A DNA stretch of 64,000 nt, from the NCBI RefSeq assembly GCF_020907245.1, contig NZ_JAJJWH010000011.1:62001-126000 (forward strand). Direction: 5' to 3'. Source of the DNA: Pontibacter harenae. GTDB taxonomy: Bacteria; Bacteroidota; Bacteroidia; Cytophagales; Hymenobacteraceae. The translations under genes and the position numbers were made by a program. The stretch's first letter is position 1. Each line of letters opens with the position of its first letter. Below the pieces are notes generated by a model, which was given only the letters and a program-made list of their open reading frames with translations, was not told where the DNA came from and made no database searches. Positions 1 to 64,000 of this stretch are shown piece by piece.

Positions 1-108
1 ACAGGAACTTAGCATAGGCAATCCGATAGCAGTAGAACCAAGCACTAACGAAAATCCTCTGATAAATTTGCGGCGGTTTTGGTTGTTGGGGTAGTTGTTC
101 TTTTTCAT
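1..108 (-). CDS. N-terminus of a Tat-exported lipoprotein (partial, cut by window edge)
   Basis: The first 36 codons of a minus-strand gene are visible, starting at the ATG at 108 and running off the left edge. The N-terminus is polar and holds a twin-arginine motif (NRRKFIRGF), followed by a hydrophobic stretch and a lipobox-like LSSC ending at residue 36. This arrangement means export by the Tat system as a folded protein, then lipidation. In Bacteroidota, Tat signals of this kind often precede Gfo/Idh/MocA-type oxidoreductases or sugar-phosphate isomerase-like proteins, but the catalytic part lies outside the window, so no function is assigned. It is divergent from the symporter at 493. 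Confidence 0.7.
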   Translation of the reverse strand, partial: MKKNNYPNNQNRRKFIRGFSLVLGSTAIGLPMLSSC

Positions 109-492
109 AATTTTAGAAAGTATGGAATATTAAGACACTTCTACATAAGTAACTGGATGGAATTACATTAAACAATATTTAGCACCTGATAAATTGTTGT
201 GAAATGCATGTAGAAAGCTTTTATAGTTTCTTTTTACATCATACCACTCCAATACTTTTGGACACGGATTGTTTAAACTAATTAGGTGCCCTTACTTATA
301 AGTTTTTTCCTTAAAAAGGTTTGCTTATTCTATGCTTACGAAAGCATTACAAGTTTTTAATTGCTGTTTTAACATTCAAATCCATCGCTAAAAGTGATAC
401 CTGCACAACGCGCTCTGCCATACATAGTGCTAAATTTCACCTCTTAAAAATTGTTTTTATACCTATTTTAGCCGCAAATCCTGAATACGTAA
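109..492. other. Intergenic region between divergent genes
   Basis: This AT-rich 384-bp spacer separates the minus-strand Tat lipoprotein from the plus-strand symporter. It contains one good plus-strand promoter word (253-260). A 118-codon open frame starting at 321 overlaps the symporter N-terminus in another frame, has no recognisable features and is not annotated. I see no structured RNA or repeat. Confidence 0.4.
253..260 (+). promoter_or_regulatory. Candidate Bacteroidota -7 promoter element upstream of symporter
   Basis: TACTTTTG matches the Bacteroidota sigma-factor -7 consensus TAnnTTTG. A T-rich word at 231-234 lies 18 nt upstream, where the -33 element is expected. The implied leader to the symporter start at 493 is about 225 nt, which is long, so a closer promoter may also exist. 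Confidence 0.4.
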
Positions 493-1896
493 ATGCTGAT
501 ATTCTTCATTCTGCTCTACTTGCTGGGCAACGTTGGTATAGGTTATTGGGCTTCGCGCAAAGTCAAGAATACACAAGACTTTTTACTCGCTGGCCGCAGA
601 TTACCATTTCACATTTCGACAGCAGTTGTGTTTGCCACTTGGTTTGGTTCCGAAACACTGCTTGGTGCCTCTTCTGAGTTTGCGGCCAATGGTTTACTCG
701 GTGTAATTGAAGACCCGTTTGGAGCTGCCCTATGCCTGGTGCTGGTGGGCTTTTTCTTCGCTAAAAAACTCTACCGCCTCAACCTGCTCACCATCGGCGA
801 CTACTATCGCATCCGCTATAACAGAACTACAGAAATAGTATCTTCATTTTTTATGGTGATTTCTTACTTCGGCTGGATTGCGGCCCAAATGGTTGCTCTG
901 GGTATTGTGATGAACCAAGTACTTGGCACCTCCACAGTAGCAGGTATCATAATCGGATCGCTGATGGTAGTTGGCTATACTTTCCTGGGCGGCATGTGGT
1001 CTGTTTCTATCACAGATTTTGTGCAGATGCTAATGATTGTAGGCGGCCTTATATTGATTACAACCTCAGTGATGATGCAAGTGCCAATGGAACAGGTTAC
1101 AGCACAGTTGCCAGATAACTTTTTCCAGTTAACACCAACTGAAGGCGGCGCTGAAAGCTGGCTCAACTATATAGCACTCTGGATTACAATTGGATTAGGC
1201 TCTATTCCGCAACAAGATGTTTTTCAGCGGGTAATGTCTGCAAAGTCGGAACGTATCGCCGTAGCTTCTTCTATCTCGGCGGGATTTCTATACTTAACGG
1301 TTGCTTTCCTGCCTTTGGTGCTGGCCTTGTACGCAAAAACGCTGCATCCAGAATTAATGGCCCAGGATGCTCAACTGCTAGTGCCAGGGCTAATTCTGAA
1401 CTTTTCTCCTCTTTGGATGAAAGTACTGTTTTTCGGAGCTCTACTTTCAGCCATTATCAGTACGGCCAGTGGTGCTATTTTGGCACCAGCCTCTATTCTG
1501 AGCGAAAACATGCTAAAGCCTTTCTTTAAGAACATAAACGATAAACAGCTGTTGCTGCTTTCCAGGATGTGTGTACTGTTAGTTGCCGTGGTTTCCTTGG
1601 GCATGGCCTTGATGCGCAGCAACATTTATGAACTGGTAAGCGAGTCATCAGCTTTAAGCTTGGTAAGCTTGTTTGTACCCTTGGTGGCAGGTTTGTATTG
1701 GCGAAAAACAACAGCTACTGCCGCTATCTTTTCCATTCTGACGGGTATGGGAACATGGTTACTTGCAATGGCCTTAGCTACAGAAGTTAACCCGATGTTG
1801 TACGGTTTGGCAGGAAGTATAGCTGGCTTATTCATCGGAATGCTGTGGCCCTCGAATAGTAACTCCTATAAAGCTGACATCTCCTCCCAAAGCTGA
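493..1896 (+). CDS. Sodium:solute symporter (SSS family)
   Basis: The 467-residue product is almost entirely hydrophobic, with about 12-13 predicted membrane segments. It has the family hallmarks near the N-terminus: a first helix, then a KNTQDFLLAGRRLP loop and a FATWFGSETLLG helix. An LNLLTIGDYYR loop follows the third segment, as in SSS proteins. Such carriers couple sodium entry to uptake of a small solute (sugar, amino acid, carboxylate or similar); the substrate cannot be read from the sequence. The start at 493 puts the first helix directly at the N-terminus, as is normal for the family. The stop codon lies 6 bp from the convergent stop of the lipoprotein gene. Confidence 0.85.
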   Translation: MLIFFILLYLLGNVGIGYWASRKVKNTQDFLLAGRRLPFHISTAVVFATWFGSETLLGASSEFAANGLLGVIEDPFGAALCLVLVGFFFAKKLYRLNLLTIGDYYRIRYNRTTEIVSSFFMVISYFGWIAAQMVALGIVMNQVLGTSTVAGIIIGSLMVVGYTFLGGMWSVSITDFVQMLMIVGGLILITTSVMMQVPMEQVTAQLPDNFFQLTPTEGGAESWLNYIALWITIGLGSIPQQDVFQRVMSAKSERIAVASSISAGFLYLTVAFLPLVLALYAKTLHPELMAQDAQLLVPGLILNFSPLWMKVLFFGALLSAIISTASGAILAPASILSENMLKPFFKNINDKQLLLLSRMCVLLVAVVSLGMALMRSNIYELVSESSALSLVSLFVPLVAGLYWRKTTATAAIFSILTGMGTWLLAMALATEVNPMLYGLAGSIAGLFIGMLWPSNSNSYKADISSQS

Positions 1897-1902
1897 GCCA
1901 TC

Positions 1903-2502
1903 TCACACATTTTCGTTCTGAGGCTTGCTTACCGTGATGTAGTTTGGAGCTGTAATATTACCTACAGGCGTTTTTACGGTTGGCTTTATTTGAAAAGTTA
2001 TGTGCTGCTTCAAGTTTGCATTCCTGCTGACAAGATTAATAATCCTGTTCAAGCCTTCATAATTTGGCTGTCCGTCTACCTCGGTAAGCTGTACTGGCGT
2101 TTGAATTGGTAATGTGTTCAAACCTTCTTCCAATACCATAGTTTCGTCTACTGTACCAGTCATAGCCTCTTTACCATCAATCAGCAAGAGCCACTGGAGC
2201 TTTGTCAGGGTTAGCTTACTATCCTGATTTGCGTCGGGTAGCTCTACACGTAATAAAAGGATTGCTCCCATCTGTAGCCTGTTGGTGGTAACTGCCGTCA
2301 ACAAACTGTCACGCTCACTGGTTGATAAGCCTTGTTCTGTCTGCAAACGCTTATCCAGGTCTACGCCATTAAGCTTTACGTTCTCAACCCCTTCCAGCCT
2401 ATAATTTGCTTCAGTAAACGCTTTAATATCCTGCACTTGTTTGCAGCCATGGCCTGCGAAGATCAGGAGCAGCACTAGAACTAAGTATAATTGTTTCTTC
2501 AT
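1903..2502 (-). CDS. Putative lipoprotein, LEA14/WHy-like
   Basis: This 199-residue protein starts MKKQLYLVLVLLLIFAGHGC, a lipoprotein signal with the lipidated cysteine at residue 20. The mature part (NVKLNGVDLDKRL..., then alternating hydrophobic strands) looks like a beta-sandwich and recalls LEA14/WHy-type lipoproteins of Bacteroidota, but this is only a resemblance by eye. It is a single gene, convergent with the symporter, and probably anchored in the periplasm or outer membrane. No catalytic motif is seen. Confidence 0.65.
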   Translation of the reverse strand: MKKQLYLVLVLLLIFAGHGCKQVQDIKAFTEANYRLEGVENVKLNGVDLDKRLQTEQGLSTSERDSLLTAVTTNRLQMGAILLLRVELPDANQDSKLTLTKLQWLLLIDGKEAMTGTVDETMVLEEGLNTLPIQTPVQLTEVDGQPNYEGLNRIINLVSRNANLKQHITFQIKPTVKTPVGNITAPNYITVSKPQNENV

Positions 2503-2593
2503 AAATCTTATACAGTTTGGCCTCTATAAGCACAAAACTTACAGCAGATTTTACTTACATACCTTCAAAAAGCTCAAGCTATACGGGTAATAA

Positions 2594-2618
2594 AAAGCGT
2601 GGCTGAAGGCCACGCTTT
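2594..2618 (-). terminator. Intrinsic terminator of the alcohol dehydrogenase operon
   Basis: A perfect 10-bp stem AAAGCGTGGC / GCCACGCTTT (2594-2603 with 2609-2618) encloses a 5-nt loop. On the minus strand it is followed by a T-rich run. It lies just downstream of the stop at 2637. Confidence 0.8.
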
Positions 2619-2636
2619 AAACACACACAGCTAAAT

Positions 2637-3806
2637 TCATGGTGCGAAAACCACTCGCATGCAATTGTCAGTTTTCTCTTTGAACATCTTATACCCTTCT
2701 GGCCCCTGGTCCAGCGACCATTTATGTGTGAGCAGATATGCAGGGTCGACCTGTCCGTCCGCTACAATGTCCAGCAGCTTTGGTATATACTTCTGCGCAA
2801 ACATCTGGCCCATTCTAAAAGTAAGGGCTTTGTTCATGGCGGCACCCATCGGGAATTTATCAAGCAAGCCACCGTATACTCCCACAATAGAAATGGTACC
2901 GCCTTTACGACATGCCATAATTGCCTGGCGGAGCACAGCAGGCCTGTCTGTTTGCAGTCTTACCGCTTGCTTGGCTCTGTCGTAGTACTGTTCTACTCCT
3001 GTTGTGTGGGCTTCCATGCCTACGGCGTCTATACAGCGGTCGGGTCCTCTGCCTCCTGTCATTTCCCGCAAGGCTTCAAGTATATCTACTTCTTCGTAGT
3101 TCAGCACTTCGGCCTTAGCATATAGCTTCGCCATCGCCAAACGCTCAGGAAAGCGATCAATGGCTATCACTCGGCCAGCACCCAATAGCCAGGCACTCTG
3201 CATCGCCATTTGTCCTACGCCGCCTGCGCCCCATACTACCACCGTATCGCCTGGTTCTATCCCGCACATATCTGCAGCCATATACCCTGTCGGAAAGGCA
3301 TCAGAAGTAAATACCGCCGACTCATCTTTGATTCCTTCTGGTACTTTAAAAGAACCTGTATCAGCGTAAGGTACCCGAATATACTCAGCATGGCTTCCTG
3401 CATACCCACCAAAGGCATGCGAATAACCAAAAATACCTGCTCCTGCATAGCCATACGCCTTCTCCAATATCTCAGGATGAGTGTTGGAGTTATCACACAG
3501 CGACCATTGATCTGTCTGACAGAATTCGCAGCCTCCGCAGCCTAAAACCGATCCGACCACCACACGGTCACCCTTTTTCAGCTTTGTTACTTCTGGCCCG
3601 ACTTCTACCACTTCCCCCATAAACTCATGGCCGATAATATCTCCCTCGCGCATAGCAGGCACATACCCATCGAGCAGGTGCAAGTCAGAACCACATACAG
3701 ACGACATCGTTACACGAACAATAGCATCACCCGGGTTTAGTATAGAAGGATCTGGTACACGTTCTACATTAAGTTTATTAATGCCATTCCAGCATAGTGC
3801 TTTCAT
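2637..3806 (-). CDS. Zinc-dependent alcohol dehydrogenase (formaldehyde dehydrogenase-like MDR)
   Basis: This 389-residue medium-chain dehydrogenase has the catalytic zinc ligands Cys38 and His60/Glu61 (GHEF motif). Structural zinc cysteines are at 90, 93, 96 and 104, and a Rossmann motif GAGGVG lies at about 193-198. The long insertion after the structural zinc site and the overall length match the glutathione-independent formaldehyde dehydrogenase-like / threonine-dehydrogenase-like branch. It should oxidise an alcohol or aldehyde with NAD(P); the substrate is not predictable. It lies 31 bp downstream of the SRPBCC gene on the same strand, and the two probably form an operon ending at the hairpin at 2594-2618. 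Confidence 0.85.
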   Translation of the reverse strand: MKALCWNGINKLNVERVPDPSILNPGDAIVRVTMSSVCGSDLHLLDGYVPAMREGDIIGHEFMGEVVEVGPEVTKLKKGDRVVVGSVLGCGGCEFCQTDQWSLCDNSNTHPEILEKAYGYAGAGIFGYSHAFGGYAGSHAEYIRVPYADTGSFKVPEGIKDESAVFTSDAFPTGYMAADMCGIEPGDTVVVWGAGGVGQMAMQSAWLLGAGRVIAIDRFPERLAMAKLYAKAEVLNYEEVDILEALREMTGGRGPDRCIDAVGMEAHTTGVEQYYDRAKQAVRLQTDRPAVLRQAIMACRKGGTISIVGVYGGLLDKFPMGAAMNKALTFRMGQMFAQKYIPKLLDIVADGQVDPAYLLTHKWSLDQGPEGYKMFKEKTDNCMRVVFAP

Positions 3807-3837
3807 AGTTTTATTTTTAAGGTTAGATAATGCTCAA

Positions 3838-4599
3838 CTAATAATTTTTGCTTGTTCTTCCAGATGGCTGGCCTTCAATTATTGGTATTTCTCCTGTTTC
3901 CAGTAAGCGTTTAAAGCGACGCAAATCCTCTTGCACCATTTGCTCGAACAAAGGATTCATCATTTTAGCTGCCAGTCCACCTACAGATCCTACAGGAGGA
4001 CGGTAAGAAATAATAGCCTGCACAACAGTACCTCTATCCTGTGGCGCATCCATAAAACGGACTTCACCTGCATTGTCTATAGTGGAATTAGGTAAAGACT
4101 GCCACGCCAAAAGCGTGTTTTCCTCTTCTTGAATGATATCTGCATCCCACTCAACTGTACCAACCCCACCAGGAACCTTAGCTACCCAATGCGAACGCTT
4201 TGGTCCTAGCTGCCGCACATCCTGCAGGTGTTCCATAAAGTTCGGGAGGTTCTCTAACCGTCGCCAGTATTGGTACACTTCTGCACGAGGCTTTCTAATG
4301 GTTAGGCTGCGTGTAATTTGAATTAAAATGCTTTCGCTGTCAGCTGTATCACGTCCAGCCACTTCGTTAACAGGGCAATAACCTGTTGCTCCTCTAAAAA
4401 GTAAGGCTCCACCAGCCACGGCCATCGCTATACCTGCCGTATCCAGCTTTTTCAGTCCATAGTAAGTCAGCAAGGCTCCACCCAGTGCAGATATAATGCG
4501 CTCTGTTGTACCCACATTAATTTGGCTTGAGCCAGTTAAAGGAGGATTGATGTGTGCTGTATTTAACAGCTCAGAAAGTTTTGTGTTGAATGTATCCAT
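3838..4599 (-). CDS. DUF2892 / SRPBCC (polyketide cyclase-like) membrane protein
   Basis: The 253-residue product has two parts. Residues about 25-85 look like DUF2892: NVGTTERIISALGG, two short membrane segments and a closing GYCPVNE. Residues about 92-235 are an SRPBCC/START-like lipid- or ligand-binding fold (SLTIRKPRAEVYQYWRR, then LPNFMEHL). This fusion is common in Bacteroidota and other bacteria and often travels with a zinc alcohol dehydrogenase, as here (31-bp gap). The pairing suggests a joint envelope or aldehyde-stress role, but the ligand is unknown. Confidence 0.75.
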   Translation of the reverse strand: MDTFNTKLSELLNTAHINPPLTGSSQINVGTTERIISALGGALLTYYGLKKLDTAGIAMAVAGGALLFRGATGYCPVNEVAGRDTADSESILIQITRSLTIRKPRAEVYQYWRRLENLPNFMEHLQDVRQLGPKRSHWVAKVPGGVGTVEWDADIIQEEENTLLAWQSLPNSTIDNAGEVRFMDAPQDRGTVVQAIISYRPPVGSVGGLAAKMMNPLFEQMVQEDLRRFKRLLETGEIPIIEGQPSGRTSKNY

Positions 4600-4693
4600 A
4601 TTTCATAGTTTTATACTGAATACGTGATAAGCAACTGAATATGTTACTATTATAATATGACACTACCTACGAATGCATAAACTCAGAAAGCAG

Positions 4694-4727
4694 AAAGGCC
4701 GCTCCTGCCTAAGCGGGAACGGCCTTT
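4694..4727. terminator. Hairpin terminator between T9SS remnant and SRPBCC gene
   Basis: AAAGGCCG (4694-4701) pairs with CGGCCTTT (4720-4727), with further imperfect pairing inside. The hairpin lies 33 bp downstream of the stop at 4761 and fits a terminator for that minus-strand gene. Confidence 0.6.
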
Positions 4728-4760
4728 ACTGACACTAATGATATACTGATACTCTATGCG

Positions 4761-5327
4761 TTACCTGACAAGCACCACTCTCTTGTAGAGCACCCCGTTT
4801 GCCGTGGTGAGCCTGCAGAGGTAGACGCCAGTGGCATGGCTGCCCCCGTCGAACTTGAAGCTGTAAGTCTTGCCTGCCTCGGCCTCGCCTTGGTACAGTG
4901 TCTCCACCAGCTCGCCCTGCAGGCTGAACACCTCCAGCTTCATCTTCCCTGACTCCTTCGCCACAAACTCAAGCGTCACGGTCTCGGCAAAAGGGTTGGG
5001 ATAGGCCGTGATAGATTCAGCCGCCTGCAGCTTTACCCCCTCGCTAGCAACAGGTGCCGCAGCCGTGGCCGCCGACACTGCCGTGCCCACTACATTGAAG
5101 CTCTGCTCCACGGGCTCTGCCGTGGCCCAGCGGCCGTTGCCCCACTGCATGGCCTTCACCGTCACAAGGCCTGGGCCTGTCACTGTGAGCACATTGCCAG
5201 ACACCCTGGCTGGGCCGCCGATCACCTGGTATTTCATCGCAAGCCCAGAGGTCGCGCTGGCCTTCAGCTCGAATGGGGCCACGGGGTACATCTGGTCCGC
5301 TATCGGCGCGAAGGTGATTATGACCAA
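4761..5327 (-). pseudogene. Stranded C-terminal part of a T9SS cell-surface protein
   Basis: The 188 readable residues comprise one MBG/Ig-like surface-repeat module (ITFAPIADQMYP... to SFNV, about residues 3-80), a linker, and a complete type IX secretion sorting domain at the C-terminus: YPNPF at about residues 110-114, strand-rich, ending LYKRVVLVR. No signal peptide or real start is present. The first usable codon is TTG at 5327, and in-frame stop TAA at 5379-5381 closes the frame upstream. Proteins of this type are normally hundreds to thousands of residues long with an N-terminal Sec signal. The stretch is clearly more GC-rich than its surroundings. I read it as the 3' remnant of a large adhesin-like gene, or an orphan sorting cassette, not an expressed gene. 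Confidence 0.6.
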
Positions 5328-5512
5328 AGTGCCATTATAACCGTTGCAAAAGCAAAAAGGTAAAAGCCCAAAAAAAATTTAAGATATAACAGACTTTGAA
5401 TCAACACATTCAAAGCCGACACAATATTATATCCTCGGATATCAGTGCACAATACCCATTTATAGGTAGTTTAATATTTTAATATAAATTATAAATATTC
5501 ACCTAAAACTAT

Positions 5513-5546
5513 ATAAAAAAGCCTTGGCTAATTAAAACCAAGGCTT
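5513..5546 (-). terminator. Intrinsic terminator of tex
   Basis: AAGCCTTGG (5519-5527) pairs with CCAAGGCTT (5538-5546). On the minus strand the stem is followed by a run of six T. It lies about 50 bp downstream of the tex stop. A short direct repeat (ATTGCACTTTC at 5558 and 5577) sits between them. Confidence 0.8.
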
Positions 5547-5594
5547 CCCTCTAGATTATTGCACTTTCTCTAGTTTATTGCACTTTCACTTTAC

Positions 5595-7856
5595 TTATTT
5601 AAACATCCCCTTCAGCTTTGCCAGCTTTGCCTGGAAATCATCCATTGGCTCTTCTTCCTTCTCACGGCGATTGCCTTTCTTACCAGAACCGCCTCCACCT
5701 GCTGGTTTGGCAGCATTAGGGTCACCTTTCATGCTTAGCGAGATGCGCTTGCGCGGCACATCCACCTCCAGCACTGTCACCTCTACCTTCTGCCCTACTT
5801 TCACCACATCGTGCGGGTTATTCACAAAACGGTCAGACAGATGGCTTACGTGCACCAAACCGTCCTGGTGAACACCAAGATCGACAAATGCACCGAAGGC
5901 GGTAATGTTGGTTACGATACCTGGCAGCTTCATGCCCTCACGTAAATCTTTTATCTCGTTCACTCCTTCCGTAAAGCTGAAAGCTTCGAAGGTCTGGCGC
6001 GGGTCGCGGCCTGGTTTTGCCAATTCGCTCATGATATCCTGCAGCGTTGGCAGACCTACGGTATCCGTCACGTAGTTCTTCAGGTTAATTTGCTTGCGTA
6101 GCTCCTCTTTCTGCATCAGGTCTTTTACCGTTACTCCCAAGTCTTTCGCCATCTGCTCCACAATTGGGTAGCTTTCAGGGTGTACCGCAGAAGAGTCTAG
6201 CGGATGTGCGGCATCGCGGATACGCAAGAAGCCTGCTGCCTGCTCAAAAGCCTTATCGCCTAAACGTGCCACTTTCTTCAGTTCAGTACGCGTACGGAAC
6301 GGTCCGTTCTGGTTTCTGTATTCCACAATGTTCTGTGCCAGCGCAGGGCCTAAGCCAGAAACATAGGTTAATAATTGCTTGCTGGCGGTGTTCACTTCCA
6401 CACCTACAGCATTCACGCAGCTCATCACCACATCATCCAGCGTATGCTTTAAGGCAGACTGGTCCACGTCGTGCTGGTACTGGCCTACTCCTATACTTTT
6501 CGGGTCTATCTTCACCAGCTCCGCCAATGGGTCCATCAGGCGACGGCCGATAGAAACAGCACCACGAACGGTAACATCATAATCAGGGAATTCCTCACGT
6601 GCAACATCAGAAGCAGAATAAATAGACGCTCCGCTTTCGTTCACCATCACCACCTGCACCGATGCTGGCAGTTTCAGGCTATTCACAAAAGCCTCTGTTT
6701 CGCGGCTGGCCGTGCCATTACCAATCGCAACAGCTTCTACTTCGTAGCGGTCTACCAGGTATTTTACGCTTTGCCCTGCTTCTGCTGCTTTCCCCTGACC
6801 TGTATGCGGATAAACTGTTTCATTATGCAGCAACTTGCCCTGCTTATCCAGCACTACCAGCTTACAACCCGTTCTAAAACCAGGATCCAAGGCCAGTACT
6901 GTTTTCTGGCCCAACGGTGATGACAATAACAACTGGCGCAGGTTATCGGCAAACACACGAATGGCTTCTTCGTCGGCACGTTTCTTAGAGCTTAGGCGCA
7001 CTTCTGTTTCCATGCTCAGCTTCAGCAGGCGCTTAAAGCAATCTTTCGCAGCCAAACGAACCTGCTCCGAAGCGGCATTATTGCCCTTCACAAACATATC
7101 CTCCAGCTTTGCAACGGCTTCTTCCTCGTCAGGTTGAGCAGTCAGCATCAGCACCATTTCGGATTCGCCACGGCGCATGGCCAAAATGCGGTGCGACGGT
7201 GCTTTCTCTATTGGCTCATCCCACTCAAAATAATCTTTGAACTTCTGGCCTTCTTCCTCTTTGCCCATCATCACGCGGCTCTTAAACACACCTTTCTTCT
7301 CGAAAAGCTGGCGCATGGTGGCACGTGCCTCTGCGTTCTCGTTCATCCACTCGGCCATAATGTCGCGGGCACCAGCTAGAGCTGCATCCGTATCTTTTAC
7401 CTCTTTCTCCTCCGAGATATAGTTGGCGGCCTCGCTGGCAACATCAAAGCTTTCCTGCTCAAACAGGCGCTGCGCCAGTGGCTCCAGTCCTTTTTCGCGG
7501 GCGATGGTGGCACGGGTACGGCGCTTCGGCTTGTAAGGCAGGTAAATATCTTCCAGAGCGGTCATGGTTTCGGCCGCCATAATCTGCTCCTCCAGTTCTG
7601 GCGTCAGCTTCTCCTGGTCGCGGATAGATTTTAGTATACTTTCGCGGCGCTTGTCCAACTCACGCAGTTGCTCCATCCTGTCGCGGATGGCAGCTACCTG
7701 CACCTCGTCTAGCGAGCCTGTTACTTCTTTTCGGTAACGTGAGATAAAAGGCACCGTTGCTCCCTCGTCTAGCAAAGTAGCGGTTGCCTCCACTTGCTTG
7801 ATTGTAATAGCAAGCTCTGTGGCAATTTTTAATAAATGATTGATATTGGGTTCCAT
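5595..7856 (-). CDS. tex: Tex-family transcription accessory / S1 RNA-binding protein
   Basis: The product has 753 residues, close to the usual Tex length of about 720-780. The order of parts is as in the family: an N-terminal helical region (ITIKQVEATATLLDEGATVPFISRYRKE at the very start is diagnostic), a YqgF/RNase H-like core (VLALDPGFRTGCKLVVLD), helix-hairpin-helix motifs (VSGLGPALAQNIVEYR), and a C-terminal S1 domain (GIVTNITAFGAFVDLGVHQDGL). The S1 domain is followed by a short glycine/lysine-rich linker and tail. Tex binds nucleic acid in the cytoplasm and affects transcription and stress tolerance. The gene stands alone with its own terminator; a candidate promoter lies at 7999-8006. 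Confidence 0.95.
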   Translation of the reverse strand: MEPNINHLLKIATELAITIKQVEATATLLDEGATVPFISRYRKEVTGSLDEVQVAAIRDRMEQLRELDKRRESILKSIRDQEKLTPELEEQIMAAETMTALEDIYLPYKPKRRTRATIAREKGLEPLAQRLFEQESFDVASEAANYISEEKEVKDTDAALAGARDIMAEWMNENAEARATMRQLFEKKGVFKSRVMMGKEEEGQKFKDYFEWDEPIEKAPSHRILAMRRGESEMVLMLTAQPDEEEAVAKLEDMFVKGNNAASEQVRLAAKDCFKRLLKLSMETEVRLSSKKRADEEAIRVFADNLRQLLLSSPLGQKTVLALDPGFRTGCKLVVLDKQGKLLHNETVYPHTGQGKAAEAGQSVKYLVDRYEVEAVAIGNGTASRETEAFVNSLKLPASVQVVMVNESGASIYSASDVAREEFPDYDVTVRGAVSIGRRLMDPLAELVKIDPKSIGVGQYQHDVDQSALKHTLDDVVMSCVNAVGVEVNTASKQLLTYVSGLGPALAQNIVEYRNQNGPFRTRTELKKVARLGDKAFEQAAGFLRIRDAAHPLDSSAVHPESYPIVEQMAKDLGVTVKDLMQKEELRKQINLKNYVTDTVGLPTLQDIMSELAKPGRDPRQTFEAFSFTEGVNEIKDLREGMKLPGIVTNITAFGAFVDLGVHQDGLVHVSHLSDRFVNNPHDVVKVGQKVEVTVLEVDVPRKRISLSMKGDPNAAKPAGGGGSGKKGNRREKEEEPMDDFQAKLAKLKGMFK

Positions 7857-8205
7857 ATGTAAATTTGATACTGGTCTCAGTAGATAGATTGGAAAGGCGG
7901 AATCGCCAGAAAATTCAGAAAGTTAATAGATAAGTTTCTCCTGTCTTGCCTTCCCCTCTTTAAGCATACCGCTTGGATGGATTATTATTAGTGAGCACCA
8001 AATTTAAGGATAATGCCTAAATGAGAAAATTTCCTTTAGATTAAATTCACGTCTGCTGTTTCAAAGCATAGGATGAAACACAGATATGTTATTAAATACT
8101 CATTTTTTGTAACGTAAAAACACCAATCAATAGGTAGATAGGATAGGCCTCATCATAACCTTCATAAAATATCACTTTTTACATTAATAGCGTTAATTTG
8201 CATAC
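7857..8205. other. Divergent intergenic region between tex and ceramidase-like gene
   Basis: This AT-rich 349-bp spacer holds promoters for both sides. A clear minus-strand -7 word is at 7999-8006. For the plus-strand gene I see only imperfect matches near 8188-8198. No repeat or structured RNA is evident. Confidence 0.4.
7999..8006 (-). promoter_or_regulatory. Candidate -7 element for tex
   Basis: The minus strand reads TAAATTTG, matching TAnnTTTG, about 140 bp upstream of the tex start codon. No convincing -33 TTG is seen at the standard distance. Confidence 0.35.
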
Positions 8206-9561
8206 TTGAAAAAACAGTATCAACATATAGTTAGCCGCAACCTTTACTGGCTTTTAAATGCTGTGCTGCTGCAAAGCTGCCTTGTACAACGCCTGGACCA
8301 TACTCCTTATCAACAGACGGATTATTACCGCTCCACGTTAGCTGAGGTACAGAAGCAAACTACAACAGCAATAGAGGCGGATACCTTGCAAGTAGGCTGG
8401 GCTAAAGTAAACATTACGCCACCTGTAGGCACACCTATGGCTGGCTACGGTAAGCGGCTCGGCATGAAGTATGAGCAGGTGCACGATTCGACTTGGGTTC
8501 GTACGTTTGCTTTCAGCAACGGTAGCAACAAAGCATACTTTGTTACCTTGGATATGCTGATCGTGCCGATGAGCGTTACAGCGGCATTGGAAAAGGAGTA
8601 CCCAAAACTAGGTATAAAGCCCGAACAGGTATATCTTTCTGCCACACATACCCACACTAGTTTTGGTGGTTGGGCTAAAAAGCTGGCTGGTCGCCTGATG
8701 GCAGGCAAGTATAAAAAGCAGGTAGTCGCACAAACGGTACAGCATATTATTCAGAGTATAAAACAGGCCGAAGCAAATTTACAACCTACTCGCCTGAGCT
8801 ATGGCCAAGCAAGCGCAGCTGGTTTTGTACGAAACCGCCTAACAGGTTCCTCCACCACCCTCGACTCTACCTTACGCTTTATAAAGTTTGAGCAACTTAA
8901 TGGGCAGACTGCACTATTATGCACCTTTTCAGGCCACCCTACTATTTTACCTTCTATGCAACCTATACTCTCCAGAGATTACCCAGGCGAGTTGGTAAAG
9001 GAACTTGAACGTACAGTAGACTTTGCAGCTTTTTCGGCAGGCGCTGTGGGTAGTCACCAAACTGTTTACCAGCACGGCGGTAGCTTTGAAAGTACAGAAC
9101 AGGTAGGAAAAGAACTAGCGCAGCTTATACTCAAAGCCTCAGCCTCGTTACCACTGGCCCACACTACTCATTTGCAATCGGTGCGTGTTCCGTTGTATCT
9201 GCCAGAACCACAATGGAGAATAGGTGAAAATAAACGCTTTGCACCACTTCTCTTTAACACCTTTTTCGGAAAGTATGAGGCGTACCTCACAAGCCTGCAG
9301 GTAGGAGATATTGTCTTTTTAGGCGTGCCAGCAGACTATTCTGGGGAGTTTATGGAAAATTTGCAAGCAACTGCCTCTGAACTGCAGAAGCAACTGGTAG
9401 TTACCAGCTTTAATGGCAGCTACCTTGGCTACGTTGTTCCAGAAGAGCACTACCCACTCAAGAAATACGAAGTGCGAGACATGAACTTTTATGGTCCCCA
9501 AAGCGGCACCTATATTACAGAGATGCTTTCGAAACTGCTACGCCTAAACCTGAAGCAGTAG
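8206..9561 (+). CDS. Neutral/alkaline non-lysosomal ceramidase-like lipoprotein
   Basis: The 451-residue product begins with a TTG codon (no ATG is available before the conserved part). The N-terminus is signal-like, with LQSC as a possible lipobox at about Cys25. The conserved part starts at about residue 65 (VGWAKVNITPPVGTPMAGYGKR) and continues with SATHTHTSFGG, TFSGHPT and FSAGAVGSHQ. These match the N-terminal domain of neutral ceramidases, in which the histidines bind the active-site metal. Ceramidases cleave the amide bond of ceramide; Bacteroidota often make sphingolipids, but other amide substrates are possible. It is shorter than full neutral ceramidases (about 650-700 residues) and appears to lack the C-terminal immunoglobulin-like domain, so it may be a related amidohydrolase. 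Confidence 0.75.
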   Translation: MKKQYQHIVSRNLYWLLNAVLLQSCLVQRLDHTPYQQTDYYRSTLAEVQKQTTTAIEADTLQVGWAKVNITPPVGTPMAGYGKRLGMKYEQVHDSTWVRTFAFSNGSNKAYFVTLDMLIVPMSVTAALEKEYPKLGIKPEQVYLSATHTHTSFGGWAKKLAGRLMAGKYKKQVVAQTVQHIIQSIKQAEANLQPTRLSYGQASAAGFVRNRLTGSSTTLDSTLRFIKFEQLNGQTALLCTFSGHPTILPSMQPILSRDYPGELVKELERTVDFAAFSAGAVGSHQTVYQHGGSFESTEQVGKELAQLILKASASLPLAHTTHLQSVRVPLYLPEPQWRIGENKRFAPLLFNTFFGKYEAYLTSLQVGDIVFLGVPADYSGEFMENLQATASELQKQLVVTSFNGSYLGYVVPEEHYPLKKYEVRDMNFYGPQSGTYITEMLSKLLRLNLKQ

Positions 9562-9749
9562 CCATCGGTATTCAGTACAATTAATAAAACAAGAGTAGCT
9601 ACAACTAAAATACTATTCAAATTTATTTATTCAACCAATTTAAAACAATTATATTATAATAATACAAAACAATAAGATCTAACATCAGTTTAATTAAGTA
9701 TAGCATAAGCAAAATCAGCTCTGCACATATACAATTTAATACTGACGTT

Positions 9750-9983
9750 ATGGAACCATTCACTATAAATATTTTAAATATACTTTTACTAGCAACTATA
9801 GCATTGTACCTGGCACTGCTTGGCTTTATTCTTACCTGGGTCTATTTCGATGCAGAACAGCGCGGTGTAAACGGATTTATGATTGTTGCACTAACATTTT
9901 TCTCAGGAACGATTTTTGGCACACTAGCCTGGCTCGTTTTAAGACCTCGTTTACAACCACAGCCTATCCCTGTCAGAAGCTAA
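9750..9983 (+). CDS. Small two-helix membrane protein, PLD-nuclease N-terminal-like
   Basis: The 77-residue product has two hydrophobic segments (about residues 7-32 and 42-64) with a loop reading WVYFDAEQRGVNGF between them. That spacing and the Y-x-DA-x-x-RG motif resemble the short PLDc_N-type membrane module found alone or at the N-terminus of cardiolipin-synthase-like proteins. It probably sits in the inner membrane; the function is unknown. It is a single gene between the ceramidase-like gene and the alpha/beta hydrolase. Confidence 0.6.
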   Translation: MEPFTINILNILLLATIALYLALLGFILTWVYFDAEQRGVNGFMIVALTFFSGTIFGTLAWLVLRPRLQPQPIPVRS

Positions 9984-10040
9984 CCTTTAGGTCAAGCACA
10001 AAGCAGTATAATACCAGCAGCGAATGAGCGGTAGAAATCT

Positions 10041-10048
10041 TATCTTTG
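10041..10048 (+). promoter_or_regulatory. Candidate -7 element upstream of alpha/beta hydrolase
   Basis: TATCTTTG is an exact TAnnTTTG match 91 bp upstream of the hydrolase start. No matching -33 word is evident. Confidence 0.45.
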
Positions 10049-10138
10049 AATAAAGGAGGAGAAGCCGCTGATTCGCTGCTTTTTTATCTCCTCGACAAGT
10101 GGAGCTAATGCTTCTTTTTTACCGCCCCAGAACTCACA

Positions 10139-11041
10139 ATGCAACAAGAATCTATTTATATACCTGTTACCCCCACCGACACGCTGCACCTGAAACGGTT
10201 CTATACCGACAAAGGCGGAGCACCTGTCTTTCTTGTGCATGGCTCCATAGAAAACGGACACATTTTCTATTCTAAATCAGGAAAAGGCTTTGCTCCTTTT
10301 CTGGCAAAGCAAGGTCACGATGTGTTTGTGGCCGACCTCAGAGGCCGCGGCAAAAGCAAACCATCTATTTCTAGCAGATCAGATTTTGGATTAACACATA
10401 CACTTCAGGAGGACTTTCCTGCCTTTATCAGCAAAATAAAAGAACTAAAAGGCGACGTGCCGCAATATTGGGGTGCCCACTCCTGGGGAGGGGTATTAAT
10501 GCTGGCTTACCTGACAAGCCCTATAGTTGCAGTTCAGGTGCGTGCTATGGCTTTTTTCGGCAGCAAGCGGCGTATCAGTATCTGGAGCTTAAAAAGACTT
10601 TTGATGATAGGTGTAGTTTGGAACTGGTTCTCGAAAGCAGTGATTGCAGCAATAGGCTGGTTACCCGCAAAAAAACTACGTATTGGTTCAGACAGCGAAA
10701 CACGCCTCACCCACAAGCAAACCCTCGAATGGGTAGTACGGAAAAAGTGGCTAGACTGGAAGGATTGCTTCAACTACGCCGCTGCGCTGCAACAGATGCA
10801 CCTCCCGCCTACATTGTACCTAACAGGAGTAAATGACGATGTGCTGGGGCACCCGACAGTTGTGGAGAAACTAATGCAGGAAACGGGTAGCAAGAACAGT
10901 GCATTTCATGTAGTTAGCAAAGCCAACGGAAACCTGCACAACTACAACCACATTAGCCTGCTCACGCATGCCGATGCGCCCAAAGACCACTTCCTGCAAG
11001 TAGTGCAGTGGTTTAAACAAGCAGGAGCATTTGCATACTAA
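10139..11041 (+). CDS. Alpha/beta hydrolase
   Basis: The 300-residue cytoplasmic protein has the oxyanion-hole motif VHGS at about residues 33-36 and DLRGRGKS at about 66-73. The nucleophile elbow is AHSWGG, with Ser115 in place. An acid in the ...GVNDDVLGHP segment and a C-terminal histidine (HNYNH) complete a plausible triad. These are hallmarks of esterase- or lipase-like serine hydrolases. The substrate is unknown. The first elbow glycine is replaced by alanine, which is tolerated in several families. Confidence 0.8.
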   Translation: MQQESIYIPVTPTDTLHLKRFYTDKGGAPVFLVHGSIENGHIFYSKSGKGFAPFLAKQGHDVFVADLRGRGKSKPSISSRSDFGLTHTLQEDFPAFISKIKELKGDVPQYWGAHSWGGVLMLAYLTSPIVAVQVRAMAFFGSKRRISIWSLKRLLMIGVVWNWFSKAVIAAIGWLPAKKLRIGSDSETRLTHKQTLEWVVRKKWLDWKDCFNYAAALQQMHLPPTLYLTGVNDDVLGHPTVVEKLMQETGSKNSAFHVVSKANGNLHNYNHISLLTHADAPKDHFLQVVQWFKQAGAFAY

Positions 11042-11124
11042 GCCAGCCTTGAATACGTTGGGGAACTGATACGGCTTTCCGTTTTTTCTGCTTACTTTGC
11101 AATAACTACTTTCCTTACAACATT

Positions 11125-11694
11125 ATGAAATCCACCTTTACCCTTATGCTCAGTTTTGTAGTGGGCGCCCTGCTTTTTTCATCATGCGACAAATGTGATG
11201 AGGTTAAATACTCTCGAGCAACTACAGATGACCTAGAGTGGCTTGTGTACGGACAAGATGACTCTATTAAATTTGTGAACCAGGATAATGTGCTGCTCAC
11301 GTTTACGCGTGTAAATGCGACAGAAAACCAATTGCCTGGTGAAGGTTATTCAGCTTCTGACGAATGTATAGAGAAGGTTGATGTGCAGCACCTTGTAACT
11401 ATGCAGGATTTAAAAAACCAGCACCCGACCTTTGGAACAGCTGTAACCAGATCATCCGATAAGTTGAAGGTGAACGTTATGCTCGAAAGCCGGGGGATGC
11501 ATGAAATAAATGTAGAAAACCCAGACTTTGAAACACTAGAGGTAAATGGGCAAAACTACAGCAATGTATATGAAATAACAGCCGACAGCACCAGAACATA
11601 TAGTTTGAAGCGTTTGCTGTTTAACAAATCTCATGGAGTTCTGTACTATGAGCTTTATGACAGAAGAGAGTATAAACTTGTAAGTGATCAATAA
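11125..11694 (+). CDS. Hypothetical lipoprotein
   Basis: The 189-residue product has a lipoprotein signal ending LFSSC (Cys at about residue 21) followed by DKCDEV. The rest is polar with alternating beta-strand pattern and no recognised domain. A GCTTACTTTG word about 25-35 bp before the start is a near match to the -7 consensus. The stop codon touches the 16-bp terminator shared with the convergent peroxiredoxin gene. Confidence 0.65.
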   Translation: MKSTFTLMLSFVVGALLFSSCDKCDEVKYSRATTDDLEWLVYGQDDSIKFVNQDNVLLTFTRVNATENQLPGEGYSASDECIEKVDVQHLVTMQDLKNQHPTFGTAVTRSSDKLKVNVMLESRGMHEINVENPDFETLEVNGQNYSNVYEITADSTRTYSLKRLLFNKSHGVLYYELYDRREYKLVSDQ

Positions 11695-11729
11695 AAGCAA
11701 AGGCCCGTTCAAGAACGGGCCTTTGCTTT
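11694..11729. terminator. Bidirectional terminator between lipoprotein and peroxiredoxin genes
   Basis: A perfect 16-bp stem (11694-11709 with 11714-11729) has a CAAG loop, with A-rich 5' and T-rich 3' arms. It overlaps the last bases of both convergent genes and should terminate both. Confidence 0.9.
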
Positions 11730-12207
11730 ATGCTTGTACTTTTTCCTTTTTTCGCAATGTTCGGAGCACCATCAAAGCATTGTCTACATGCTCTAGTGGT
11801 TTGTTAAACGAGTTGTGAATATAACGTACAATTCCTTTCTGATCTATGACGTAAGTAACACGCCCAGGTAAAATACCGAATTTCCGTGGTACGCCGTACA
11901 AACTCCTAAGTTGGCTATCTTCATCGCTCAAAAGCACAAACGGGAGATGATAGACTCGCTCAAACCTTTTGTGCGATTCTAAACTGTTAGAACTAATACC
12001 TACTACTTCGGCACCAAGTTCTTTAAACGCATCGTACTGGTCTCTAAACTCGCATGCCTGCTTTGTGCAGCCAGAGGTATTATCGCGAGGATAAAAGTAA
12101 AGCACCACACTGTGCTCCTTTAGCACCTCATACAGTCGAAAGAACCGGCCATCTTTTCGCATTAACTCAAAATCAGGAGCTTTATCTCCTATATTCAAAG
12201 TGTCCAT
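11728..12207 (-). CDS. bcp: Thioredoxin-dependent peroxiredoxin (BCP/PrxQ type)
   Basis: The 159-residue product has the typical PrxQ length and N-terminus (GDKAPDFEL). The peroxidatic cysteine is Cys47 in the motif NTSGCTKQACEF, and the resolving cysteine is Cys52, five residues later, as in atypical two-cysteine BCP. FYPRDNTSG matches the family. It reduces hydrogen peroxide and organic hydroperoxides in the cytoplasm using thioredoxin. A consensus -7 word lies at 12236-12243, about 30 bp before the start codon. Confidence 0.92.
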   Translation of the reverse strand: MDTLNIGDKAPDFELMRKDGRFFRLYEVLKEHSVVLYFYPRDNTSGCTKQACEFRDQYDAFKELGAEVVGISSNSLESHKRFERVYHLPFVLLSDEDSQLRSLYGVPRKFGILPGRVTYVIDQKGIVRYIHNSFNKPLEHVDNALMVLRTLRKKEKVQA

Positions 12208-12235
12208 TCCCTACAGATTTTTCTCTAAACTCTCG

Positions 12236-12243
12236 CAAATATA
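12236..12243 (-). promoter_or_regulatory. Candidate -7 element for bcp
   Basis: The minus strand reads TATATTTG, an exact TAnnTTTG match 29 bp upstream of the bcp start codon, a normal distance for a short leader. Confidence 0.55.
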
Positions 12244-12385
12244 AACAAGAATGGTTTAAAAATGTTCCATCCAGCACACTTGTTGAGTAGTAGACAGCTT
12301 TGGGATAAGTAAAACAACCTTTCCACGGTATAGAGCCTGAAAATGTGTAAGCAGAAGGAATACTACTCTTACATGCCACCTGTTT

Positions 12386-13072
12386 TTAAGAATCCCCCTC
12401 CAGATCCTGCAAAGGCTGCATAAAGAAATCGTTTAGCGGCTTTAGTGCTTTGAACCCGTCAAGCACTTCATCTATAAAATCGGAGCTTAACACTGTTTTA
12501 TCAGAAAGAGGCATGATGGCATTCCAGCTTTTGAATCGAAGATATTCTATGGCGGGGTTGTCTTTGTCATAGCCTTTCGGGGTAGTTTTTAGCTGCTCTC
12601 CCTGCAAAGGTCCGAAACGCTTCACAAAATCCTCGGCTTCAATGATACTTTTGAGCTCGTTTAGGTTATAATCAATCTCTTGGCGCACAACCTTAAGCTG
12701 CGCCGCAGGCGGGTACCAAATACCTCCTGCCAAAAAAGATTTATTTTTACCAGCCAAATGCAGGTAGTACCCAGGGTTGATGGATTTCCTGCCCCCTTCG
12801 GCCAGATAGGCGCCAAAATGATCTTTATAAGGACGTTTGTCGGTGGAGAAGCGAACATCTCGGTAAATCCGAAACACCAGGTCTTTGCCTTGCTGCCCTT
12901 GTGCAGCAGGGTCGAAATGCTGCACTTCCTTTACTAGTTCGTCTAAAAAAAGAATATAGTCTTTACGAGCTGCTTCGTATTTTTTCTTGTGTTCCGCAAA
13001 CCATTCGCGGGTATTATGTTCTACCAGATCGGCTAAAAATTCAAGCGTAGCTTTATTTATAGTTGTTGACAT
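12386..13072 (-). CDS. DUF2461 / TIGR02453 family protein
   Basis: The 228-residue product matches the DUF2461 pattern: TLEFLADLVEHNTREWFAEHKKKYE at the start, then FRIYRDVRFSTDKRPYKDHFGAYL and PGYYLHLAGK. It is a widespread cytoplasmic family with no established biochemical role. A consensus -7 word is at 13093-13100, 21 bp before the start codon. It appears to be a single gene. Confidence 0.88.
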   Translation of the reverse strand: MSTTINKATLEFLADLVEHNTREWFAEHKKKYEAARKDYILFLDELVKEVQHFDPAAQGQQGKDLVFRIYRDVRFSTDKRPYKDHFGAYLAEGGRKSINPGYYLHLAGKNKSFLAGGIWYPPAAQLKVVRQEIDYNLNELKSIIEAEDFVKRFGPLQGEQLKTTPKGYDKDNPAIEYLRFKSWNAIMPLSDKTVLSSDFIDEVLDGFKALKPLNDFFMQPLQDLEGDS

Positions 13073-13092
13073 TTCTTGATTAAGGTTTCACG

Positions 13093-13100
13093 CAAATTTA
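13093..13100 (-). promoter_or_regulatory. Candidate -7 element for DUF2461 gene
   Basis: The minus strand reads TAAATTTG, matching TAnnTTTG, 21 bp before the start codon at 13072. Confidence 0.45.
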
Positions 13101-13125
13101 TAGTTCTTACGTTATACCTGTCATT

Positions 13126-13737
13126 TTAGCCGCTCATATTCAGCCACTGCTCTGGCTTTTCCAGGTCTTCTAGGTAATCTACATCTTTAAGTGTGGGCAA
13201 AAGACTGTACGTTATTTCCAACCGCTCTATATCCTCTATTGTGGCAGTAAAAACCTGATCTGTGCTCCAATGTTTGTTCTGGAAAAAATCTGGGTACAGA
13301 CGATTCATTCCTAGAAGATAGTAACCACCATCCACCGCTGGGCCTATCACCACATCATGCGTTTGCAGTTCATCAAAGGCCTGCTCTATAATCTCCTGCT
13401 TAAGTTGCTGGCAATCACTCCCAATTATCACCACTGATTCGTATGCTTCAGCAAACGCAGCCTCAAAAGCAGCGAGCATTTTTTCGCCTAAATCACCCGA
13501 AGGCTGTAGCTTTTTATGGTGATAGGCATATGGCCACAGGTCATGTTCTTCAACTCTTTCGGCATAGTACACCACCTTATCTGCTTCAACATGTTGTGTA
13601 ACAGTTTGCGTGTGCTCAAGCAGATACAGGTATATTTGGAGTGCTTTTTCCTCACCAACTGATGCTGCCAATCGCGTCTTCACCTTACCTAGTTCAGGAT
13701 TGCGCACAAACACCATTATCAGCTTTTTATTTTTCAT
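13126..13737 (-). CDS. DUF2064 / TIGR04282 arsenosugar-associated glycosyltransferase
   Basis: I place the start at the ATG at 13737 (MKNKKLIMVFVRNPELGKVKTRLA), because the family begins right at this nucleotide-binding motif; the open frame extends 17 codons further upstream. The 203-residue protein has the GSDCQQL and VIGPAVDGGYYLLGM motifs of the nucleotidyltransferase-like DUF2064 fold, called rSAM/selenodomain-associated transferase 1. The family co-occurs with ArsS and is assigned to arsenosugar synthesis. It lies 126 bp downstream of arsS on the same strand. A second DUF2064 copy is at 15423-16142. Confidence 0.85.
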   Translation of the reverse strand: MKNKKLIMVFVRNPELGKVKTRLAASVGEEKALQIYLYLLEHTQTVTQHVEADKVVYYAERVEEHDLWPYAYHHKKLQPSGDLGEKMLAAFEAAFAEAYESVVIIGSDCQQLKQEIIEQAFDELQTHDVVIGPAVDGGYYLLGMNRLYPDFFQNKHWSTDQVFTATIEDIERLEITYSLLPTLKDVDYLEDLEKPEQWLNMSG

Positions 13738-13863
13738 ATCGTATGGATTCACTCTCCTGTCAACAGCCACTTCAGCTGCAAAGGGCAACGTTCCTTAAGA
13801 AAAAATGACAGCGCAAGTCAACTTTAGTTGAGAAAGTTGAGTCAAGCCTTATATAATTGGAAT

Positions 13864-14931
13864 TTACTTTACTGTTTCCCCGCCGCAGCTTGAGCCTGCT
13901 CCTGCCGTGCAGCCGTAGCAATGCTGGTTCAACACAATGTTTCGCTCGTCCAGGGCTGCTACATCAAAATCACGGATATGTTGCGGAGCCGATTGCGCCA
14001 CTTTCAACTCCAGCATTTGGTTAAAATCGCAATCGTAAAGGTAGCCATCCCAACCCACCGATATCGTGTTCCGACACATTACACCTGTCGCTGCTGCTGG
14101 GTTGAAAGCATCAATCAGCTTATGCATATAGCTCTCATAGTTACCGCTGTTCACCAGATAATCCAGGTAGCGGCTAATAGGAAGATTAGTGATGCAAAAC
14201 AGGCTGTTAAACTCGATATCGTACCCGTTTTTGAGCCTCCGCTTAAACTCCGCCTCCAACGACTGCTGTCCGCTTGGCAGAAACGCGCCCGAAGGGTTGT
14301 ACACCAAGTCCAGCACCAAGCCACTGCCCTCTTTACCATAGCCCACCTCATTCAGCATCTGCAACGCCTTTATCGATTTTTCGAACACACCGTCTCCTCG
14401 CTGGGCATCGGTACGGGAGGCCAAAAAGTAGGGCAACGAAGAAACCACATGCACCTGGTGCTCTTTAAAGAAAAGCGGCAGGTCGTGGTACTTTTTGTTA
14501 GCCAGAATAATAGTAAGATTGCACCGCACCATCACCTGCTTACCCAGCTTAGAAAGTTCTTCTACAAACCATCTAAAGTTGGGATTCATCTCAGGTGCTC
14601 CGCCTGTTAAATCTACGGTCGTAATTTGCGGTGCTGCTTTTAGAGAATCGAGGCAAAGCTGCATGGTTTGCGCTGTCATGATCTCCTTCCGATCGGGACC
14701 TGCATCTACGTGGCAGTGCTTGCAAACCTGGTTGCACATTTTGCCAACATTAATCTGGAGTATAGTAGAGCCAGTCGGTTTGAGTGGGTACAGGTCGTGC
14801 TGCAGCAGTTTTTCGGCAAACACAGGAAACTGGTCTCCGTGCAAGGCAGGCTGCTGCAACACGTTTAATTGCAGTGCAGGATCGGACAGTTCATGTTGCT
14901 GGCCCTGTAAAGATCTAACAGATTTCAGCAT
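13864..14931 (-). CDS. arsS: Arsenosugar biosynthesis radical SAM protein ArsS
   Basis: The 355-residue product has the radical SAM cluster motif CNQVCKHC (Cys66, Cys70, Cys73) and DLTGGAPEMNP shortly after. Its C-terminal domain ends CYGCTAGAGSSCGG, the cysteine-rich region that carries selenocysteine in some relatives (TIGR04167). ArsS is linked to conversion of a methylated arsenical, via 5'-deoxyadenosyl transfer, to dimethylarsinoyl nucleoside and sugars. Its start is 3 bp from the stop of the AhpD-like gene, so they are co-transcribed. No arsM methyltransferase is visible in the window. Confidence 0.9.
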   Translation of the reverse strand: MLKSVRSLQGQQHELSDPALQLNVLQQPALHGDQFPVFAEKLLQHDLYPLKPTGSTILQINVGKMCNQVCKHCHVDAGPDRKEIMTAQTMQLCLDSLKAAPQITTVDLTGGAPEMNPNFRWFVEELSKLGKQVMVRCNLTIILANKKYHDLPLFFKEHQVHVVSSLPYFLASRTDAQRGDGVFEKSIKALQMLNEVGYGKEGSGLVLDLVYNPSGAFLPSGQQSLEAEFKRRLKNGYDIEFNSLFCITNLPISRYLDYLVNSGNYESYMHKLIDAFNPAAATGVMCRNTISVGWDGYLYDCDFNQMLELKVAQSAPQHIRDFDVAALDERNIVLNQHCYGCTAGAGSSCGGETVK

Positions 14932-14934
14932 AGG

Positions 14935-15270
14935 CTACATCGTCACTTCTTTTATCTTGTTCATCATTTGCACGCCATGCACCAACGCTGAACCACCCTT
15001 AATGGCTGCCGCCACATGCACAGCCTCCATCATCTGATTTTCGTCGGCTCCTTTTTCTAAACAATCGGTGCTGTAGGCATCAATACAATAGGGACACTGC
15101 ACGGCATGCGCCACAGCTAGTGCTATCAAAGATTTCTCACGAGCCGTTAGCGCTCCTTCTTTGAACACTTCTCCATAGTAGTCGAAGAATTTACTTCCCA
15201 TTTCTGGCTGCAATTCTGATATGCTGCCAAACTTGGCAAGGTCTGCGGGGTTATAGTATGTTTTTTCCAT
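14935..15270 (-). CDS. AhpD/carboxymuconolactone decarboxylase-like protein of arsenosugar cluster
   Basis: The 111-residue helical protein has the AhpD redox motif CPYC (AVQCPYCIDAYS) and AREKSLIALAVAHA. This matches the alkylhydroperoxidase-like family that is consistently adjacent to ArsS. The two cysteines and nearby acidic and histidine residues fit a small peroxidase or disulfide redox role, but its actual reaction in arsenosugar synthesis is not established. It lies directly upstream of arsS with a 3-bp gap. Confidence 0.85.
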   Translation of the reverse strand: MEKTYYNPADLAKFGSISELQPEMGSKFFDYYGEVFKEGALTAREKSLIALAVAHAVQCPYCIDAYSTDCLEKGADENQMMEAVHVAAAIKGGSALVHGVQMMNKIKEVTM

Positions 15271-15422
15271 TTGAATGTATCTGTTGAATTTGCTTTATAA
15301 CAAGAAACTGTCGAAATGTTTTAGATAAGCTATGGATAAGTATAAACAACACACCAGCCAGACAGCTAATACTAGCTCCAAAGCAAAGTGTTTTATACTT
15401 GCTCTAAATAATGGTAGAAATC

Positions 15423-16142
15423 TTAATAAACAGGAGGAGCACGTAAGTGCATATCCCTTACGCTTTGCTCTTGTAATACAAAGCGGGAATTAGAAGGATG
15501 TAAATAGGGGTTTGTCGCCTCTAAAAGAATGGCAAGAAGGTCGCGTTTGAGGTCGCTTAGCACAGGCAGTTCTTGCAGAGCTCGCCTCAGATCAGCGCTG
15601 TTATCAACATCTGACTTTTCATCCAGTTTAAAGAAACAGCCCATACAGCTCTGCTGCCTGAACGAATAGATAGTTAATTCATTCAGCACTTCACTTGTCT
15701 GCCAGTTAAGCATAGAAAATGCCTCAGGGTTAAAGCAGTCTATGTGCATGCCTATGAGGTAAGCGCCGCCATCTTTGGTTGGCCCCACCACCATGTTATG
15801 CTTAAGGAGTTGCTCAGCAGCATTTAGCAAATCTTTTGCCTGTAAGGTAGGGCAATCGCTTCCAACACAGATTACCCGTTGGTAACCCTGCTCAAACACA
15901 TCATGAAAAGCGTTAGACAATTTTTCGCCAAAAGTATAGCCTTGCTGCTCCTCTGATGTGCACACAATGAGTGGCAGCCCCACCTCTTGCAGCATATCTA
16001 GTGTGTAGCACAACAGCGTATGGGCAATCAGGTAATTAGCATCACCACCTCCACTACCAGGCACAAAGTTCTTTTCTACTGCTTCCTGAGTAGCAGTATT
16101 GGTGAAAAGTAGTATGGCGATATCTGAAGTAAGGTTTTGCAA
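15423..16142 (-). CDS. Second DUF2064 glycosyltransferase-like protein
   Basis: The 239-residue protein shares the DUF2064 signature with the gene at 13126: VGSDCPTLQAKDLLNAAEQLL and VVGPTKDGGAYLIGM. The N-terminal motif is altered (IAILLFTNTATQEAVEKNF instead of a FVRNPELGKVKTRL-like segment), so nucleotide binding may differ. It is the first gene of the apparent 16142-to-13126 cluster, 152 bp upstream of the AhpD-like gene. Divergent DUF2064 paralogs of this type occur in Bacteroidota next to ArsS. The substrate is unknown. Confidence 0.75.
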   Translation of the reverse strand: MQNLTSDIAILLFTNTATQEAVEKNFVPGSGGGDANYLIAHTLLCYTLDMLQEVGLPLIVCTSEEQQGYTFGEKLSNAFHDVFEQGYQRVICVGSDCPTLQAKDLLNAAEQLLKHNMVVGPTKDGGAYLIGMHIDCFNPEAFSMLNWQTSEVLNELTIYSFRQQSCMGCFFKLDEKSDVDNSADLRRALQELPVLSDLKRDLLAILLEATNPYLHPSNSRFVLQEQSVRDMHLRAPPVY

Positions 16143-16453
16143 GAGCAGCTTATTTAGCTATTTTAACATTAAACATAATTTTTGGTTACAAAATAGTAAA
16201 ATTACTCCGTTCATGAATGCTGATATAGCAAGTTAACAATATTCTAATATAGCTAATACGATTCCTGAAGTTAATTAAATGTTAAACATTAACTTTCCTT
16301 TAGCTACTGTACAAGTGCTGTGTAAAAAATGGGGGTCTGGCGATAGTGTAAGAAAGGATTATGAAGTAAGGTAATGCACTCAACAGTAGCTGATGAATTA
16401 GGAAAGAAGCAAAAGCCACCGAAGTGATTGCTAAAGAAAGAGCGAAGCAAGGT
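16143..16453. other. Intergenic region without a recognised gene
   Basis: This 311-bp AT-rich stretch contains AATGTT-A-AACATT at about 16275-16290, a short perfect inverted repeat that could be an operator or chance. No terminator with a T-run and no exact promoter word for the gene at 16142 were found. Confidence 0.35.
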
Positions 16454-17218
16454 TTAGCAGTAACCTAAGATTTTGTACACAATAAACCCTGTAACTTCAT
16501 GTATAAGCAGGTGCCACTTTTCGAAGGCACCCACATTTGGTATGATGGTTTCGTCTGGGGTAAAGCGCCTGGGAGTAGAATAAAAATCGGTGCTGTAGAT
16601 AATGGGCTGCAAACCTACTTTTTCGAAACATGCCCTGGACCGGCGCATATGAAAAGCTGAGGTTACCAGCAAAGGCTGTTGCCAATCAGGGTAATCTTTA
16701 AGTAAAGCAGCAGTATTTAGGGCATTTTCGCGTGTATTCCGGCTATTGGCTTCTGTAATGATGTCTTCTTCTGCTACTCCTGCCATCAACAGTATCTTCT
16801 CGATTTGCTCAGCCTCTGGCACCGCATTGCCTGTAACATAACCACTCCCACCCGATATCAGCAAACGTTTTACTTTACCTAAACGGTACAACTGCAGCGG
16901 ATGCAAAAAACGGTCGGCACCTTTATGGGTATGAATTCGATCAGGCATGTCTTCTCTATAACCTGTTACTCCTGATAGTATGACGGCTATCTCATGGTTA
17001 GCAACTTCTGCTACAGGCGTGGCATCTACTTCCCAAGCACGCCATACTTCATTCGCCAGAAAAGGGTTCGAAAACACAAGTAGGATAGCAACCGCAGTAG
17101 CCAAAGAAACCCTTTTCCACTTTGCAGACTTCAGAAAAAGAGCCAGAAACAAAAGCACCAACACCCACAAAAAAGGCATTAGTACAAAGTGTAACATTTT
17201 AGAAAGGATGAAAAACAT
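16454..17218 (-). CDS. YdcF/ElyC-like DUF218 membrane protein
   Basis: The 254-residue product has two N-terminal membrane helices (about residues 8-55) followed by a periplasmic DUF218 domain: VILSGVTGYREDMPDR, LISGGSGYVTG, EANSRNTRENALN and LLVTSAFHMRRS. These motifs define the ElyC/SanA/YdcF family, linked in Escherichia coli to envelope integrity and peptidoglycan precursor metabolism. The start is set by the first helix. Confidence 0.88.
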   Translation of the reverse strand: MFFILSKMLHFVLMPFLWVLVLLFLALFLKSAKWKRVSLATAVAILLVFSNPFLANEVWRAWEVDATPVAEVANHEIAVILSGVTGYREDMPDRIHTHKGADRFLHPLQLYRLGKVKRLLISGGSGYVTGNAVPEAEQIEKILLMAGVAEEDIITEANSRNTRENALNTAALLKDYPDWQQPLLVTSAFHMRRSRACFEKVGLQPIIYSTDFYSTPRRFTPDETIIPNVGAFEKWHLLIHEVTGFIVYKILGYC

Positions 17219-17350
17219 CTAAGCAGGGTCTGGTAATGAGTCGCATCTGCATCGTTATTCTTTTCTTTGCAAATGGTTTTACAGTTCTATCTTGCGCACC
17301 TATAAATTCAGCACAATATATAAAATGGCTTCCACAAAATAACACACGAT

Positions 17351-17572
17351 TTAAAATAACCTCCTGAAAAGCCAAAGCAGGAAAGATAGCAGAATGCTCA
17401 GCAAAAGCATGCTGGTGATAGGGGCATAAAAGCGCATATTCTTACGCTCTACCTTAATGTCGCCAGGTAAATTGCCAAACCAACTAAACTTATCGCCAGC
17501 CAACCAAACTACCAAACCGATCAAGACCAAAACTACACCCGCTACAACTATGTACTTTCCTACTGGCTGCAT
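17351..17572 (-). CDS. DUF2905 small membrane protein
   Basis: The 73-residue protein has two membrane segments (about 7-25 and 50-70) flanking the conserved loop FSWFGNLPGDIKVERKN. This loop and the overall size match DUF2905, a small inner-membrane family of unknown function. Confidence 0.85.
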   Translation of the reverse strand: MQPVGKYIVVAGVVLVLIGLVVWLAGDKFSWFGNLPGDIKVERKNMRFYAPITSMLLLSILLSFLLWLFRRLF

Positions 17573-17630
17573 TTATCTTTGTTATTTGTTAATTAGATCA
17601 AGTTAACTCACGGGGGTAAAGAAAGCTCTA

Positions 17631-18242
17631 CTACTTAAACCGAATTCGTAACCCCGCAGACACGTTCATGATATCCCAAAGCGAGAGTCCGTCCTCTTTT
17701 ACCCAGGAAGTCAGGATCAGGTCAAAAGTTCCTACTTCAGCGTATAAGCTAGCATCCCGTAGCAGCTTTTGCTGCTCTCCAAATTTATAATTAACAGACG
17801 AACCTGCAAAACCTAGTATCCTGACGGCAGAAGACCACCAATAGTAGCCCTTAGGATAATTATCTCCCCAGGATAAGGCATATCTGTCTCCGAAGTAATA
17901 GCTACCTGCCAGTCCCACGCGTAAAGGCGTAACACTGTACCGCTCGCTTATGCTAACAAGGAATGGGTGATAAGTTCCTTTTAAAGTAAGTAGGTGATTG
18001 GGGGTTTCTCCATCAAACTTCGGTACATACCCATAAAGCAACTCAGCGCTTAGCTTCTCGTCAAAAAGGTCGTAGCTTGGCCCTACCGCCAACAAACCCA
18101 TATTACCAGCAAATTGTAACACCGCGCCATCAGGAACAAACCAGGTGCGCGATTTTGAAACACTATCCTGCAAAGTTGTTTCCTGTGCCTTAGCCAGCCA
18201 GGGCATACACCACAATGCCAGCAAAAGGTGTAATTTTCTCAT
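17631..18242 (-). CDS. Secreted beta-rich protein, probable outer-membrane barrel
   Basis: The 203-residue product has a Sec signal (MRKLHLLLALWCMPWLAKA, cleavage before Q20). The mature part has alternating hydrophobic strands and an aromatic girdle, and it ends in a strand finishing with phenylalanine (GLRIRFK). This is typical of a small outer-membrane beta-barrel. It starts 10 bp after the metallophosphoesterase stop and is probably co-transcribed with it. No specific family is recognised. Confidence 0.6.
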   Translation of the reverse strand: MRKLHLLLALWCMPWLAKAQETTLQDSVSKSRTWFVPDGAVLQFAGNMGLLAVGPSYDLFDEKLSAELLYGYVPKFDGETPNHLLTLKGTYHPFLVSISERYSVTPLRVGLAGSYYFGDRYALSWGDNYPKGYYWWSSAVRILGFAGSSVNYKFGEQQKLLRDASLYAEVGTFDLILTSWVKEDGLSLWDIMNVSAGLRIRFK

Positions 18243-18252
18243 TATTTAGTCT

Positions 18253-19155
18253 TTAGAACGCCACCCTTTCAAACTCAACTCCTCCGTTGTAAGCCGTCAT
18301 CACAATATATTCACGTTTGCTTGTGGTGGGTACATGAATGTGCTCTACTCCTATTTGTGCACTGTTTGCTGAAGAACTATTCGTAAGATTCACCTCTCCA
18401 AAATTGTTTAGGTTATCTATACTTTCCTGAGGATGTACTACGCCATCGGCCGTCATTCTGTAATAGTCGAAGCTGTGGTTGTGCCCATGTATAGAAAAAC
18501 TTGCCTTGTATTTGTTTATGATCTCTTCATAGCGCCTCGATTTTTCTTTCCCAAACTCATTACTTGTTGGAGGAATATGCGACACCACAAACACCTGATC
18601 ATATTGTGAGGTGTCAGCAAACTGCTGTTCCAGCCAACTCAGGTTTGGGGCTTGCTTGTCAAACTCAAGGTAGTTCGTGTTTAGAAAGATAAACTTGCGC
18701 CGCCCTACCGTAAAGCTGAAATCAAAGTCTCCGTACATGGCTTGGTAAACTTCTTTGCCGTTATTGGTGGCATCGTGGTTACCAACTACTGCCACACATG
18801 GCACTTTCAGTTTCCGCAAGCTTCTGTGAATAAGTTTATGTTCCTTCAGCAGTCCGAAATCTGTTATATCTCCGCCATGCAGCACAAAAGCTACGTCGTT
18901 TCGGGTATTAACATGTGCCACCATGGCATCGTTGTCTCCATAAAAACCTTGGGTGTCTCCTGTCAGCACAAACCGAACGGTATCGCTAGCCCTTAAGTTA
19001 AGGGCCTCTATTCGAGCAACATTTTTGGCGTTCAGATCTTTTTCCCCGTTCTTTAGTCGGACTTCGTAGGGGCTATATTCAAACTTCTCGCAAGACGACA
19101 AAAGGAATACCAGCACAAACTGCACTAGTACGTATGGTATAATATTTCTTTTCAT
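18253..19155 (-). CDS. Metallophosphoesterase lipoprotein
   Basis: The 300-residue product has a lipoprotein signal ending LLSSC (Cys22). The calcineurin-like metal-binding motifs appear in order: TGDTQG (about 65), GGDITD (about 94), GNHD (about 125), SHIPP (about 193) and HGHNH (about 224). It is therefore an exported, lipid-anchored two-metal phosphoesterase; the substrate could be a nucleotide, phospholipid or phosphoprotein. It is followed after 10 bp by the beta-barrel gene, suggesting a joint envelope operon. Confidence 0.88.
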   Translation of the reverse strand: MKRNIIPYVLVQFVLVFLLSSCEKFEYSPYEVRLKNGEKDLNAKNVARIEALNLRASDTVRFVLTGDTQGFYGDNDAMVAHVNTRNDVAFVLHGGDITDFGLLKEHKLIHRSLRKLKVPCVAVVGNHDATNNGKEVYQAMYGDFDFSFTVGRRKFIFLNTNYLEFDKQAPNLSWLEQQFADTSQYDQVFVVSHIPPTSNEFGKEKSRRYEEIINKYKASFSIHGHNHSFDYYRMTADGVVHPQESIDNLNNFGEVNLTNSSSANSAQIGVEHIHVPTTSKREYIVMTAYNGGVEFERVAF

Positions 19156-19297
19156 TTCTCATAGCTTTCATAGTATCAACTAAAGTAGCAGTACCTTGTT
19201 TTATACTTCACGAATTGCACTTAGTTTCAGCGACACTAGTATTATGAAGATACCTTAACAAGAGAAATGGTTGCATCAGGAATAATTACTCTCTATT

Positions 19298-20170
19298 CTA
19301 TATTATTTTATAATTCCTATATTCTCCTAACCTTTTACCAGTAATCTTCTCCACGAAAAGTTTTATTCTGTCTTTCAGTTTAAGGTGATTTTTGCTCAGG
19401 TCGTGGTTAAATTTCCAGTTAAGCCTTTCTATTCTTTCTTGCATTACTTTTGGGTGAGAACCTTCGTACAGCCTGAGAGCATCTATACCCGAGTAATCAA
19501 ACTCTTCTGCTTTCACCACTATCTTTTCCAGTTGCTCATCGGAGTGCCATAGCTTTCCAAAGCTCTCGTGCTTTCCCTGCATCGCCTTGGGCTCTTTTAC
19601 CCATCCGTAGTGATGCATATAGGCATCAACCAGCTTTACATTCAGCTTATGGTTGTCGCCTTTCCGAAAGCCCTGTGCATCACGAAAAGAATAGATATCC
19701 TTCCGCTTCCGAACCACCCTTATCTCCCGACGGTACCAACGCAATGAGTCGCCAACATAATCATAAGAACCGTAAAAGTGGCGATACTTCAGTAGCAGCC
19801 CATCTACTTCAGGTGCATCTTTATACTTTTGCATGGCCTCGCGTACAGCATCCAGGTATTGCTCATGAAGCACTTCATCGCCTTGAATGTAAAAAGCCCA
19901 ATCTGCGTCTTCTGACACAGCCGCGAAAGCTTTATTTGTTTCCACAGCCAACACATGTCCACCTTCTCGCAAGCTATCGTCCCAAACAGTTTCTATTATC
20001 TTTATTTTAGGTGAATTTATCCCCTGGATCAGACCAAGCGTATCGTCTTCTGACTTGCCCACGGCAACCACTACTTCATCGCACAGCGGAAGTATAGACA
20101 GGATAGCCTCTACAACTGGATAGTCGTATTTGATGGCGTTTCGGACAAAAGTAAACCCACTGACTTTCAT
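19298..20170 (-). CDS. Glycosyltransferase family 2-like protein
   Basis: The 290-residue protein starts MKVSGFTFVRNAIKYDYPV, the VRNA start typical of GT2-type glycosyltransferases. It continues with LCDEVVVAVGKSEDDT and a DxD-like YIQGDEVLH segment. No membrane segment is seen, so it acts in the cytoplasm or at the inner membrane face, probably in surface-glycan or lipid glycosylation. A promoter word lies 25 bp before the start (20195-20202). Confidence 0.78.
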   Translation of the reverse strand: MKVSGFTFVRNAIKYDYPVVEAILSILPLCDEVVVAVGKSEDDTLGLIQGINSPKIKIIETVWDDSLREGGHVLAVETNKAFAAVSEDADWAFYIQGDEVLHEQYLDAVREAMQKYKDAPEVDGLLLKYRHFYGSYDYVGDSLRWYRREIRVVRKRKDIYSFRDAQGFRKGDNHKLNVKLVDAYMHHYGWVKEPKAMQGKHESFGKLWHSDEQLEKIVVKAEEFDYSGIDALRLYEGSHPKVMQERIERLNWKFNHDLSKNHLKLKDRIKLFVEKITGKRLGEYRNYKII

Positions 20171-20471
20171 TATAGCTTCTTTATGCTTCGGCTACAAAAG
20201 TATAAAACTAAACCAGATGGCGCACCAAAGACAACCAATATGCCACTACTTCTCTTCGGAAACAGGCTCGGAAATAAGCGCCAAAAGCAGTAACTTTGAA
20301 AGCTAGTGTGACGGCTGCGCCTAATTAAGAATCAGAAATCAAGAATTAGAAATTTTGCTTATTCGTGCGGTATAAGCATCCGAACAGGCTAACTTCTCAT
20401 TCTTTATTAGTCAAGAAAAGAGTCTAACTTCTAAAATCTAGCTTCTATAATCTCATTAAATCTTCTTTACC
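20171..20471. other. Divergent intergenic region with AATTAGAAATT-type simple repeats
   Basis: The 301-bp region carries promoters in both directions (20195-20202 on minus, a TAACTTTG word at 20291-20298 on plus). It also holds a degenerate run built on AAGAATTAGAAATT (about 20325-20360), which resembles the segment before cysD at 38327-38356. No coding sequence is seen. Confidence 0.45.
20195..20202 (-). promoter_or_regulatory. Candidate promoter of the GT2 gene
   Basis: The minus strand reads TACTTTTG, an exact TAnnTTTG match 25 bp before the start codon. A TTTG word lies on the same strand at 20226-20229, 23 nt upstream, close to the expected -33 position. Confidence 0.5.
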
Positions 20472-22922
20472 TTGAAAGTTTGCATTGCTGAAAAACCGAG
20501 TGTCGCCCGCGAGATAGCCATGGTAATTGGTGCTAAAACCAAGAAAGACGGCTACTACGAGGGCAACGGCTACCAGGTAACCTGGACCTTTGGCCACTTT
20601 TGCCAGCTGCGCGAACCTGATGATTACCGCCCCGAGTGGAAGCGCTGGAGTATGTACGACCTTCCCATGCTGCCCGAGCGCTACGGCATTAAACTTATAC
20701 AGAACAAGGGGGTAGAGCAGCAGTTTAAAATAATTGAGAAACTGCTGGAAAAAGCCAAGGAAGTGATAAACTGTGGTGACGCAGGGCAGGAAGGAGAAGT
20801 AATTCAACGCTGGGTACTAACGGAGGCAAAATACAAAAGGCCTTTCAAACGCCTCTGGATTTCATCGCTTACAGAAGAAGCCATACGCCAAGGTTTTGCC
20901 AAACTACGCGAAGGTTCTGAGTTCGATTCGCTTTACCAGGCTGGTAAAAGCCGCGCCATTGGCGATTGGCTGCTGGGCCTGAATGCCACCCGATTGTTTA
21001 CTTTAAAATACGGGCAAGGCAGGCAAACGCTTTCAATAGGCCGTGTGCAAACACCCACGCTGGCTATGCTGGTGAACCGCCACCACGAAATCGCCAACTT
21101 TGTGCCGCAACCCTATTGGGAGCTCAAAACACTTTACCGCGAAACCACCTTTTCCAGCACCAATGGCCGTTTTCAGAAAGAGGAAGAGGCGCAGAAGATA
21201 TTAGAGGCGATACAACAAGCGGAGCTGAAGATTACGGATGTTGACACTAAAAAAGGCACAGAGTCGCCGCCTAAGCTTTTCGACCTGACCTCGCTGCAGA
21301 TTGAGTGCAACAACAAACTGAGCCTTTCGGCAGATGAAACCCTGAAGACGGTGCAGAGCCTCTACGAGAAGAAAGTGGTTTCCTATCCGCGTGTAGACAC
21401 TACCTTTTTGCCAGACGATATCTACCCGAAAATACCTGGCATTTTGCAGGGCCTGAGCAACTATAGCCAGGAAGTGGCGCTGCTGCTGCAAAGCAAAATC
21501 AGAAAAACAAAGAAAGTATTTAACAATAACAAAGTAACCGATCACCACGCCATTATACCGACAGGTGCAGCGGCAGGTGGTTTGTACGGTCGTGAGGCCG
21601 AAGTTTACGACATTATTACGCGTCGCTTTATAGCGGCTTTTTACCCCGATTGTATTGTTAGTAATACTACAGTGATGGCAGAATCGGCTGGTTATACTTT
21701 CCGAGTGAAAGGAAAGCAGATACTGGAGCCAGGCTGGCGGGTTATTTATGGTGCTGAGGATATAAAATCGTCCGATACGCCTTCGGGTAAAGATGGTAAA
21801 GACGAGGAGGAAGCCGCGGGTGTTTTACCTCACTTTGATATTGGCGAGCATGGTCCGCATCAGCCGTTGCTGGACAAGAAAATGACAAACCCGCCGCGCG
21901 AATATACCGAGGCTACTCTGCTTAGAGCCATGGAAACAGCTGGCAGGCAAGTGGAGGACGAGGAACTGAAGGATGCGCTAAAGGAAAACGGCATCGGCAG
22001 GCCATCTACTCGTGCTGCTATTATAGAAACGTTGTTTAAGCGCCAGTATATCCGAAAGGAAAAGAAAAAAATAATTCCTACTCAAATGGGAATTGACCTG
22101 ATTGGCGTGATCAAAAACCAGACACTGAAGTCGGCGGAGATGACGGGGCAATGGGAACGCAAGCTACGCCAGATTGAAGGCGGAGAGTTTAAAGCGGAGG
22201 CTTTTTTGCAGGAACTGCAGGACTTTGTGGTAAACCTGGTGCAGGAAGTAAAGTACGACAAAGCCACCGTAACCCTTGAGCCGCAGCAGGAAGCAGCAAC
22301 ACCTGTTGCTAAAGAAGGAAAAGAGAAAGGCAAGAAGAAAGAGAAGCCAGCAAAGACCGAAACACAAATAGCAGGCCTTGGCTCCTGCCCTGCCTGCAAA
22401 GAAGGTCATATATTGAAGGGCTCGAAAGCCTATGGCTGCATTCGCTACAAAGAAGGTTGCCGTTTCCTGATTCCGTTTGAGCAGCACGGCAAGCAGCTAA
22501 CCGAAAAGCAGGTTACCACCTTGCTTAGCAAAGGCAAAACGGGAACGATAAAAGGCTTTAAGAACGACAGCGGCGATAGCTTTGATGCTATCGTAAAACT
22601 AGACGCTAACTTCCAGCTACTGTTTGAGCAGGCAGAAAAAGCCAGTAGCGCAAATCCCTTTGAGAAATGTCCACGTTGCAAGCAAGGTAAACTACTGAAG
22701 GGCAAAGCTGCCTACGGTTGCAGCCGCTTTAGAGAAGGTTGCCAATTTGTGGTTCCTTTTGAGATGGGTGGTAAGCAGCTAACTGAAAAACAAATCGGGA
22801 CACTGTTGCTGAAAGGCAAAACAGGAAAGATAAAAGGCTTTACTTCAGCTAAAACAGGCAACGCCTTCGATGCATCCCTAACTATAAACGAGCAAGGCCA
22901 AGTAGTCTACCAGTTCGATTAA
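20472..22922 (+). CDS. topB: DNA topoisomerase III (type IA)
   Basis: The 816-residue product starts with TTG; MKVCIAEKPSVAREIA is the standard start of the family, so this start is right. The Toprim motif GDAGQEGE lies at 102-109, and the active-site tyrosine is Tyr305 in VVSYPRVDTTFLPDD. HHAIIPTG and RPSTRAAIIETL are further type IA signatures. The C-terminus carries two near-identical zinc-ribbon/repeat modules (CPACKEGHILKGSKAYGC at about 640 and CPRCKQGKLLKGKAAYGC at about 733). The enzyme relaxes and decatenates single-strand-containing DNA, usually with a RecQ helicase. It is a single gene followed by a hairpin at 22928-22962. Confidence 0.95.
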   Translation: MKVCIAEKPSVAREIAMVIGAKTKKDGYYEGNGYQVTWTFGHFCQLREPDDYRPEWKRWSMYDLPMLPERYGIKLIQNKGVEQQFKIIEKLLEKAKEVINCGDAGQEGEVIQRWVLTEAKYKRPFKRLWISSLTEEAIRQGFAKLREGSEFDSLYQAGKSRAIGDWLLGLNATRLFTLKYGQGRQTLSIGRVQTPTLAMLVNRHHEIANFVPQPYWELKTLYRETTFSSTNGRFQKEEEAQKILEAIQQAELKITDVDTKKGTESPPKLFDLTSLQIECNNKLSLSADETLKTVQSLYEKKVVSYPRVDTTFLPDDIYPKIPGILQGLSNYSQEVALLLQSKIRKTKKVFNNNKVTDHHAIIPTGAAAGGLYGREAEVYDIITRRFIAAFYPDCIVSNTTVMAESAGYTFRVKGKQILEPGWRVIYGAEDIKSSDTPSGKDGKDEEEAAGVLPHFDIGEHGPHQPLLDKKMTNPPREYTEATLLRAMETAGRQVEDEELKDALKENGIGRPSTRAAIIETLFKRQYIRKEKKKIIPTQMGIDLIGVIKNQTLKSAEMTGQWERKLRQIEGGEFKAEAFLQELQDFVVNLVQEVKYDKATVTLEPQQEAATPVAKEGKEKGKKKEKPAKTETQIAGLGSCPACKEGHILKGSKAYGCIRYKEGCRFLIPFEQHGKQLTEKQVTTLLSKGKTGTIKGFKNDSGDSFDAIVKLDANFQLLFEQAEKASSANPFEKCPRCKQGKLLKGKAAYGCSRFREGCQFVVPFEMGGKQLTEKQIGTLLLKGKTGKIKGFTSAKTGNAFDASLTINEQGQVVYQFD

Positions 22923-22927
22923 AAGCC

Positions 22928-22962
22928 AGGGGCGGCAGCTATTTATTTTAGCTGCCGCCCCT
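22928..22962. terminator. Hairpin downstream of topB
   Basis: A perfect 13-bp GC-rich stem (22928-22940 with 22950-22962) has a 9-nt AT loop. It sits 5 bp after the topB stop and is followed by an AT-rich sequence, though not a pure T-run. Confidence 0.7.
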
Positions 22963-22997
22963 AGTTATAAATATCAAACTTAACCTGTTAGCTAGGA

Positions 22998-23036
22998 AAA
23001 AACTTTCTAACTTTCTAACTTTCTAACTCTTCACTA
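22998..23036. repeat. Tandem ACTTTCTA simple repeat
   Basis: The octamer ACTTTCTA is repeated at about 8-bp period three times directly before the lipoprotein stop codon. The same words recur upstream of cysD (38384-38420). It looks like a simple-sequence tract that has spread in intergenic DNA. Confidence 0.5.
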
Positions 23037-23432
23037 CTGCACTCTAAAGCTAACTTCTTTTGTAGCAAGGTTTGTTCGGCCATCGGTAGCATTCACTTCT
23101 AATTTGTAAGTTCCTGACTCAAAAGCATTAACTGATACCAGTGTATCGAACTCAACAATGTTTTTGTCTGGCGTTTTTTTAAAACTAACTAAAGGAGTTA
23201 CAGCGTTATCCTTTTTAATTAGGAAGTTAAGCTCCTTTACAGCGTCTTTATCCGTTACTATCACATCTATAGACACTCCCTGTGCTTTCGTTATGTTCTG
23301 ATTTGCTACAGGGGCTTTTAGCGTCAGATTAGGAACAGAACCGTCTGGCGTTAACCCATCATCAAACAAATCATCACATGCCGCAAACAGAACCAATGCA
23401 GCCACGCTGCATATCACTGATCTTAATTTCAT
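23034..23432 (-). CDS. Putative lipoprotein with Ig-like fold
   Basis: The 132-residue product has a lipoprotein signal ending LFAAC (Cys19). The mature part is a single beta-sandwich-like module: APVANQNITKAQGVSIDVIVTDKDAVKEL... ending YKLEVNATDGRTNLATKEVSF. This resembles DUF4625-type or other Ig-like lipoprotein domains of Bacteroidota. It is a single gene with no known partner. Confidence 0.65.
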   Translation of the reverse strand: MKLRSVICSVAALVLFAACDDLFDDGLTPDGSVPNLTLKAPVANQNITKAQGVSIDVIVTDKDAVKELNFLIKKDNAVTPLVSFKKTPDKNIVEFDTLVSVNAFESGTYKLEVNATDGRTNLATKEVSFRVQ

Positions 23433-23872
23433 ACAATTAAATTTTACCCATTAAAACTGGCGGGCCTTACCTCTGGCTAAAGAGCACAACCTCGCTATTT
23501 AGATTCAACTGGCTAAACTAACTAAGCCAAATTTCCTGCTAATGTACAAAAGTTTACTTCTGAACCGAAAGCATATTTAATCTTAAATATGCAATCATAA
23601 GCTTGCTTAACCATTGTTTAAAAGTAGCAGTTCCTTGTTATGTTTTTATTAAAAATTAATCCTATTTTTTAGAATAGCTAGAGTGGCTACTCCTGACCAT
23701 GTATAAATAAGCAGGAAACACAGCGCTAGCTTTGTTTCCTACTATCATGATGCAGTATAGCCCTTTGAGGTGCGGGATAACTTATAGCTGTTTATGTCGT
23801 AAAAAAATGTAGCGGATGTATAATCTGCCTTGACAAAAGAAATATTTGTGTAACATAAAATAAGACTAACTT
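23433..23872. other. 440-bp intergenic region with palindromes
   Basis: Two inverted repeats are visible. GCATATTTAA-tc-TTAAATATGC spans 23571-23592 and could be an operator for either divergent gene. AGGAAACA ... TGTTTCCT lies at about 23713-23741. The rest is AT-rich, with no coding sequence and no exact -7 word recognised. Confidence 0.45.
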
Positions 23873-24841
23873 ATGAGAAGCTATGAAAATTCGGGGTATA
23901 ACCCATATAATGACAATTACAGGAGCCAGAGCAGGAGTTCGGCAAGAAACTACTACTCTGACGATTTTGATTTAACAGGTCGTGAGCGAGGTGCACATGG
24001 TACAGACAGCTTTGGCAGCTCCCACAATAGTGCTTTAGGTACAGACCGTGATGTGAACGTAACATCTGGATACGGAGGTACTTCAACTTATGGTCGTTCA
24101 GCTGGCCGATCTAATAATTACGGCGGATCTAACTATGGCTCTTCGGACAATAACAACTACAGTTCAAGACAAAATTCTTACGGCGACGACCAGAGCTTTT
24201 CAAGAAGAGGCTCTAGCAACCGTTGGGACAACGACAGAGACAACTGGAACAACGACCGCAATGACCGCGGTTTCTTTGATAAAGCAGGAGACGAGGTAAA
24301 ATCGTGGTTTAACGACGATGACGATAGAAGAAGATCAGACGATAGAGGTTACTACAACAGAAGTAACAGCTACAACAGAAATAATGATTTCAACCGAGAC
24401 TATGACAACGATAGAAATGACCGAAACAACTCTGGTTCATCTCTAAACACAGGTTCATTCTACGGTTCCTCCTCAAACAACTGGAGCAACAACGCTGCCT
24501 CTCGCTACAGAACCAATGATTCAAGAAGATCAAACGATTGGACTGGCGACACTGATGGCTGGCGCAATAACTCTGGCTACAACAACGATCGCAACCGTTT
24601 TTCTTCGGACTACGACAGGGACAGAAACAACAACGATCGTGGCTTTTTTGACCGTGCCGGTGATGAAGTAAAATCCTGGTTTGGTGACGACGAGTCGGAG
24701 CGCCGCAGAAGAAGAGACGAAATGCGCGACCGCAACGATGATCAACGATATGGAAGGTCAGGAGGCACCTCTTCCAGAAGCACCTATAGCGGACCTCCCT
24801 ACTCTTACGGATCATCTTCTAGAAGAGATTATGAATGGTAG
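23873..24841 (+). CDS. Disordered protein with two SWFGD-type motifs
   Basis: The 322-residue product is made almost only of Asn, Ser, Asp, Arg, Gly and Tyr and is predicted to be disordered, with no signal peptide or membrane segment. Two nearly identical modules stand out: NDRGFFDKAGDEVKSWFNDD (131-150) and NDRGFFDRAGDEVKSWFGDD (254-273). The second is followed by a basic ERRRRRDEMRDR stretch. These match the short SWFGD motif that in many bacteria precedes a BON domain in stress-linked proteins; no BON domain is present here. The two DNA copies (about 24253-24315 and 24622-24690) are a local duplication. The function is unknown; a stress-induced cytoplasmic role is my inference. Confidence 0.8.
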   Translation: MRSYENSGYNPYNDNYRSQSRSSARNYYSDDFDLTGRERGAHGTDSFGSSHNSALGTDRDVNVTSGYGGTSTYGRSAGRSNNYGGSNYGSSDNNNYSSRQNSYGDDQSFSRRGSSNRWDNDRDNWNNDRNDRGFFDKAGDEVKSWFNDDDDRRRSDDRGYYNRSNSYNRNNDFNRDYDNDRNDRNNSGSSLNTGSFYGSSSNNWSNNAASRYRTNDSRRSNDWTGDTDGWRNNSGYNNDRNRFSSDYDRDRNNNDRGFFDRAGDEVKSWFGDDESERRRRRDEMRDRNDDQRYGRSGGTSSRSTYSGPPYSYGSSSRRDYEW

Positions 24842-24917
24842 AAACTTAAACGGGTAATATTTTTTGTACAATCACCTGATTTAAGTTATACTTTGAATAG
24901 TGGATGAAACTCCACAG

Positions 24918-24950
24918 AAAAGCCCCGATGAAAAACATCGGGGCTTTTTA
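24918..24950 (+). terminator. Intrinsic terminator after SWFGD-motif gene
   Basis: A perfect 13-bp stem AAAAGCCCCGATG / CATCGGGGCTTTT with an A5 loop is followed by T on the plus strand. Confidence 0.88.
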
Positions 24951-24981
24951 CTTTTATAGCATCACGATAAACAAATTTTTA

Positions 24982-24989
24982 TACTTTTG
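24982..24989 (+). promoter_or_regulatory. Candidate -7 element for beta-barrel gene
   Basis: TACTTTTG is an exact TAnnTTTG match 71 bp upstream of the start codon at 25060, directly after the preceding terminator. Confidence 0.5.
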
Positions 24990-25059
24990 CCAACAAGACA
25001 TTTTGTGGTGTCTGCATACTCGCGCCATTAAATATTATTTCTACCCTTTTTAGATTATC

Positions 25060-25656
25060 ATGAAAAAAAGTTTTTTACTAGTACTGTTTGCACTCATGTC
25101 CAGCGCAGCTTTTGCTCAGTTTATGGGTATAAAGGGCGGTGCCAACTATTCCTCCTTTAAAGGCGACGACGCCAAAAACTTTGACTACCGAATGGGCTAC
25201 ACTGCTGGTTTGATGTACCAGCAACACATTAACAGTTTAGTGGGTATTCAGATTGAGGCTCTTTATACTTCTAAAGGAGCCAAAATCAAAAACACGAACA
25301 CAGAAGAAATATACAGGCTTAACTATGTGGATGTGCCGTTTCTGCTACATTTTTCTGCAAGTGGCATGTTTGTAGATGTTGGCCCGCAGGTGTCCTTCAT
25401 CACAAAAGGTCGCTATATACGCGAAACAACTTCTGGTTCTTCCACCACTACTGTTGATAATGAAATCACTGACCTTCCTTACCCTACAGATTTTAGCTAC
25501 GTGGCTGGTTTAGGCTTCAGAAACCGCGCTGGATTAGGTATAGAGTTAAGATACAACGGTGGTTTCAAGAACCTTTTTGACGAAGGTTCTTTAACCGACA
25601 GAAAGATTCGCAACTCTGGCTTCAAACTAATGCTGAGCTATATTGTAAGTCATTAA
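25060..25656 (+). CDS. PorT-like outer-membrane beta-barrel protein
   Basis: The 198-residue product has a clear Sec signal (MKKSFLLVLFALMSSAAFA, cleavage before Q20). The mature barrel begins GIKGGANYSSFKG and has the pattern of the PorT/OMP_b-brl_2 family: GYTAGLMYQQHI, IQIEALYTSKGAKI, LNYVDVPFLLHF, and a final strand LMLSYIVSH. It is probably an eight-stranded outer-membrane barrel of unknown role. Confidence 0.82.
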   Translation: MKKSFLLVLFALMSSAAFAQFMGIKGGANYSSFKGDDAKNFDYRMGYTAGLMYQQHINSLVGIQIEALYTSKGAKIKNTNTEEIYRLNYVDVPFLLHFSASGMFVDVGPQVSFITKGRYIRETTSGSSTTTVDNEITDLPYPTDFSYVAGLGFRNRAGLGIELRYNGGFKNLFDEGSLTDRKIRNSGFKLMLSYIVSH

Positions 25657-25668
25657 GCAGAAGATGAT

Positions 25669-25722
25669 GCTTTATACAAGAAAGGCCCTGACTACTAAGC
25701 CAGGGCCTTTCTTGTATAAAGC
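25669..25722. terminator. Bidirectional terminator, 22-bp perfect stem
   Basis: Positions 25669-25690 pair perfectly with 25701-25722 around a 10-nt loop. It lies between the convergent beta-barrel and histidine kinase genes and can terminate both. Confidence 0.9.
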
Positions 25723-25756
25723 TTAATCTCAACTTAAAGCAGCACCGAAAGCAAGT

Positions 25757-27139
25757 TTAAGACACAAATAATTTAGCCTGTGGAAGCTTTATCGTTACCT
25801 CGGTGCCTTGGTTAATTTTAGAGTTTACGCTGATACTACCGCGGTGAATTTTCAGAATCCGCTCTGCCAGCGGCAGTCCAATGCCATGCCCTGTTATATT
25901 GCGGACATTATCTGCCCTAAAGAACGGAACAAAAACATGTTTTAGGTCTTCTTCTGCTATACCTAAACCCCTATCACTAACCTGTAGCAACACATCCTGC
26001 TGTTGCACAACTATACGCCCAGTGGCTGCCTGACCAGAGGGAGAAAACTTTACAGCATTCTCAAGCACGTTTAACACTGCGATTAGCAACAGTGCTTCGT
26101 TTCCCTTTACGAGCAAGCGGTCTTCATCCTCTGGGAAATTCTCAAAATCGATAGCGATCTGTGCCTTTGGGTGTCGTTTTAACGCCTGCTCACGTGCCGT
26201 CCATACCAGTTCATCGAAACGAAGCTGCGTAAGCTTTATTTTAGAGGCATCTATACTTGCCTGTGCTATCTGTAGCAAACCGTTCGAAAGCTCTGCGAGC
26301 AAACGGGCATCCTCTAAAGTAGACTGCAGTACACGCTCATACTCCTGCTGTTCCCGTGGCTTCATCAGGGCCACTTCCAATTCTCCGATCATGGCGGTAA
26401 GTGGTGTCCTGAGCTCGTGCGAAGCATTTGAAACAAAGGTGCTTTGCATCTCAAATGCCAGTTCCAGCCTGTCAAGCATTTTATTAAAGGTCTGTGCCAG
26501 GTGCGATACCTCGTCTTTTCCGTCTGCGTTGCTCAGGCGCCTGTCCAGGTCTGTTGCACTTATGCGCTCCACCTGTTTTACAATTTTAGTTATAGGCCGC
26601 ATCGCTTGTTTTGCAAAACCCCAACCTGCCAGCACCACTACCACCATAGAACCTAAAAAGCCTACTACCAAAATAACTTTTAGGTGCTGTAGCTTTTTAA
26701 GGCTATAAGCATCCACAGCGGAAGCAAGTACCACAAAATCGCCCTGACTATCCTGATAACGCACTCCTACTACTTGCCTTACGCCCTGGGTATACTGCAA
26801 ATACTTTTTGCTTAGCACACGTTGCAACACCTCTTCTACAACACCCAGGTCTCCATCACCATGAGAAAAAATAAGTTCGCCATTGCTTTTATAAACACGC
26901 ACAGCTTCGTCAGGAAGCTCGTGGTAGTATTTTATTTCATTCTGATGGCGTGTTTCTGCAGACACCTCACCATTTTCTAGCACATACTTGGCAATAACTA
27001 AGGTGCGCCCTCTGATGCTCTCGTAGAAATCATCCTGACGATAAATAGAGGTAAAGTAGTAGACAACCAGGCAGAAAAGAAGCAATATAAATGCGAAGAT
27101 ACTCGAAAACTGCAGGGTCAGCTTTGTTCTTATTTTCAT
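25757..27139 (-). CDS. Sensor histidine kinase (CusS/ArlS-like)
   Basis: The 460-residue membrane kinase has helices at about 9-30 and 153-173 enclosing a periplasmic sensor of about 120 residues. A HAMP domain (about 175-230), a HisKA domain with His241 in SNASHELRTPLTAM, and an ATPase domain (NVLENAVKFSP, DRGLGI, GHGIGLPL) follow. The start lies 2 bp after the response regulator stop, so they are co-transcribed. The divergent CzcD-like exporter suggests a metal signal, but this is inference from position. Confidence 0.9.
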   Translation of the reverse strand: MKIRTKLTLQFSSIFAFILLLFCLVVYYFTSIYRQDDFYESIRGRTLVIAKYVLENGEVSAETRHQNEIKYYHELPDEAVRVYKSNGELIFSHGDGDLGVVEEVLQRVLSKKYLQYTQGVRQVVGVRYQDSQGDFVVLASAVDAYSLKKLQHLKVILVVGFLGSMVVVVLAGWGFAKQAMRPITKIVKQVERISATDLDRRLSNADGKDEVSHLAQTFNKMLDRLELAFEMQSTFVSNASHELRTPLTAMIGELEVALMKPREQQEYERVLQSTLEDARLLAELSNGLLQIAQASIDASKIKLTQLRFDELVWTAREQALKRHPKAQIAIDFENFPEDEDRLLVKGNEALLLIAVLNVLENAVKFSPSGQAATGRIVVQQQDVLLQVSDRGLGIAEEDLKHVFVPFFRADNVRNITGHGIGLPLAERILKIHRGSISVNSKINQGTEVTIKLPQAKLFVS

Positions 27140-27141
27140 AC

Positions 27142-27819
27142 TTACTCCTGAACCTTTAGCACATATCCCATCCCCACCAGTGTATGAATCAGTTTGGTCT
27201 CGTGACCTTTATCAATTTTCTTTCGCAGAAAGTTGATGTAAACATCTATCACATTGCTGCCTGTATCGAACGACGTCTCCCACACCTGTTCTGTAATATC
27301 TACCCTAGAGACTACCCTGCCCTGGTTGCGGAGCAGGTACTGTAATAGCGTAAACTCCCTTGCCGTTAAGTTGATGGGGTTACCGCCACGTGTTGCTGTC
27401 TTCTTCATCGTATCCAGTTCAAGGTCGGCAATAGATAGCTTTTCGCTGTAGTTGCTTTCGTTTCCTCGCCTCGTTAGCGCCCTGATACGAGCCAATAGCT
27501 CCTTAAACTCGAAAGGTTTAGTAAGGTAATCATCTGCTCCAGCATCCAGGCCAGCTATTTTATCGTCGGTGGCGCCCAGCGCTGTAAGCATAAGAATAGA
27601 CACCGAATTTTTCTCTTTTCTTATTTCACGGCAAACCTCTATCCCGCTCATGTTCGGCAAAATAATGTCCAGCAAAATCAGGTCGTAATCATTTTGCAGA
27701 GCTAGCTTTACCCCAAAAGTTCCATCATAAGCCTGGTCAACCTCATATGCCTGTTCCTCCAGTCCTTTTTTTATAAAAGAGGCCACTTTGGGCTCATCTT
27801 CAATCAGCAGTATCTTCAT
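27142..27819 (-). CDS. OmpR-family response regulator (CusR-like)
   Basis: The 225-residue protein has a receiver domain with Asp51 as phosphoacceptor (DLILLDIILPNMSG) and the conserved Lys in YLTKPF. A winged-helix DNA-binding domain follows (LTAREFTLLQYLLRNQGRVVSR, then NVIDVYINFLRKKID). It is the first gene of the two-component operon, with a promoter word at 27881-27888. Confidence 0.93.
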   Translation of the reverse strand: MKILLIEDEPKVASFIKKGLEEQAYEVDQAYDGTFGVKLALQNDYDLILLDIILPNMSGIEVCREIRKEKNSVSILMLTALGATDDKIAGLDAGADDYLTKPFEFKELLARIRALTRRGNESNYSEKLSIADLELDTMKKTATRGGNPINLTAREFTLLQYLLRNQGRVVSRVDITEQVWETSFDTGSNVIDVYINFLRKKIDKGHETKLIHTLVGMGYVLKVQE

Positions 27820-27880
27820 GGTATGGTTTGCGGAAAATCTGTTATGCTACGTTAGCTCTATACAGTATATTGCTCTTATA

Positions 27881-27888
27881 CAAAACTA
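27881..27888 (-). promoter_or_regulatory. Candidate -7 element of the two-component operon
   Basis: The minus strand reads TAGTTTTG, an exact TAnnTTTG match 62 bp upstream of the response regulator start, within the 138-bp divergent spacer shared with the CDF exporter. Confidence 0.5.
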
Positions 27889-27957
27889 CAATTTTTTACA
27901 ATGCCGATAAATCATAAGCCACTGCATCAATTCCAGCACTAATTCGTTCCGATAACT

Positions 27958-28866
27958 ATGGCACATGAACATCATAAGCACGAAGGGCATGGACATCACC
28001 ACCACGCCAGCGATAACATTAAGGTAGCCTTCTTTCTCAACCTAAGCTTCACCATTATCGAGGTTATAGGCGGCTTGTACATAAACAGTGTTGCTATACT
28101 TTCGGATGCACTGCACGATTTAGGAGATTCACTTTCATTGGGGCTGGCCTGGTATTTCGAGAACCTCTCGAAGCGTGGCAGGGATCAAAACTACTCTTAT
28201 GGCTACAAACGCTTTTCCTTGCTGGGTGCTGTTATAAACTCGGTTATATTACTGGTAGGTTCTGTTGTTATACTCACAGAAGCTATTCCGAGGCTTTGGG
28301 ACCCACAGTCTGTAAATGCACCAGGCATGATGGGTTTGGCTGTTCTGGGCATCATCGTGAACGGAGCAGCTGTTTTACGCCTGCAAGGTGGTGCATCGCT
28401 AAACGAACGCGTGGTGAGGCTACACCTTTTAGAGGATGTACTGGGTTGGGTGGCCGTACTGGTTGGGGGCATCATCATCTACTTTTTCGATATTCCTATC
28501 GTTGACCCACTTCTTTCGATCGGCATCACGCTCTTCGTGGTTTACAACGTGTTCAGAAATTTAGGCCAGAGCCTGAAGATCTTGTTACAGGGCACTCCCT
28601 CTCAATTAGACATCCAGGATATACAAACGAAGCTGGAAAAGCTGCCTCCCATTAGATCGGTTCATGATTTACACGTCTGGTCTTTAGATGGCACCAACCA
28701 CATACTTACCCTACATGCTGTGGTTGATGCTAACCTGCAGATGCAGGAGGCAGAACAGATAAAACAACAGGTACGTGCTGCCATGGCCAATATGGAAATC
28801 AAACACGTGACAGTTGAACTGGAAATGCCAGGCCAGGAATGTAGGCACCAGGACTGCAGTACATAA
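27958..28866 (+). CDS. Cation diffusion facilitator, CzcD/ZitB-like
   Basis: The 302-residue protein starts with a histidine-rich metal-binding tail (HEHHKHEGHGHHHH). Six membrane helices carry the transport-site motifs HDLGD (about 52-56) and HLLEDVLGW (about 155-163), which place it in the zinc-type CDF branch. A cytoplasmic C-terminal domain ends with CRHQDC. It exports Zn, Co or Cd by proton antiport at the inner membrane. It is divergent from the two-component operon, which may control it. Confidence 0.92.
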   Translation: MAHEHHKHEGHGHHHHASDNIKVAFFLNLSFTIIEVIGGLYINSVAILSDALHDLGDSLSLGLAWYFENLSKRGRDQNYSYGYKRFSLLGAVINSVILLVGSVVILTEAIPRLWDPQSVNAPGMMGLAVLGIIVNGAAVLRLQGGASLNERVVRLHLLEDVLGWVAVLVGGIIIYFFDIPIVDPLLSIGITLFVVYNVFRNLGQSLKILLQGTPSQLDIQDIQTKLEKLPPIRSVHDLHVWSLDGTNHILTLHAVVDANLQMQEAEQIKQQVRAAMANMEIKHVTVELEMPGQECRHQDCST

Positions 28867-28930
28867 GCTTTTACTGCAGCTGCTCTAAACTAGCTTATCT
28901 CCTACCCATTAAAAACTCATGAAAAGTATA

Positions 28931-28982
28931 GGCACAGCACGCTCTTTTGCAACCCAAAAGCTGCAAAAGAGCGTGCTGTGCC
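28931..28982. terminator. Perfect 21-bp hairpin downstream of CDF gene
   Basis: Positions 28931-28951 pair perfectly with 28962-28982 around a 10-nt loop. A second small hairpin (GAAGG-aaaa-CCTTC) follows directly. There is no strong T-run. It lies between convergent genes and most simply serves as a bidirectional terminator. Confidence 0.65.
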
Positions 28983-29050
28983 CTGAAGGAAAACCTTCCT
29001 TCTGCTCAAAACAAATGCTGGTACTAGTAAGGCAGGTAAGCTCTAGAAAT

Positions 29051-29410
29051 TTAGTTTTGATTTAGAAGTACCGCCTCACGAATCAGTTCCGAAAAATATT
29101 CTTCGTCGATGTCTTCCATAGAACGAACCTTTATGTGCGGCATTTGCCCATTGCGGCTAACTAACCTGTTGTCCTTATCCGCAAGTTCTTTTCCTCGGAA
29201 AAAGCCAAAATGGATACCACTGCGGGAGGATGCGAAATAACAGACAGGTCCGTAAAAGAAATAACAGGGTTGGTCCCAACGGACACATTCTTCCAGGTGC
29301 GCAACAGAATTATTGATGATGCGGCGTATTTCCTGGGCTAGTTCTAACTTTTCTGGCGTCAATTTCTCCAGGTATTCGTCTACCTGATTCGCAGTGGTCT
29401 TAGTTCTCAT
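29051..29410 (-). CDS. DUF1801 family protein
   Basis: The 119-residue protein has the DUF1801/YdhG-like pattern: VDEYLEKLTPEKLELAQEIRRII near the start, LEECVRWDQPCYFF, then IHFGFFRGKEL and RHIKV-like MPHIKVRSMEDID. It is a small cytoplasmic family of unknown function. It is a single gene. Confidence 0.82.
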   Translation of the reverse strand: MRTKTTANQVDEYLEKLTPEKLELAQEIRRIINNSVAHLEECVRWDQPCYFFYGPVCYFASSRSGIHFGFFRGKELADKDNRLVSRNGQMPHIKVRSMEDIDEEYFSELIREAVLLNQN

Positions 29411-29519
29411 ATGTTTAGCGCTCTCTGTCGATTTATAGAGAGCCTAAATATACTACTATATTGATATTTATGCAAGCATACTATTATCTTACGATCTTCA
29501 AGTAGAATATCTTGCTAAA

Positions 29520-30167
29520 CTAACCTGTAACCTGAGAAAGTCTTTTTAAAAGTCTTTCCTCGAGTTCATGCAGTTCAAAATAACCTTTGGTAAGAGGTTC
29601 AGGTCCATGCGTTGTTTCAATGTAGATGCTTGGAAAACTAGTTACACCCAAGTTATGCACGTAGTTAAATTCATCCTCCAGTTGCGCAATAACCTCATCG
29701 GATTCATACAAGGTTAGGAACAGGTTTTCTGATATCCCAAACAGTCCTGCGATTTTAACAAGCTCCCGAACATCTGTCAGATCCTTGCCATCAGCGTAAA
29801 AAGCAGAGTGCATCGCCCGCAATACTTCCAGGGTTAGCACAGGTCGTAGCAGCCTCACACACAGTAAAGCCCTGCAAGCCGGCTCTGTGTTGTATACAAA
29901 AGCATTTTTTTTTGTGAAAATTCTGTAATCGAAAGGTTGGTTGGTACGTTCCTGAACCCTATGCCATGCCACAGCCAACCTTTCTTTTTCATCAGCAGAA
30001 ACGGGGTCTTTGGCATGAGCCTGAAATGGAGCCAACAAAACACGAATATTAAGTCTGCCTTGCCAAAGTGCATTCAGCCTTCTTACAACTGGCGTAAAAC
30101 CATAGCACCAGTTACACATAGGGTTGGTTATATAAAGAAGAGTAGGGTTCTGAAGATTATTTTGCAT
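29520..30167 (-). CDS. DsbA/FrnE-like thioredoxin-fold oxidoreductase
   Basis: I set the start at the ATG at 30167 (MQNNLQNPTLLYITNP), since the thioredoxin fold begins there; the open frame runs 18 codons further. The active-site motif is PMCNWCYGF (CNWC), followed by FTPVVRRL. The helical insert and the late cis-proline region (GVTSFPSIYI) fit FrnE-like members of the DsbA superfamily. There is no signal peptide, so it is cytoplasmic, like FrnE. Confidence 0.82.
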   Translation of the reverse strand: MQNNLQNPTLLYITNPMCNWCYGFTPVVRRLNALWQGRLNIRVLLAPFQAHAKDPVSADEKERLAVAWHRVQERTNQPFDYRIFTKKNAFVYNTEPACRALLCVRLLRPVLTLEVLRAMHSAFYADGKDLTDVRELVKIAGLFGISENLFLTLYESDEVIAQLEDEFNYVHNLGVTSFPSIYIETTHGPEPLTKGYFELHELEERLLKRLSQVTG

Positions 30168-30318
30168 AAAATTAACCTGTCTGTAATCATTATTCCTGCC
30201 TATAGTGTACCGCAAGAGCAACAGAATTGTTGGGTAATTCTATTCTTCTGGTGTAATCACACCCTTGAAACAATATATAAGCTATAAGTTACAGTATCGC
30301 CAAGTTGCTCTATTTCAT

Positions 30319-31098
30319 TTAGCTATAAATCATTTTTACGGTCATGCCACCGTCTATAGTTAAGCTCTGTCCCGTTATGAATCCAGCTTTATCTGAGCAT
30401 AAAAACAGGGCTGCTTCCGCTATATCTTCAGGCAAACCTACTCTGCCAACTGGGTGCTGCTCTTTGTCCTGCTCCCTATGGTTAGGCTCGTATCGTTTGC
30501 TTTCTTTTTCCCAAGGGCCTACTTCTATCCAGCCAGGTGCAATGGCGTTTACGCGAATGCGTGGTTTTGTAAGGCTAACAGCAAGCGAATGGGTCAGCGC
30601 TTCTAGCCCGCCTTTAGAGGCAGAATAGGGGAACGTGTTTGGCTCAGACATAAAAGCCCTTGTTGAACTGATATTAAGAATTGCAGGATGGGTTGCTTTC
30701 TGCAGCAGCGGCAGCGCATATTTAGTGCATAGCAAAGGTCCGCGCAAATTGACGGCAATTACTTTATCGAAACTAGAGATTGAAAGGTCCTGAAGCGGCC
30801 CTACATCTGGGTTGGCAATACCAGCATTGTTGATCAAAGCATCTAGTTGCGAATACTTCTGCCCCACTTGCTCCATCAGTGCCACCACCTGCTCTTCTTC
30901 ACTTACATCACAAGCTATAAACTCCACCTGCAACTCCTGATTCTGCAGCCATTCCTGCGCCTCCTGACCTGCTTCCTGGTCAATATCTGTGATAATAACC
31001 TGAGCTCCTGCCCTGGCAAAAGCTTGCGCAATGCCTTTTCCTATGCCCTGTGCTCCGCCTGTTATAAGTATTGTTTTGGAAGTATAATAGTCTTTCAT
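30319..31098 (-). CDS. Short-chain dehydrogenase/reductase
   Basis: The 259-residue protein has all classical SDR motifs: TGGAQGIG at about 14-21, NNAG at about 91-94, the catalytic serine in NISSTRAF, YSASKGG at about 157, and a C-terminal GQSLTIDGGM. It is an NAD(P)-dependent oxidoreductase of unknown substrate. It stands alone on the minus strand. Confidence 0.92.
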   Translation of the reverse strand: MKDYYTSKTILITGGAQGIGKGIAQAFARAGAQVIITDIDQEAGQEAQEWLQNQELQVEFIACDVSEEEQVVALMEQVGQKYSQLDALINNAGIANPDVGPLQDLSISSFDKVIAVNLRGPLLCTKYALPLLQKATHPAILNISSTRAFMSEPNTFPYSASKGGLEALTHSLAVSLTKPRIRVNAIAPGWIEVGPWEKESKRYEPNHREQDKEQHPVGRVGLPEDIAEAALFLCSDKAGFITGQSLTIDGGMTVKMIYS

Positions 31099-31227
31099 AG
31101 TAAAGTGTTTTTGGTTTTAAGCTTAAATTTCTGATGAAAGCTTTAATCTTAACTTAAGCAAAGACATCAGAAAGCATTATTAAGCTTTTTCAGTTCTATT
31201 CCGTAGTTCTTCAAAAACAGATATACT

Positions 31228-31776
31228 ATGCAATTCCCAGCCGAGTTTAAGAAAGCCATCAGCAATCTGCCTCATGCCGAAAAAGACAAGCTGCTGTTTC
31301 GCCTCCTAAAGAAAGACCTGGACCTGTGCAACCGCCTGCAGTATGAGTTGGTAGAGCAGAAAGAATCGCTGCATGAACGGCGAGATGCTGTAGAAGAGGA
31401 AATCAGGAGAACCCTAAAGTACGATCCTTATTCACCAGGTTACCTCATGATGGACCTTCGTTCGCTTAACGGTGTTATCTCTCGGCATGTAAAGTATACC
31501 AAAGACAAAGAAGGCGAAGTGCAGCTGACCTTATTCATGCTGCGCTTAGCTTTGGAAGAGCACGTGGATTTTATCGTGGCTCACCTCTATCGTGCCGAAT
31601 CACTACAGGATTACCTGGTAAAGCGCATGCAGGTTGTGCTGCAAAAACTTTCAAAGCTACATGAAGATTTTTATGTGGAACACGAAAGCCATGTGAACTA
31701 CATTCTAACGCAGCTCCACCAGAAAGTAGCACCACTTCAGGCTCGAAAAGCTAAGCTACCAAAACAGTGGCCTTAG
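31228..31776 (+). CDS. Conserved helical hypothetical protein
   Basis: The 182-residue product is charged and mostly helical, with no membrane segment or signal. Heptad-like Leu spacing (AEKDKLLFRLLKKDLDLCNRL; ESLHERRDAVEEEI) suggests coiled-coil pairing. I recall no named domain; proteins like this seem common in Cytophagales. It has its own terminator at 31886-31910. Confidence 0.65.
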   Translation: MQFPAEFKKAISNLPHAEKDKLLFRLLKKDLDLCNRLQYELVEQKESLHERRDAVEEEIRRTLKYDPYSPGYLMMDLRSLNGVISRHVKYTKDKEGEVQLTLFMLRLALEEHVDFIVAHLYRAESLQDYLVKRMQVVLQKLSKLHEDFYVEHESHVNYILTQLHQKVAPLQARKAKLPKQWP

Positions 31777-31885
31777 CTTATTGCTAAAGTCGCTCCTAAC
31801 GCCTAGGCTGCTGCTTTCACGATTCCATTCAAAAAGAACAGCTACTCAAGCAACTACGTTTGTTACGCTTTATTCCAAAACAATG

Positions 31886-31910
31886 CAGGCTTCCATTAGA
31901 TGGAAGCCTG
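31886..31910. terminator. Hairpin terminator between convergent genes
   Basis: CAGGCTTCCA (31886-31895) pairs with TGGAAGCCTG (31901-31910) around a 5-nt loop, followed by a T-rich stretch on plus and A/T on minus. It may serve both the hypothetical gene and the ThuA gene. Confidence 0.75.
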
Positions 31911-31964
31911 CTTTGTTGCTTATAACATTAAAGCACTTTTAGGTGCCGCTCTTAGTGTCCTTGA

Positions 31965-34900
31965 TTACTTCGGCAAGAACTTAATCGTTCTTAGTAAAGG
32001 TCGGTTCTTACCAACTTCAGTTATAGGTCTTACCACCACATACACATCCTGCAGTTCATTTTTAGCTGAATTTGCCTGCACCGGAATACGACCTGTTGCT
32101 TCGCTGTTACCATCTCCAAAAGCAATTGTACCCTCGCCTATTTTTGTGCCTTCGCTGTCACCTACTCGCAGTTCTACTTGGTAGCGAGCAGCCTGTCCGT
32201 TGCTTACACCAGTTAGTTCTACAGCACTTAAACCTGTTAAATCAATTTTATCTACTTTTACCCAACCGTCGCCTGTCGGGAAAGCCAATGAAGTGTTTCC
32301 AGCAGTTTTCCTTTCTGCAAACCAGCTATAAGTTTTTAGCTCGCCTGCATTAATGGTGTTGCTACGAAGGTACAGTGCCTGCGAACCTGCCAGTGGTTTC
32401 ACGTTTTTTCCGCCTTTATCGGTATAAGTAGCTGTAAGCTTCAGAACAGAATTCTGCTTACCCGCTGCCTCTACAGTTGGATTTAGCTCTCCATTGGCTG
32501 GCTCAGACTTATACATGGCTTCTCTATCAGCCAAAGAAAGTACCCACTGCACAATCTGGCGAGCCTCGCCTTCTGGCATGTTCGGGTGAGCTGGCATAGC
32601 CGTTTCGCCCCATACGCCGCCGCCGCCTTTTATAATTTTCTGCGTCAGGAAGGCAGGTGCTTCAGGATCTTTCTGGTAACGCACTGACACTTGTGTGAAA
32701 GATGGCCCGATAGATTTTTCTGCTACCTGATGACAAGACCTACAGTCTGATTCCAACATCAGGTTTTTACCAATCATAGCCTCTGTCAGTACCTGGTGCC
32801 CCATAGAAGCTCCAGCCAAATCCAGCCCCTGCACATAGTCTTTTGAGACAAAAAGGTTTTCAGGATCAACTTCTCCGTCCTCATCCGTAACAGCCACTTT
32901 ATACTTAACAGATTTGCCAGGGAAGTAGAAAGAGCGGTTGCCTTGTACCTCAATATTTACCCGAGGCTGCACATTACCTACATACACAGGTATTTCGCTG
33001 CTCTTGGTTATACCGCCTTTGCTGTCTACTACCTCTACGCTAACATTATGGTCTCCCCTGCTGTTGATAGTATATTCAAACCGAGGCTCCTTTGTTTCTT
33101 TATGAAAGTTACCAACCTTCCAAATATACTTTAACTGGTCATTTTCCAGATCATTAGCTTCTACGGAAGCTTTTATGGTTAGAGGCGTATCACCGTTCCT
33201 TTTATCTACTAAGAAAGAGGCTATTTGTGGTGGCATGTTACCAGACACATAATCTACTCTGGATATACCCGAATCAGGGTTTTTGGCAAACCAGCCTGCA
33301 CCGTACTCTAACACATAGAACCTGCCATCAGGACCAACTTCCATGTCTATTGGGGCATTAAACTTGGCGCTTCCCATAAAAGACTCCATCCTGTCATAGT
33401 CACCGTTCTCTTTCAAGGTTACTACCTTTATCCAATTCCTAATCCACTCATATATAAACAGCTTGCCGTTATAGTAGTCAGGGTAGCGGGTGGCAGCAGG
33501 AAACATATCGGTGTAGTATACGGGGCCAGTCATTGCCGAACGCCCGCCAGAACCAACCTGCGGAAAATCAGGTGAATCGCTGTATGGGTACCAGATAAAA
33601 GCAGGCTGAGCAGGCGGCAGCTGTCTTAAGCCTGTATTATTTCTGGAGTCGTTAATAGGGTTTTTCGGATCGAAACCTGCACCTACTTTGCCTGTGCCAT
33701 AGTCGTAACGGTTGTAAGAGTAGTTGTCTCCGATAAAATACGGCCACCCATAAAAACCTGCCTTACGTGCCTGGTTTACCTCATCGTAGCCACGTGGGCC
33801 ACGTGTACTTAAGCTATCAACACCTGAGTCTGGCCCTATCTCGCCCCAATATAAAAAGCCGTTTTTCTGGTCCACCGAAATACGGTAAGGGTTTCGGTCT
33901 CCCATTACATAAATCTCAGGTCGTGCTTTCGACTCGTTTTTAGGGAAAAGGTTTCCTTCTGGTATCTCGTAAGTACCATCTGGTTTTACCCTAATGCGAA
34001 GAATTTTACCGCGCAGGTCGTTTGTATTACCAGCTGTACGTCGTGCATCATACTGTTCGTGCCCAGGTCTGTCGTCAAGCGGAGCAAAACCGTGGCTTAA
34101 ATAAGCCTGGCCTTTCTCATCGAATGGTGTTGAGTTATCACCTGTAGAAAGATACAGCATGTTATCAGGGCCAAAGGCAATGGAACCACCAGTGTGGCAG
34201 CAAATCTCTCGCTGCGAGTAAAGCTGCAGAACAATTTTTTCGGAACTTAAGTCGAGCTTATTGTTCTTAAATACAAACCGTGATAGTCTGTTTACAGAAG
34301 TATCTATTGGGCTATAGTAAAGATAGATGTAGTTATTCTCGGCAAAGTTAGGGTCGGCAGCTATACCTAGCAAACCCTCTTCAGCGTTAACTCCTGGGGT
34401 ATTTGTTTTGAAATACACATTCAGGAAACCAACCTGCTTAATGCTTTTGTCTTGCTGGTTATAGAGCATTAGTTCACCCCTTCGCTGCGCCACCAATATG
34501 TTCAGGTTCGGTAGCACTGCCATCTCTGTTGGCTCAAAAAGTGTTCCCTCAGTAAGAGTAGTTTTCACAAAACGCTCTTCTTCTGGTATTTGCTCGGAAG
34601 TGGCAGCTCCATAGTTCAACTCCTCGTTATCGCCGATAGCATATGTTATGCCTCCTAACAAGTGGTTCAGAAACTGCGGGTCTTCATAAGAAGCAGGCGT
34701 ATGGCCTAAAGCCGTATAAAAAGAACGTCCTCCATCAAAGTTGTGGTACCATGCTACGGGTGAATTGTTTTTCCCGCCTGTTAGCTGGAGCAGCACCTGT
34801 AAATCTTTGTTCAGATTATTGAATGTAAACCACTCATCTGTAAGCTGCCATTGCGCTGGCAACTCTTCGGTAGCTGCATGGTTCTTTGCCACCACCTGCA

Positions 34901-35351
34901 CCGTAGTCTGTCTTGTCTGCGGATTGCCTTGATAGGTGCCTCCCAGCAAGTTGCTGTACCAATCCCAAGTATAAGAAGTGTCTGCTGCAGCATGCACGCC
35001 CACAAAAGCACCACCAGCCTGAATATAGCGCTCGAAGTTTGCACGCTGATTTGAATTCAATTCTTCGCCTGAAGTGCTCAGAAAAACAACCGCTCCATAT
35101 TTCTCCAGGTTATTCTGTGTAAATAAGCCAGGGTTGGAAGTGGTGTCTACGGCAAAGTCATTTTCCTGGCCTAGCTTAAAGATTGCTGCATTTCCATTCG
35201 TTACAGAAGCACGATGGAAATCGCTGGAAGTACTATAAACAAGTACTCTAGGCTGACCTGAGCGTTTGTCGCTGCAAGAAGCAATAACAATCATACAGAC
35301 CAGTAGTAAGTACGCACTGACACAATTTTGTAAGAAAGACCTTTTTTTCAT
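31965..35351 (-). CDS. ThuA / PQQ-type sugar dehydrogenase / PKD / cytochrome c fusion lipoprotein
   Basis: The 1128-residue product has a lipoprotein signal ending VIASC (Cys26). Domains in order: ThuA-like (about 33-240; VGVHAAADTSYTW); a six-bladed PQQ-dependent sugar/sorbosone dehydrogenase propeller (about 265-690; EEGLLGIAADPNF, GGSIAFGPDNMLYLSTGDN, RGKILRI, GDRNPYRI); a PKD module (about 705-800); a cytochrome c with haem motif CRSCH at 870-874 and a distal methionine in GETAMPAHP; and a C-terminal carbohydrate-binding-like beta domain (about 985-1128). It should oxidise a sugar or sugar derivative in the periplasm or at the cell surface and pass electrons to its own haem. The architecture recurs in Bacteroidota, but the substrate is not known to me. 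Confidence 0.9.
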   Translation of the reverse strand: MKKRSFLQNCVSAYLLLVCMIVIASCSDKRSGQPRVLVYSTSSDFHRASVTNGNAAIFKLGQENDFAVDTTSNPGLFTQNNLEKYGAVVFLSTSGEELNSNQRANFERYIQAGGAFVGVHAAADTSYTWDWYSNLLGGTYQGNPQTRQTTVQVVAKNHAATEELPAQWQLTDEWFTFNNLNKDLQVLLQLTGGKNNSPVAWYHNFDGGRSFYTALGHTPASYEDPQFLNHLLGGITYAIGDNEELNYGAATSEQIPEEERFVKTTLTEGTLFEPTEMAVLPNLNILVAQRRGELMLYNQQDKSIKQVGFLNVYFKTNTPGVNAEEGLLGIAADPNFAENNYIYLYYSPIDTSVNRLSRFVFKNNKLDLSSEKIVLQLYSQREICCHTGGSIAFGPDNMLYLSTGDNSTPFDEKGQAYLSHGFAPLDDRPGHEQYDARRTAGNTNDLRGKILRIRVKPDGTYEIPEGNLFPKNESKARPEIYVMGDRNPYRISVDQKNGFLYWGEIGPDSGVDSLSTRGPRGYDEVNQARKAGFYGWPYFIGDNYSYNRYDYGTGKVGAGFDPKNPINDSRNNTGLRQLPPAQPAFIWYPYSDSPDFPQVGSGGRSAMTGPVYYTDMFPAATRYPDYYNGKLFIYEWIRNWIKVVTLKENGDYDRMESFMGSAKFNAPIDMEVGPDGRFYVLEYGAGWFAKNPDSGISRVDYVSGNMPPQIASFLVDKRNGDTPLTIKASVEANDLENDQLKYIWKVGNFHKETKEPRFEYTINSRGDHNVSVEVVDSKGGITKSSEIPVYVGNVQPRVNIEVQGNRSFYFPGKSVKYKVAVTDEDGEVDPENLFVSKDYVQGLDLAGASMGHQVLTEAMIGKNLMLESDCRSCHQVAEKSIGPSFTQVSVRYQKDPEAPAFLTQKIIKGGGGVWGETAMPAHPNMPEGEARQIVQWVLSLADREAMYKSEPANGELNPTVEAAGKQNSVLKLTATYTDKGGKNVKPLAGSQALYLRSNTINAGELKTYSWFAERKTAGNTSLAFPTGDGWVKVDKIDLTGLSAVELTGVSNGQAARYQVELRVGDSEGTKIGEGTIAFGDGNSEATGRIPVQANSAKNELQDVYVVVRPITEVGKNRPLLRTIKFLPK

Positions 35352-35770
35352 CGTACTGATTATTTTCTGCTTAATTTTTAAAGTGGATGTTAAATTAAAG
35401 GTGGCTCCTGCAGTGGTGCCAAGGTAAATGCGAACTCAATATAGTGTTAATTCTACAATTTCATATGATAAAAGTGAGTTGCTACATTATTTCTCATTTC
35501 TTAAACTGCTGGCTATAGTTTTAGCCATCGTAACACGATATATGTTATCAGCAATGCAACCCAAATAATAGGTTACAACACTAATCTAAACCTAAAATTT
35601 CTCCTCTAACGCCTTATACAAAATATAAAGTGTAAATTATTCGTTATTGTGAACAGAAACTGCAAAGAGCAATTGCGTAAAAATAATTTAATCTGTATCT
35701 TTTGTTAAGCTTCGTACTATGGTTACGAGCTAATTACCACATTTTTCTATACCATTAAAAGTTGAAGGCT
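35352..35770. other. 419-bp divergent intergenic region
   Basis: This AT-rich region separates the ThuA fusion gene from the hypothetical gene at 35771. A near-consensus minus-strand -7 word (TACCTTGG, about 35418-35425) lies 67 bp before the ThuA gene. I see no repeat, structured RNA or coding sequence. Confidence 0.35.
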
Positions 35771-36490
35771 ATGAACACCCTTCCCATCAACTGGCTTACA
35801 GAAGGACTGCTCGACTTCGAGTATAAGAAATACATGCTGCTGGCTTACCTACAAACCGCCAAAACCGAATTCGGAAAGCAGCGCCTCTACCCTATCTTTT
35901 CGGACCTGATTATGCATTACCGCAACCTGCAACAGGTAAAGGAGCATAAGAAGCTCGTGTACGAACAGTTCCCGCAACGCATCAGCCGCGCCGATTTTGA
36001 GAAACTGGAACTCGTATACGAAAAGATTATAGAAGATGATGAAACCATGCAGCAGATTGAGGAAATAATTCAGTTTGCAGCACCGCTGATGGTAAACGCT
36101 GTAGGTGAAGGCAAAGAACTGTACGACTTTATTGAGCGCCACATCGAGATTAACCCTGTAGGTATTTCTCCTATGTACTTCAATGAAGGTTATCTTTTCC
36201 TGGATGCTTTTCCTGGCAAAGAAACCCAGGTATACCTCTACCGCATCACCGTATTCGAAAACACCTACGAAAAGTACCGAGGCATAAATACGCAGCACTT
36301 GAAAACTGTTCGCCGTGGCCTAAGCCAAACCCACGAAAACCTGAAAGTGCAGCTGCTAAAAGAAAACCAGGAACTGCCCAACCCTGCCACTTTTGTAATA
36401 GCCTCCAAAGTACCAGTACCGTTGGAGCACTCGCTATTGCCCATTGCCAAACGCACATTAGTAAAGTATGTGGCGAAGATGGCAGCGTAA
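35771..36490 (+). CDS. Conserved hypothetical protein
   Basis: I start at the ATG at 35771 (MNTLPINWLTEGLLDFEYKKY) in preference to the upstream TTG at 35762. The 239-residue product has no signal or membrane segment, is mixed helix and strand, and has aromatic-rich motifs (GYLFLDAFPGKETQVYLYRITVFENTYEKYRGI). It seems to belong to an uncharacterised family of Cytophagales; no function can be given. No operon partner is close. Confidence 0.68.
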   Translation: MNTLPINWLTEGLLDFEYKKYMLLAYLQTAKTEFGKQRLYPIFSDLIMHYRNLQQVKEHKKLVYEQFPQRISRADFEKLELVYEKIIEDDETMQQIEEIIQFAAPLMVNAVGEGKELYDFIERHIEINPVGISPMYFNEGYLFLDAFPGKETQVYLYRITVFENTYEKYRGINTQHLKTVRRGLSQTHENLKVQLLKENQELPNPATFVIASKVPVPLEHSLLPIAKRTLVKYVAKMAA

Positions 36491-36696
36491 AAGCTGCCAT
36501 CTCGACGTAAGGCAACTAGCAGACTCTAACTATCGTTAAATATGACAGTTCCATATCTGGCTATTGCAAACTTGGCTACAAGAATACTTTTTCCATTTTG
36601 CATTAAGTAGCTATCACAACTTAAGCGAGTTTATTGAGTACCAGCAACAAAGTTCGGAAACTACAGGGCAGAGAACTGTTACCAGGTGCACATTTT

Positions 36697-36776
36697 GACG
36701 ATTTACTGTTTGAGCGTTCAGCGAGTTTAAATCGTCTTGATTTTTTTGGTTCTTTTTGTATCAAGACAAAAAGAAC
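36697..36776 (+). repeat. Structured dispersed repeat, copy 1
   Basis: GACGATTTA (36697-36705) pairs with TAAATCGTC (36728-36736) around the conserved loop TGTTTGAGCGTTCAGCGAGT. Then CTTGAT (36736-36741) is followed by an 11-bp hairpin (36749-36759 with 36766-36776) whose loop ATCAAG is the exact complement of CTTGAT. The same layout with different stem bases is found at 50321-50403. The strand assignment is arbitrary, because the helices read on both strands. Confidence 0.75.
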
Positions 36777-37087
36777 AGAGACTTAAGCTATAAAACATGC
36801 TCAATTGATGTTAAACATTAAGTTTGCTATGCGAACTTAAACTTCTATGCCAGTAGTAAATGCTTAACCTCCCTTCCTCCAAGATTTTCCAAAATGACAA
36901 GAAGTGAAGAGGCAAGTCATGCACAGGTCCTACCAGTCCTCCATGTTTCCAGCGCAGACATAATCACACCAACACCACTTAAATTATTTGTCTATACAAG
37001 AATGGAACAATCCACCCTCCTTATTGCGTTTAAACATCAAAGGGCATAGTTTTTTGCAGATGGTTTTCAGATTATCTAAAAAAGCTA

Positions 37088-37095
37088 TACCTTTG
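37088..37095 (+). promoter_or_regulatory. Promoter of the cysH operon
   Basis: TACCTTTG matches TAnnTTTG and lies 36 bp before the SAM riboswitch, so transcription would begin just ahead of the P1 helix. A TTTT word at 37064-37067, 20 nt upstream, is a weak -33 candidate. The 36491-37087 stretch before it has no gene; it contains only the dispersed repeat at 36697. Confidence 0.6.
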
Positions 37096-37130
37096 TACTT
37101 CTTATACTTATACACAACGTAAGTTAAAGA

Positions 37131-37234
37131 AAATTTATAAAGAAGAGGCGAGAGACTAGGCTCCATGACCCTCTGGCAACCACCAGTTTGGAAGGTGCCA
37201 AGTCCTATCCCGAACAGTCGGGACATATAAATTT
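37131..37234 (+). ncRNA. SAM-I (S-box) riboswitch upstream of cysH
   Basis: A 9-bp P1 helix is formed by AAATTTATA (37131-37139) and TATAAATTT (37226-37234). Inside it are the SAM-I core words GGCAACC and GGTGCCAAGTCCT, a P2 pairing of AGAGG with CCTCT, and a P4 hairpin CCCGA/TCGGG (37209-37213 with 37218-37222). SAM binding stabilises P1. The leader peptide ATG is 10 nt after P1, so the 3' strand of P1 sits next to its translation start. A second, closely similar riboswitch lies at 47129-47232 on the other strand, before the sulfite reductase. Confidence 0.88.
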
Positions 37235-37243
37235 GAAAACGCA

Positions 37244-37384
37244 ATGCAAACGACCGTAAACACATCGACATCAGTTTCAGGCAGTAGTACTTCTACTTCC
37301 TCTCCTCTATTTTCTTATTTTGCAGCTACTGATGCCGCCTTCAAACAAAGGCTTGTGTGTTGTTGTTGCTGTTGCAAATTTTAG
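37244..37384 (+). CDS. Polycysteine leader peptide of the cysH operon
   Basis: This 46-codon ORF starts at an ATG 10 nt after the riboswitch P1 helix. It is rich in Ser and Thr, and near its end has six consecutive cysteine codons (TGT TGT TGT TGC TGT TGC) followed only by Lys, Phe and TAG. Such a codon run is the hallmark of a ribosome-sensed attenuator: low charged cysteinyl-tRNA would stall the ribosome there. A 9-bp hairpin (37388-37415) follows directly after the stop and could be the switchable structure. The gene 218 bp downstream is cysH. The same design occurs before the sulfite reductase (47009-47125). It is too short to be a normal enzyme or structural protein. Confidence 0.82.
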   Translation: MQTTVNTSTSVSGSSTSTSSPLFSYFAATDAAFKQRLVCCCCCCKF

Positions 37385-37387
37385 CTT

Positions 37388-37415
37388 TTCAAATCTAAGC
37401 TCCTAAAGATTTGAA
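37388..37415 (+). promoter_or_regulatory. Hairpin directly after the polycysteine leader ORF
   Basis: TTCAAATCT (37388-37396) pairs perfectly with AGATTTGAA (37407-37415) around a 10-nt loop, beginning 3 nt after the leader stop codon. It has no T-run, so it is more likely an antiterminator/anti-sequestor or pause hairpin than a terminator. A T6 run occurs later (about 37465-37470), after a weaker potential stem. Confidence 0.5.
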
Positions 37416-37602
37416 GTGTTATAGTTCTGCTGTAGCACAAGCGCCACTCCCTGTTCAGCTCTGTTTTTTCGCCTTTATTGGCTTTGTCTGGCATTATATT
37501 CGCATTTGCATTACCAAAGGCACCAGGCAACCAAAGACAAACCACCTGAAATACATGTTGTGCCGCCACCTAAACAAGATCAAAAACATTAATTTATAGT
37601 TC

Positions 37603-38322
37603 ATGAGCAATTTACCAGCTTTAGAAACAAAAATACCAGCGCTCCTTGAAGCTTTGGAAGGCCTTTCTATTGAAGATAGCCTACGCCTGCTGGCAAAAGA
37701 ATTCGAAGGCTCTATTGCCTTCTCTTCCAGCCTTGGCATCGAAGACCAACTGATTACGCATTATATCTTTTCTAACGATATACCTGTTCGTGTTTTCACA
37801 TTGGACACAGGCCGTCTTTTTAACGAGACATACAACCTGCTGAACAGAACTAACAGCCGCTACGATAAGCGCATTCAGGTATACTTTCCGAAGAATGAGG
37901 CGGTGGAAAAACTGCTGACCGAGAAAGGTCCGTTGAGCTTTTACCAGTCTTTGGAAGATAGAAAAGAGTGCTGCTTTATTCGTAAAGTAGAGCCGTTGAA
38001 GCGTGCGCTGAAAGGTGTGCAGCTGTGGGTAACAGGTATTCGTGCCGACCAATCGGATGCGCGCCAAAGCCTGCAACTGCTTGAGTGGGATGAAGGTAAC
38101 CAACTTATCAAGTATAACCCGCTCCTGCACTGGACGCTGGATGAAGTTAGAGCCGCTATCAAAAAAGACAACGTACCGTATAACCCGCTGCACGATAAAG
38201 GCTTTATAAGTATAGGTTGCGCCCCTTGCACCCGCGCTGTTCGCGAAGGCGACGACTTTAGAGCAGGTCGCTGGTGGTGGGAAGATACTTCTAAAAAAGA
38301 GTGCGGCTTACACGCGAGTTAA
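37603..38322 (+). CDS. cysH: Adenylyl-sulfate (APS) reductase, iron-sulfur type
   Basis: The 239-residue protein has the PAPS/APS reductase fold (AFSSSLGIEDQLI P-loop-like start, TLDTGRLFNETY). The [4Fe-4S] cysteines of the assimilatory APS-reductase branch are Cys123-Cys124 (KECC) and Cys206/Cys209 (GCAPC). The catalytic cysteine is Cys234 in KKECGLH. It reduces APS to sulfite with thioredoxin, which fits the absence of an APS kinase (CysC) in the cluster. It is the first structural gene after the SAM riboswitch and cysteine leader. Confidence 0.93.
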   Translation: MSNLPALETKIPALLEALEGLSIEDSLRLLAKEFEGSIAFSSSLGIEDQLITHYIFSNDIPVRVFTLDTGRLFNETYNLLNRTNSRYDKRIQVYFPKNEAVEKLLTEKGPLSFYQSLEDRKECCFIRKVEPLKRALKGVQLWVTGIRADQSDARQSLQLLEWDEGNQLIKYNPLLHWTLDEVRAAIKKDNVPYNPLHDKGFISIGCAPCTRAVREGDDFRAGRWWWEDTSKKECGLHAS

Positions 38323-38324
38323 TT

Positions 38325-38426
38325 AAGAATTAGAAATTCAAAATTAGAAATTATATTTAGAGGTGGAGCAAAGAGTAATATTCAACTTTCTAACTCTTCA
38401 ATGCTCTAACTTTCTAACTTAAAACG
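38325..38426. repeat. Simple-sequence tract between cysH and cysD
   Basis: The spacer is made of AATTAGAAATT-type words (38327-38356) followed by CAACTTTCTAACTCT/ACTTTCTAAC words (38384-38420). Both word types recur elsewhere in the window (20325-20360, 22998-23036). No promoter or terminator is recognised, so cysH-cysD-cysN may still be one transcript. Confidence 0.5.
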
Positions 38427-39335
38427 ATGACTAAAAGATATCTCGATTACCTGGATCAACTGGAGGCAGAGGCCATACACATTATGCGTGAGGTGGCAGG
38501 GCAGTTTGAGAAACCAGCGCTGCTGTTCTCAGGCGGTAAAGACTCCATCACCCTGGTACGACTGGCAGAGAAGGCCTTCCGCCCTGGCAAATTCCCATTT
38601 CCACTGGTGCACATAGACACAGGCCATAACTTTCCTGAAGCTATTGCTTACCGCGATGAACTGGCTGAGCGCCTGGGTGAAAAGTTGGTTGTGCGCAACG
38701 TAGAAGACACGATCAAACGCCAGAACCTGACCGAGCCAAAAGGCAAATATGCCAGCCGCAACGGACTTCAAACCTATACTTTGCTCGAAACGATAGAGGA
38801 ATTCGGTTTTGATGCCTGTATAGGCGGTGCTCGCCGCGACGAAGAAAAGGCCCGAGCCAAAGAACGCATCTTCTCGGTGCGCGACGAATTTGGCCAGTGG
38901 GACCCGAAACTGCAGCGCCCAGAACTATGGAACATCTATAACGGGCACATCCACAAAGGTGAGAATGTGCGTGTGTTCCCAATTAGTAACTGGACGGAGC
39001 TAGACGTTTGGAATTACATCAAGCGTGAGGAAATTGCCCTGCCGAACATCTACTTCACACACGAGCGTGAGTGTTTAGTACGCGACAACAAGCTGATGGC
39101 CTGGTCTGATTTTATACACAAAGATCCAGAAGATGTGGTGATCAAGCGTCAGGTGCGTTTCCGTACTGTAGGCGACATGACCTGTACTGCCGCCGTTGAG
39201 TCTGTCGCTTTCGACATCGATAGCGTGATAGCCGAAATCATCGAATCAAAAATAAGCGAACGCGGTGCCACCCGCATAGACGACAAGCTGTCTGAAACCG
39301 CAATGGAAGACCGTAAAAAAGGAGGATACTTTTAA
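38427..39335 (+). CDS. cysD: Sulfate adenylyltransferase subunit 2
   Basis: The 302-residue protein has the ATP-pyrophosphatase motif LLFSGGKDSITLVRLAEKAF at about 31-50 and the family signatures VHIDTGHNFPEA and CIGGARRDEEKARAKERIFS. With CysN it makes APS from ATP and sulfate in the cytoplasm. Its stop is 1 bp before the cysN start, indicating coupled expression. Confidence 0.97.
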   Translation: MTKRYLDYLDQLEAEAIHIMREVAGQFEKPALLFSGGKDSITLVRLAEKAFRPGKFPFPLVHIDTGHNFPEAIAYRDELAERLGEKLVVRNVEDTIKRQNLTEPKGKYASRNGLQTYTLLETIEEFGFDACIGGARRDEEKARAKERIFSVRDEFGQWDPKLQRPELWNIYNGHIHKGENVRVFPISNWTELDVWNYIKREEIALPNIYFTHERECLVRDNKLMAWSDFIHKDPEDVVIKRQVRFRTVGDMTCTAAVESVAFDIDSVIAEIIESKISERGATRIDDKLSETAMEDRKKGGYF

Positions 39336-39336
39336 C

Positions 39337-40614
39337 ATGGATATACTTAGATTTATTACCGCTGGTAGCGTAGACGATGGTAAAAGTACCCTGATCGGCC
39401 GACTGCTGTACGACACAAAGCAGATTTTTGCCGATCAACTAGAGGCAATAGAGCAATCTGGCCGCCTGAACGAGAGCGGAGAGGTTGACCTTTCTTTGCT
39501 AACCGACGGTCTGAAGGCCGAGCGTGAGCAAGGTATTACGATTGATGTGGCTTACAAGTACTTCAACACTGAGAAGCGTAAGTTTATTATTGCTGATGCC
39601 CCTGGCCATATTCAGTATACCCGCAACATGGTAACAGGTGCCTCCAATTCTAACCTTTCCATTATTCTGGTTGATGCTCGTAAAGGAGTGCAGGAGCAAA
39701 CACGCCGCCACTCCATCATATCATCGCTGCTGGGAATTCCGCACCTGGTTATCTGCATCAATAAAATGGATTTGGTGGGTTTCGATGAAGCTGTTTACAA
39801 TAAAATTGTAGAAGATTACAAGCTCTTCGCGCAGAAGCTGAACGCCAAAGACATCCAGTTTATACCTGTTAGCGCCCTCAAAGGCGATAACATTGTAGAG
39901 AAATCTACGGCTATGGACTGGTACAGCGGACCTAGCCTGCTGGAGCACCTGGAGCAGGTACCTGTTTCTTCTGATATCAACTTAGAAAATGCCCGTTTCC
40001 CTGTGCAGTACGTTATTCGCCCTCACACTACAGAATACCACGACTACCGTGGCTATGCTGGTAAAGTAATCAGCGGTGTGTATAAAAAAGGCGATAAAGT
40101 AGTGGTACAGCCATCTGGCCAGACATCAACTATCAAATCTGTACAATTAGGCGGCAAAGAACTGGAAGAAGCTTTTGCACCCATGTCGGTTGTAGTGCAA
40201 CTAGAAGACGCTGTAGATATCAGCCGTGGAGATGTGCTTGTAAAGCAAGAGGATGAACTGGAGACAACACAGGAATTTGAAGCATTACTATGCTGGATGG
40301 CTACCAAGCCACTGAAGCCTGGTGCTAAGCTGCTGCTTCGTCACAACTCTACAGACTCTCGTGCTGTTGTGAGAGAGATCATGTATAAAGTAGATGTAAA
40401 TGCGCTGGAAGATGTTCAGGACGTAGACCAGGTACAGCTTAACGACATCTGCTGTGTCCGCATCCGTACTGCCACTCCTCTCCTGCTCGATAAGTACGAG
40501 GACAACCGCTCAAATGGAGGCTTTATATTAGTAGACGAAATTTCTTTCACTACTGTAGGCGCAGGTATGGTAACCAGCACCGTAGACGAGAGCAAACTCA
40601 GCTACATGATTTAA
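39337..40614 (+). CDS. cysN: Sulfate adenylyltransferase subunit 1 (GTPase), without CysC domain
   Basis: The 425-residue protein is an EF-Tu-like GTPase: GSVDDGKSTLIGRLLYD P-loop at about 8-24, switch DAPGHIQYTRNM at about 86, NKMD at about 141-144, then two beta-barrel domains. It powers APS formation by CysD through GTP hydrolysis. The length shows it is CysN alone, with no APS-kinase fusion, matching the APS-type CysH. Confidence 0.96.
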   Translation: MDILRFITAGSVDDGKSTLIGRLLYDTKQIFADQLEAIEQSGRLNESGEVDLSLLTDGLKAEREQGITIDVAYKYFNTEKRKFIIADAPGHIQYTRNMVTGASNSNLSIILVDARKGVQEQTRRHSIISSLLGIPHLVICINKMDLVGFDEAVYNKIVEDYKLFAQKLNAKDIQFIPVSALKGDNIVEKSTAMDWYSGPSLLEHLEQVPVSSDINLENARFPVQYVIRPHTTEYHDYRGYAGKVISGVYKKGDKVVVQPSGQTSTIKSVQLGGKELEEAFAPMSVVVQLEDAVDISRGDVLVKQEDELETTQEFEALLCWMATKPLKPGAKLLLRHNSTDSRAVVREIMYKVDVNALEDVQDVDQVQLNDICCVRIRTATPLLLDKYEDNRSNGGFILVDEISFTTVGAGMVTSTVDESKLSYMI

Positions 40615-40663
40615 TAAGTATAGACGTAAGACACAGGACGTAAGACTTTTCCGTTCTGTATTT

Positions 40664-40671
40664 TACCTTTG
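40664..40671 (+). promoter_or_regulatory. Candidate promoter of the OsmC gene
   Basis: TACCTTTG matches TAnnTTTG in the 196-bp spacer between cysN and the OsmC gene, suggesting OsmC can be transcribed separately. The spacer also has a GACGTAAGAC direct repeat (about 40623 and 40637). Confidence 0.4.
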
Positions 40672-40810
40672 TCTTACTGTTGTCATCCTAAAAAGATCTT
40701 GTTTGCAGGGAGAAGTTAAGCACTCGCTTATAAAACAAAAGACTTTTCAGAATAATAGAATTAATAGATCACAGACCTAAAGATAGCCTTAGTGCTACTT
40801 ACATATAAAT

Positions 40811-41242
40811 ATGCAGGTAAATTTAACACGTGTAGATCAGGACTTCCACTTCCAGGCAACAGGTGCTTCTGGTGTGGCAATTAATATAGATGGTTCCCCT
40901 GAAATAGGCGGGCATAACGCAGGAGCACGCCCGATGGAGTTGCTTTTGATGGGCCTCGGTGGCTGCAGCGCCATCGACGTTATTCAAATCTTAAAAAAGC
41001 AGCGCCAGCAAATCGACAGTTTCGACATACAGGTAACAGCTGAACGTACGCCAGGAGAAGTTCCGTCCCTGTTCAAATCGATTAACATCCACTTTATACT
41101 TGGTGGTCCGCTGGATAAGGAGAAGGTGAAGAAAGCAATTGATTTATCGCTGGATAAGTATTGCTCTGTTGCCGCTATACTTTACAAAACAGCTACCATC
41201 ACACATTCTTTTGAAGTGAATTTGACTGAAGCTACTGCTTAA
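40811..41242 (+). CDS. OsmC/Ohr-family peroxiredoxin-like protein
   Basis: The 143-residue protein has the OsmC fold pattern: GARPMELLLMGLGGCSAIDVIQIL carries the first active-site cysteine, and the second is in KYCSVAAIL. The two cysteines (about Cys56 and Cys117) are those that reduce organic hydroperoxides in the family. It lies downstream of cysN and ends the plus-strand part of the sulfur island, followed by a 23-bp terminator stem. Confidence 0.88.
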   Translation: MQVNLTRVDQDFHFQATGASGVAINIDGSPEIGGHNAGARPMELLLMGLGGCSAIDVIQILKKQRQQIDSFDIQVTAERTPGEVPSLFKSINIHFILGGPLDKEKVKKAIDLSLDKYCSVAAILYKTATITHSFEVNLTEATA

Positions 41243-41256
41243 GAGGCAAGTATTTT

Positions 41257-41307
41257 ATAAAACAATAAGAGCCGTTACAACATCTGTAACGGCTCTTATT
41301 GTTTTAT
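41257..41307. terminator. Terminator after OsmC gene, 23-bp perfect stem
   Basis: Positions 41257-41279 pair perfectly with 41285-41307 around a 5-nt loop; the arms end in TTTTAT. This is a strong, probably bidirectional terminator. Confidence 0.92.
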
Positions 41308-41355
41308 CTGATTTATGTTCTTTAATCGCCCCCCCTCGAACTACGCTGACCGAGG

Positions 41356-41415
41356 CTATGCTTCAAGTTTTCAACTTGGAGCTTTTCATGAAGCAAGTTT
41401 TCAACTTGCAGCATG
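41356..41415. repeat. Dispersed palindromic repeat, copy A
   Basis: CAAGTTTTCAACTTG occurs twice, at 41364-41378 and 41394-41408, with 30-bp spacing. The joining sequence (AACTTG..GC.....ATGA.GCAAGTTTT.AACTT) is shared with 54138-54200. Confidence 0.6.
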
Positions 41416-41467
41416 TCGTCTTGCCTTTTCAAAAGAGTAGTATTGGCCTTAAAGATACTTTAACAAC

Positions 41468-41502
41468 ACCCCCTCCTGTTCTTAAGAGGGGACAGGGGGA
41501 GG
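41468..41502 (-). terminator. Hairpin downstream of metZ-like gene
   Basis: CCCCCTCCTGT and ACAGGGGGAGG flank an AT-containing loop and form an 11-bp stem with one mismatch and one wobble pair, abutting the stop at 41503. Purine/pyrimidine-rich hairpins of this style are frequent in Cytophagales intergenic DNA. Confidence 0.55.
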
Positions 41503-42672
41503 TTACACCTTTGCCAAAGCCTGTGTAATATCCTCAATAATATCTGCCACATTTTCCAAACCAACCGACACCCGAATCAGACCAGGCGTAATACCTGTTG
41601 CCTGTCGCTCTTCTTCTGTTAGCTTAGAATGTGTGGTAGAGGCAGGATGCGTAACAATAGAACGGGTATCGCCTAAGTTAGAAGTAATGCTCAGCATCTG
41701 CAGGTTATCAATAAATCGCTTAGCTGCATCGTAGCCACCTTTTACGGCAAACGTTACGATACCACCACCAGCTTTCATCTGCTTTTTAGCCAGCTCATAC
41801 TGCGGGAACGACGGCAGGAACGGATAGCGCACAAACTCCAGCGCCTCGTTATTTTCCAGCGTCTGCGCCAGCTTCAGTGCATTTTCGCAATGCTTCTCTA
41901 CACGCAGCGATAGCGTTTCAAGACTCTTAGAAATAACCCAAGCATTAAACGGTGACATGGCAGGACCAGTATGGCGAGAGAAGAAACGAATCTCCTCAAT
42001 CAAGTCTTTTCTACCTACCACAATACCGCCCAACACGCGCCCCTGCCCATCCATATACTTCGTAGCAGAATGTACAACTAAGTCAGTGCCGTAATCTATT
42101 GGCGTTTGCAGAATTGGGGTGGCAAAGCAGTTGTCCACCACCACAATCAGGTCATGCTTGCGCTTCAGCTCTCCAATAAACTCCAGATCAATCAGCTCCA
42201 ACCCAGGGTTAGAGGGTGTCTCGATTAAAATCATTTTCGTTTCTGGCTTGATCAGGCTTTCCCAGGTTTCGGGTGCGCTGGCATCGGCATACGAATGGGT
42301 AATACCCCACTTCGAGAACACGCGTGTTAACAACTGGTGCGTTGAGCCAAACACCGCACGAGCCGAAAGCACATGGTCGCCTGACTTTAGCAGTGCCGCC
42401 ATACTAGCAAAAACGGCAGCCATGCCAGAAGAAAAAGCAAAGCCGTCTTCCGCTTTTTCCAAGAAACATACTTTTTCCAGCAACTCATCCACATTAGGAT
42501 TTGAGTAGCGGGAGTAAATGCTTCCCTCCTCTTCATCGGCGAAAACAGCTCTTGCCTGCTCAGCATCTTCAAATAAAAAGCTGGAGGTTAAATATAAAGG
42601 CACCGAGTGCTCGCGGTTTTGCGAACGCTGCGCCTGTAGTCGTATGGCTTGGGTTTCTTTATTATCCGACAC
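41503..42672 (-). CDS. metZ: O-succinylhomoserine sulfhydrylase-like PLP enzyme
   Basis: The 389-residue protein belongs to the Cys/Met-metabolism PLP family: SRYSNPNVDELLEKV, FSSGMAAVFASM, ETPSNPGLELID, and PLP lysine Lys205 in VVHSATKYMDGQGRVLGG. The G-QGRVLGG-IV context is typical of MetZ sulfhydrylases, which make homocysteine directly from sulfide and an acylated homoserine. That fits its place between the sulfate reduction genes. A cystathionine-synthase or gamma-lyase role cannot be fully excluded. A consensus -7 word is at 42737-42744. Confidence 0.85.
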   Translation of the reverse strand: MSDNKETQAIRLQAQRSQNREHSVPLYLTSSFLFEDAEQARAVFADEEEGSIYSRYSNPNVDELLEKVCFLEKAEDGFAFSSGMAAVFASMAALLKSGDHVLSARAVFGSTHQLLTRVFSKWGITHSYADASAPETWESLIKPETKMILIETPSNPGLELIDLEFIGELKRKHDLIVVVDNCFATPILQTPIDYGTDLVVHSATKYMDGQGRVLGGIVVGRKDLIEEIRFFSRHTGPAMSPFNAWVISKSLETLSLRVEKHCENALKLAQTLENNEALEFVRYPFLPSFPQYELAKKQMKAGGGIVTFAVKGGYDAAKRFIDNLQMLSITSNLGDTRSIVTHPASTTHSKLTEEERQATGITPGLIRVSVGLENVADIIEDITQALAKV

Positions 42673-42736
42673 TATTTTATATGTTAAATGTCTTTAGTCA
42701 GTTTTTATTGCTGTTGGTGAAAACACACAACAGCGG

Positions 42737-42744
42737 CAAAGGTA
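42737..42744 (-). promoter_or_regulatory. Candidate -7 element for metZ-like gene
   Basis: The minus strand reads TACCTTTG, an exact TAnnTTTG match 65 bp upstream of the start codon. No riboswitch or leader ORF is seen here, unlike at the other two sulfur promoters. Confidence 0.5.
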
Positions 42745-42858
42745 CTAAACACAATGCAAAAACGCGTGTTTCGTCGTGTCTTCTAAAGTAGCAGATTTCT
42801 CGCTTTGCTCGAAATGACGATTTGCTTTACCTCAAAAAAGCCTTACATACTGTGTCTG

Positions 42859-44391
42859 CTATACAAACGCCATAAAGATAAGGCGCAGGCTCATCACAAT
42901 AACAACCAAACCTACGATAATCATCATAGTTTTGATAGGCAACCTCCTGGCAAGCATAGCACCAAGCGGAGCCGAAATTGTTCCACCTAACACCAGACCC
43001 AGTATAACCTGCCAATGCGAAAGTCCTGTCAGTGAAATAAAGGTAATAGAACTGGCGATAGAGACAAAGAATTCCGCCAGGTTAACCGAACCGATGGTGT
43101 ACATTGGGTGACGACCTTTGGCAATAAGCGTAGAAGAAACAATCGGCCCCCAGCCACCACCACCAATGGCATCAAAGAAACCACCAGCGGTCGCTAAAGG
43201 TCCCAGCCTTTTGATCGGGCTCTTCTTTACCCTCTTACGGAGCGTTTTTCGGATAATCAGAATACCCAGGAACAACGTATAGCAGGCTACAATCGGCTTG
43301 ATGATGTAAAGGTATTCCTCTAAGGCAAAAAGCATGTATGCCCCAACTATGGCTCCCAGTATACCAGGTATCAGCAGCGACTTGAAAAGCTTGCTGTTCA
43401 CATTGCCGAACTTGAGGTGCATCAGGCCTGAAGCGCCCGAGGTGAAGATTTCGGAAGCGTGAACGCTGGCACTTGCAAAAACAGGGCTCACGCCGAAACT
43501 CAGCAGAAAAGTAGTCGCACTCACACCATAAGCCATTCCCAGTGCACCATCTATCAACTGCGCCACAAAACCAGCTGCAATATATACCAGTATCTCCGAA
43601 TCAATTTCATAGAAACGATCCAGCGCATAATTTCCGATAGTCTCGAACGGAATGTAGCTGAACAGCAGGTGGCCAGTTATCATTAAAGCCAGCGCAGCCA
43701 AACTAATCAGCAGTGTCCATTTCACACTGAACCGCTTCCTAGGCTTAGGCTTCGCCTCTACTGGCGCTACCATCGTTTGGGTAATCTCGTTCAGCTTTTT
43801 TACTTTGAAAGCAAAATCGCCTGCCAGTCCTGCACGTATCTGCGTCAGGTTATCCAGCACCTGCTCTATCTCCTCAGGAAAAGTCTCGTTCAGCGTTTCT
43901 TTGATGCGCTTGGCAACTGTCGGGGATTTACCGTTGGTAGAAATAGCTAGCTTCAGGCTGCCCTTCTGCACAATAGAACCCAAATAAAAATCGCATTGCA
44001 GCGGTGTGTCGGCTACGTTAGTGAGTATTTTCTTGGCTTTTGCCAGAGCTTTAACCCTAATGTTTACTTCGTGGTCGTCGGTTGCAACCAGTACAATATC
44101 TTTGTCCTGCAGGTCCTCTTCTTGAAACTCCCGCTGTACCAATACTAAACCAGGGTGCTTGGCCGTCAGAGCAAAAATCTCTTCCTTAATAAGAGGGGCA
44201 ACTACTGTAACAGCAGCTTTGGGGCTATTACCTAGTACAGCAGTTAATTTCTCAAGCCCTACATTACCACCACCCACAACCAGAGTCTGCAATTCTTCTA
44301 GCTTCAGAAAAACAGGGAACAGCGGGTTAAACTGCTGTTTGGGTTCAGCAGCGGCAGGTTGAACGGTTGATATTTGTTGCGTAGTAGTCAT
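42859..44391 (-). CDS. Precorrin-2 dehydrogenase (siroheme) - TSUP/TauE permease fusion
   Basis: The 510-residue product has two unrelated halves. Residues about 20-190 are the CysG N-terminal / Met8-like precorrin-2 dehydrogenase: the Rossmann motif GGGNVG at 40-45, VATDDHEVN, and ISTNGKSPTVAKRIKETL in the dimerisation part. After a basic linker (about 211-222), residues about 224-510 are a TauE/SafE (TSUP) membrane permease with about 8-9 helices (GALGMAYGVSATTFLLSFGV; GGGGWGPIVSSTLI). It would link siroheme formation, needed by the neighbouring sulfite reductase, to transport of sulfate, sulfite or an organosulfonate at the inner membrane. The gene lies 171 bp downstream of the sulfite reductase, after a terminator-like hairpin. 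Confidence 0.88.
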   Translation of the reverse strand: MTTTQQISTVQPAAAEPKQQFNPLFPVFLKLEELQTLVVGGGNVGLEKLTAVLGNSPKAAVTVVAPLIKEEIFALTAKHPGLVLVQREFQEEDLQDKDIVLVATDDHEVNIRVKALAKAKKILTNVADTPLQCDFYLGSIVQKGSLKLAISTNGKSPTVAKRIKETLNETFPEEIEQVLDNLTQIRAGLAGDFAFKVKKLNEITQTMVAPVEAKPKPRKRFSVKWTLLISLAALALMITGHLLFSYIPFETIGNYALDRFYEIDSEILVYIAAGFVAQLIDGALGMAYGVSATTFLLSFGVSPVFASASVHASEIFTSGASGLMHLKFGNVNSKLFKSLLIPGILGAIVGAYMLFALEEYLYIIKPIVACYTLFLGILIIRKTLRKRVKKSPIKRLGPLATAGGFFDAIGGGGWGPIVSSTLIAKGRHPMYTIGSVNLAEFFVSIASSITFISLTGLSHWQVILGLVLGGTISAPLGAMLARRLPIKTMMIIVGLVVIVMSLRLIFMAFV

Positions 44392-44444
44392 TCTTTAAGT
44401 ATTAATCGGCCACTAGTATTATCATTTCTAAAAACTATACAGCC

Positions 44445-44484
44445 AAAAAAAGGGCGAATCACAGCATAGACTGAACTCCGCCCT
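44445..44484 (-). terminator. Intrinsic terminator after sulfite reductase
   Basis: On the minus strand AGGGCG and CGCCCT (44479-44484 with 44451-44456) enclose a partly paired loop and are followed by a run of seven T. It may partly separate the sulfite reductase from the downstream fusion gene. Confidence 0.65.
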
Positions 44485-44562
44485 CATTGATTAGAATGAT
44501 AAAGTAGCTGAACAACTGAAAGAGATAATCTGCAATCAATCATTCAGCTACCTCATATCATT

Positions 44563-46695
44563 TTATGCTTCGTACTTAAGCGGTTGTGGTGCTGGTTTGC
44601 CCAGTTCCTCTTGTCTGTATCTGCTTGCCTCGTGCAGGAACAACTGCGACTGGCTCAGGTACTCTTTTGCAAACGCATCGGTAGGCTCGTTTTGGTTTAG
44701 CTGCAGCACAACGCTCTTGAAGTCAGGCTCAAACTTAAAGATACCTTCCGCTACATAATTTGTATCAAAGTCGTTGATGATGCCGCTCTGCGTGTTACAC
44801 TTCACGTTTTTGTCAAGCAACAACGCTTTTGCTGTGCTGATGAAAGCAGTATAGCTGTGGTAAATCGCATCGGCAAAACGCTTATCTGCAAAGGCTTCTT
44901 CTGCCCACTCCAGCTTCTCATCTGATTCAAACAATAGCGTAGCAACCAGGTCAATCATTACACCCGCACACTCGCCTACACCAATTGCTGTAGCAAACTC
45001 CTCTTGGTGGCCCCAGTCAACGAAGTCTTCTGGTGCAAGGGTAGTCAGGTCTGCCAACGGCTTTAACAGTTGGTAGAAGTGGTCTTTGCCTTGTCTGTCG
45101 TAATAGGCATAGAACTTCTCGCCTTCCTGCTTGTTCTCGTTATAGTCGTTGATCACGTAGCGCAGCACATCTATACCTCGCTTGCTTGGAACCTTGATCA
45201 CTTTGTTCGCGATGCGGCCTTCGCCATTGCCCAGCGTACCGCCGCCAACCAACACCTGCAGTGCTGGCAACACGTTTTTACCGTTCTTGATAGAAGAACC
45301 GTGGAAACCCAAATCTGCCATACCATGTTGACCGCAGGAGTTCATACAGCCACTGATCTTGATTTTAATGTCGCGGTTAAACAGCAACTCAGGATACTCC
45401 TGTACCACCACGTTCTCCAGCACTTTTGTAAAGTTGGTGCTGTTAGAGATACCCAGGTTACAAGTATCAGTACCAGGGCAAGTCGTGATGTCAGCCACGC
45501 TGTTGAAGCCAGGCTCTGCCAAACCAAGTACATCCAACTCAGCAAAAACGTAAGGCAACGCCTCTTCTCTTACACATTTCAGCAACAGGTTTTGGCTCTG
45601 CGTTACACGTAGTTCGTCGGCTGCAAAGTTTTTCACCAACGGTGCCAGTTTTCTGGCTGTCACGCTGCTGATGTCGCCAATCGGAATTTTAAGGTAAACA
45701 CCATAGTAGCCTTCCTGCTTCTGCTTGAATACATTCGTTTTCAGCCAAGTGTTATACTTATCGGTATCCTCAATTATATAATCAGGAATTTCCTGTGGCG
45801 CAGGGATAGCAGGTGTATAGTCTTTTGTTTTATCAACCTGGAAAGAGTGTACTTTAAAAGCTTTCGCCTCCTCTTCTACTAAGCGCATCACTTCTTCTTT
45901 CCCGAATTTGTTCATCAGGTACTTGAAACGAGCTTTGTTACGGTTGTTGCGTTCGCCGTAGCGATCGAAGATGCGGATTACACCTTCCATGAAAGGTATA
46001 AACTGGTCTTCTGGCAGGAACTCGTAAGCCACCTCGGCCAGCACAGGCTGTGCGCCCAAACCGCCGCCAAGCATTACTTTAAAGCCACGCTCTAGTTTGC
46101 CATTCACTTCACGCACTTTGGCAATGTAGCCAATATCGTGCATGTAGGCCATGGCAGTGTCGCTGTCGCTTGAGGAGAAGGAAACCTTAAACTTACGGCC
46201 CATGTCCTGGCAAATCGGGTTACGCAGGAAATATTCGAAGGCTGCATCGGCATAAGGCGACACGTCGAAAGGCTCATTCGGGTCTACACCTGCCTCTGGC
46301 GAAGCTGTGATGTTACGCACAGTGTTACCGCAGGCCTCACGCAGTGTAATATCGTCCTGCTCCAGTTTTGCCCACAATTCAGGTGTTCTGTCCAGGCTCA
46401 CAAAGTGAATCTGTATGTCCTGGCGCGTAGTCAGGTGCAGGTTACCTGTTGAGTATTCGTCTGAAATATCTGAAATTCTGAGCAACTGCTTTGTGGTCAG
46501 TCTGCCAAAAGGGAGCTTGATGCGCACCATCTGCACCCCTTGCTGGCGCTGTCCGTAAACACCGCGAGCCAGGCGCAGGCTCTTGAATTTATCTTCTTGT
46601 AATTTACCCTCGCGGAAAAGACGAATCTTTCGCTCCAGGTCAATTATATCTTTCTCTACCAGAGGATTTTCTAATTCAGTTCTAAAACTTTGCAT
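44563..46695 (-). CDS. HEPN-tailed nitrite/sulfite reductase (siroheme, ferredoxin type)
   Basis: The 710-residue protein has the duplicated siroheme reductase fold: two ferrodoxin-like/NIR-SIR units (MVRIKLPFGRLTTKQL; YYGVYLKIPIGDISS). The [4Fe-4S]-siroheme cysteines are Cys406, Cys412, Cys450 and Cys454 (TTCPGTDTC and GCMNSCGQH). A C-terminal extension of about 130 residues (from about 570; SYTAFISTAKALLL) matches the HEPN tail seen in Bacteroidota members. Context (CysH, CysDN, SAM riboswitch, cysteine leader) says sulfite is the substrate, although nitrite reduction is chemically possible. It is the first structural gene behind the 47009-47232 control module. Confidence 0.9.
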   Translation of the reverse strand: MQSFRTELENPLVEKDIIDLERKIRLFREGKLQEDKFKSLRLARGVYGQRQQGVQMVRIKLPFGRLTTKQLLRISDISDEYSTGNLHLTTRQDIQIHFVSLDRTPELWAKLEQDDITLREACGNTVRNITASPEAGVDPNEPFDVSPYADAAFEYFLRNPICQDMGRKFKVSFSSSDSDTAMAYMHDIGYIAKVREVNGKLERGFKVMLGGGLGAQPVLAEVAYEFLPEDQFIPFMEGVIRIFDRYGERNNRNKARFKYLMNKFGKEEVMRLVEEEAKAFKVHSFQVDKTKDYTPAIPAPQEIPDYIIEDTDKYNTWLKTNVFKQKQEGYYGVYLKIPIGDISSVTARKLAPLVKNFAADELRVTQSQNLLLKCVREEALPYVFAELDVLGLAEPGFNSVADITTCPGTDTCNLGISNSTNFTKVLENVVVQEYPELLFNRDIKIKISGCMNSCGQHGMADLGFHGSSIKNGKNVLPALQVLVGGGTLGNGEGRIANKVIKVPSKRGIDVLRYVINDYNENKQEGEKFYAYYDRQGKDHFYQLLKPLADLTTLAPEDFVDWGHQEEFATAIGVGECAGVMIDLVATLLFESDEKLEWAEEAFADKRFADAIYHSYTAFISTAKALLLDKNVKCNTQSGIINDFDTNYVAEGIFKFEPDFKSVVLQLNQNEPTDAFAKEYLSQSQLFLHEASRYRQEELGKPAPQPLKYEA

Positions 46696-47008
46696 TGTTA
46701 TTTAAATAAAGTCTGGATCTATAGTTTAATTACCTGATATCGCCCTAACAGCACATCAGGTACAATTATATATTAACAGCTACACGCCCTGTAAAAACAC
46801 GAGGAGCATGAGTAAGGTATAAAAAGGAAGTAAAACAATTTATTATAATATACATGGGCTGTTGCTTGTTCACCTTGCTTTGTTCTGGTACCGCTAATAT
46901 GGCGCTGCAAAATGCTTGGTGTGGGTGATCTAGTTTGAAACTGGTTATGTCTGGCTGTCTCAGTACTTATAATTAAACGCGACAACAGACCGTGAGGAAA
47001 TTACTTCC
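46696..47008. other. Long leader region between polycysteine ORF and sulfite reductase
   Basis: The 313-nt untranslated stretch of the minus-strand transcript should hold the switchable part of the leader. A segment at 46857-46870 has the plus-strand sequence GGCTGTTGCTTGTT, so the mRNA there is complementary, with one bulge, to part of the cysteine-codon run. A TTG-initiated open frame (46773-46985) happens to end with four cysteines in its last 11 residues. No classical stem plus T-run terminator was found by eye. Confidence 0.45.
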
Positions 47009-47125
47009 TTAACAACAGCAACAACAGCATGTAAGGTATCCTGTGGCAGGAAGTGCCACGGATAAACGAGTAGAGGTTGGTAACCCTGTGATGTATATGG
47101 AGCCTCTTGAGTTGTTCATGGTCAT
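47009..47125 (-). CDS. Polycysteine leader peptide of the sulfite reductase operon
   Basis: This 38-codon ORF starts at an ATG 4 nt after the riboswitch P1 helix (a second in-frame ATG is at 47119). It ends with six consecutive cysteine codons (TGC TGT TGT TGC TGT TGT) directly before TAA. Apart from the cysteine run, its sequence (MTMNNSRGSIYITG...) is unlike the cysH leader, as expected if only the codon run is selected. By analogy with amino-acid leader peptides, including polycysteine leaders known from mycobacteria, ribosome stalling on these codons would report cysteine supply and allow expression of the sulfite reductase 313 nt downstream. Confidence 0.83.
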   Translation of the reverse strand: MTMNNSRGSIYITGLPTSTRLSVALPATGYLTCCCCCC

Positions 47126-47128
47126 TTT

Positions 47129-47232
47129 ATTTATATTCCCCGAAATTGGTTTGGGCAGGAGTTGGCACCTTTCCAAAGGATGGTTGCCAGAGGGTCGCGG
47201 AGCCTGTTCTCTCGTCTCTTCTTTATAAATTT
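47129..47232 (-). ncRNA. SAM-I (S-box) riboswitch upstream of sulfite reductase
   Basis: On the minus strand the P1 arms are AAATTTATA (47232-47224) and TATAAAT (47135-47129). Between them are the core words AGAAGAGACGAGAGA, GGCTCC, CCTCTGGCAACC and GGTGCCAACTCCT, matching the copy at 37131-37234 in order and spacing. The apical parts differ, as in independently evolving riboswitches. The leader ATG begins 4 nt after P1, so SAM-stabilised P1 would lie against the leader start codon. Confidence 0.88.
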
Positions 47233-47260
47233 ACCGCTGCTAGGCGATAGTATTAAGTTG

Positions 47261-47268
47261 CAAAATTA
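47261..47268 (-). promoter_or_regulatory. Promoter of the sulfite reductase operon
   Basis: The minus strand reads TAATTTTG, an exact TAnnTTTG match 29 bp before the riboswitch. It is directly abutted upstream by the palindrome at 47270-47287. Confidence 0.6.
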
Positions 47269-47269
47269 T

Positions 47270-47287
47270 AAATAACGTTCGTTATTT
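47270..47287. promoter_or_regulatory. 18-bp palindrome in the sulfite reductase promoter
   Basis: AAATAACG-tt-CGTTATTT is a perfect inverted repeat lying in the spacer between the -7 word (47261-47268) and the expected -33 position. A protein bound there would block the promoter. No equivalent is seen before cysH. The regulator is unknown. Confidence 0.5.
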
Positions 47288-47619
47288 CCTACCAATAATA
47301 CAGCTAAATAGTTCCTTTGCCATCCTACTGTAAATAAACGTAAAGCCGCAGCTATAGTTTAAGGTATAAAATACCACCTAAAACCCACTCTCTGGCTAAG
47401 CTTTGCAATCGCTGCTTTCAGCATATTTTCCGCTTTTAAAGATCAAAACGCCAATTCTCACGACGAACGGCTGATAGTCTTCTTCTGCCTATTCATATAG
47501 AAAAGCCCTGCTTTGGTATAATCTGTTTTAGCAGCTAAAAAATGCTCTCTTACTTTGTAATGTGGAGCATAATCAAGCCTCCAAATTAAATTGAAAATCA
47601 CGACTTATACCTCTAAACT
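47288..47619. other. Divergent intergenic region before the TonB-type receptor
   Basis: This stretch of just over 330 bp has no gene. A CTTACTTTG word at 47549-47557, about 60 bp before the receptor start, is a near match to the -7 consensus and resembles the one before the lipoprotein at 11125. No riboswitch or repeat is seen. Confidence 0.35.
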
Positions 47620-50133
47620 ATGAAAAAGCAATTACTTCTAATCTTGCTAGGGCTGGCAACCGCGCCTGCATTTGCCCAAGCTCCTGCTCCCCGCCAGGGG
47701 CAGCCTGCACAGCAGCAGAGCGCTGTAGCTGTAGCACCCAAAGGCAATGCAACAGTAAGTGGCATCATATTGGATGCCGAAACAAAAAAACCAGTTGAGT
47801 TTGCTACGGTGGCACTCATCAGTGTGAGCACAGGCAAACCAGTAGACGGCACCATGGCCGACGATAAAGGTAAATTCACCATAAATAAAGTAGCAGCAGG
47901 CAAGTATAAATTACAGGTCTCTTTTCTGGGATATCAACAGCAGGTTGTAGAGAATGTAGATGTTGCCGCTGATAATGCCAATGTAAACCTCGGCACTGTT
48001 TCTTTGGCTTCTGATGCCAAAAAATTGAGCGAAGTGGTGGTAACAGGCGAAAGGCCACTGGTAGAAGAACAGATAGACCGTACGGTTTATAATGCTGAAA
48101 AAGACATAACCAACGCTGGAGGCAATGCCGCCGATGTGCTGCAAAAGGTTCCTTCCCTTTCTTTGGATAACGATGGTAACGTGCAGCTCCGCGGAAGTTC
48201 TAACGTGCGTGTGCTTATCAACAACAAGCCATCAGCAATTATGGCTGGTAACATAGCCGATGCACTAAAGCAAATTCCAGCAGATCAGATCAAGTCTGTG
48301 GAAGTAATTACCAGCCCATCTGCCAAGTACGATGCTGAGGGCACGGCTGGTATTATCAACATCATCACGAAGAAAGATGGAGGCTTACAGGGTGTAACAG
48401 GTTCTGTTTCATTAACTGGTGGTACGCGCAGCAGCAACGGTAACGCCAACCTGAATGTCAGACGTGGAAAGCTAGGTATTAACGGCACCTTCGGCGGAAA
48501 CATGTTCTACAACAAAGGTAGCATGAGCAATACCATTACTTCTTTTGATAACATCACTACGCCTCAAGACGAAAGTTCTTACAGCTTCCAGAGCGGTGAT
48601 ACTCGCATAAACGGTGCTTTTATGAACGGCCAGTTGGGGTTTGATTATGATATTACGCCAAAAAATAACCTGTCTGGTGGCATCCGTACAAACGGCGGTC
48701 GGTTCCGTATGCGCAATAACCAGGAAGCCCATGCAACTGGTTTTCAGAGTTACGATTTCCTGAACAGGATAAAGAACCGCACGCAGCGCATTGGCACAGA
48801 CTATAACCTCGACTTTGTACATTCCTTTAAAAAGCCGCAGCAGGAGTTGGCGATACTTTCGCTTTACTCTGTTACAAACGCTGACAATAAAATTAACCAG
48901 GAGTACTACAACGAGGGTGAAGAACCATTCCAGCAGATTCATAACACAAACGAGAACATCAACAAAGAATTAACTTTTCAGGTTGATTATACCCACCCTT
49001 TCGCAAACAAAACTATGTTGGAGGTTGGTGTAAAAAACATTTTGCGTGATGTAGAAAGCGATGCTTCTTATATGGAATCTCCCTCTACCAACCCGAGGCC
49101 AGATAACGATTTGTTTTATGAGCAGGATGTATATGCCTCTTACCTGACCTATGGTTTTACGCTAAAGAAAAAGCTTAACGTTAAATTGGGTGGCCGCTAT
49201 GAGTATACGGATGTAAACGCCGACCTGCAGGATGACGAACAGAATTACAGCACCAACTACGATAACTTCATACCTAGTATAGCCTTCTCGTACAACATCA
49301 AGGATAAGCACACTCTGAAGGCAAATTTCACACAACGTATTCAGCGTCCGTCTATGTTTTACCTGAACCCTTACCGTCAGAAGCAAACTTCTAACACCTA
49401 TATGGAGGGTAATCCAACTCTGGATGCAGAACTAACAGACCTGTATGAATTAGGCTACAGCACTTATTTTAAAACAACTTCTTTGAGTGCTTCGCTCTAC
49501 ATGCGCCAGACTGATAATGCCATTGAGCCTTTGGCTACTTTTTTCGAGGATGAAGAAGGAAACCCTGCCACTTTGCTGAGCTTCCAGAACATTGCCAAGA
49601 ACAAGACATATGGCATCAGCTTGTTTGGTAATACTAAACCAACCAATGCCTGGATGATCAGTGGTAGCTCTAACATCTATTATGTCGATTTGAACAGTGC
49701 CTACGCCAGCAACAGCGGTTGGATGTACAACATTAACATGAACACTTCTTATGACTTCGGAAAAGGGTTCAGTGCGCAGTTTAACGGAGGCTTTAACTCC
49801 CAAAGAATCCAGTTGCTTGGAGAGTTTGCTTCGTTCTCCTATCACGGGCTTGCCATCAAAAAAGAACTGTTTGACAAGAAAGGTGGCATCAGCATCGGTT
49901 TGGACAACCCCTTCCGTCAGAATATGCTCATGAAGCACAATATTCAAGCTGCGGCAACACCTAACAACCCGATTGCTTATGAGCAGCACATCCGCATAAA
50001 CAACTACAACCGCGGTGTAAGAATGACCTTTAACTATAACTTCGGTAAAATGGAACAGCAAAAGCCACGCAAGCCGAAAAAGAGCATCCGCAACGACGAC
50101 ACAAAACAAGGTGACGGCAACGGTGTCGGATAA
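47620..50133 (+). CDS. TonB-dependent receptor-like outer-membrane protein (OMP_b-brl_3)
   Basis: The 837-residue product has a Sec signal (about 1-19, cleavage before Q20) and an N-terminal carboxypeptidase-regulatory-like domain (about 44-130; VSGIILDAETKKPVEFATVAL). A plug domain (about 140-250; NAADVLQKVPSLSLDNDGNVQLRG; IKSVEVITSPSAKYDAEGTAGIINI) and a 22-strand-type barrel follow. The conserved PSAKYDAEGTAGIINIITKK motif places it in the outer membrane beta-barrel family 3, which lacks an evident TonB box. The ligand is unknown. Position next to the sulfur genes is suggestive but it is divergently transcribed and has no matching regulatory module. Confidence 0.9.
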   Translation: MKKQLLLILLGLATAPAFAQAPAPRQGQPAQQQSAVAVAPKGNATVSGIILDAETKKPVEFATVALISVSTGKPVDGTMADDKGKFTINKVAAGKYKLQVSFLGYQQQVVENVDVAADNANVNLGTVSLASDAKKLSEVVVTGERPLVEEQIDRTVYNAEKDITNAGGNAADVLQKVPSLSLDNDGNVQLRGSSNVRVLINNKPSAIMAGNIADALKQIPADQIKSVEVITSPSAKYDAEGTAGIINIITKKDGGLQGVTGSVSLTGGTRSSNGNANLNVRRGKLGINGTFGGNMFYNKGSMSNTITSFDNITTPQDESSYSFQSGDTRINGAFMNGQLGFDYDITPKNNLSGGIRTNGGRFRMRNNQEAHATGFQSYDFLNRIKNRTQRIGTDYNLDFVHSFKKPQQELAILSLYSVTNADNKINQEYYNEGEEPFQQIHNTNENINKELTFQVDYTHPFANKTMLEVGVKNILRDVESDASYMESPSTNPRPDNDLFYEQDVYASYLTYGFTLKKKLNVKLGGRYEYTDVNADLQDDEQNYSTNYDNFIPSIAFSYNIKDKHTLKANFTQRIQRPSMFYLNPYRQKQTSNTYMEGNPTLDAELTDLYELGYSTYFKTTSLSASLYMRQTDNAIEPLATFFEDEEGNPATLLSFQNIAKNKTYGISLFGNTKPTNAWMISGSSNIYYVDLNSAYASNSGWMYNINMNTSYDFGKGFSAQFNGGFNSQRIQLLGEFASFSYHGLAIKKELFDKKGGISIGLDNPFRQNMLMKHNIQAAATPNNPIAYEQHIRINNYNRGVRMTFNYNFGKMEQQKPRKPKKSIRNDDTKQGDGNGVG

Positions 50134-50159
50134 TACTCCACCTATAGTTACAGCGTAAA

Positions 50160-50201
50160 AAAAGCAAAGGCCTCTCCATATCAGGAGAGGCCTTTGCTTT
50201 T
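50160..50201 (+). terminator. Terminator after the receptor gene, 18-bp stem
   Basis: Positions 50160-50177 pair perfectly with 50184-50201 around a 6-nt loop; the 3' arm ends in TTTT. It lies 26 bp after the stop codon. Confidence 0.92.
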
Positions 50202-50320
50202 ATATATTATAGAGCGCCTGTAGTTATATCAATTAGTATCCAGCATCTTCCATATCTGTGTAACAAATAAGGTTCACAGTTTCTGCTACAAAATAGAAGG
50301 CTTTTGCTAGGTGCAGCAAC

Positions 50321-50403
50321 GACGATTTTTTGTTTGAGCGTTCAGCGAGTTCAAAATCGTCTTGATTCTTTTGCTTACTTTTCTCATCAAGGAGAAAAGT
50401 AAG
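50321..50403 (+). repeat. Structured dispersed repeat, copy 2
   Basis: GACGATTTT (50321-50329) pairs with AAAATCGTC (50353-50361) around TGTTTGAGCGTTCAGCGAGT, which is identical to copy 1. CTTGAT (50361-50366) is followed by a 12-bp hairpin (50374-50385 with 50392-50403) whose loop is again ATCAAG, complementary to CTTGAT. The second stem has quite different bases from copy 1 yet is perfectly paired. Both copies are preceded by AGGTGCA. The rest of the 50202-50518 spacer shows nothing else recognisable. Confidence 0.75.
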
Positions 50404-50518
50404 GCCATGCCGGCGAGGCAAAAGCCAGCAGAATGCAATGTGCCTCAAAAATTACAGATAGACATAATAGGTTCGTACAAAGTTCTGAGCAATGGAAGCA
50501 CCTTTAAACAAGTTAGTA

Positions 50519-52213
50519 TTAGTTCTCTTTATCCCTTTTTCTGAGATAGAGTGTAAAGGTACTACCTTCGTTTACCTTACTGGTCACCTCAATGTAACCG
50601 CCTTGGTTTTTAATAATGCGGTTTACAATATACAAACCTACACCAGAACCAGGCACATGGTCGTGGAAACGGCGGAACATCTGAAACAGTTTTTCCCGCT
50701 GCCCTTCTATATCCATTCCCAAACCGTTATCAGCCAAAACAAGCTTATAATACTCTTTTTCCTCTCTTCCTGTAATATTTACTTCTAATGGCCGATCAGG
50801 AGAACGATATTTGATACTGTTACTAATCAGGTTATACAACACGCTCATCAGGTTAACCTTTGTTAATGCAACTGAAGTACCTGGCTGCAGATCTGTTGTG
50901 ATAGTTGCACCCGTTTGTTTCGTGATATCGACTAGGCTTCCGAGCAAATCCTCCACTATTTCATCTACAGAAAACACATCTTCCGATGTACCTACATCAC
51001 GCTGCACTTTAGCAACCTCTGCCAGGTCTTTAATCGTGCTGTTTAACCGCTGCAACGACTTATCGAGATAGTCTAGCAGTACCTCAGAATCCTTTGAGGT
51101 ATAGGTGGCAGACTGGTGCAGTTCTTTTACAAGTTGCATAATGTTCAGAACAGGAGACTTGAGATCGTGCGAGGCGATGTACACAAAGTTATCCAGATCC
51201 TCATTTATCTTCACCAGTTCTTCATTCTTCGCCAGCAGGCTTTTTTGAGCCCTCTTGTAATCGTCAATATCGGTGCAGGTACCCACCCAGAGCACAACTC
51301 TGTTATTGTCATCTTTTACAGGTACTCCCCTGGTAATGTGCCAACGGTAAGCTCCATCTGATACGCGTCTGAAACGATGCTCAACTTCATAAACTTCTTC
51401 ATGCTTCTTGGCTTCTTCCCACACAGAAATAGAATGCTCCAGGTCTTGTGGGTGAAGCACACTTGCCCAGCCTTCGCTTAGTACCTGTTCTTTTGTTTGC
51501 CCTGTATACTCATACCATCGCTTGTTGTAGTAGTTCGGTATTCCGTCAGATAGCGAAGTCCAGGCCATGTGAGGAATAGACTCTACAACTAAACTTACAC
51601 GCTGCTCAGCCTGTAGCTTTGCCTCATACAGTTGAGCATTATCTATAGCCACAGCAGCCTGTGCAGCAATGCCTACTACTAAATCTTCTTCTTTTTGGGT
51701 GAATATACCTGACTCGCGGTGGCCGAAGAACAAACCTCCCAGCACTGTGCCGCTTTTAGAGATAACAGGAACCGCCAGATAACTTTTAACAGGCAAATGT
51801 CCTTTGGGCATTCCTCGGTGAGGGCTGTTATTTCCGTAACGAGCATCTTTTGTAATGTCATCAGACCTTACTACTCCCTCCCCGTGGAAAGTGATAGAAA
51901 GCATTGGAGTTTCACGTAGTACTGGTAAATGTGCAAAATGGCTTCTGTCTGCACCCGACAAGGCGTAGAGTGTATAGTCTTCGCCTTTTTCGTTTTGCTT
52001 TTTATAGAAGAGAGCGCCAAACTGTGCCTTGCTGGCCTTTGTAGCAATATCAGTCACATTCTGAACAACCTTCTCTAGCTCCAGTTCTGAAGTAAGTATG
52101 GCACCTACCTGGTTAAGCAACTCCAACTGCTCATTACGTTCCTCCAACTTTTGCTGCGTCTCGATAAGCTTTTGTAGCAGGTCCTGTTGTTCAGCTGTTT
52201 CTCTGTGATTCAT
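50519..52213 (-). CDS. GAF-PAS sensor histidine kinase
   Basis: The 564-residue cytoplasmic kinase has an N-terminal coiled coil (about 8-35), a GAF domain (about 40-195; SYLAVPVISKSGTVLGGLFFGH), and a PAS/PAC domain (about 205-325; HRFRRVSDGAYRWHITRGVPV). A HisKA domain with His349 (VYIASHDLKSPVLN) and an ATPase domain (NLISNSIKYRSP; DNGLGMD; GSGVGLYIV) complete it. It has no membrane segment. No response regulator is adjacent; the four-gene phosphorelay operon is 2 kb upstream on the same strand, beyond hemA. Confidence 0.9.
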   Translation of the reverse strand: MNHRETAEQQDLLQKLIETQQKLEERNEQLELLNQVGAILTSELELEKVVQNVTDIATKASKAQFGALFYKKQNEKGEDYTLYALSGADRSHFAHLPVLRETPMLSITFHGEGVVRSDDITKDARYGNNSPHRGMPKGHLPVKSYLAVPVISKSGTVLGGLFFGHRESGIFTQKEEDLVVGIAAQAAVAIDNAQLYEAKLQAEQRVSLVVESIPHMAWTSLSDGIPNYYNKRWYEYTGQTKEQVLSEGWASVLHPQDLEHSISVWEEAKKHEEVYEVEHRFRRVSDGAYRWHITRGVPVKDDNNRVVLWVGTCTDIDDYKRAQKSLLAKNEELVKINEDLDNFVYIASHDLKSPVLNIMQLVKELHQSATYTSKDSEVLLDYLDKSLQRLNSTIKDLAEVAKVQRDVGTSEDVFSVDEIVEDLLGSLVDITKQTGATITTDLQPGTSVALTKVNLMSVLYNLISNSIKYRSPDRPLEVNITGREEKEYYKLVLADNGLGMDIEGQREKLFQMFRRFHDHVPGSGVGLYIVNRIIKNQGGYIEVTSKVNEGSTFTLYLRKRDKEN

Positions 52214-52458
52214 TCCTCTTAAAACTATATTGGCTTGGCTCCTTAATTAAGGCTCAGGAAGCCTTAAAAAACAGTACCCTAACATCATACTTAACCAGAT
52301 TAGTTTACCCTTTCCTAAAATAATCTGGTATCAGACGTTAGTATTTACAGAAGGAGCTTTAGTTAAATATAAGAGAAATTTTGACGTAAAAGTGCAAAAA
52401 CAGCCATTAGCCAGATTAATGTAAAACTATACAACTAAAGTCCTATATTAAAAACAAA
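52214..52458. other. Spacer between hemA terminator and GAF-PAS kinase
   Basis: With the terminator that follows, this forms a 326-bp gap without genes. It is AT-rich and should contain the kinase promoter, but I found no exact -7 word on the minus strand. Confidence 0.3.
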
Positions 52459-52502
52459 TAGCTCTTGCTCCACGTTGTTTTACTAACGCAGCACAAGAGC
52501 TA
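52459..52502 (-). terminator. Intrinsic terminator of hemA
   Basis: TAGCTCTTG (52459-52467) pairs with CAAGAGCTA (52494-52502); the long loop can pair further. On the minus strand the stem is followed by TTTGTTTTT. Confidence 0.75.
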
Positions 52503-52539
52503 CACCAAACATAAAATAATATTTTACTTAGGAGGCAGC

Positions 52540-53802
52540 TTATGCCTCCTGCTTCTCCAGGTTAAACAAGGCACTCAATCCTTCAATCAAAGCTTCAGAT
52601 TCGCCGCGCTGGCAAGCTGACTTCAGCTCCAACACAGGCATTTTCACAATTTTGTTCAAGATGTTAGTTGTGATGGTCTCTATCAGCTCTCTGTTTTCAG
52701 AACCTAAGTTCTTAAACGCACGTGCAATTTCCTGCTGCCTGATTTGCTCCAGGCGCTGCTTGAACTGCTGAATAGCTGGCGATATAGCCATCTCTTTTGA
52801 CCAAGCTCGAAACTCAGCCACAGCCTCAGCTATAATTTCTTTCACAACAGGAATGGCAGCCATTCTGTTTTCCAAAGCCTCTGTTGCACGGTTTCGGATA
52901 GAGTCAACGTTGTAAACGCTCATGCCAGGCAGGTTTTCTAACTCGCTGTCGATGCTGCGTGGCATTGACAAATCGATAAAAAACTTCGGCGACTGAGGTA
53001 CCTGCCTTTGAACGGCTTCTTTGCTAATGAAAAAGCAACCACCAGGAACTGATGAAATAATCACATCGGCCACGCTGATCTCTTCCCACACGTTTTCCCA
53101 GTATACAGCAGTTGAGTTAGTACGTTGCGCTAGCTCTAGTGCTTTTCGGTATGTACGGTTGGCTATTACTATGTTGTCTAAGTTCCTTTTCTGGAAGTTA
53201 TCACAAACATTTGCCCCAATCTCACCCACGCCAATCATCAACACCCTTGGGTTTAACATATACTGCGTTAGTTCCTCCACCAGTTCTACAGTGGCATAAG
53301 AAACAGAGGCCGCTCCATCAAAAAAAGCAGTCTGGTTTACCACTTGCTTGTTCGTGGCAAAAATGGTGTGCAGCAGTCTGTGCAAAAAAGGCCCAGCCAT
53401 GTCTGCGTCTGCCGCCCACTGGTACGCTTTCTTCACCTGGTTCAGTATCTGCATATCGCCCACCACCTGCGACTCCAGCCCCAGTGCCACATAAAACAAA
53501 TGCTGCACTGCTGCCTCGTGCTCAGTTATATGCACAAAGTATGGCGCTATCTCTTTCGCAGCAATAAAGCCCTTCTCAATGGCAATCAGTTTTATAATTT
53601 CCCGCGAAAGATCTTTGTCAGCAGTATAATATACTTCGGTGCGGTTGCAGGTAGAAAGCACCAGCACATCACTTGCCTCGGTAAACTCCTTAATTTTGTC
53701 AAGGAGGTTTCTACAGGCAATCTCATTAAGTGCAACAGCCTCGCGCACTGGAATAGGCGCTTGTTTATAAGATAAGGTAAGTGCTTTAAACTGGTTTTGC
53801 AT
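52540..53802 (-). CDS. hemA: Glutamyl-tRNA reductase
   Basis: The 420-residue protein has the catalytic cysteine Cys52 in LSTCNRTEVYYT, the GLESQVVGDMQILNQVKKAY signature, a Rossmann segment VLMIGVGEIGANV, and the C-terminal helical dimerisation domain. It reduces glutamyl-tRNA to glutamate-1-semialdehyde, the first step of tetrapyrrole synthesis, and thus supplies both haem and the siroheme used by the sulfite reductase in this window. It is a single gene; other hem genes are not nearby. Confidence 0.96.
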   Translation of the reverse strand: MQNQFKALTLSYKQAPIPVREAVALNEIACRNLLDKIKEFTEASDVLVLSTCNRTEVYYTADKDLSREIIKLIAIEKGFIAAKEIAPYFVHITEHEAAVQHLFYVALGLESQVVGDMQILNQVKKAYQWAADADMAGPFLHRLLHTIFATNKQVVNQTAFFDGAASVSYATVELVEELTQYMLNPRVLMIGVGEIGANVCDNFQKRNLDNIVIANRTYRKALELAQRTNSTAVYWENVWEEISVADVIISSVPGGCFFISKEAVQRQVPQSPKFFIDLSMPRSIDSELENLPGMSVYNVDSIRNRATEALENRMAAIPVVKEIIAEAVAEFRAWSKEMAISPAIQQFKQRLEQIRQQEIARAFKNLGSENRELIETITTNILNKIVKMPVLELKSACQRGESEALIEGLSALFNLEKQEA

Positions 53803-53938
53803 TTCTGTACTTTAAGAACACATTGCAAATTTCCAGCTATCTCGGCAGCATAAACATGATGAATGTCAGTTTTATTGGAGATTGATGTCAGCTCCTGCCT
53901 AATCCATTTCTTGTTTTAAGGGAATCTGTACTGACTTA

Positions 53939-54088
53939 GAGGCTGTTTTGATTTGTTAATATAGGTTTACAGGGCCTTTAAATAACTAAACTTGAAAATG
54001 AAAAAATTGCTCATATAAGCTAATTTCAACAATTCAAGTTTTTATAATTTGCAAAAAAAGAATCTTTATATAAAATCAAAACAGCCTC
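53939..54088. mobile_element. MITE-like element with 16-bp terminal inverted repeats
   Basis: The 150-bp element begins GAGGCTGTTTTGATTT and ends with the exact inverse complement. It is flanked by a direct TTA on both sides (53936-53938 and 54089-54091), as expected for a 3-bp target-site duplication. Inside, AAACTTGAA and TTCAAGTTT form a second nested inverted repeat, so the whole element can fold into a long imperfect hairpin. It encodes nothing. The GAGGCTGTTT-like ends resemble those of some transposase-bearing IS elements, which presumably mobilised it. Confidence 0.72.
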
Positions 54089-54137
54089 TTAGGAAGAAGA
54101 AAAGGTGCTAATACACTCTTCATAAAGCTAAACCATG

Positions 54138-54200
54138 CCGCAAGTTTAGCGACAGCGTAACTTGTGGCTAGTTATGAGGCAAGTTTTTAACTTACGCTAC
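54138..54200. repeat. Dispersed palindromic repeat, copy B (degenerate)
   Basis: CAAGTT...AACTTG (54141-54163) and AAGTTTTTAACTT (54181-54193) with the joining ATGAGGCAAGTTTT segment match copy A at 41356-41415, with a few base changes. Confidence 0.5.
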
Positions 54201-54306
54201 TTCTGTTTCTTTACTTTCGCCAGTTACAAACTAGCCATTATGTGCCGCCTACTTTACCGCTTCGCTCAAACTGGCAGTATGATATTGCTGAGAGTACAAC
54301 TTCTCT

Positions 54307-55371
54307 TTAATTTCGCATACGCTTCAGCTTATCCGAATTCAAAATTGTGATTTTGCTGCCCTGCGTATCAATCAGTCTTTCGTCTTTGAAGTCGGCAAGG
54401 GTACGGATTACAGTTTCTTTTGAAGCTCCTACTATACTTGCCAGGTCATCGCGGGAAATAGCAACCTGAAAGTTAGTGGCTTGTTCTTCTTTTTTATACT
54501 GCTTCTCCACTAAAAGCAGTGCCTCGGCTACACGCTTCCGCACAGAATTGTAAGCCAGCTTCAAGAGTCGCTCCTCTTTATCGGCCAGGTTATCAGAGAG
54601 TATTTTGATAAATTTGTTAGCCACATCACGGTTGTTGTGTAACAGCGAAAAGAAATCTTCTTTGGGGATAATACACACTTCAGAATCTTCCATGGCCACA
54701 GCCGATTCACGATATGGCTTTTCCTCCAACAGATCGAGATAGCCTATAAAGTCGCCGTCTTTGTACAGGTTGGTGATATACTCGCGGCCTTCTTCGTTAG
54801 ATTTATAAGTTTTAATGCGGCCCTTATTCAGAAAAAACAAAGCATTGGGATAATTGCCCTCCGAGAAAACAGGTTGCTTCTTTTTCAGAGTAGTTACCTT
54901 CTGCTCGTTCGAAATCAACTTGTTCAGGTCCTGTAGCCCCTTTGCCTCCTGAATAAAACCCTGCAGCCCCTCAATGTTTTTATTGAAGTCGGTTTTAAGA
55001 ATCTGGCTTTTCTTCAGGCGCATTTCTATGGCATCAAGCAACTCTAAGTCATCGAATGGCTTTGTCAGGTAGTCGTCGGCTCCCAAGTTCATGCCTTTTC
55101 TAAAATCATCTTTTTCCGTTTTTGCCGTCAGAAAGATGAAAGGTATGGCAGAGGTAGCAGCATTGCTGCTGAGCATGTGCAGTACGCCATAGCCATCGAG
55201 TTGTGGCATCATAATGTCACATATAATCAGATCAGGAAGCTCTTTCTTGGCCAGCTCCACCCCTACTTTTCCGTTCTCAGCCTCCAGAATATCATAATTA
55301 GCAAGCGTCAAAATCTCGGCTATGTTTTCGCGGATTTCCTGGTTATCTTCAATAAGTAGTATCTTTTTCAT
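54307..55371 (-). CDS. Response regulator-Crp/Fnr fusion transcription factor
   Basis: The 354-residue protein has a receiver domain (1-120; Asp52 in IICDIMMPQLDG, Lys in YLTKPF), then a cyclic-nucleotide-binding-like beta-roll (about 165-275; KKKQPVFSEGNYPNALFFLNKGRIKTYK) and a Crp-type helix-turn-helix (about 290-350; AISRDDLASIVGASKETVIRTLADFKDERLI). Phosphorylation would thus control a Crp-like DNA-binding domain. It is the last gene of a four-gene operon and starts 2 bp after the preceding stop, so it is the likely output of the relay. Confidence 0.93.
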   Translation of the reverse strand: MKKILLIEDNQEIRENIAEILTLANYDILEAENGKVGVELAKKELPDLIICDIMMPQLDGYGVLHMLSSNAATSAIPFIFLTAKTEKDDFRKGMNLGADDYLTKPFDDLELLDAIEMRLKKSQILKTDFNKNIEGLQGFIQEAKGLQDLNKLISNEQKVTTLKKKQPVFSEGNYPNALFFLNKGRIKTYKSNEEGREYITNLYKDGDFIGYLDLLEEKPYRESAVAMEDSEVCIIPKEDFFSLLHNNRDVANKFIKILSDNLADKEERLLKLAYNSVRKRVAEALLLVEKQYKKEEQATNFQVAISRDDLASIVGASKETVIRTLADFKDERLIDTQGSKITILNSDKLKRMRN

Positions 55372-55373
55372 CT

Positions 55374-56600
55374 TTATGCCTTTTGCGGAAACGTAATGGT
55401 GAAACTGCTTCCTTTATCTAACTCGCTCTCGTAGAAAAGCGAACCATTCATTATATCAATGTATTTCTTTACAATGTTTAGCCCCAGCCCTGTGCCCTGT
55501 ATGTTCGTAACATTCTGGGCCCGGAAGAAAGGTGTAAACAAGTGGGCCTGATCTGCCTTCGGAATTCCAATTCCCTGATCCTGCACGGTAATTTTAATGG
55601 CATCTGCCGTTGTGCTTGTATCGAAGAATATTTGTTTGCCCTCGCTAGAATACTTGCTTGCGTTAGAGAGCAGGTTAAGCAGAATATTCTTTAGCAGTTG
55701 CTTGTCCAGGTTCACAACTGTCTGTTCGCCTGTATGTTTGTAAACAATATCCTGCCCCTCCTTCAGAAAACCCTGCAACTCGTCTTTCACTTCCTCGGCA
55801 AAAGCCTGCAGATCGAAAGTAGTCGGTACATTATAAATCATACCTTCTTCTATGCGACTGATAGAAAGGAAATCATTCAGAATGGTGGTTAAATTGCTAA
55901 CAGATGATTTAATGCGGTCTACGTGCTTCTGACGCTTCTCATCTTCCTCTGTTTTTTTATACTTGCCAATAAGCGAAGCCGATGACAAAACCGTACTCAG
56001 GGGAGTACGAAATTCATGCGAAGCGATGGTGACAAACCTTGATTTCAGCTCGTTCAGTTCCTTTTCCTTTTGCAGCGCCTTCCGCACTTCCTGTTCTGCT
56101 TCGTAAAGGCTTTTGTTTGTACGCTCTAGCTTACGTATAGCCGCTGCCAATTCCTGTGTTCGCTCCTCTACCCGCTGCTCCAATTGAGCGTTTAGCTGCT
56201 GTATTTCTGCCAGGCTTTTGGCATGGTCAATACTATAGCGAATGGCTCGCTCCAGATCAAAAGGATTGATATTGCCTTTCACCAAATAATCCATGGCGCC
56301 CACGCGCATGGCTTTTTCATCGGTTTCTCTGTCGCTTTGGCCTGTAAGCAGTATAAACGGCGACGTGCAGCCTTGTTCAATAGCCGTCGAGATCAACTCC
56401 AGGCCATCGTGCGCTCCCAAACGGAAGTCTACCAAATACACATCATGCTGCTTATGCTCAATCAGGCGAAGCGCCTCATCAAAAGAACTGGCCCAATCTA
56501 ACAGGTAGTTGCGCCCGGGTATATCCTGAATAATATCCCGTGTAATGATAAAGTCGTCCTCATCATCGTCTACCAGTAATATTTTTATTCTATCAGGCAT
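55374..56600 (-). CDS. Receiver-histidine kinase protein
   Basis: The 408-residue cytoplasmic protein has an N-terminal receiver domain (Asp58 in VYLVDFRLGAHDG), a long coiled coil (about 128-185), and a HisKA domain with His195 (TIASHEFRTPLSTV). An ATPase domain (NLLSNASKYSSEG; DQGIGIP; GTGLGLNIV) follows. The order REC-HK makes it a relay component whose kinase may be controlled by phosphorylation of its own receiver. It lies between a single-domain regulator and the REC-Crp gene. Confidence 0.92.
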   Translation of the reverse strand: MPDRIKILLVDDDEDDFIITRDIIQDIPGRNYLLDWASSFDEALRLIEHKQHDVYLVDFRLGAHDGLELISTAIEQGCTSPFILLTGQSDRETDEKAMRVGAMDYLVKGNINPFDLERAIRYSIDHAKSLAEIQQLNAQLEQRVEERTQELAAAIRKLERTNKSLYEAEQEVRKALQKEKELNELKSRFVTIASHEFRTPLSTVLSSASLIGKYKKTEEDEKRQKHVDRIKSSVSNLTTILNDFLSISRIEEGMIYNVPTTFDLQAFAEEVKDELQGFLKEGQDIVYKHTGEQTVVNLDKQLLKNILLNLLSNASKYSSEGKQIFFDTSTTADAIKITVQDQGIGIPKADQAHLFTPFFRAQNVTNIQGTGLGLNIVKKYIDIMNGSLFYESELDKGSSFTITFPQKA

Positions 56601-56615
56601 TTAGGTTTACTACAA

Positions 56616-57062
56616 CTATAGTTTTGGTAATTCTACAATCTCGAACCAGTATTTACTTAAGGTCTTCATTACATCTACAAGCGCTACAAAAGTCACAGGC
56701 TTAGTAATAAAGGAGCTTACACCTAGATCGTAGGTTCTCAGAATATCTTCTTCGGCCTTAGAGGTAGTAAGCACCACCACCGGAATCAGGCGCAGGTGGT
56801 CTTCACTCTTGATTTCCTTTAGCGCCTCTCTTCCATCTTTTTTAGGCATATTCAGGTCCAGTAAAATCAGGCCTGGCACCGGATACTTCTTTTTGTCGCT
56901 GTACTTACCACGGTTGTGCAGGTAGTCCATCAGCTCTTCTCCATTCTCTACAAACTGCATTTGGTTTGTAAGGCGACTTTCTTCCAGCGCTTCTTTCACC
57001 AGCATGCGGTCTTCGGCATCGTCGTCGGCAATAAGTATAATAATAGGTCTGTTATTAGCCAT
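56616..57062 (-). CDS. Single-domain response regulator (Rcp1-like)
   Basis: The 148-residue protein is a stand-alone receiver: acidic pocket ADDDAED (about 12-18), phosphoacceptor Asp69 (LILLDLNMPKKDGREAL), Thr in VVLTTSKAEEDI and Lys in FITKPV. The insertion NRGKYSDKKKYP before the phosphoacceptor is typical of Rcp1-type partners of phytochrome- or PAS-kinases. It lies 7 bp downstream of the PAS kinase gene. Confidence 0.93.
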   Translation of the reverse strand: MANNRPIIILIADDDAEDRMLVKEALEESRLTNQMQFVENGEELMDYLHNRGKYSDKKKYPVPGLILLDLNMPKKDGREALKEIKSEDHLRLIPVVVLTTSKAEEDILRTYDLGVSSFITKPVTFVALVDVMKTLSKYWFEIVELPKL

Positions 57063-57069
57063 GGCTTTA

Positions 57070-58620
57070 TTATGATTCTTCCTGAGGTTGTTTTAGTGCA
57101 AGCGTAATGATAAACCTGGTGCCAACGCCTGGCTGACTGCGGGCTGTGATATCGCCTCCGTGCCTTATAGCTATTTTACGGCATATAGCCAGTCCTATAC
57201 CAGATCCTTCATACTTCTGCCCTTCCAACCTTTGAAAGATGTTAAAAATACGGTCCAAGTACTTCTCATCGAAACCAATACCGTTGTCTTCTATATAAAT
57301 TTCGGTTACTTCGTCGCCTGGTGTAGCGGTAAGATGGGCCTGCCGCTGAAGATTTTTAGCGTAGATATTGATAATGGGATTTTCGTTTTCTTTACGGAAC
57401 TTAATCGCATTGCTGATCAGGTTCTGGAACAGCTGCCGCATTTGGGTCGGCTCTGCCTCAATCTCGGGCAATGGCGACCGCACTATTTCGGCCTTAGTTT
57501 GCTCTATCGTAATTTCCAGATCAGATAGCACTTCCGTCAGCACAGTGTCCAGGTCCACTTTTACGAAAGGCTTAGACTTAGAAGTAACTCTTGAGAACGC
57601 CAGCAGGTCATTAATCAAGTTCTGCATGCGCACTGCCGCATTCAGCATACGTTCTATATAATCTTTCCCCTGTTCGCTCAGGTTATCGTACTCTTTCGTC
57701 AGTAGCCTGTCGCCAAAAGCCTGTATTTTACGCAGCGGCTCCTGCAAGTCGTGCGACGATACATAGGCAAAGTCCTGTAGTTCACGGTTGCTACGCTCCA
57801 ATTCTGCAGCGTAGCGCCTCAATCTTTCCTCTGTTAGCTTCTGCCGTGTAATGTCATGTACAAAACCAGTATAAACCTTTCGATCTGCCAGTTGCACCTC
57901 GCTTATACTAAGGTAGAAAGGGAAAACTGTACCGTCTTTTCTAAGACCTGTTACTTCTCTGCCTATACCTATAATGCGCCTCTCTCCTGTTTTATGGTAG
58001 CGGCCCATATAGCTGTCGTGCTGGCTTTTGTCGGGCTCAGGCATGAGTATATTAATGCTCTTACCTAAAAGTTCTTCAACATCGTAACCAAAAAGCTTCG
58101 CAGCAGATGGGTTCACCATCTCCATTTTACCTCTTGTATCGATGGTGATAATACCATCTACAGCAGCTTGAATAATAGAATTGATCTTGTTTTCACTTTC
58201 GCGCAGGGCTTCCTCAGCCTTTTTAAGGCCAGAAATATCATGTACAACACCCGTAAAGATAGTTCTGTTGTGTAGCCTTACTTCGCTTATACTCAGTAGA
58301 AACGGAAAAACGGCACCATCCTTTTTCTTTCCAAGTACCTCACGCCCGATCCCTATAATCTTGGCATCTCCTGTGCGCAAATAGTTAGCGATGTAATTAT
58401 CGTGCTGGCTCTTATCGGGCTCAGGCATCAGTATTTTGATGTTCTGCCCCAGAATCTCTTCTGGCTGATAACCGAAAATTTTGGCAGCTGCAGGGTTCAT
58501 TGTTTCGATAAAACCAAGGCTATCAATGGTAATAATCCCATCCACAGCAGTGTCTATCACAGCTTTTAGCCGCAGCAGGTTATCTATGTTCAGGTTAGAA
58601 TTATTTTCAGTTTCTTCCAA
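57070..58620 (-). CDS. Tandem-PAS sensor histidine kinase
   Basis: The 516-residue cytoplasmic kinase starts with two nearly identical PAS/PAC modules (about 14-132 and 143-260), each holding NPAAAKIFGY- or NPSAAKLFGY-type and ILMPEPDKSQHD motifs as in FixL/oxygen-sensor-like PAS domains. A HisKA domain with His290 (AYVSSHDLQEPLRKI) and an ATPase domain (NLISNAIKFR; DNGIGFD; GSGIGLAIC) follow. It is the first gene of the operon and would phosphorylate the downstream receivers. Whether the PAS domains bind haem cannot be told; the second copy keeps the same local pattern. Confidence 0.92.
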   Translation of the reverse strand: MEETENNSNLNIDNLLRLKAVIDTAVDGIITIDSLGFIETMNPAAAKIFGYQPEEILGQNIKILMPEPDKSQHDNYIANYLRTGDAKIIGIGREVLGKKKDGAVFPFLLSISEVRLHNRTIFTGVVHDISGLKKAEEALRESENKINSIIQAAVDGIITIDTRGKMEMVNPSAAKLFGYDVEELLGKSINILMPEPDKSQHDSYMGRYHKTGERRIIGIGREVTGLRKDGTVFPFYLSISEVQLADRKVYTGFVHDITRQKLTEERLRRYAAELERSNRELQDFAYVSSHDLQEPLRKIQAFGDRLLTKEYDNLSEQGKDYIERMLNAAVRMQNLINDLLAFSRVTSKSKPFVKVDLDTVLTEVLSDLEITIEQTKAEIVRSPLPEIEAEPTQMRQLFQNLISNAIKFRKENENPIINIYAKNLQRQAHLTATPGDEVTEIYIEDNGIGFDEKYLDRIFNIFQRLEGQKYEGSGIGLAICRKIAIRHGGDITARSQPGVGTRFIITLALKQPQEES

Positions 58621-58663
58621 CTTTTAGGTTTTTATGAAAAATGTACTTCACCCTATTATACTG

Positions 58664-58671
58664 CAAAGTTA
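58664..58671 (-). promoter_or_regulatory. Candidate promoter of the phosphorelay operon
   Basis: The minus strand reads TAACTTTG, an exact TAnnTTTG match 44 bp upstream of the PAS kinase start. A TTTG word at 58687-58690 lies 15 nt upstream, shorter than the usual spacing. Confidence 0.5.
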
Positions 58672-58750
58672 CCATACCTGCAAACACAAATAATGATCAA
58701 TGTCACTTTTCAAGTTATCAACCATCATTCAGTAACTAGCGCACCCTCTA

Positions 58751-58758
58751 TAGTTTTG
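58751..58758 (+). promoter_or_regulatory. Candidate -7 element for universal stress protein gene
   Basis: TAGTTTTG is an exact TAnnTTTG match 99 bp upstream of the ATG at 58857, in the divergent spacer with the phosphorelay operon. Confidence 0.42.
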
Positions 58759-58856
58759 CCTCTGGAAGGAAAAAACGAACTGCTCTGCAAATACTTATGC
58801 GCCCTTTCAATTAGAAGTGGAGCCGTTCAGGAAGAGGCTTAAATGTGAATTCAGTC

Positions 58857-59429
58857 ATGATAAAAGATATTTTGGTAGCAACCGACTTTTCTGATAACGC
58901 TTATAATTCAGCTCATTATGCAGGGGCCTTTGCTCGGTGTATCGAAGCACGTGTTATTTTGTTTCATGCGCTTCAACCTTTAACAGGGCTGAACTATGAC
59001 GAAATACCGCTCGGAGTTGCCATGACAGAAGAGGAGGCCCAGCATAAGTTGGATGAGCAGGCAAGGGAGTTACACAGAAAATACGGCATCTCCATCACCC
59101 GCATTATGAAACCAGGCTACGCTGCCGATGAAATACCTACTCTTGCTGACAAAATAGGAACAAGGCTCGTAGTGATTGGCACACATGGTTTTGGAAAAAG
59201 CAAACATCTGCAGTTCGGAAATGTATCGCGGGAGTTGCTAGAAAATGCTGCTTACCCAGTGCTATATGTGCCGCCGAAAGCAGTGTTTAGATCCATTGAG
59301 CAAATTGCGGTTGTACAGGATTCAACAGAACTTTCCTTACTAAAGCCAACCAACAAATTGGCAGAAGAATTGGCACAACTGTTTCAGGCAAGGCAAACGG
59401 TACTCCAGCAAAACAAACAACCAGAATAA
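58857..59429 (+). CDS. Universal stress protein, N-terminal part of an interrupted tandem UspA
   Basis: The start is set at the ATG at 58857 (MIKDILVATDFSDNAYNSA), the normal UspA start, rather than the GTG at 58845. Residues about 1-140 form one complete Usp domain ending VVIGTHGFGKSK...NVSRELLENAAYPVLYVP, which fits the nucleotide-binding G-x2-G-x9-G(S/T) pattern approximately. A second domain then begins (SIEQIAVVQDSTELS...KLAEELAQLF) but is cut by TAA at 59427-59429. The same frame stays open for 69 further codons, to 59639. The first domain may still be functional. Confidence 0.8.
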   Translation: MIKDILVATDFSDNAYNSAHYAGAFARCIEARVILFHALQPLTGLNYDEIPLGVAMTEEEAQHKLDEQARELHRKYGISITRIMKPGYAADEIPTLADKIGTRLVVIGTHGFGKSKHLQFGNVSRELLENAAYPVLYVPPKAVFRSIEQIAVVQDSTELSLLKPTNKLAEELAQLFQARQTVLQQNKQPE

Positions 59430-59639
59430 GCACTGAGTACCGTTTCCGAGACAGCACAAGAACCATTTATTGCAGCGGCAAGTAGGGCAAATTTTAACTT
59501 GGAGCACACGGAAAAAGCCTTGAAGGTAAGCGCAATTGCCCCTGATTTACTTGTGCTTCCCACACAGCAGGTTTATAGTTTACAAGGTCCCATTATTCAG
59601 TATGCCAACACAATGCCGCTACTCATGCTGCCTGGTTAA
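59430..59639 (+). pseudogene. Detached C-terminal part of the tandem UspA
   Basis: Directly in frame after the TAA at 59427-59429, 69 codons remain open and read like the end of a Usp domain: EKALKVSAIAPDLLVLPTQQ and YANTMPLLMLPG before the stop at 59637-59639. The strand pattern APDLLVLP...MPLLMLP mirrors DKIGTRLVVIGT...YPVLYVP of the first domain. One base change thus seems to have split a tandem UspA of about 260 residues. No independent start codon with good context is seen. Confidence 0.62.
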
Positions 59640-59801
59640 AGCTACGGCACTTCCCCTACAGTGGCATTTACAATGACTTCTGTCACTTCGGTTGCTGATG
59701 GTCTTTATATCTGATTAACAACAACGCTACTACCTTGGGGCATGGTAAAAACCTCAACCTGACCATAATAAATCTATAGTTTACACACTTCTTACATACG
59801 C

Positions 59802-61616
59802 ATGCAACAGCAAACACTTCACTCGTTTCATATCCCAGTTATGGGGCTTTCTTTTTCGATAGATTCTCCTTTAAAAGTAGCTCGTTTTGGTATCTCCTCT
59901 GTTCTCTCGCTCAGCGATGATGCCTTAGTAGAACAGATGCGGGCACATTATAGCCAACTACATAAGAAGTCATATGTTCCCATTACGCCAAACGAGGAAG
60001 ACTACAGAGCCAGGAGAATTACAGCCTATCTGGACCTGGTGAATGAATTAGTGTCAGAACAAACAGAGGTGCTTCGACAGGAAGAATTCATACCTGGTAC
60101 GGAAATTACAAAATATTTCGAACTGCTACCTGAAACATCTTCCCTGAAGACGCTTTACCTGCAAATGCTGCAAACAACTGATCTGCCTCAGAAAGTACAA
60201 CTACAGGATGAGCTACGGAAGGCTATAGTGGCTGGCAGCATCGATGTGAACATTATGACGAAGCTAGACCGCGCAAACTTTAGCAAAAGTGGAGAGCCGC
60301 TGCCACAGGAATTTTCTGATGCGCAGGCAGCACTTCGTGGCTATGCAAACAGTACTGTTAAGTCTTCGGTTGTTTTCTCTGCAGGCATGAACATGCGTCT
60401 CTTTAGTTATATAGAGCAGTTCCCGAGCTTCTTGTTAAACGAACACGGCGAATTTGACAAAAAAATAATTATAAAGGTTAGCGACTACCGCTCTGCATTG
60501 GTACAAGGGAAAATTCTGGCCAAGAAAGGGCTTTGGGTATCGGAGTTCAGGGTAGAGTCTGGTTTAAACTGCGGCGGACATGCTTTCGCCACTGACGGCT
60601 ATTTGCTCGGCCCCATACTGGAGGAGTTTAAGCAGAACAGGGAAGCATTACAATCTGAGTTATATTCACTCTACGCTTCCGCACTCGCCAGCAAAGGGCA
60701 GCATGTTCCTATAGATCCGCCACCTGTGCGCATCACCGTACAAGGAGGCATAGGCACCGCCGATGAACATAACTTCCTGCTACAGCACTTCGACTTGGAC
60801 GCTACAGGTTGGGGCACTCCATTTCTGCTAGTACCTGAGGCAACCACTGTGGATGAGGAAACAATGCAAAAGCTGGTGCAAGCACAGGCGAAAGACTTAT
60901 ACCTTAGTCCTATCTCACCGCTAGGAGTACCTTTCAACGCATTGCACGGCACATCAAGTGAAGAACTGAAGAACGTCAGAATAGCGAAAGAAAAACCAGG
61001 CAGCCCATGCATAAAGAAGCACCTGATTTCTAACACGGAGTTTACTAAAGAACCTATTTGCACCGCCTCCCGCCAGTACCAACGTCGAAAGCTGGAGCAA
61101 CTAAAAGGCCAGAACCTTCCGCAGCATGTTTATTTATCTGAAGAGGCAAAGGTGTTGGCAAAGGAATGCTTGTGCGAGGGGCTTGCAAACTCTGCTCAAG
61201 TCTTGTACAACATCAGCCGAAAAACCATCTCCAAATCAGTAGCTATTTGTCCTGGACCGAACCTCGCTTTTTTCTCTAAGGTGTTTAAGCTACAAGAAAT
61301 GGTGGATCACATCTACGGCCGCTTTAATGCGCTAAATGATACTTATCGCCCGCATGTGTTTATAAATGAACTGAACATGTACGTAGACTACGGGAAGAAA
61401 AAGAAGGCAGAACTGGCAGATGATTTTAATGAGAAGCAGCATAGGTACCTGCTAACTTTTTTACAGAACCTACAGGCTGGCATCACCTACTATAAAAACC
61501 TGCTCCCCACCCTATTCCCCCACGAACTGGAGCGACAAGAAATTATGTTGGATGAACTCCTTGAAGCCGAAGAGCAGCTACTGGCAGCACAGTATGGCCA
61601 AACAGCAACGGTGTAG
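59802..61616 (+). CDS. Large conserved protein of unknown function, possible TIM-barrel oxidoreductase
   Basis: The 604-residue protein has no signal peptide or membrane segment. A central stretch (about 225-375) carries glycine-rich turns after strands: IIIKVSDYRSALVQGKILAKKG, SGLNCGGHAF, RITVQGGIGTADEHNFLL and DATGWGTPFLLVP. These recall the phosphate-binding turns of FMN TIM barrels. The C-terminal third has conserved-looking cysteines (GSPCIKKH, EPICTAS, KECLCEG, AICPGPN) that could bind an iron-sulfur cluster. I do not recognise a named family; the fold is inference. It lies between the UspA gene and the semialdehyde dehydrogenase, all on plus, with its own terminator at 61638-61689. Confidence 0.6.
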   Translation: MQQQTLHSFHIPVMGLSFSIDSPLKVARFGISSVLSLSDDALVEQMRAHYSQLHKKSYVPITPNEEDYRARRITAYLDLVNELVSEQTEVLRQEEFIPGTEITKYFELLPETSSLKTLYLQMLQTTDLPQKVQLQDELRKAIVAGSIDVNIMTKLDRANFSKSGEPLPQEFSDAQAALRGYANSTVKSSVVFSAGMNMRLFSYIEQFPSFLLNEHGEFDKKIIIKVSDYRSALVQGKILAKKGLWVSEFRVESGLNCGGHAFATDGYLLGPILEEFKQNREALQSELYSLYASALASKGQHVPIDPPPVRITVQGGIGTADEHNFLLQHFDLDATGWGTPFLLVPEATTVDEETMQKLVQAQAKDLYLSPISPLGVPFNALHGTSSEELKNVRIAKEKPGSPCIKKHLISNTEFTKEPICTASRQYQRRKLEQLKGQNLPQHVYLSEEAKVLAKECLCEGLANSAQVLYNISRKTISKSVAICPGPNLAFFSKVFKLQEMVDHIYGRFNALNDTYRPHVFINELNMYVDYGKKKKAELADDFNEKQHRYLLTFLQNLQAGITYYKNLLPTLFPHELERQEIMLDELLEAEEQLLAAQYGQTATV

Positions 61617-61637
61617 GTTATCTGAAACACCCTATGT

Positions 61638-61689
61638 AAAGCCATTCGTTTCTGGCTGCAATCATTTGCCTACAGAAACGAATAGCTTT
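61638..61689 (+). terminator. Hairpin terminator after the 604-residue gene
   Basis: ATTCGTTTCTG (61644-61654) pairs with CAGAAACGAAT (61673-61683). The outer AAAGC / GCTTT continues the stem past one mismatch, and the 3' arm ends in TTTT. Confidence 0.75.
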
Positions 61690-61810
61690 TGCTATGTATG
61701 CACTAACTGCTGTACCACAGCAAGTATAAGAACTATCCAGATGACTAGCAGCAACTTTAGCTGGTTAAGAAAACGAAGACTCTGAAATAATGGTAAAAGG
61801 AAAAGCATAT

Positions 61811-61818
61811 TATATTTG
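61811..61818 (+). promoter_or_regulatory. Candidate -7 element for the semialdehyde dehydrogenase gene
   Basis: TATATTTG is an exact TAnnTTTG match 23 bp before the start codon, giving a very short leader. Confidence 0.55.
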
Positions 61819-61840
61819 ATCTGCTATTTTATCATACCAA

Positions 61841-63286
61841 ATGGAAGAGAACAGCTTAGTTAGAACAGATGCCTATATAAACGGGCAGTGGGTTAAAGCC
61901 GCCAGCGGCAACACGTTTGAGGTAACAAACCCAGCTACAGGCGAAGTAATTACCTCGGTGGCAGACCTGAACAGGGAAGACGTGCGTAAAGCCATAGACG
62001 CCGCAGATGCTGCATGGCCCGCTTACCGTGAAATGACAGCTAAAGAGCGAGCTACCCTTCTGCGGAAGTGGTTTGACCTGATCATGGAGCATAAAGAGGA
62101 ACTTGCTCATATTATGACCATTGAGTCTGGCAAGGTGCTGACCGAAAGCTTGGGCGAAGTAAATTACGGTGCCTCGTTTATAGAATGGTTTGCCGAGGAG
62201 GCTAAACGCGCTTATGGGGACGTAATTCCTGCTCCAACAAAAGACAAGCGACTGGTAGTAATTAAACAATCCGTTGGTGTAGCAGCCGCCATTACACCAT
62301 GGAATTTCCCTTTGGCCATGATAACCCGCAAAGTAGGCCCTGCGCTGGCTGCGGGCAGCCCCGTGGTAGTAAAGCCTCCTTCCGAAACACCACTTACGGC
62401 TTTAGCTTTATCAGTATTAGCAGAAAGAGCAGGTTTTCCGCCTGGCGTGTACAATACAGTTCCATCTACTGACAGTAGCGAGGTTGGCAAAGAGCTATGT
62501 GAAAATCCGAAAGTGCGTAAGTTGTCTTTTACAGGCTCTACGCCTGTAGGTAAGCTTCTCATGAGCCAATGTGCCTCTACCTTAAAAAAGCTGTCGTTGG
62601 AGTTGGGTGGCAATGCCCCTTTTATTGTTTTCGAGGATGCTGACATTGATGCAGCCGTACAAGGCGCTATTGTCTCGAAGTTCCGTCACAACGGCCAGAC
62701 CTGCGTCTGCGTGAACCGCATACTGGTTCAGGACAAGATATATGATGTGTTTGTAGAGAAATTTACGCAAGCTGTAGCTAAGCTGAAAATTGGCAACGGC
62801 CTGGACAAGGATGTACAGTTAGGTCCATTGATCAGCAAAAAAGCTATAACGAAAGTAAAGGAGCATGTAGAAGATGCTGTTTCTAAGGGTGCAAAGGTAA
62901 CTTATGGCGGCGAACCTCTGGAGGGCCTGTTTTATAAGCCAACTGTACTAGCTGATGCCACCAATGATATGCTCATCGCTAAAGAAGAAGTTTTTGGACC
63001 TGTGGCCCCTATTTTCCGTTTCAGCACAGAAGAAGAAGCTATTCAGATGGCTAATGACACGCAGTACGGCCTTGCCTCCTACTTCTACAGCCAAAATGTA
63101 TCGCGCTGCTGGCGTGTGGCCGAGGCCTTGGAATATGGCATGGTCGGCATCAACGAAGGTTTGATCTCGACAGAAGTAGCTCCTTTTGGCGGCATCAAAG
63201 AATCTGGCTTCGGCCGTGAGGGCTCCAAGTATGGTATGGACTATTTTATGGAGATTAAGTACCTGTGCTTTGGTGGGGTGAAGTAG
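61841..63286 (+). CDS. gabD: NAD(P)-dependent succinate-semialdehyde dehydrogenase
   Basis: The 481-residue protein is an aldehyde dehydrogenase: ITPWNFPLAMITRK at about 151-164, cofactor lysine Lys178 in VVVKPPSETP, FTGSTPVGKLL, catalytic glutamate in LELGGNAPFIVF (about 254) and catalytic cysteine Cys288 in HNGQTCVCVNR. The second cysteine two residues later is the redox-sensitive pair seen in GabD enzymes. It would oxidise succinate semialdehyde to succinate in the cytoplasm, although related aldehydes are possible. Confidence 0.92.
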   Translation: MEENSLVRTDAYINGQWVKAASGNTFEVTNPATGEVITSVADLNREDVRKAIDAADAAWPAYREMTAKERATLLRKWFDLIMEHKEELAHIMTIESGKVLTESLGEVNYGASFIEWFAEEAKRAYGDVIPAPTKDKRLVVIKQSVGVAAAITPWNFPLAMITRKVGPALAAGSPVVVKPPSETPLTALALSVLAERAGFPPGVYNTVPSTDSSEVGKELCENPKVRKLSFTGSTPVGKLLMSQCASTLKKLSLELGGNAPFIVFEDADIDAAVQGAIVSKFRHNGQTCVCVNRILVQDKIYDVFVEKFTQAVAKLKIGNGLDKDVQLGPLISKKAITKVKEHVEDAVSKGAKVTYGGEPLEGLFYKPTVLADATNDMLIAKEEVFGPVAPIFRFSTEEEAIQMANDTQYGLASYFYSQNVSRCWRVAEALEYGMVGINEGLISTEVAPFGGIKESGFGREGSKYGMDYFMEIKYLCFGGVK

Positions 63287-63334
63287 AGCAGGGATTAGCA
63301 ACTTTCTTTCGAATCCCAATCAGACAAAGAGTTT

Positions 63335-63379
63335 AGAAAGTAAGAAGCCTCACTGCAATAGTGAGGCTTCTTACTTTCT
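63335..63379. terminator. Bidirectional terminator, 20-bp stem
   Basis: Positions 63335-63354 pair perfectly with 63360-63379 around a 5-nt loop. It lies between the convergent gabD and T9SS protein genes; both arms have suitable T-rich ends. Confidence 0.92.
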
Positions 63380-63420
63380 TTAATATATCAATTGAGTTCA
63401 GCCATGAACATTTTACCAAT

Positions 63421-64000
63421 TCAATTTGCAAACGCCAGCTTTACCACCATCTTCATCTTGGAGGTTCTAAGGGACATAAAGTATAAATCTGCGCTTAAAT
63501 GCCCTAAATCTACTTTTTCTTTTCCAGAAAAACTCCTCAGGGTCTTTTGGTACACCCTTTTCCCTATAGAATTAAACACTTCTATCTCCAAACCTTCTTC
63601 CAATGTTGGTCCTGAAACGGTCACCACCCCAATACTCGGATTGGGGTACACCACAAAGTCTGCATAAAAGGAAGCGGTAAAAATATCCGATAGTTCTGAA
63701 ACACAACCTCCATCAAACACTCTTACCTTATAAAAGCCTGGCTCCGAAATGCGTATTTTGTTACTTGTAGAGGTGAAAGTTCTTCCATTGGCCTCCCACT
63801 CATAGCTAGCTCCTATGATGTCTGTAACCAGACTGTCAACTCCGATTTGCGCTATGCTTGGTACACCCCTTACATCTATCACTCTGATGTTCTTCGAAGC
63901 TTCTGCTATGCTTCCGTTCTGGCACGTAATAGTGTACGTCAACTGATGCGTTCCCTCGCCTGCAAGTAAGGGATTAAATACTCCTGTAGCACCAACGCCT
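63421..64000 (-). CDS. C-terminal part of a T9SS-secreted surface protein (partial, cut by window edge)
   Basis: The frame stays open to the right edge. The first visible residues read TGVFNPLLAGEGTHQLTYTIT, the Ig/HYR-like module common in large secreted Cytophagales proteins. A following module has EWEANGRTF...FYKVRVFDGGC. The last about 80 residues form a type IX secretion sorting domain (FVVYPNPSIGVVTVSG ... KVDLGHLSADLYFMSL, ending MVVKLAFAN). The protein would be exported through the outer membrane by T9SS and processed at this domain. Its N-terminus and main function lie outside the window. Confidence 0.85.
   Translation of the reverse strand, partial: GVGATGVFNPLLAGEGTHQLTYTITCQNGSIAEASKNIRVIDVRGVPSIAQIGVDSLVTDIIGASYEWEANGRTFTSTSNKIRISEPGFYKVRVFDGGCVSELSDIFTASFYADFVVYPNPSIGVVTVSGPTLEEGLEIEVFNSIGKRVYQKTLRSFSGKEKVDLGHLSADLYFMSLRTSKMKMVVKLAFAN

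Follow-up and report, generated by a model that had tools for sequence, protein, structure and literature searches.

Two leader modules upstream of sulfur genes

The window analysed here, a stretch of 64,000 nucleotides from Pontibacter harenae, harbors two SAM-I aptamers located upstream, in cis, of sulfur genes, namely a sulfite reductase and, 10 kb off on the opposite strand, a cysH/D/N-like operon whose elements follow the same order (Table 1; assignments from Pfam, which was run for seven genes of the window). The RF00162 model matched 47231-47128 (minus) with 74.4 bits (E 1.4e-15; gathering score 44.4) in the sulfite reductase copy, and the cysH copy reached 73.3 bits. Each aptamer is preceded by the motif TAnnTTTG, which we take to be the Bacteroidota promoter consensus, and followed after 2-10 nt by a short leader ORF with a run of six cysteine codons. 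The designations cysD-like and cysN-like are presumptive and come from family knowledge. An earlier note on this DNA had described the sulfite reductase module as SAM-I, six-Cys leader, TAA, 313 nt and gene, all of which are present as described; the riboswitch lies where it was placed (47232-47129), with the coordinates shifted by one nucleotide. Its designation as an independent second copy agrees with the sequence divergence of the two modules, yet both share one family-wide architecture.

Table 1. Features of the sulfite reductase module and the cysH module (positions in the window)
Feature	Position	Strand	Remark
TAnnTTTG (TAATTTTG), -7-like promoter motif	47261..47268	-	upstream of the aptamer of the sulfite reductase copy
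SAM-I (S-box) aptamer, sulfite reductase leader	47128..47231	-	RF00162
P1 3' strand, overlapping the proposed adenine-rich ribosome-entry region of the leader ORF	47128..47135	-	context rule from the available part of PMC6847099
Leader ORF, 38 codons counted from the first ATG	47009..47125	-	translates as MTMNNSRGSIYITGLPTSTRLSVALPATGYLTCCCCCC
Six consecutive Cys codons directly 5' of the stop	47012..47029	-	TAA at 47011-47009
313-nt gap from leader stop to sulfite reductase ATG	46696..47008	-	ATG at 46695
Sulfite/nitrite reductase (NIR_SIR), regulated gene	44563..46695	-	Pfam PF01077, 1.4e-50
Siroheme-synthase-like NAD-binding domain fused to TauE/SafE sulfite exporter	42859..44391	-	Pfam
Cys/Met PLP-dependent enzyme	41503..42672	-	Pfam PF01053, 2.7e-133
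TAnnTTTG (TACCTTTG), promoter motif, cysH module	37088..37095	+	
SAM-I aptamer, cysH module	37132..37233	+	RF00162
Leader ORF, cysH module, 46 codons	37244..37384	+	C-terminus CCCCCCKF
Six consecutive Cys codons, cysH module	37358..37375	+	
PAPS/APS reductase domain protein (cysH)	37603..38322	+	Pfam PF01507, 6.8e-48
Second PAPS_reduct-domain protein (presumably cysD-like)	38427..39335	+	Pfam
GTP_EFTU protein (presumably cysN-like)	39337..40614	+	Pfam

In the sulfite reductase leader, the ATG located 2 nt past the aptamer is followed by a second, in-frame ATG at +8 (47119). The 38-codon frame of the earlier note is present, but most relatives start at about +8/+9, which makes the second ATG the likelier start, so that the real ORF probably comprises 36 codons; Pontibacter sulfite reductase leaders mostly begin with MN-. 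No local expression platform was found for the sulfite reductase itself, whose start is 432 nt away from an aptamer that the leader ATG follows after 2 (or 8) nt, and the start of the leader ORF appears to act as the SAM-I platform. As in a classical attenuator, this short ORF carries codons for the product of the pathway, i.e. six Cys codons before a sulfite reductase. A further Rfam family was not detected in the leader (best match C0719 on the other strand, sub-threshold with 15.7 bits against 50). As a side observation on the enzyme, the C-terminal stretch of the sulfite reductase (44563-46695) matches HEPN below threshold (20.7 bits, cut-off 22).

In the assembly (87.65% complete) four SAM-I sites were found, two of them with a six-Cys leader. 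The metH site of this genome has no leader ORF with a Cys run. At the O-acetylhomoserine sulfhydrylase site (L001, G000:C99:78229-78339, minus) a 51-codon leader ORF is present without the Cys run of its relatives.

Association of Cys-codon runs with one class of SAM-I aptamers

Five consecutive TGY codons occur in four overlapping matches in the window, compared with 0.04 expected, and all four lie at the two modules. Genome-wide there are 19 overlapping matches in 4.85 Mb, including these four, and two in the backwards control. SAM-I is present in 59 of 60 genomes of the family, and 133 of at least 150 sites were read. They fall into two classes according to the P1 helix, an A-type (TTTATA/TATAAA, 3' end TATAAR) and a G-type (CTTATC/GATAAG). 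A leader ORF with CCC within its last 14 residues follows 66 of 82 A-type and one of 51 G-type sites (Fisher 2.9e-21, a test that ignores relatedness and is applied to a split derived from the same data). Under a looser rule (CCC, or two or more Cys among the final eight residues) the counts are 77/82 and 3/51. In L210, the sole G-type site with CCC, the 5' arm is of the A-type. CCC is missing at 16 of the 82 A-type sites, five of which, including the O-acetylhomoserine sulfhydrylase site of this genome, do not even have two Cys among the final eight residues. Runs of at least three identical residues in 97 A-type ORFs are composed of Cys in 62 cases, of Ala in seven and of Leu in six.

The two classes precede different genes, as read from translations outside the window: O-acetylhomoserine sulfhydrylase, cysH, sulfite reductase, permease, ATP-grasp, SusC-like and other genes for the A-type, and metH, homoserine dehydrogenase-like genes and some PLP enzymes for the G-type. 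TAnnTTTG occurs in the 65 nt that precede the aptamer at 53 A-type sites out of 82, compared with 3.1 in shuffles, and at 12 of 51 G-type sites. The module of the window belongs to a large family, with many relatives in which SAM-I directly precedes a Cys-ended tiny gene.

Distribution among relatives

In named Pontibacter and Botryobacter genomes, all 11 sulfite reductase loci combine SAM-I (model search) with a polycysteine leader. Among the best-scoring loci fetched from the genus, a CCC leader was present in 30 of 30 (24 of them new, six repeating sites of the 133), which were found with an A-type aptamer model and are thus biased to the A-type. The claim that the co-occurrence of riboswitch and leader argues for function is borne out by the contrast between the P1 classes, and the enrichment of polycysteine ORFs behind SAM-I, whose absence would have spoken against it, is evident there as well as in the named and the genus loci. 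Across the phylum sample the A-type model matches SAM-I-like sites in 235 of 296 genomes, a count of aptamers and not of modules. Two or more consecutive Cys codons mark a leader ORF in 16 of the 30 loci fetched from this sample; the 16 include the cysH site of the window (L216) and a leader in an implausible frame (L217). These leaders belong to families f1, f2, f4 and f8, of which f4 and f8 lie outside the order. In Mucilaginibacter limnophilus (L061) the module is located before an O-acetylhomoserine sulfhydrylase gene.

Some sites deviate from the common plan. Six aptamers (L018, L026, L119, L151, L194, L209), approximately 92-93 nt long in five cases, seemingly lack the P4 hairpin (GGTGCCAATTCCTGACCATATAAAAA), and their leaders start with GTG. 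Pairs of divergent SAM-I sites about 270-315 nt apart are found in five genomes of the genus (G361:C4:400050/400480, G360:C17:1227395/1227797, G371:C5:292692/293093, G374:C1:1221529/1221914, G363:C2:361177/361584). A G-type site before O-acetylhomoserine sulfhydrylase (L240) has six consecutive TGY codons 187 nt past the model match, and a leader start was looked for near its P1 and none was seen.

Start geometry and initiation context

Start codons were sought between -6 and +25 relative to P1 for leaders that have two or more Cys among their final 14 residues, which gave 116 distinct Cys-tailed ORFs. The ORF begins at +1 to +12 in 112 of them, most commonly at +9 (59/116), so that there is no room for a local terminator or platform between aptamer and ORF. 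ATG serves as start codon in 82 leaders, GTG in 26 and TTG in eight. Adenine is frequent upstream of the start, at -12 (85%), -13 (79%), -14 (70%), -8 (71%), -6 (66%) and -3 (48%). In Flavobacterium johnsoniae, according to the part of the study available, initiation is promoted by adenines at -3, -6, -12 and -13, and there is little pairing between -20 and +20 (PMC6847099). For a start at +9, the P1 3' strand spans about -12 to -18 and would therefore hold the adenines at -12 to -14 that favour SD-less initiation. Judged from this arrangement, a ribosome entering the leader should have to compete with the closure of P1, which is the best-supported step of the mechanism proposed below. The P1 strand, not considered in this role in the earlier note, appears to be the ribosome-entry region of the leader and, as such, the likeliest link between both sensors. 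In SAM-free folds P1 is part of the minimum-energy structure of the short sulfite reductase stretch and not of the cysH stretch, and the P1 3' strand is mostly unpaired in the 200-nt ensembles (0.92 and 0.94).

Codon content of the leader peptides

The longest Cys run per leader varies from one to eight in the 116 leaders. The last Cys is the final residue in 84 of them and lies no further than two residues from the stop in 110; the control codons are thus located at or next to the stop, as in Rho-dependent (tna-like) attenuators. The tails differ with the regulated gene. Among the non-Cys residues of the last 22 positions, Met accounts for 13.0% in O-acetylhomoserine sulfhydrylase leaders (45 non-redundant) and for 4.3% in the others (57), and its share in the first parts of the former is 1.3% (a tail is exemplified by MRTPMCAMRCCCC). 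The codons thereby fit the pathway: Cys codons head sulfate reduction genes, and Met joins Cys where homocysteine synthesis follows. Outside the tail of Cys codons, substitutions in 39 pairs fall almost equally on the three codon positions (165/172/201), which suggests little coding constraint on the peptide body, as would be expected of a sensor ORF.

A second cluster of at least three Cys codons is present in long leaders (10 of 76, compared with 1.3 expected from shuffles). It is located 227-243 nt past the leader stop in L034, L036, L039 and L041, and 205-210 nt past it in L130, L132, L137, L155, L156 and L158. It possibly marks a second leader ORF.

Sulfite reductase leaders without SAM-I

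In the leaders of 69 other sulfite reductase loci, from Mucilaginibacter and its neighbours, the model search found no SAM-I; its two matches among these loci (L058, L061) are located at other genes. A short ORF with CC and any of the three start codons lies within 260 nt of the gene in 46 of the 69, a count that comes without a chance level, and an ATG-initiated ORF with CCC within 1 kb upstream in 12. In forty of the 69, picked by eye for a visible leader or terminator, the gene is immediately preceded by a terminator whose hairpin has a median of -14.6 kcal/mol; its presence in 40 of 40 is due to this selection. Their upstream segments pair with the terminator arm better than shuffles do (mean z -1.76), and the antiterminator swap control is weak (own partner -14.6 vs others' -12.9 kcal/mol on average, ranks 0 to 38). 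No Rfam family was detected for these attenuators in five loci of three genera. The SAM-less Cys leaders (L045-L113; mostly Mucilaginibacter, further Chitinophaga and Parapedobacter) are found about 150 nt upstream of the sulfite reductase and, with the intrinsic terminator in the selected loci, represent candidates for a classical cysteine attenuator. Their occurrence supports the view that the reading of Cys codons would be an old control of sulfite reductase, to which the riboswitch was added or from which it was lost.

Readout between leader and gene

The signal of the leader has to reach a gene start that is 313 nt from the leader stop in the window. The earlier note had proposed that a downstream segment (46857-46870) complementary to the Cys-codon run could be the switch partner. 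This was not confirmed, and Cys-run pairing was rejected as a general switch: the run pairs with the downstream leader no better than z about -0.8 in the sulfite reductase copy and 0.0 in the cysH copy, and the fold of the whole region, suggested as a check, was no better than shuffles (z -0.96). The 69 leaders tested show a weak excess (mean z -0.73 vs controls -0.24 and -0.32). The strongest values come from a set of O-acetylhomoserine sulfhydrylase leaders that are close relatives of each other (z -3.1 to -5.2). Single leaders elsewhere also stand out, for instance L036 (-3.9) and L043 (-3.1) among ten Pontibacter-type sulfite reductase leaders (mean -0.98). According to these predictions, Cys-run pairing may exist in some leaders.

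Terminator-like hairpins below -8 kcal/mol are moderately enriched in A-type leaders (59/76, compared with 47% of shuffles). A good terminator was not found before the sulfite reductase of the window, where the best hairpin with U-tract has -7.5 kcal/mol, and the cysH copy has one candidate of -14.1 kcal/mol 140 nt before the gene. Several permease leaders carry strong terminator-like hairpins about 40 nt before the gene. Furthermore, the leaders are pyrimidine-rich and C-skewed (0.144 in 76 leaders from several genera vs 0.064 in 69 control upstream regions, which stem from Pontibacter and Botryobacter only; p 6e-4). Both properties are compatible with Rho, of which C-skew is a weak indicator.

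Consensus folds of the O-acetylhomoserine sulfhydrylase leaders of the genus contain one short hairpin, 24-44 nt past the stop, and are otherwise weak. Its cells pair in 85.2% vs 77.9% in shuffles and its covariation score is 0.266 vs 0.158 (0/500 shuffles as high in either case). Two further counts, those on which relatedness has the least bearing, are unremarkable for this hairpin, namely three double-change pairs (reached by 129/500 shuffles) and nine further pair types (95/500).

The signal might alternatively be read at the level of translation, with the stalled ribosome breaking a helix and thereby unmasking the downstream gene start, as reported for mycobacterial polycysteine ORFs. Translation attenuation of Cys genes in M. 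smegmatis is cited in the accessible parts of the sources (PMC13236596, PMC9031893), and in a group of ten O-acetylhomoserine sulfhydrylase leaders the gene start is closely preceded by a conserved hairpin, and the Cys run possibly pairs; pairing between leader end and gene start, a candidate that was rejected, is however not in excess (mean z +0.16, 76 leaders) and the 313-nt distance in the window is likewise unfavourable, which renders a translational readout a tentative and rather doubtful alternative. Premature termination of transcription, which may depend on Rho or be intrinsic according to the group, seems to us more probable than a masked gene start.

A proposed serial two-input regulator

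The sulfur genes are probably controlled by two signals, SAM and cysteine, that act in series on one RNA. The anatomy of the modules, the class-wide association, the start geometry and context, and the codon tuning are observed; SAM gating, stalling and the AND logic are what we infer to connect them. In the proposed mechanism, the P1 3' strand of the aptamer would be the adenine-rich stretch at which the SD-less ribosome engages the leader ORF. Binding of SAM would close P1 and block translation of the leader, and low SAM would open it. An entering ribosome would proceed to the terminal Cys run and thereby gauge charged tRNA-Cys, and in the O-acetylhomoserine sulfhydrylase leaders the Met codons would be gauged as well. 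At low cysteine the ribosome would stall at the leader end and the sulfur operon would be expressed. Plenty of cysteine (release of the ribosome) or plenty of SAM (no ribosome) would both leave the operon OFF. The AND logic is deduced from the latter case, because the state without a ribosome must be OFF if SAM represses biosynthesis. That SAM-I gates the Cys leader in this way, with expression if SAM and cysteine are both low, is in our judgement fairly likely. Several results weigh against it: the missing good terminator before the sulfite reductase of the window, the moderate enrichment of hairpins in A-type leaders, the weakness of C-skew as a sign of Rho, the A-type sites devoid of CCC, the low coding constraint on the peptide body, and the SAM-free folds with their mostly unpaired P1 3' strand.

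Riboswitch and Cys leader could instead act on the gene in parallel and independently of each other, with the closeness of P1 and start being a matter of compaction. Tandem independent attenuators exist in the Salmonella mgtCBR leader, to judge from the portion of that study at hand (PMC3641672), and, to go by the Mucilaginibacter-type leaders, SAM-I may be dispensable for a working Cys leader. We nevertheless regard parallel control as unlikely, given that the start is located at +1 to +12 of P1 in 112 of 116 leaders with a mode of +9, that the adenines of the start region are bases of P1, and that a separate local SAM platform has no space between P1 and the ORF, a long-range one being possible. 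It is highly improbable that the Cys-rich peptide itself acts, be it in metal or redox binding or as a small secreted protein: six adjacent Cys could conceivably bind metal, but the body is hardly conserved, the run varies from one to eight, the last Cys lies at most two residues from the stop in 110 of 116 leaders, and the leaders of a methionine-pathway gene contain additional Met. Chance or expansion of TGY repeats by slippage near riboswitches, for which the TGY x5 matches elsewhere in the genome might be quoted, can practically be dismissed in view of the 0.04 matches expected in the window, the 66/82 vs 1/51 split by P1 class and the in-frame position of the run relative to a P1-proximal start in successive leaders.

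It appears on balance probable that we are dealing with an old Bacteroidota regulon, characterized by SAM-I aptamers without a gene-level platform, a P1 helix that is the ribosome-entry site of the leader, a serial AND gate and tails tuned to the respective gene.

Relation to known systems

Polycysteine leaders are known and so are pairs of riboswitch and uORF. Among the full-text matches listed, in which subscription papers are thinly covered, no title or beginning of an abstract reported a SAM-I riboswitch that feeds a Cys-codon leader. Polycysteine leader ORFs of mycobacteria have reportedly been described by Canestrari et al. in 2020. In Actinobacteria, leaders with Cys runs precede cys operons without a conserved terminator, and Rho was suggested (Seliverstov et al. 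2005, PMC1262725, available in part); cysteine-responsive attenuation in mycobacteria is cited in the consulted sections of PMC13236596 and PMC9031893. These ORFs resemble ours in being short, with a Cys run near the stop, and in heading cys operons. They differ, as far as the partial sources tell, in that no riboswitch is described and that the mycobacterial start is leaderless. Here the start follows a few nucleotides after SAM-I, the phylum is another one and some leaders add Met codons. A leaderless 5'-AUG would not apply to our ORFs, since aptamer and promoter motif are located upstream.

Other systems share single aspects of the arrangement, each compared on the basis of excerpts of the respective paper. 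In the B12 riboswitches of M. tuberculosis metE and ppe2, riboswitch and translated uORF jointly set expression, maybe with Rho, but the ligand is B12 and the excerpt describes no amino-acid-sensing uORF, whereas here the uORF starts at the P1 strand (PMC11260477). The Salmonella mgtCBR leader likewise has two sensors on one RNA, one of them an ORF rich in codons for one amino acid, but its signals, ATP and proline, are independent and additive and no SAM aptamer is involved (PMC3641672). SAM is integrated with a tRNA-charging signal, the uncharged initiator tRNA (tRNA-fMet), in Xanthomonas SAM-I, whose expression platform binds the tRNA directly without a leader peptide being described in the text available (PMC7270179). 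The metA riboswitch of Sinorhizobium combines SAM sensing with an upstream AUG and controls translation at a distance, but it is a SAM-II type, no Cys-codon ORF is described in the part available and the start used is AUG2 (PMC9373788). In Rhodobacterales, uORFC-8-2 of cysS is a tandem-Cys leader ORF with predicted ribosome-mediated attenuation; it differs by the lack of a riboswitch, an intrinsic terminator and the regulation of a tRNA synthetase gene (PMC8632094). Within the Bacteroidota, attenuation by leader peptides is mentioned for amino acid operons in transcriptomics of F. psychrophilum (PMC9723704, excerpt).

Implications

The family points to a large set of ORFs of 24-58 codons, a kind that is easily missed in annotation. 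The split of the P1 classes provides a natural control for experiments, with the direct SAM-I sites before metH as counterpart of the leader-bearing ones. If the proposed mechanism is true, the riboswitch would decide on the entry of a ribosome, and this ribosome would be the second sensor, so that RNA and ribosome alone would form a serial logic gate. It would furthermore provide a testable account of aptamer strands serving SD-less Bacteroidota as sites of ribosome entry, and it would explain the control of sulfate assimilation in this lineage.
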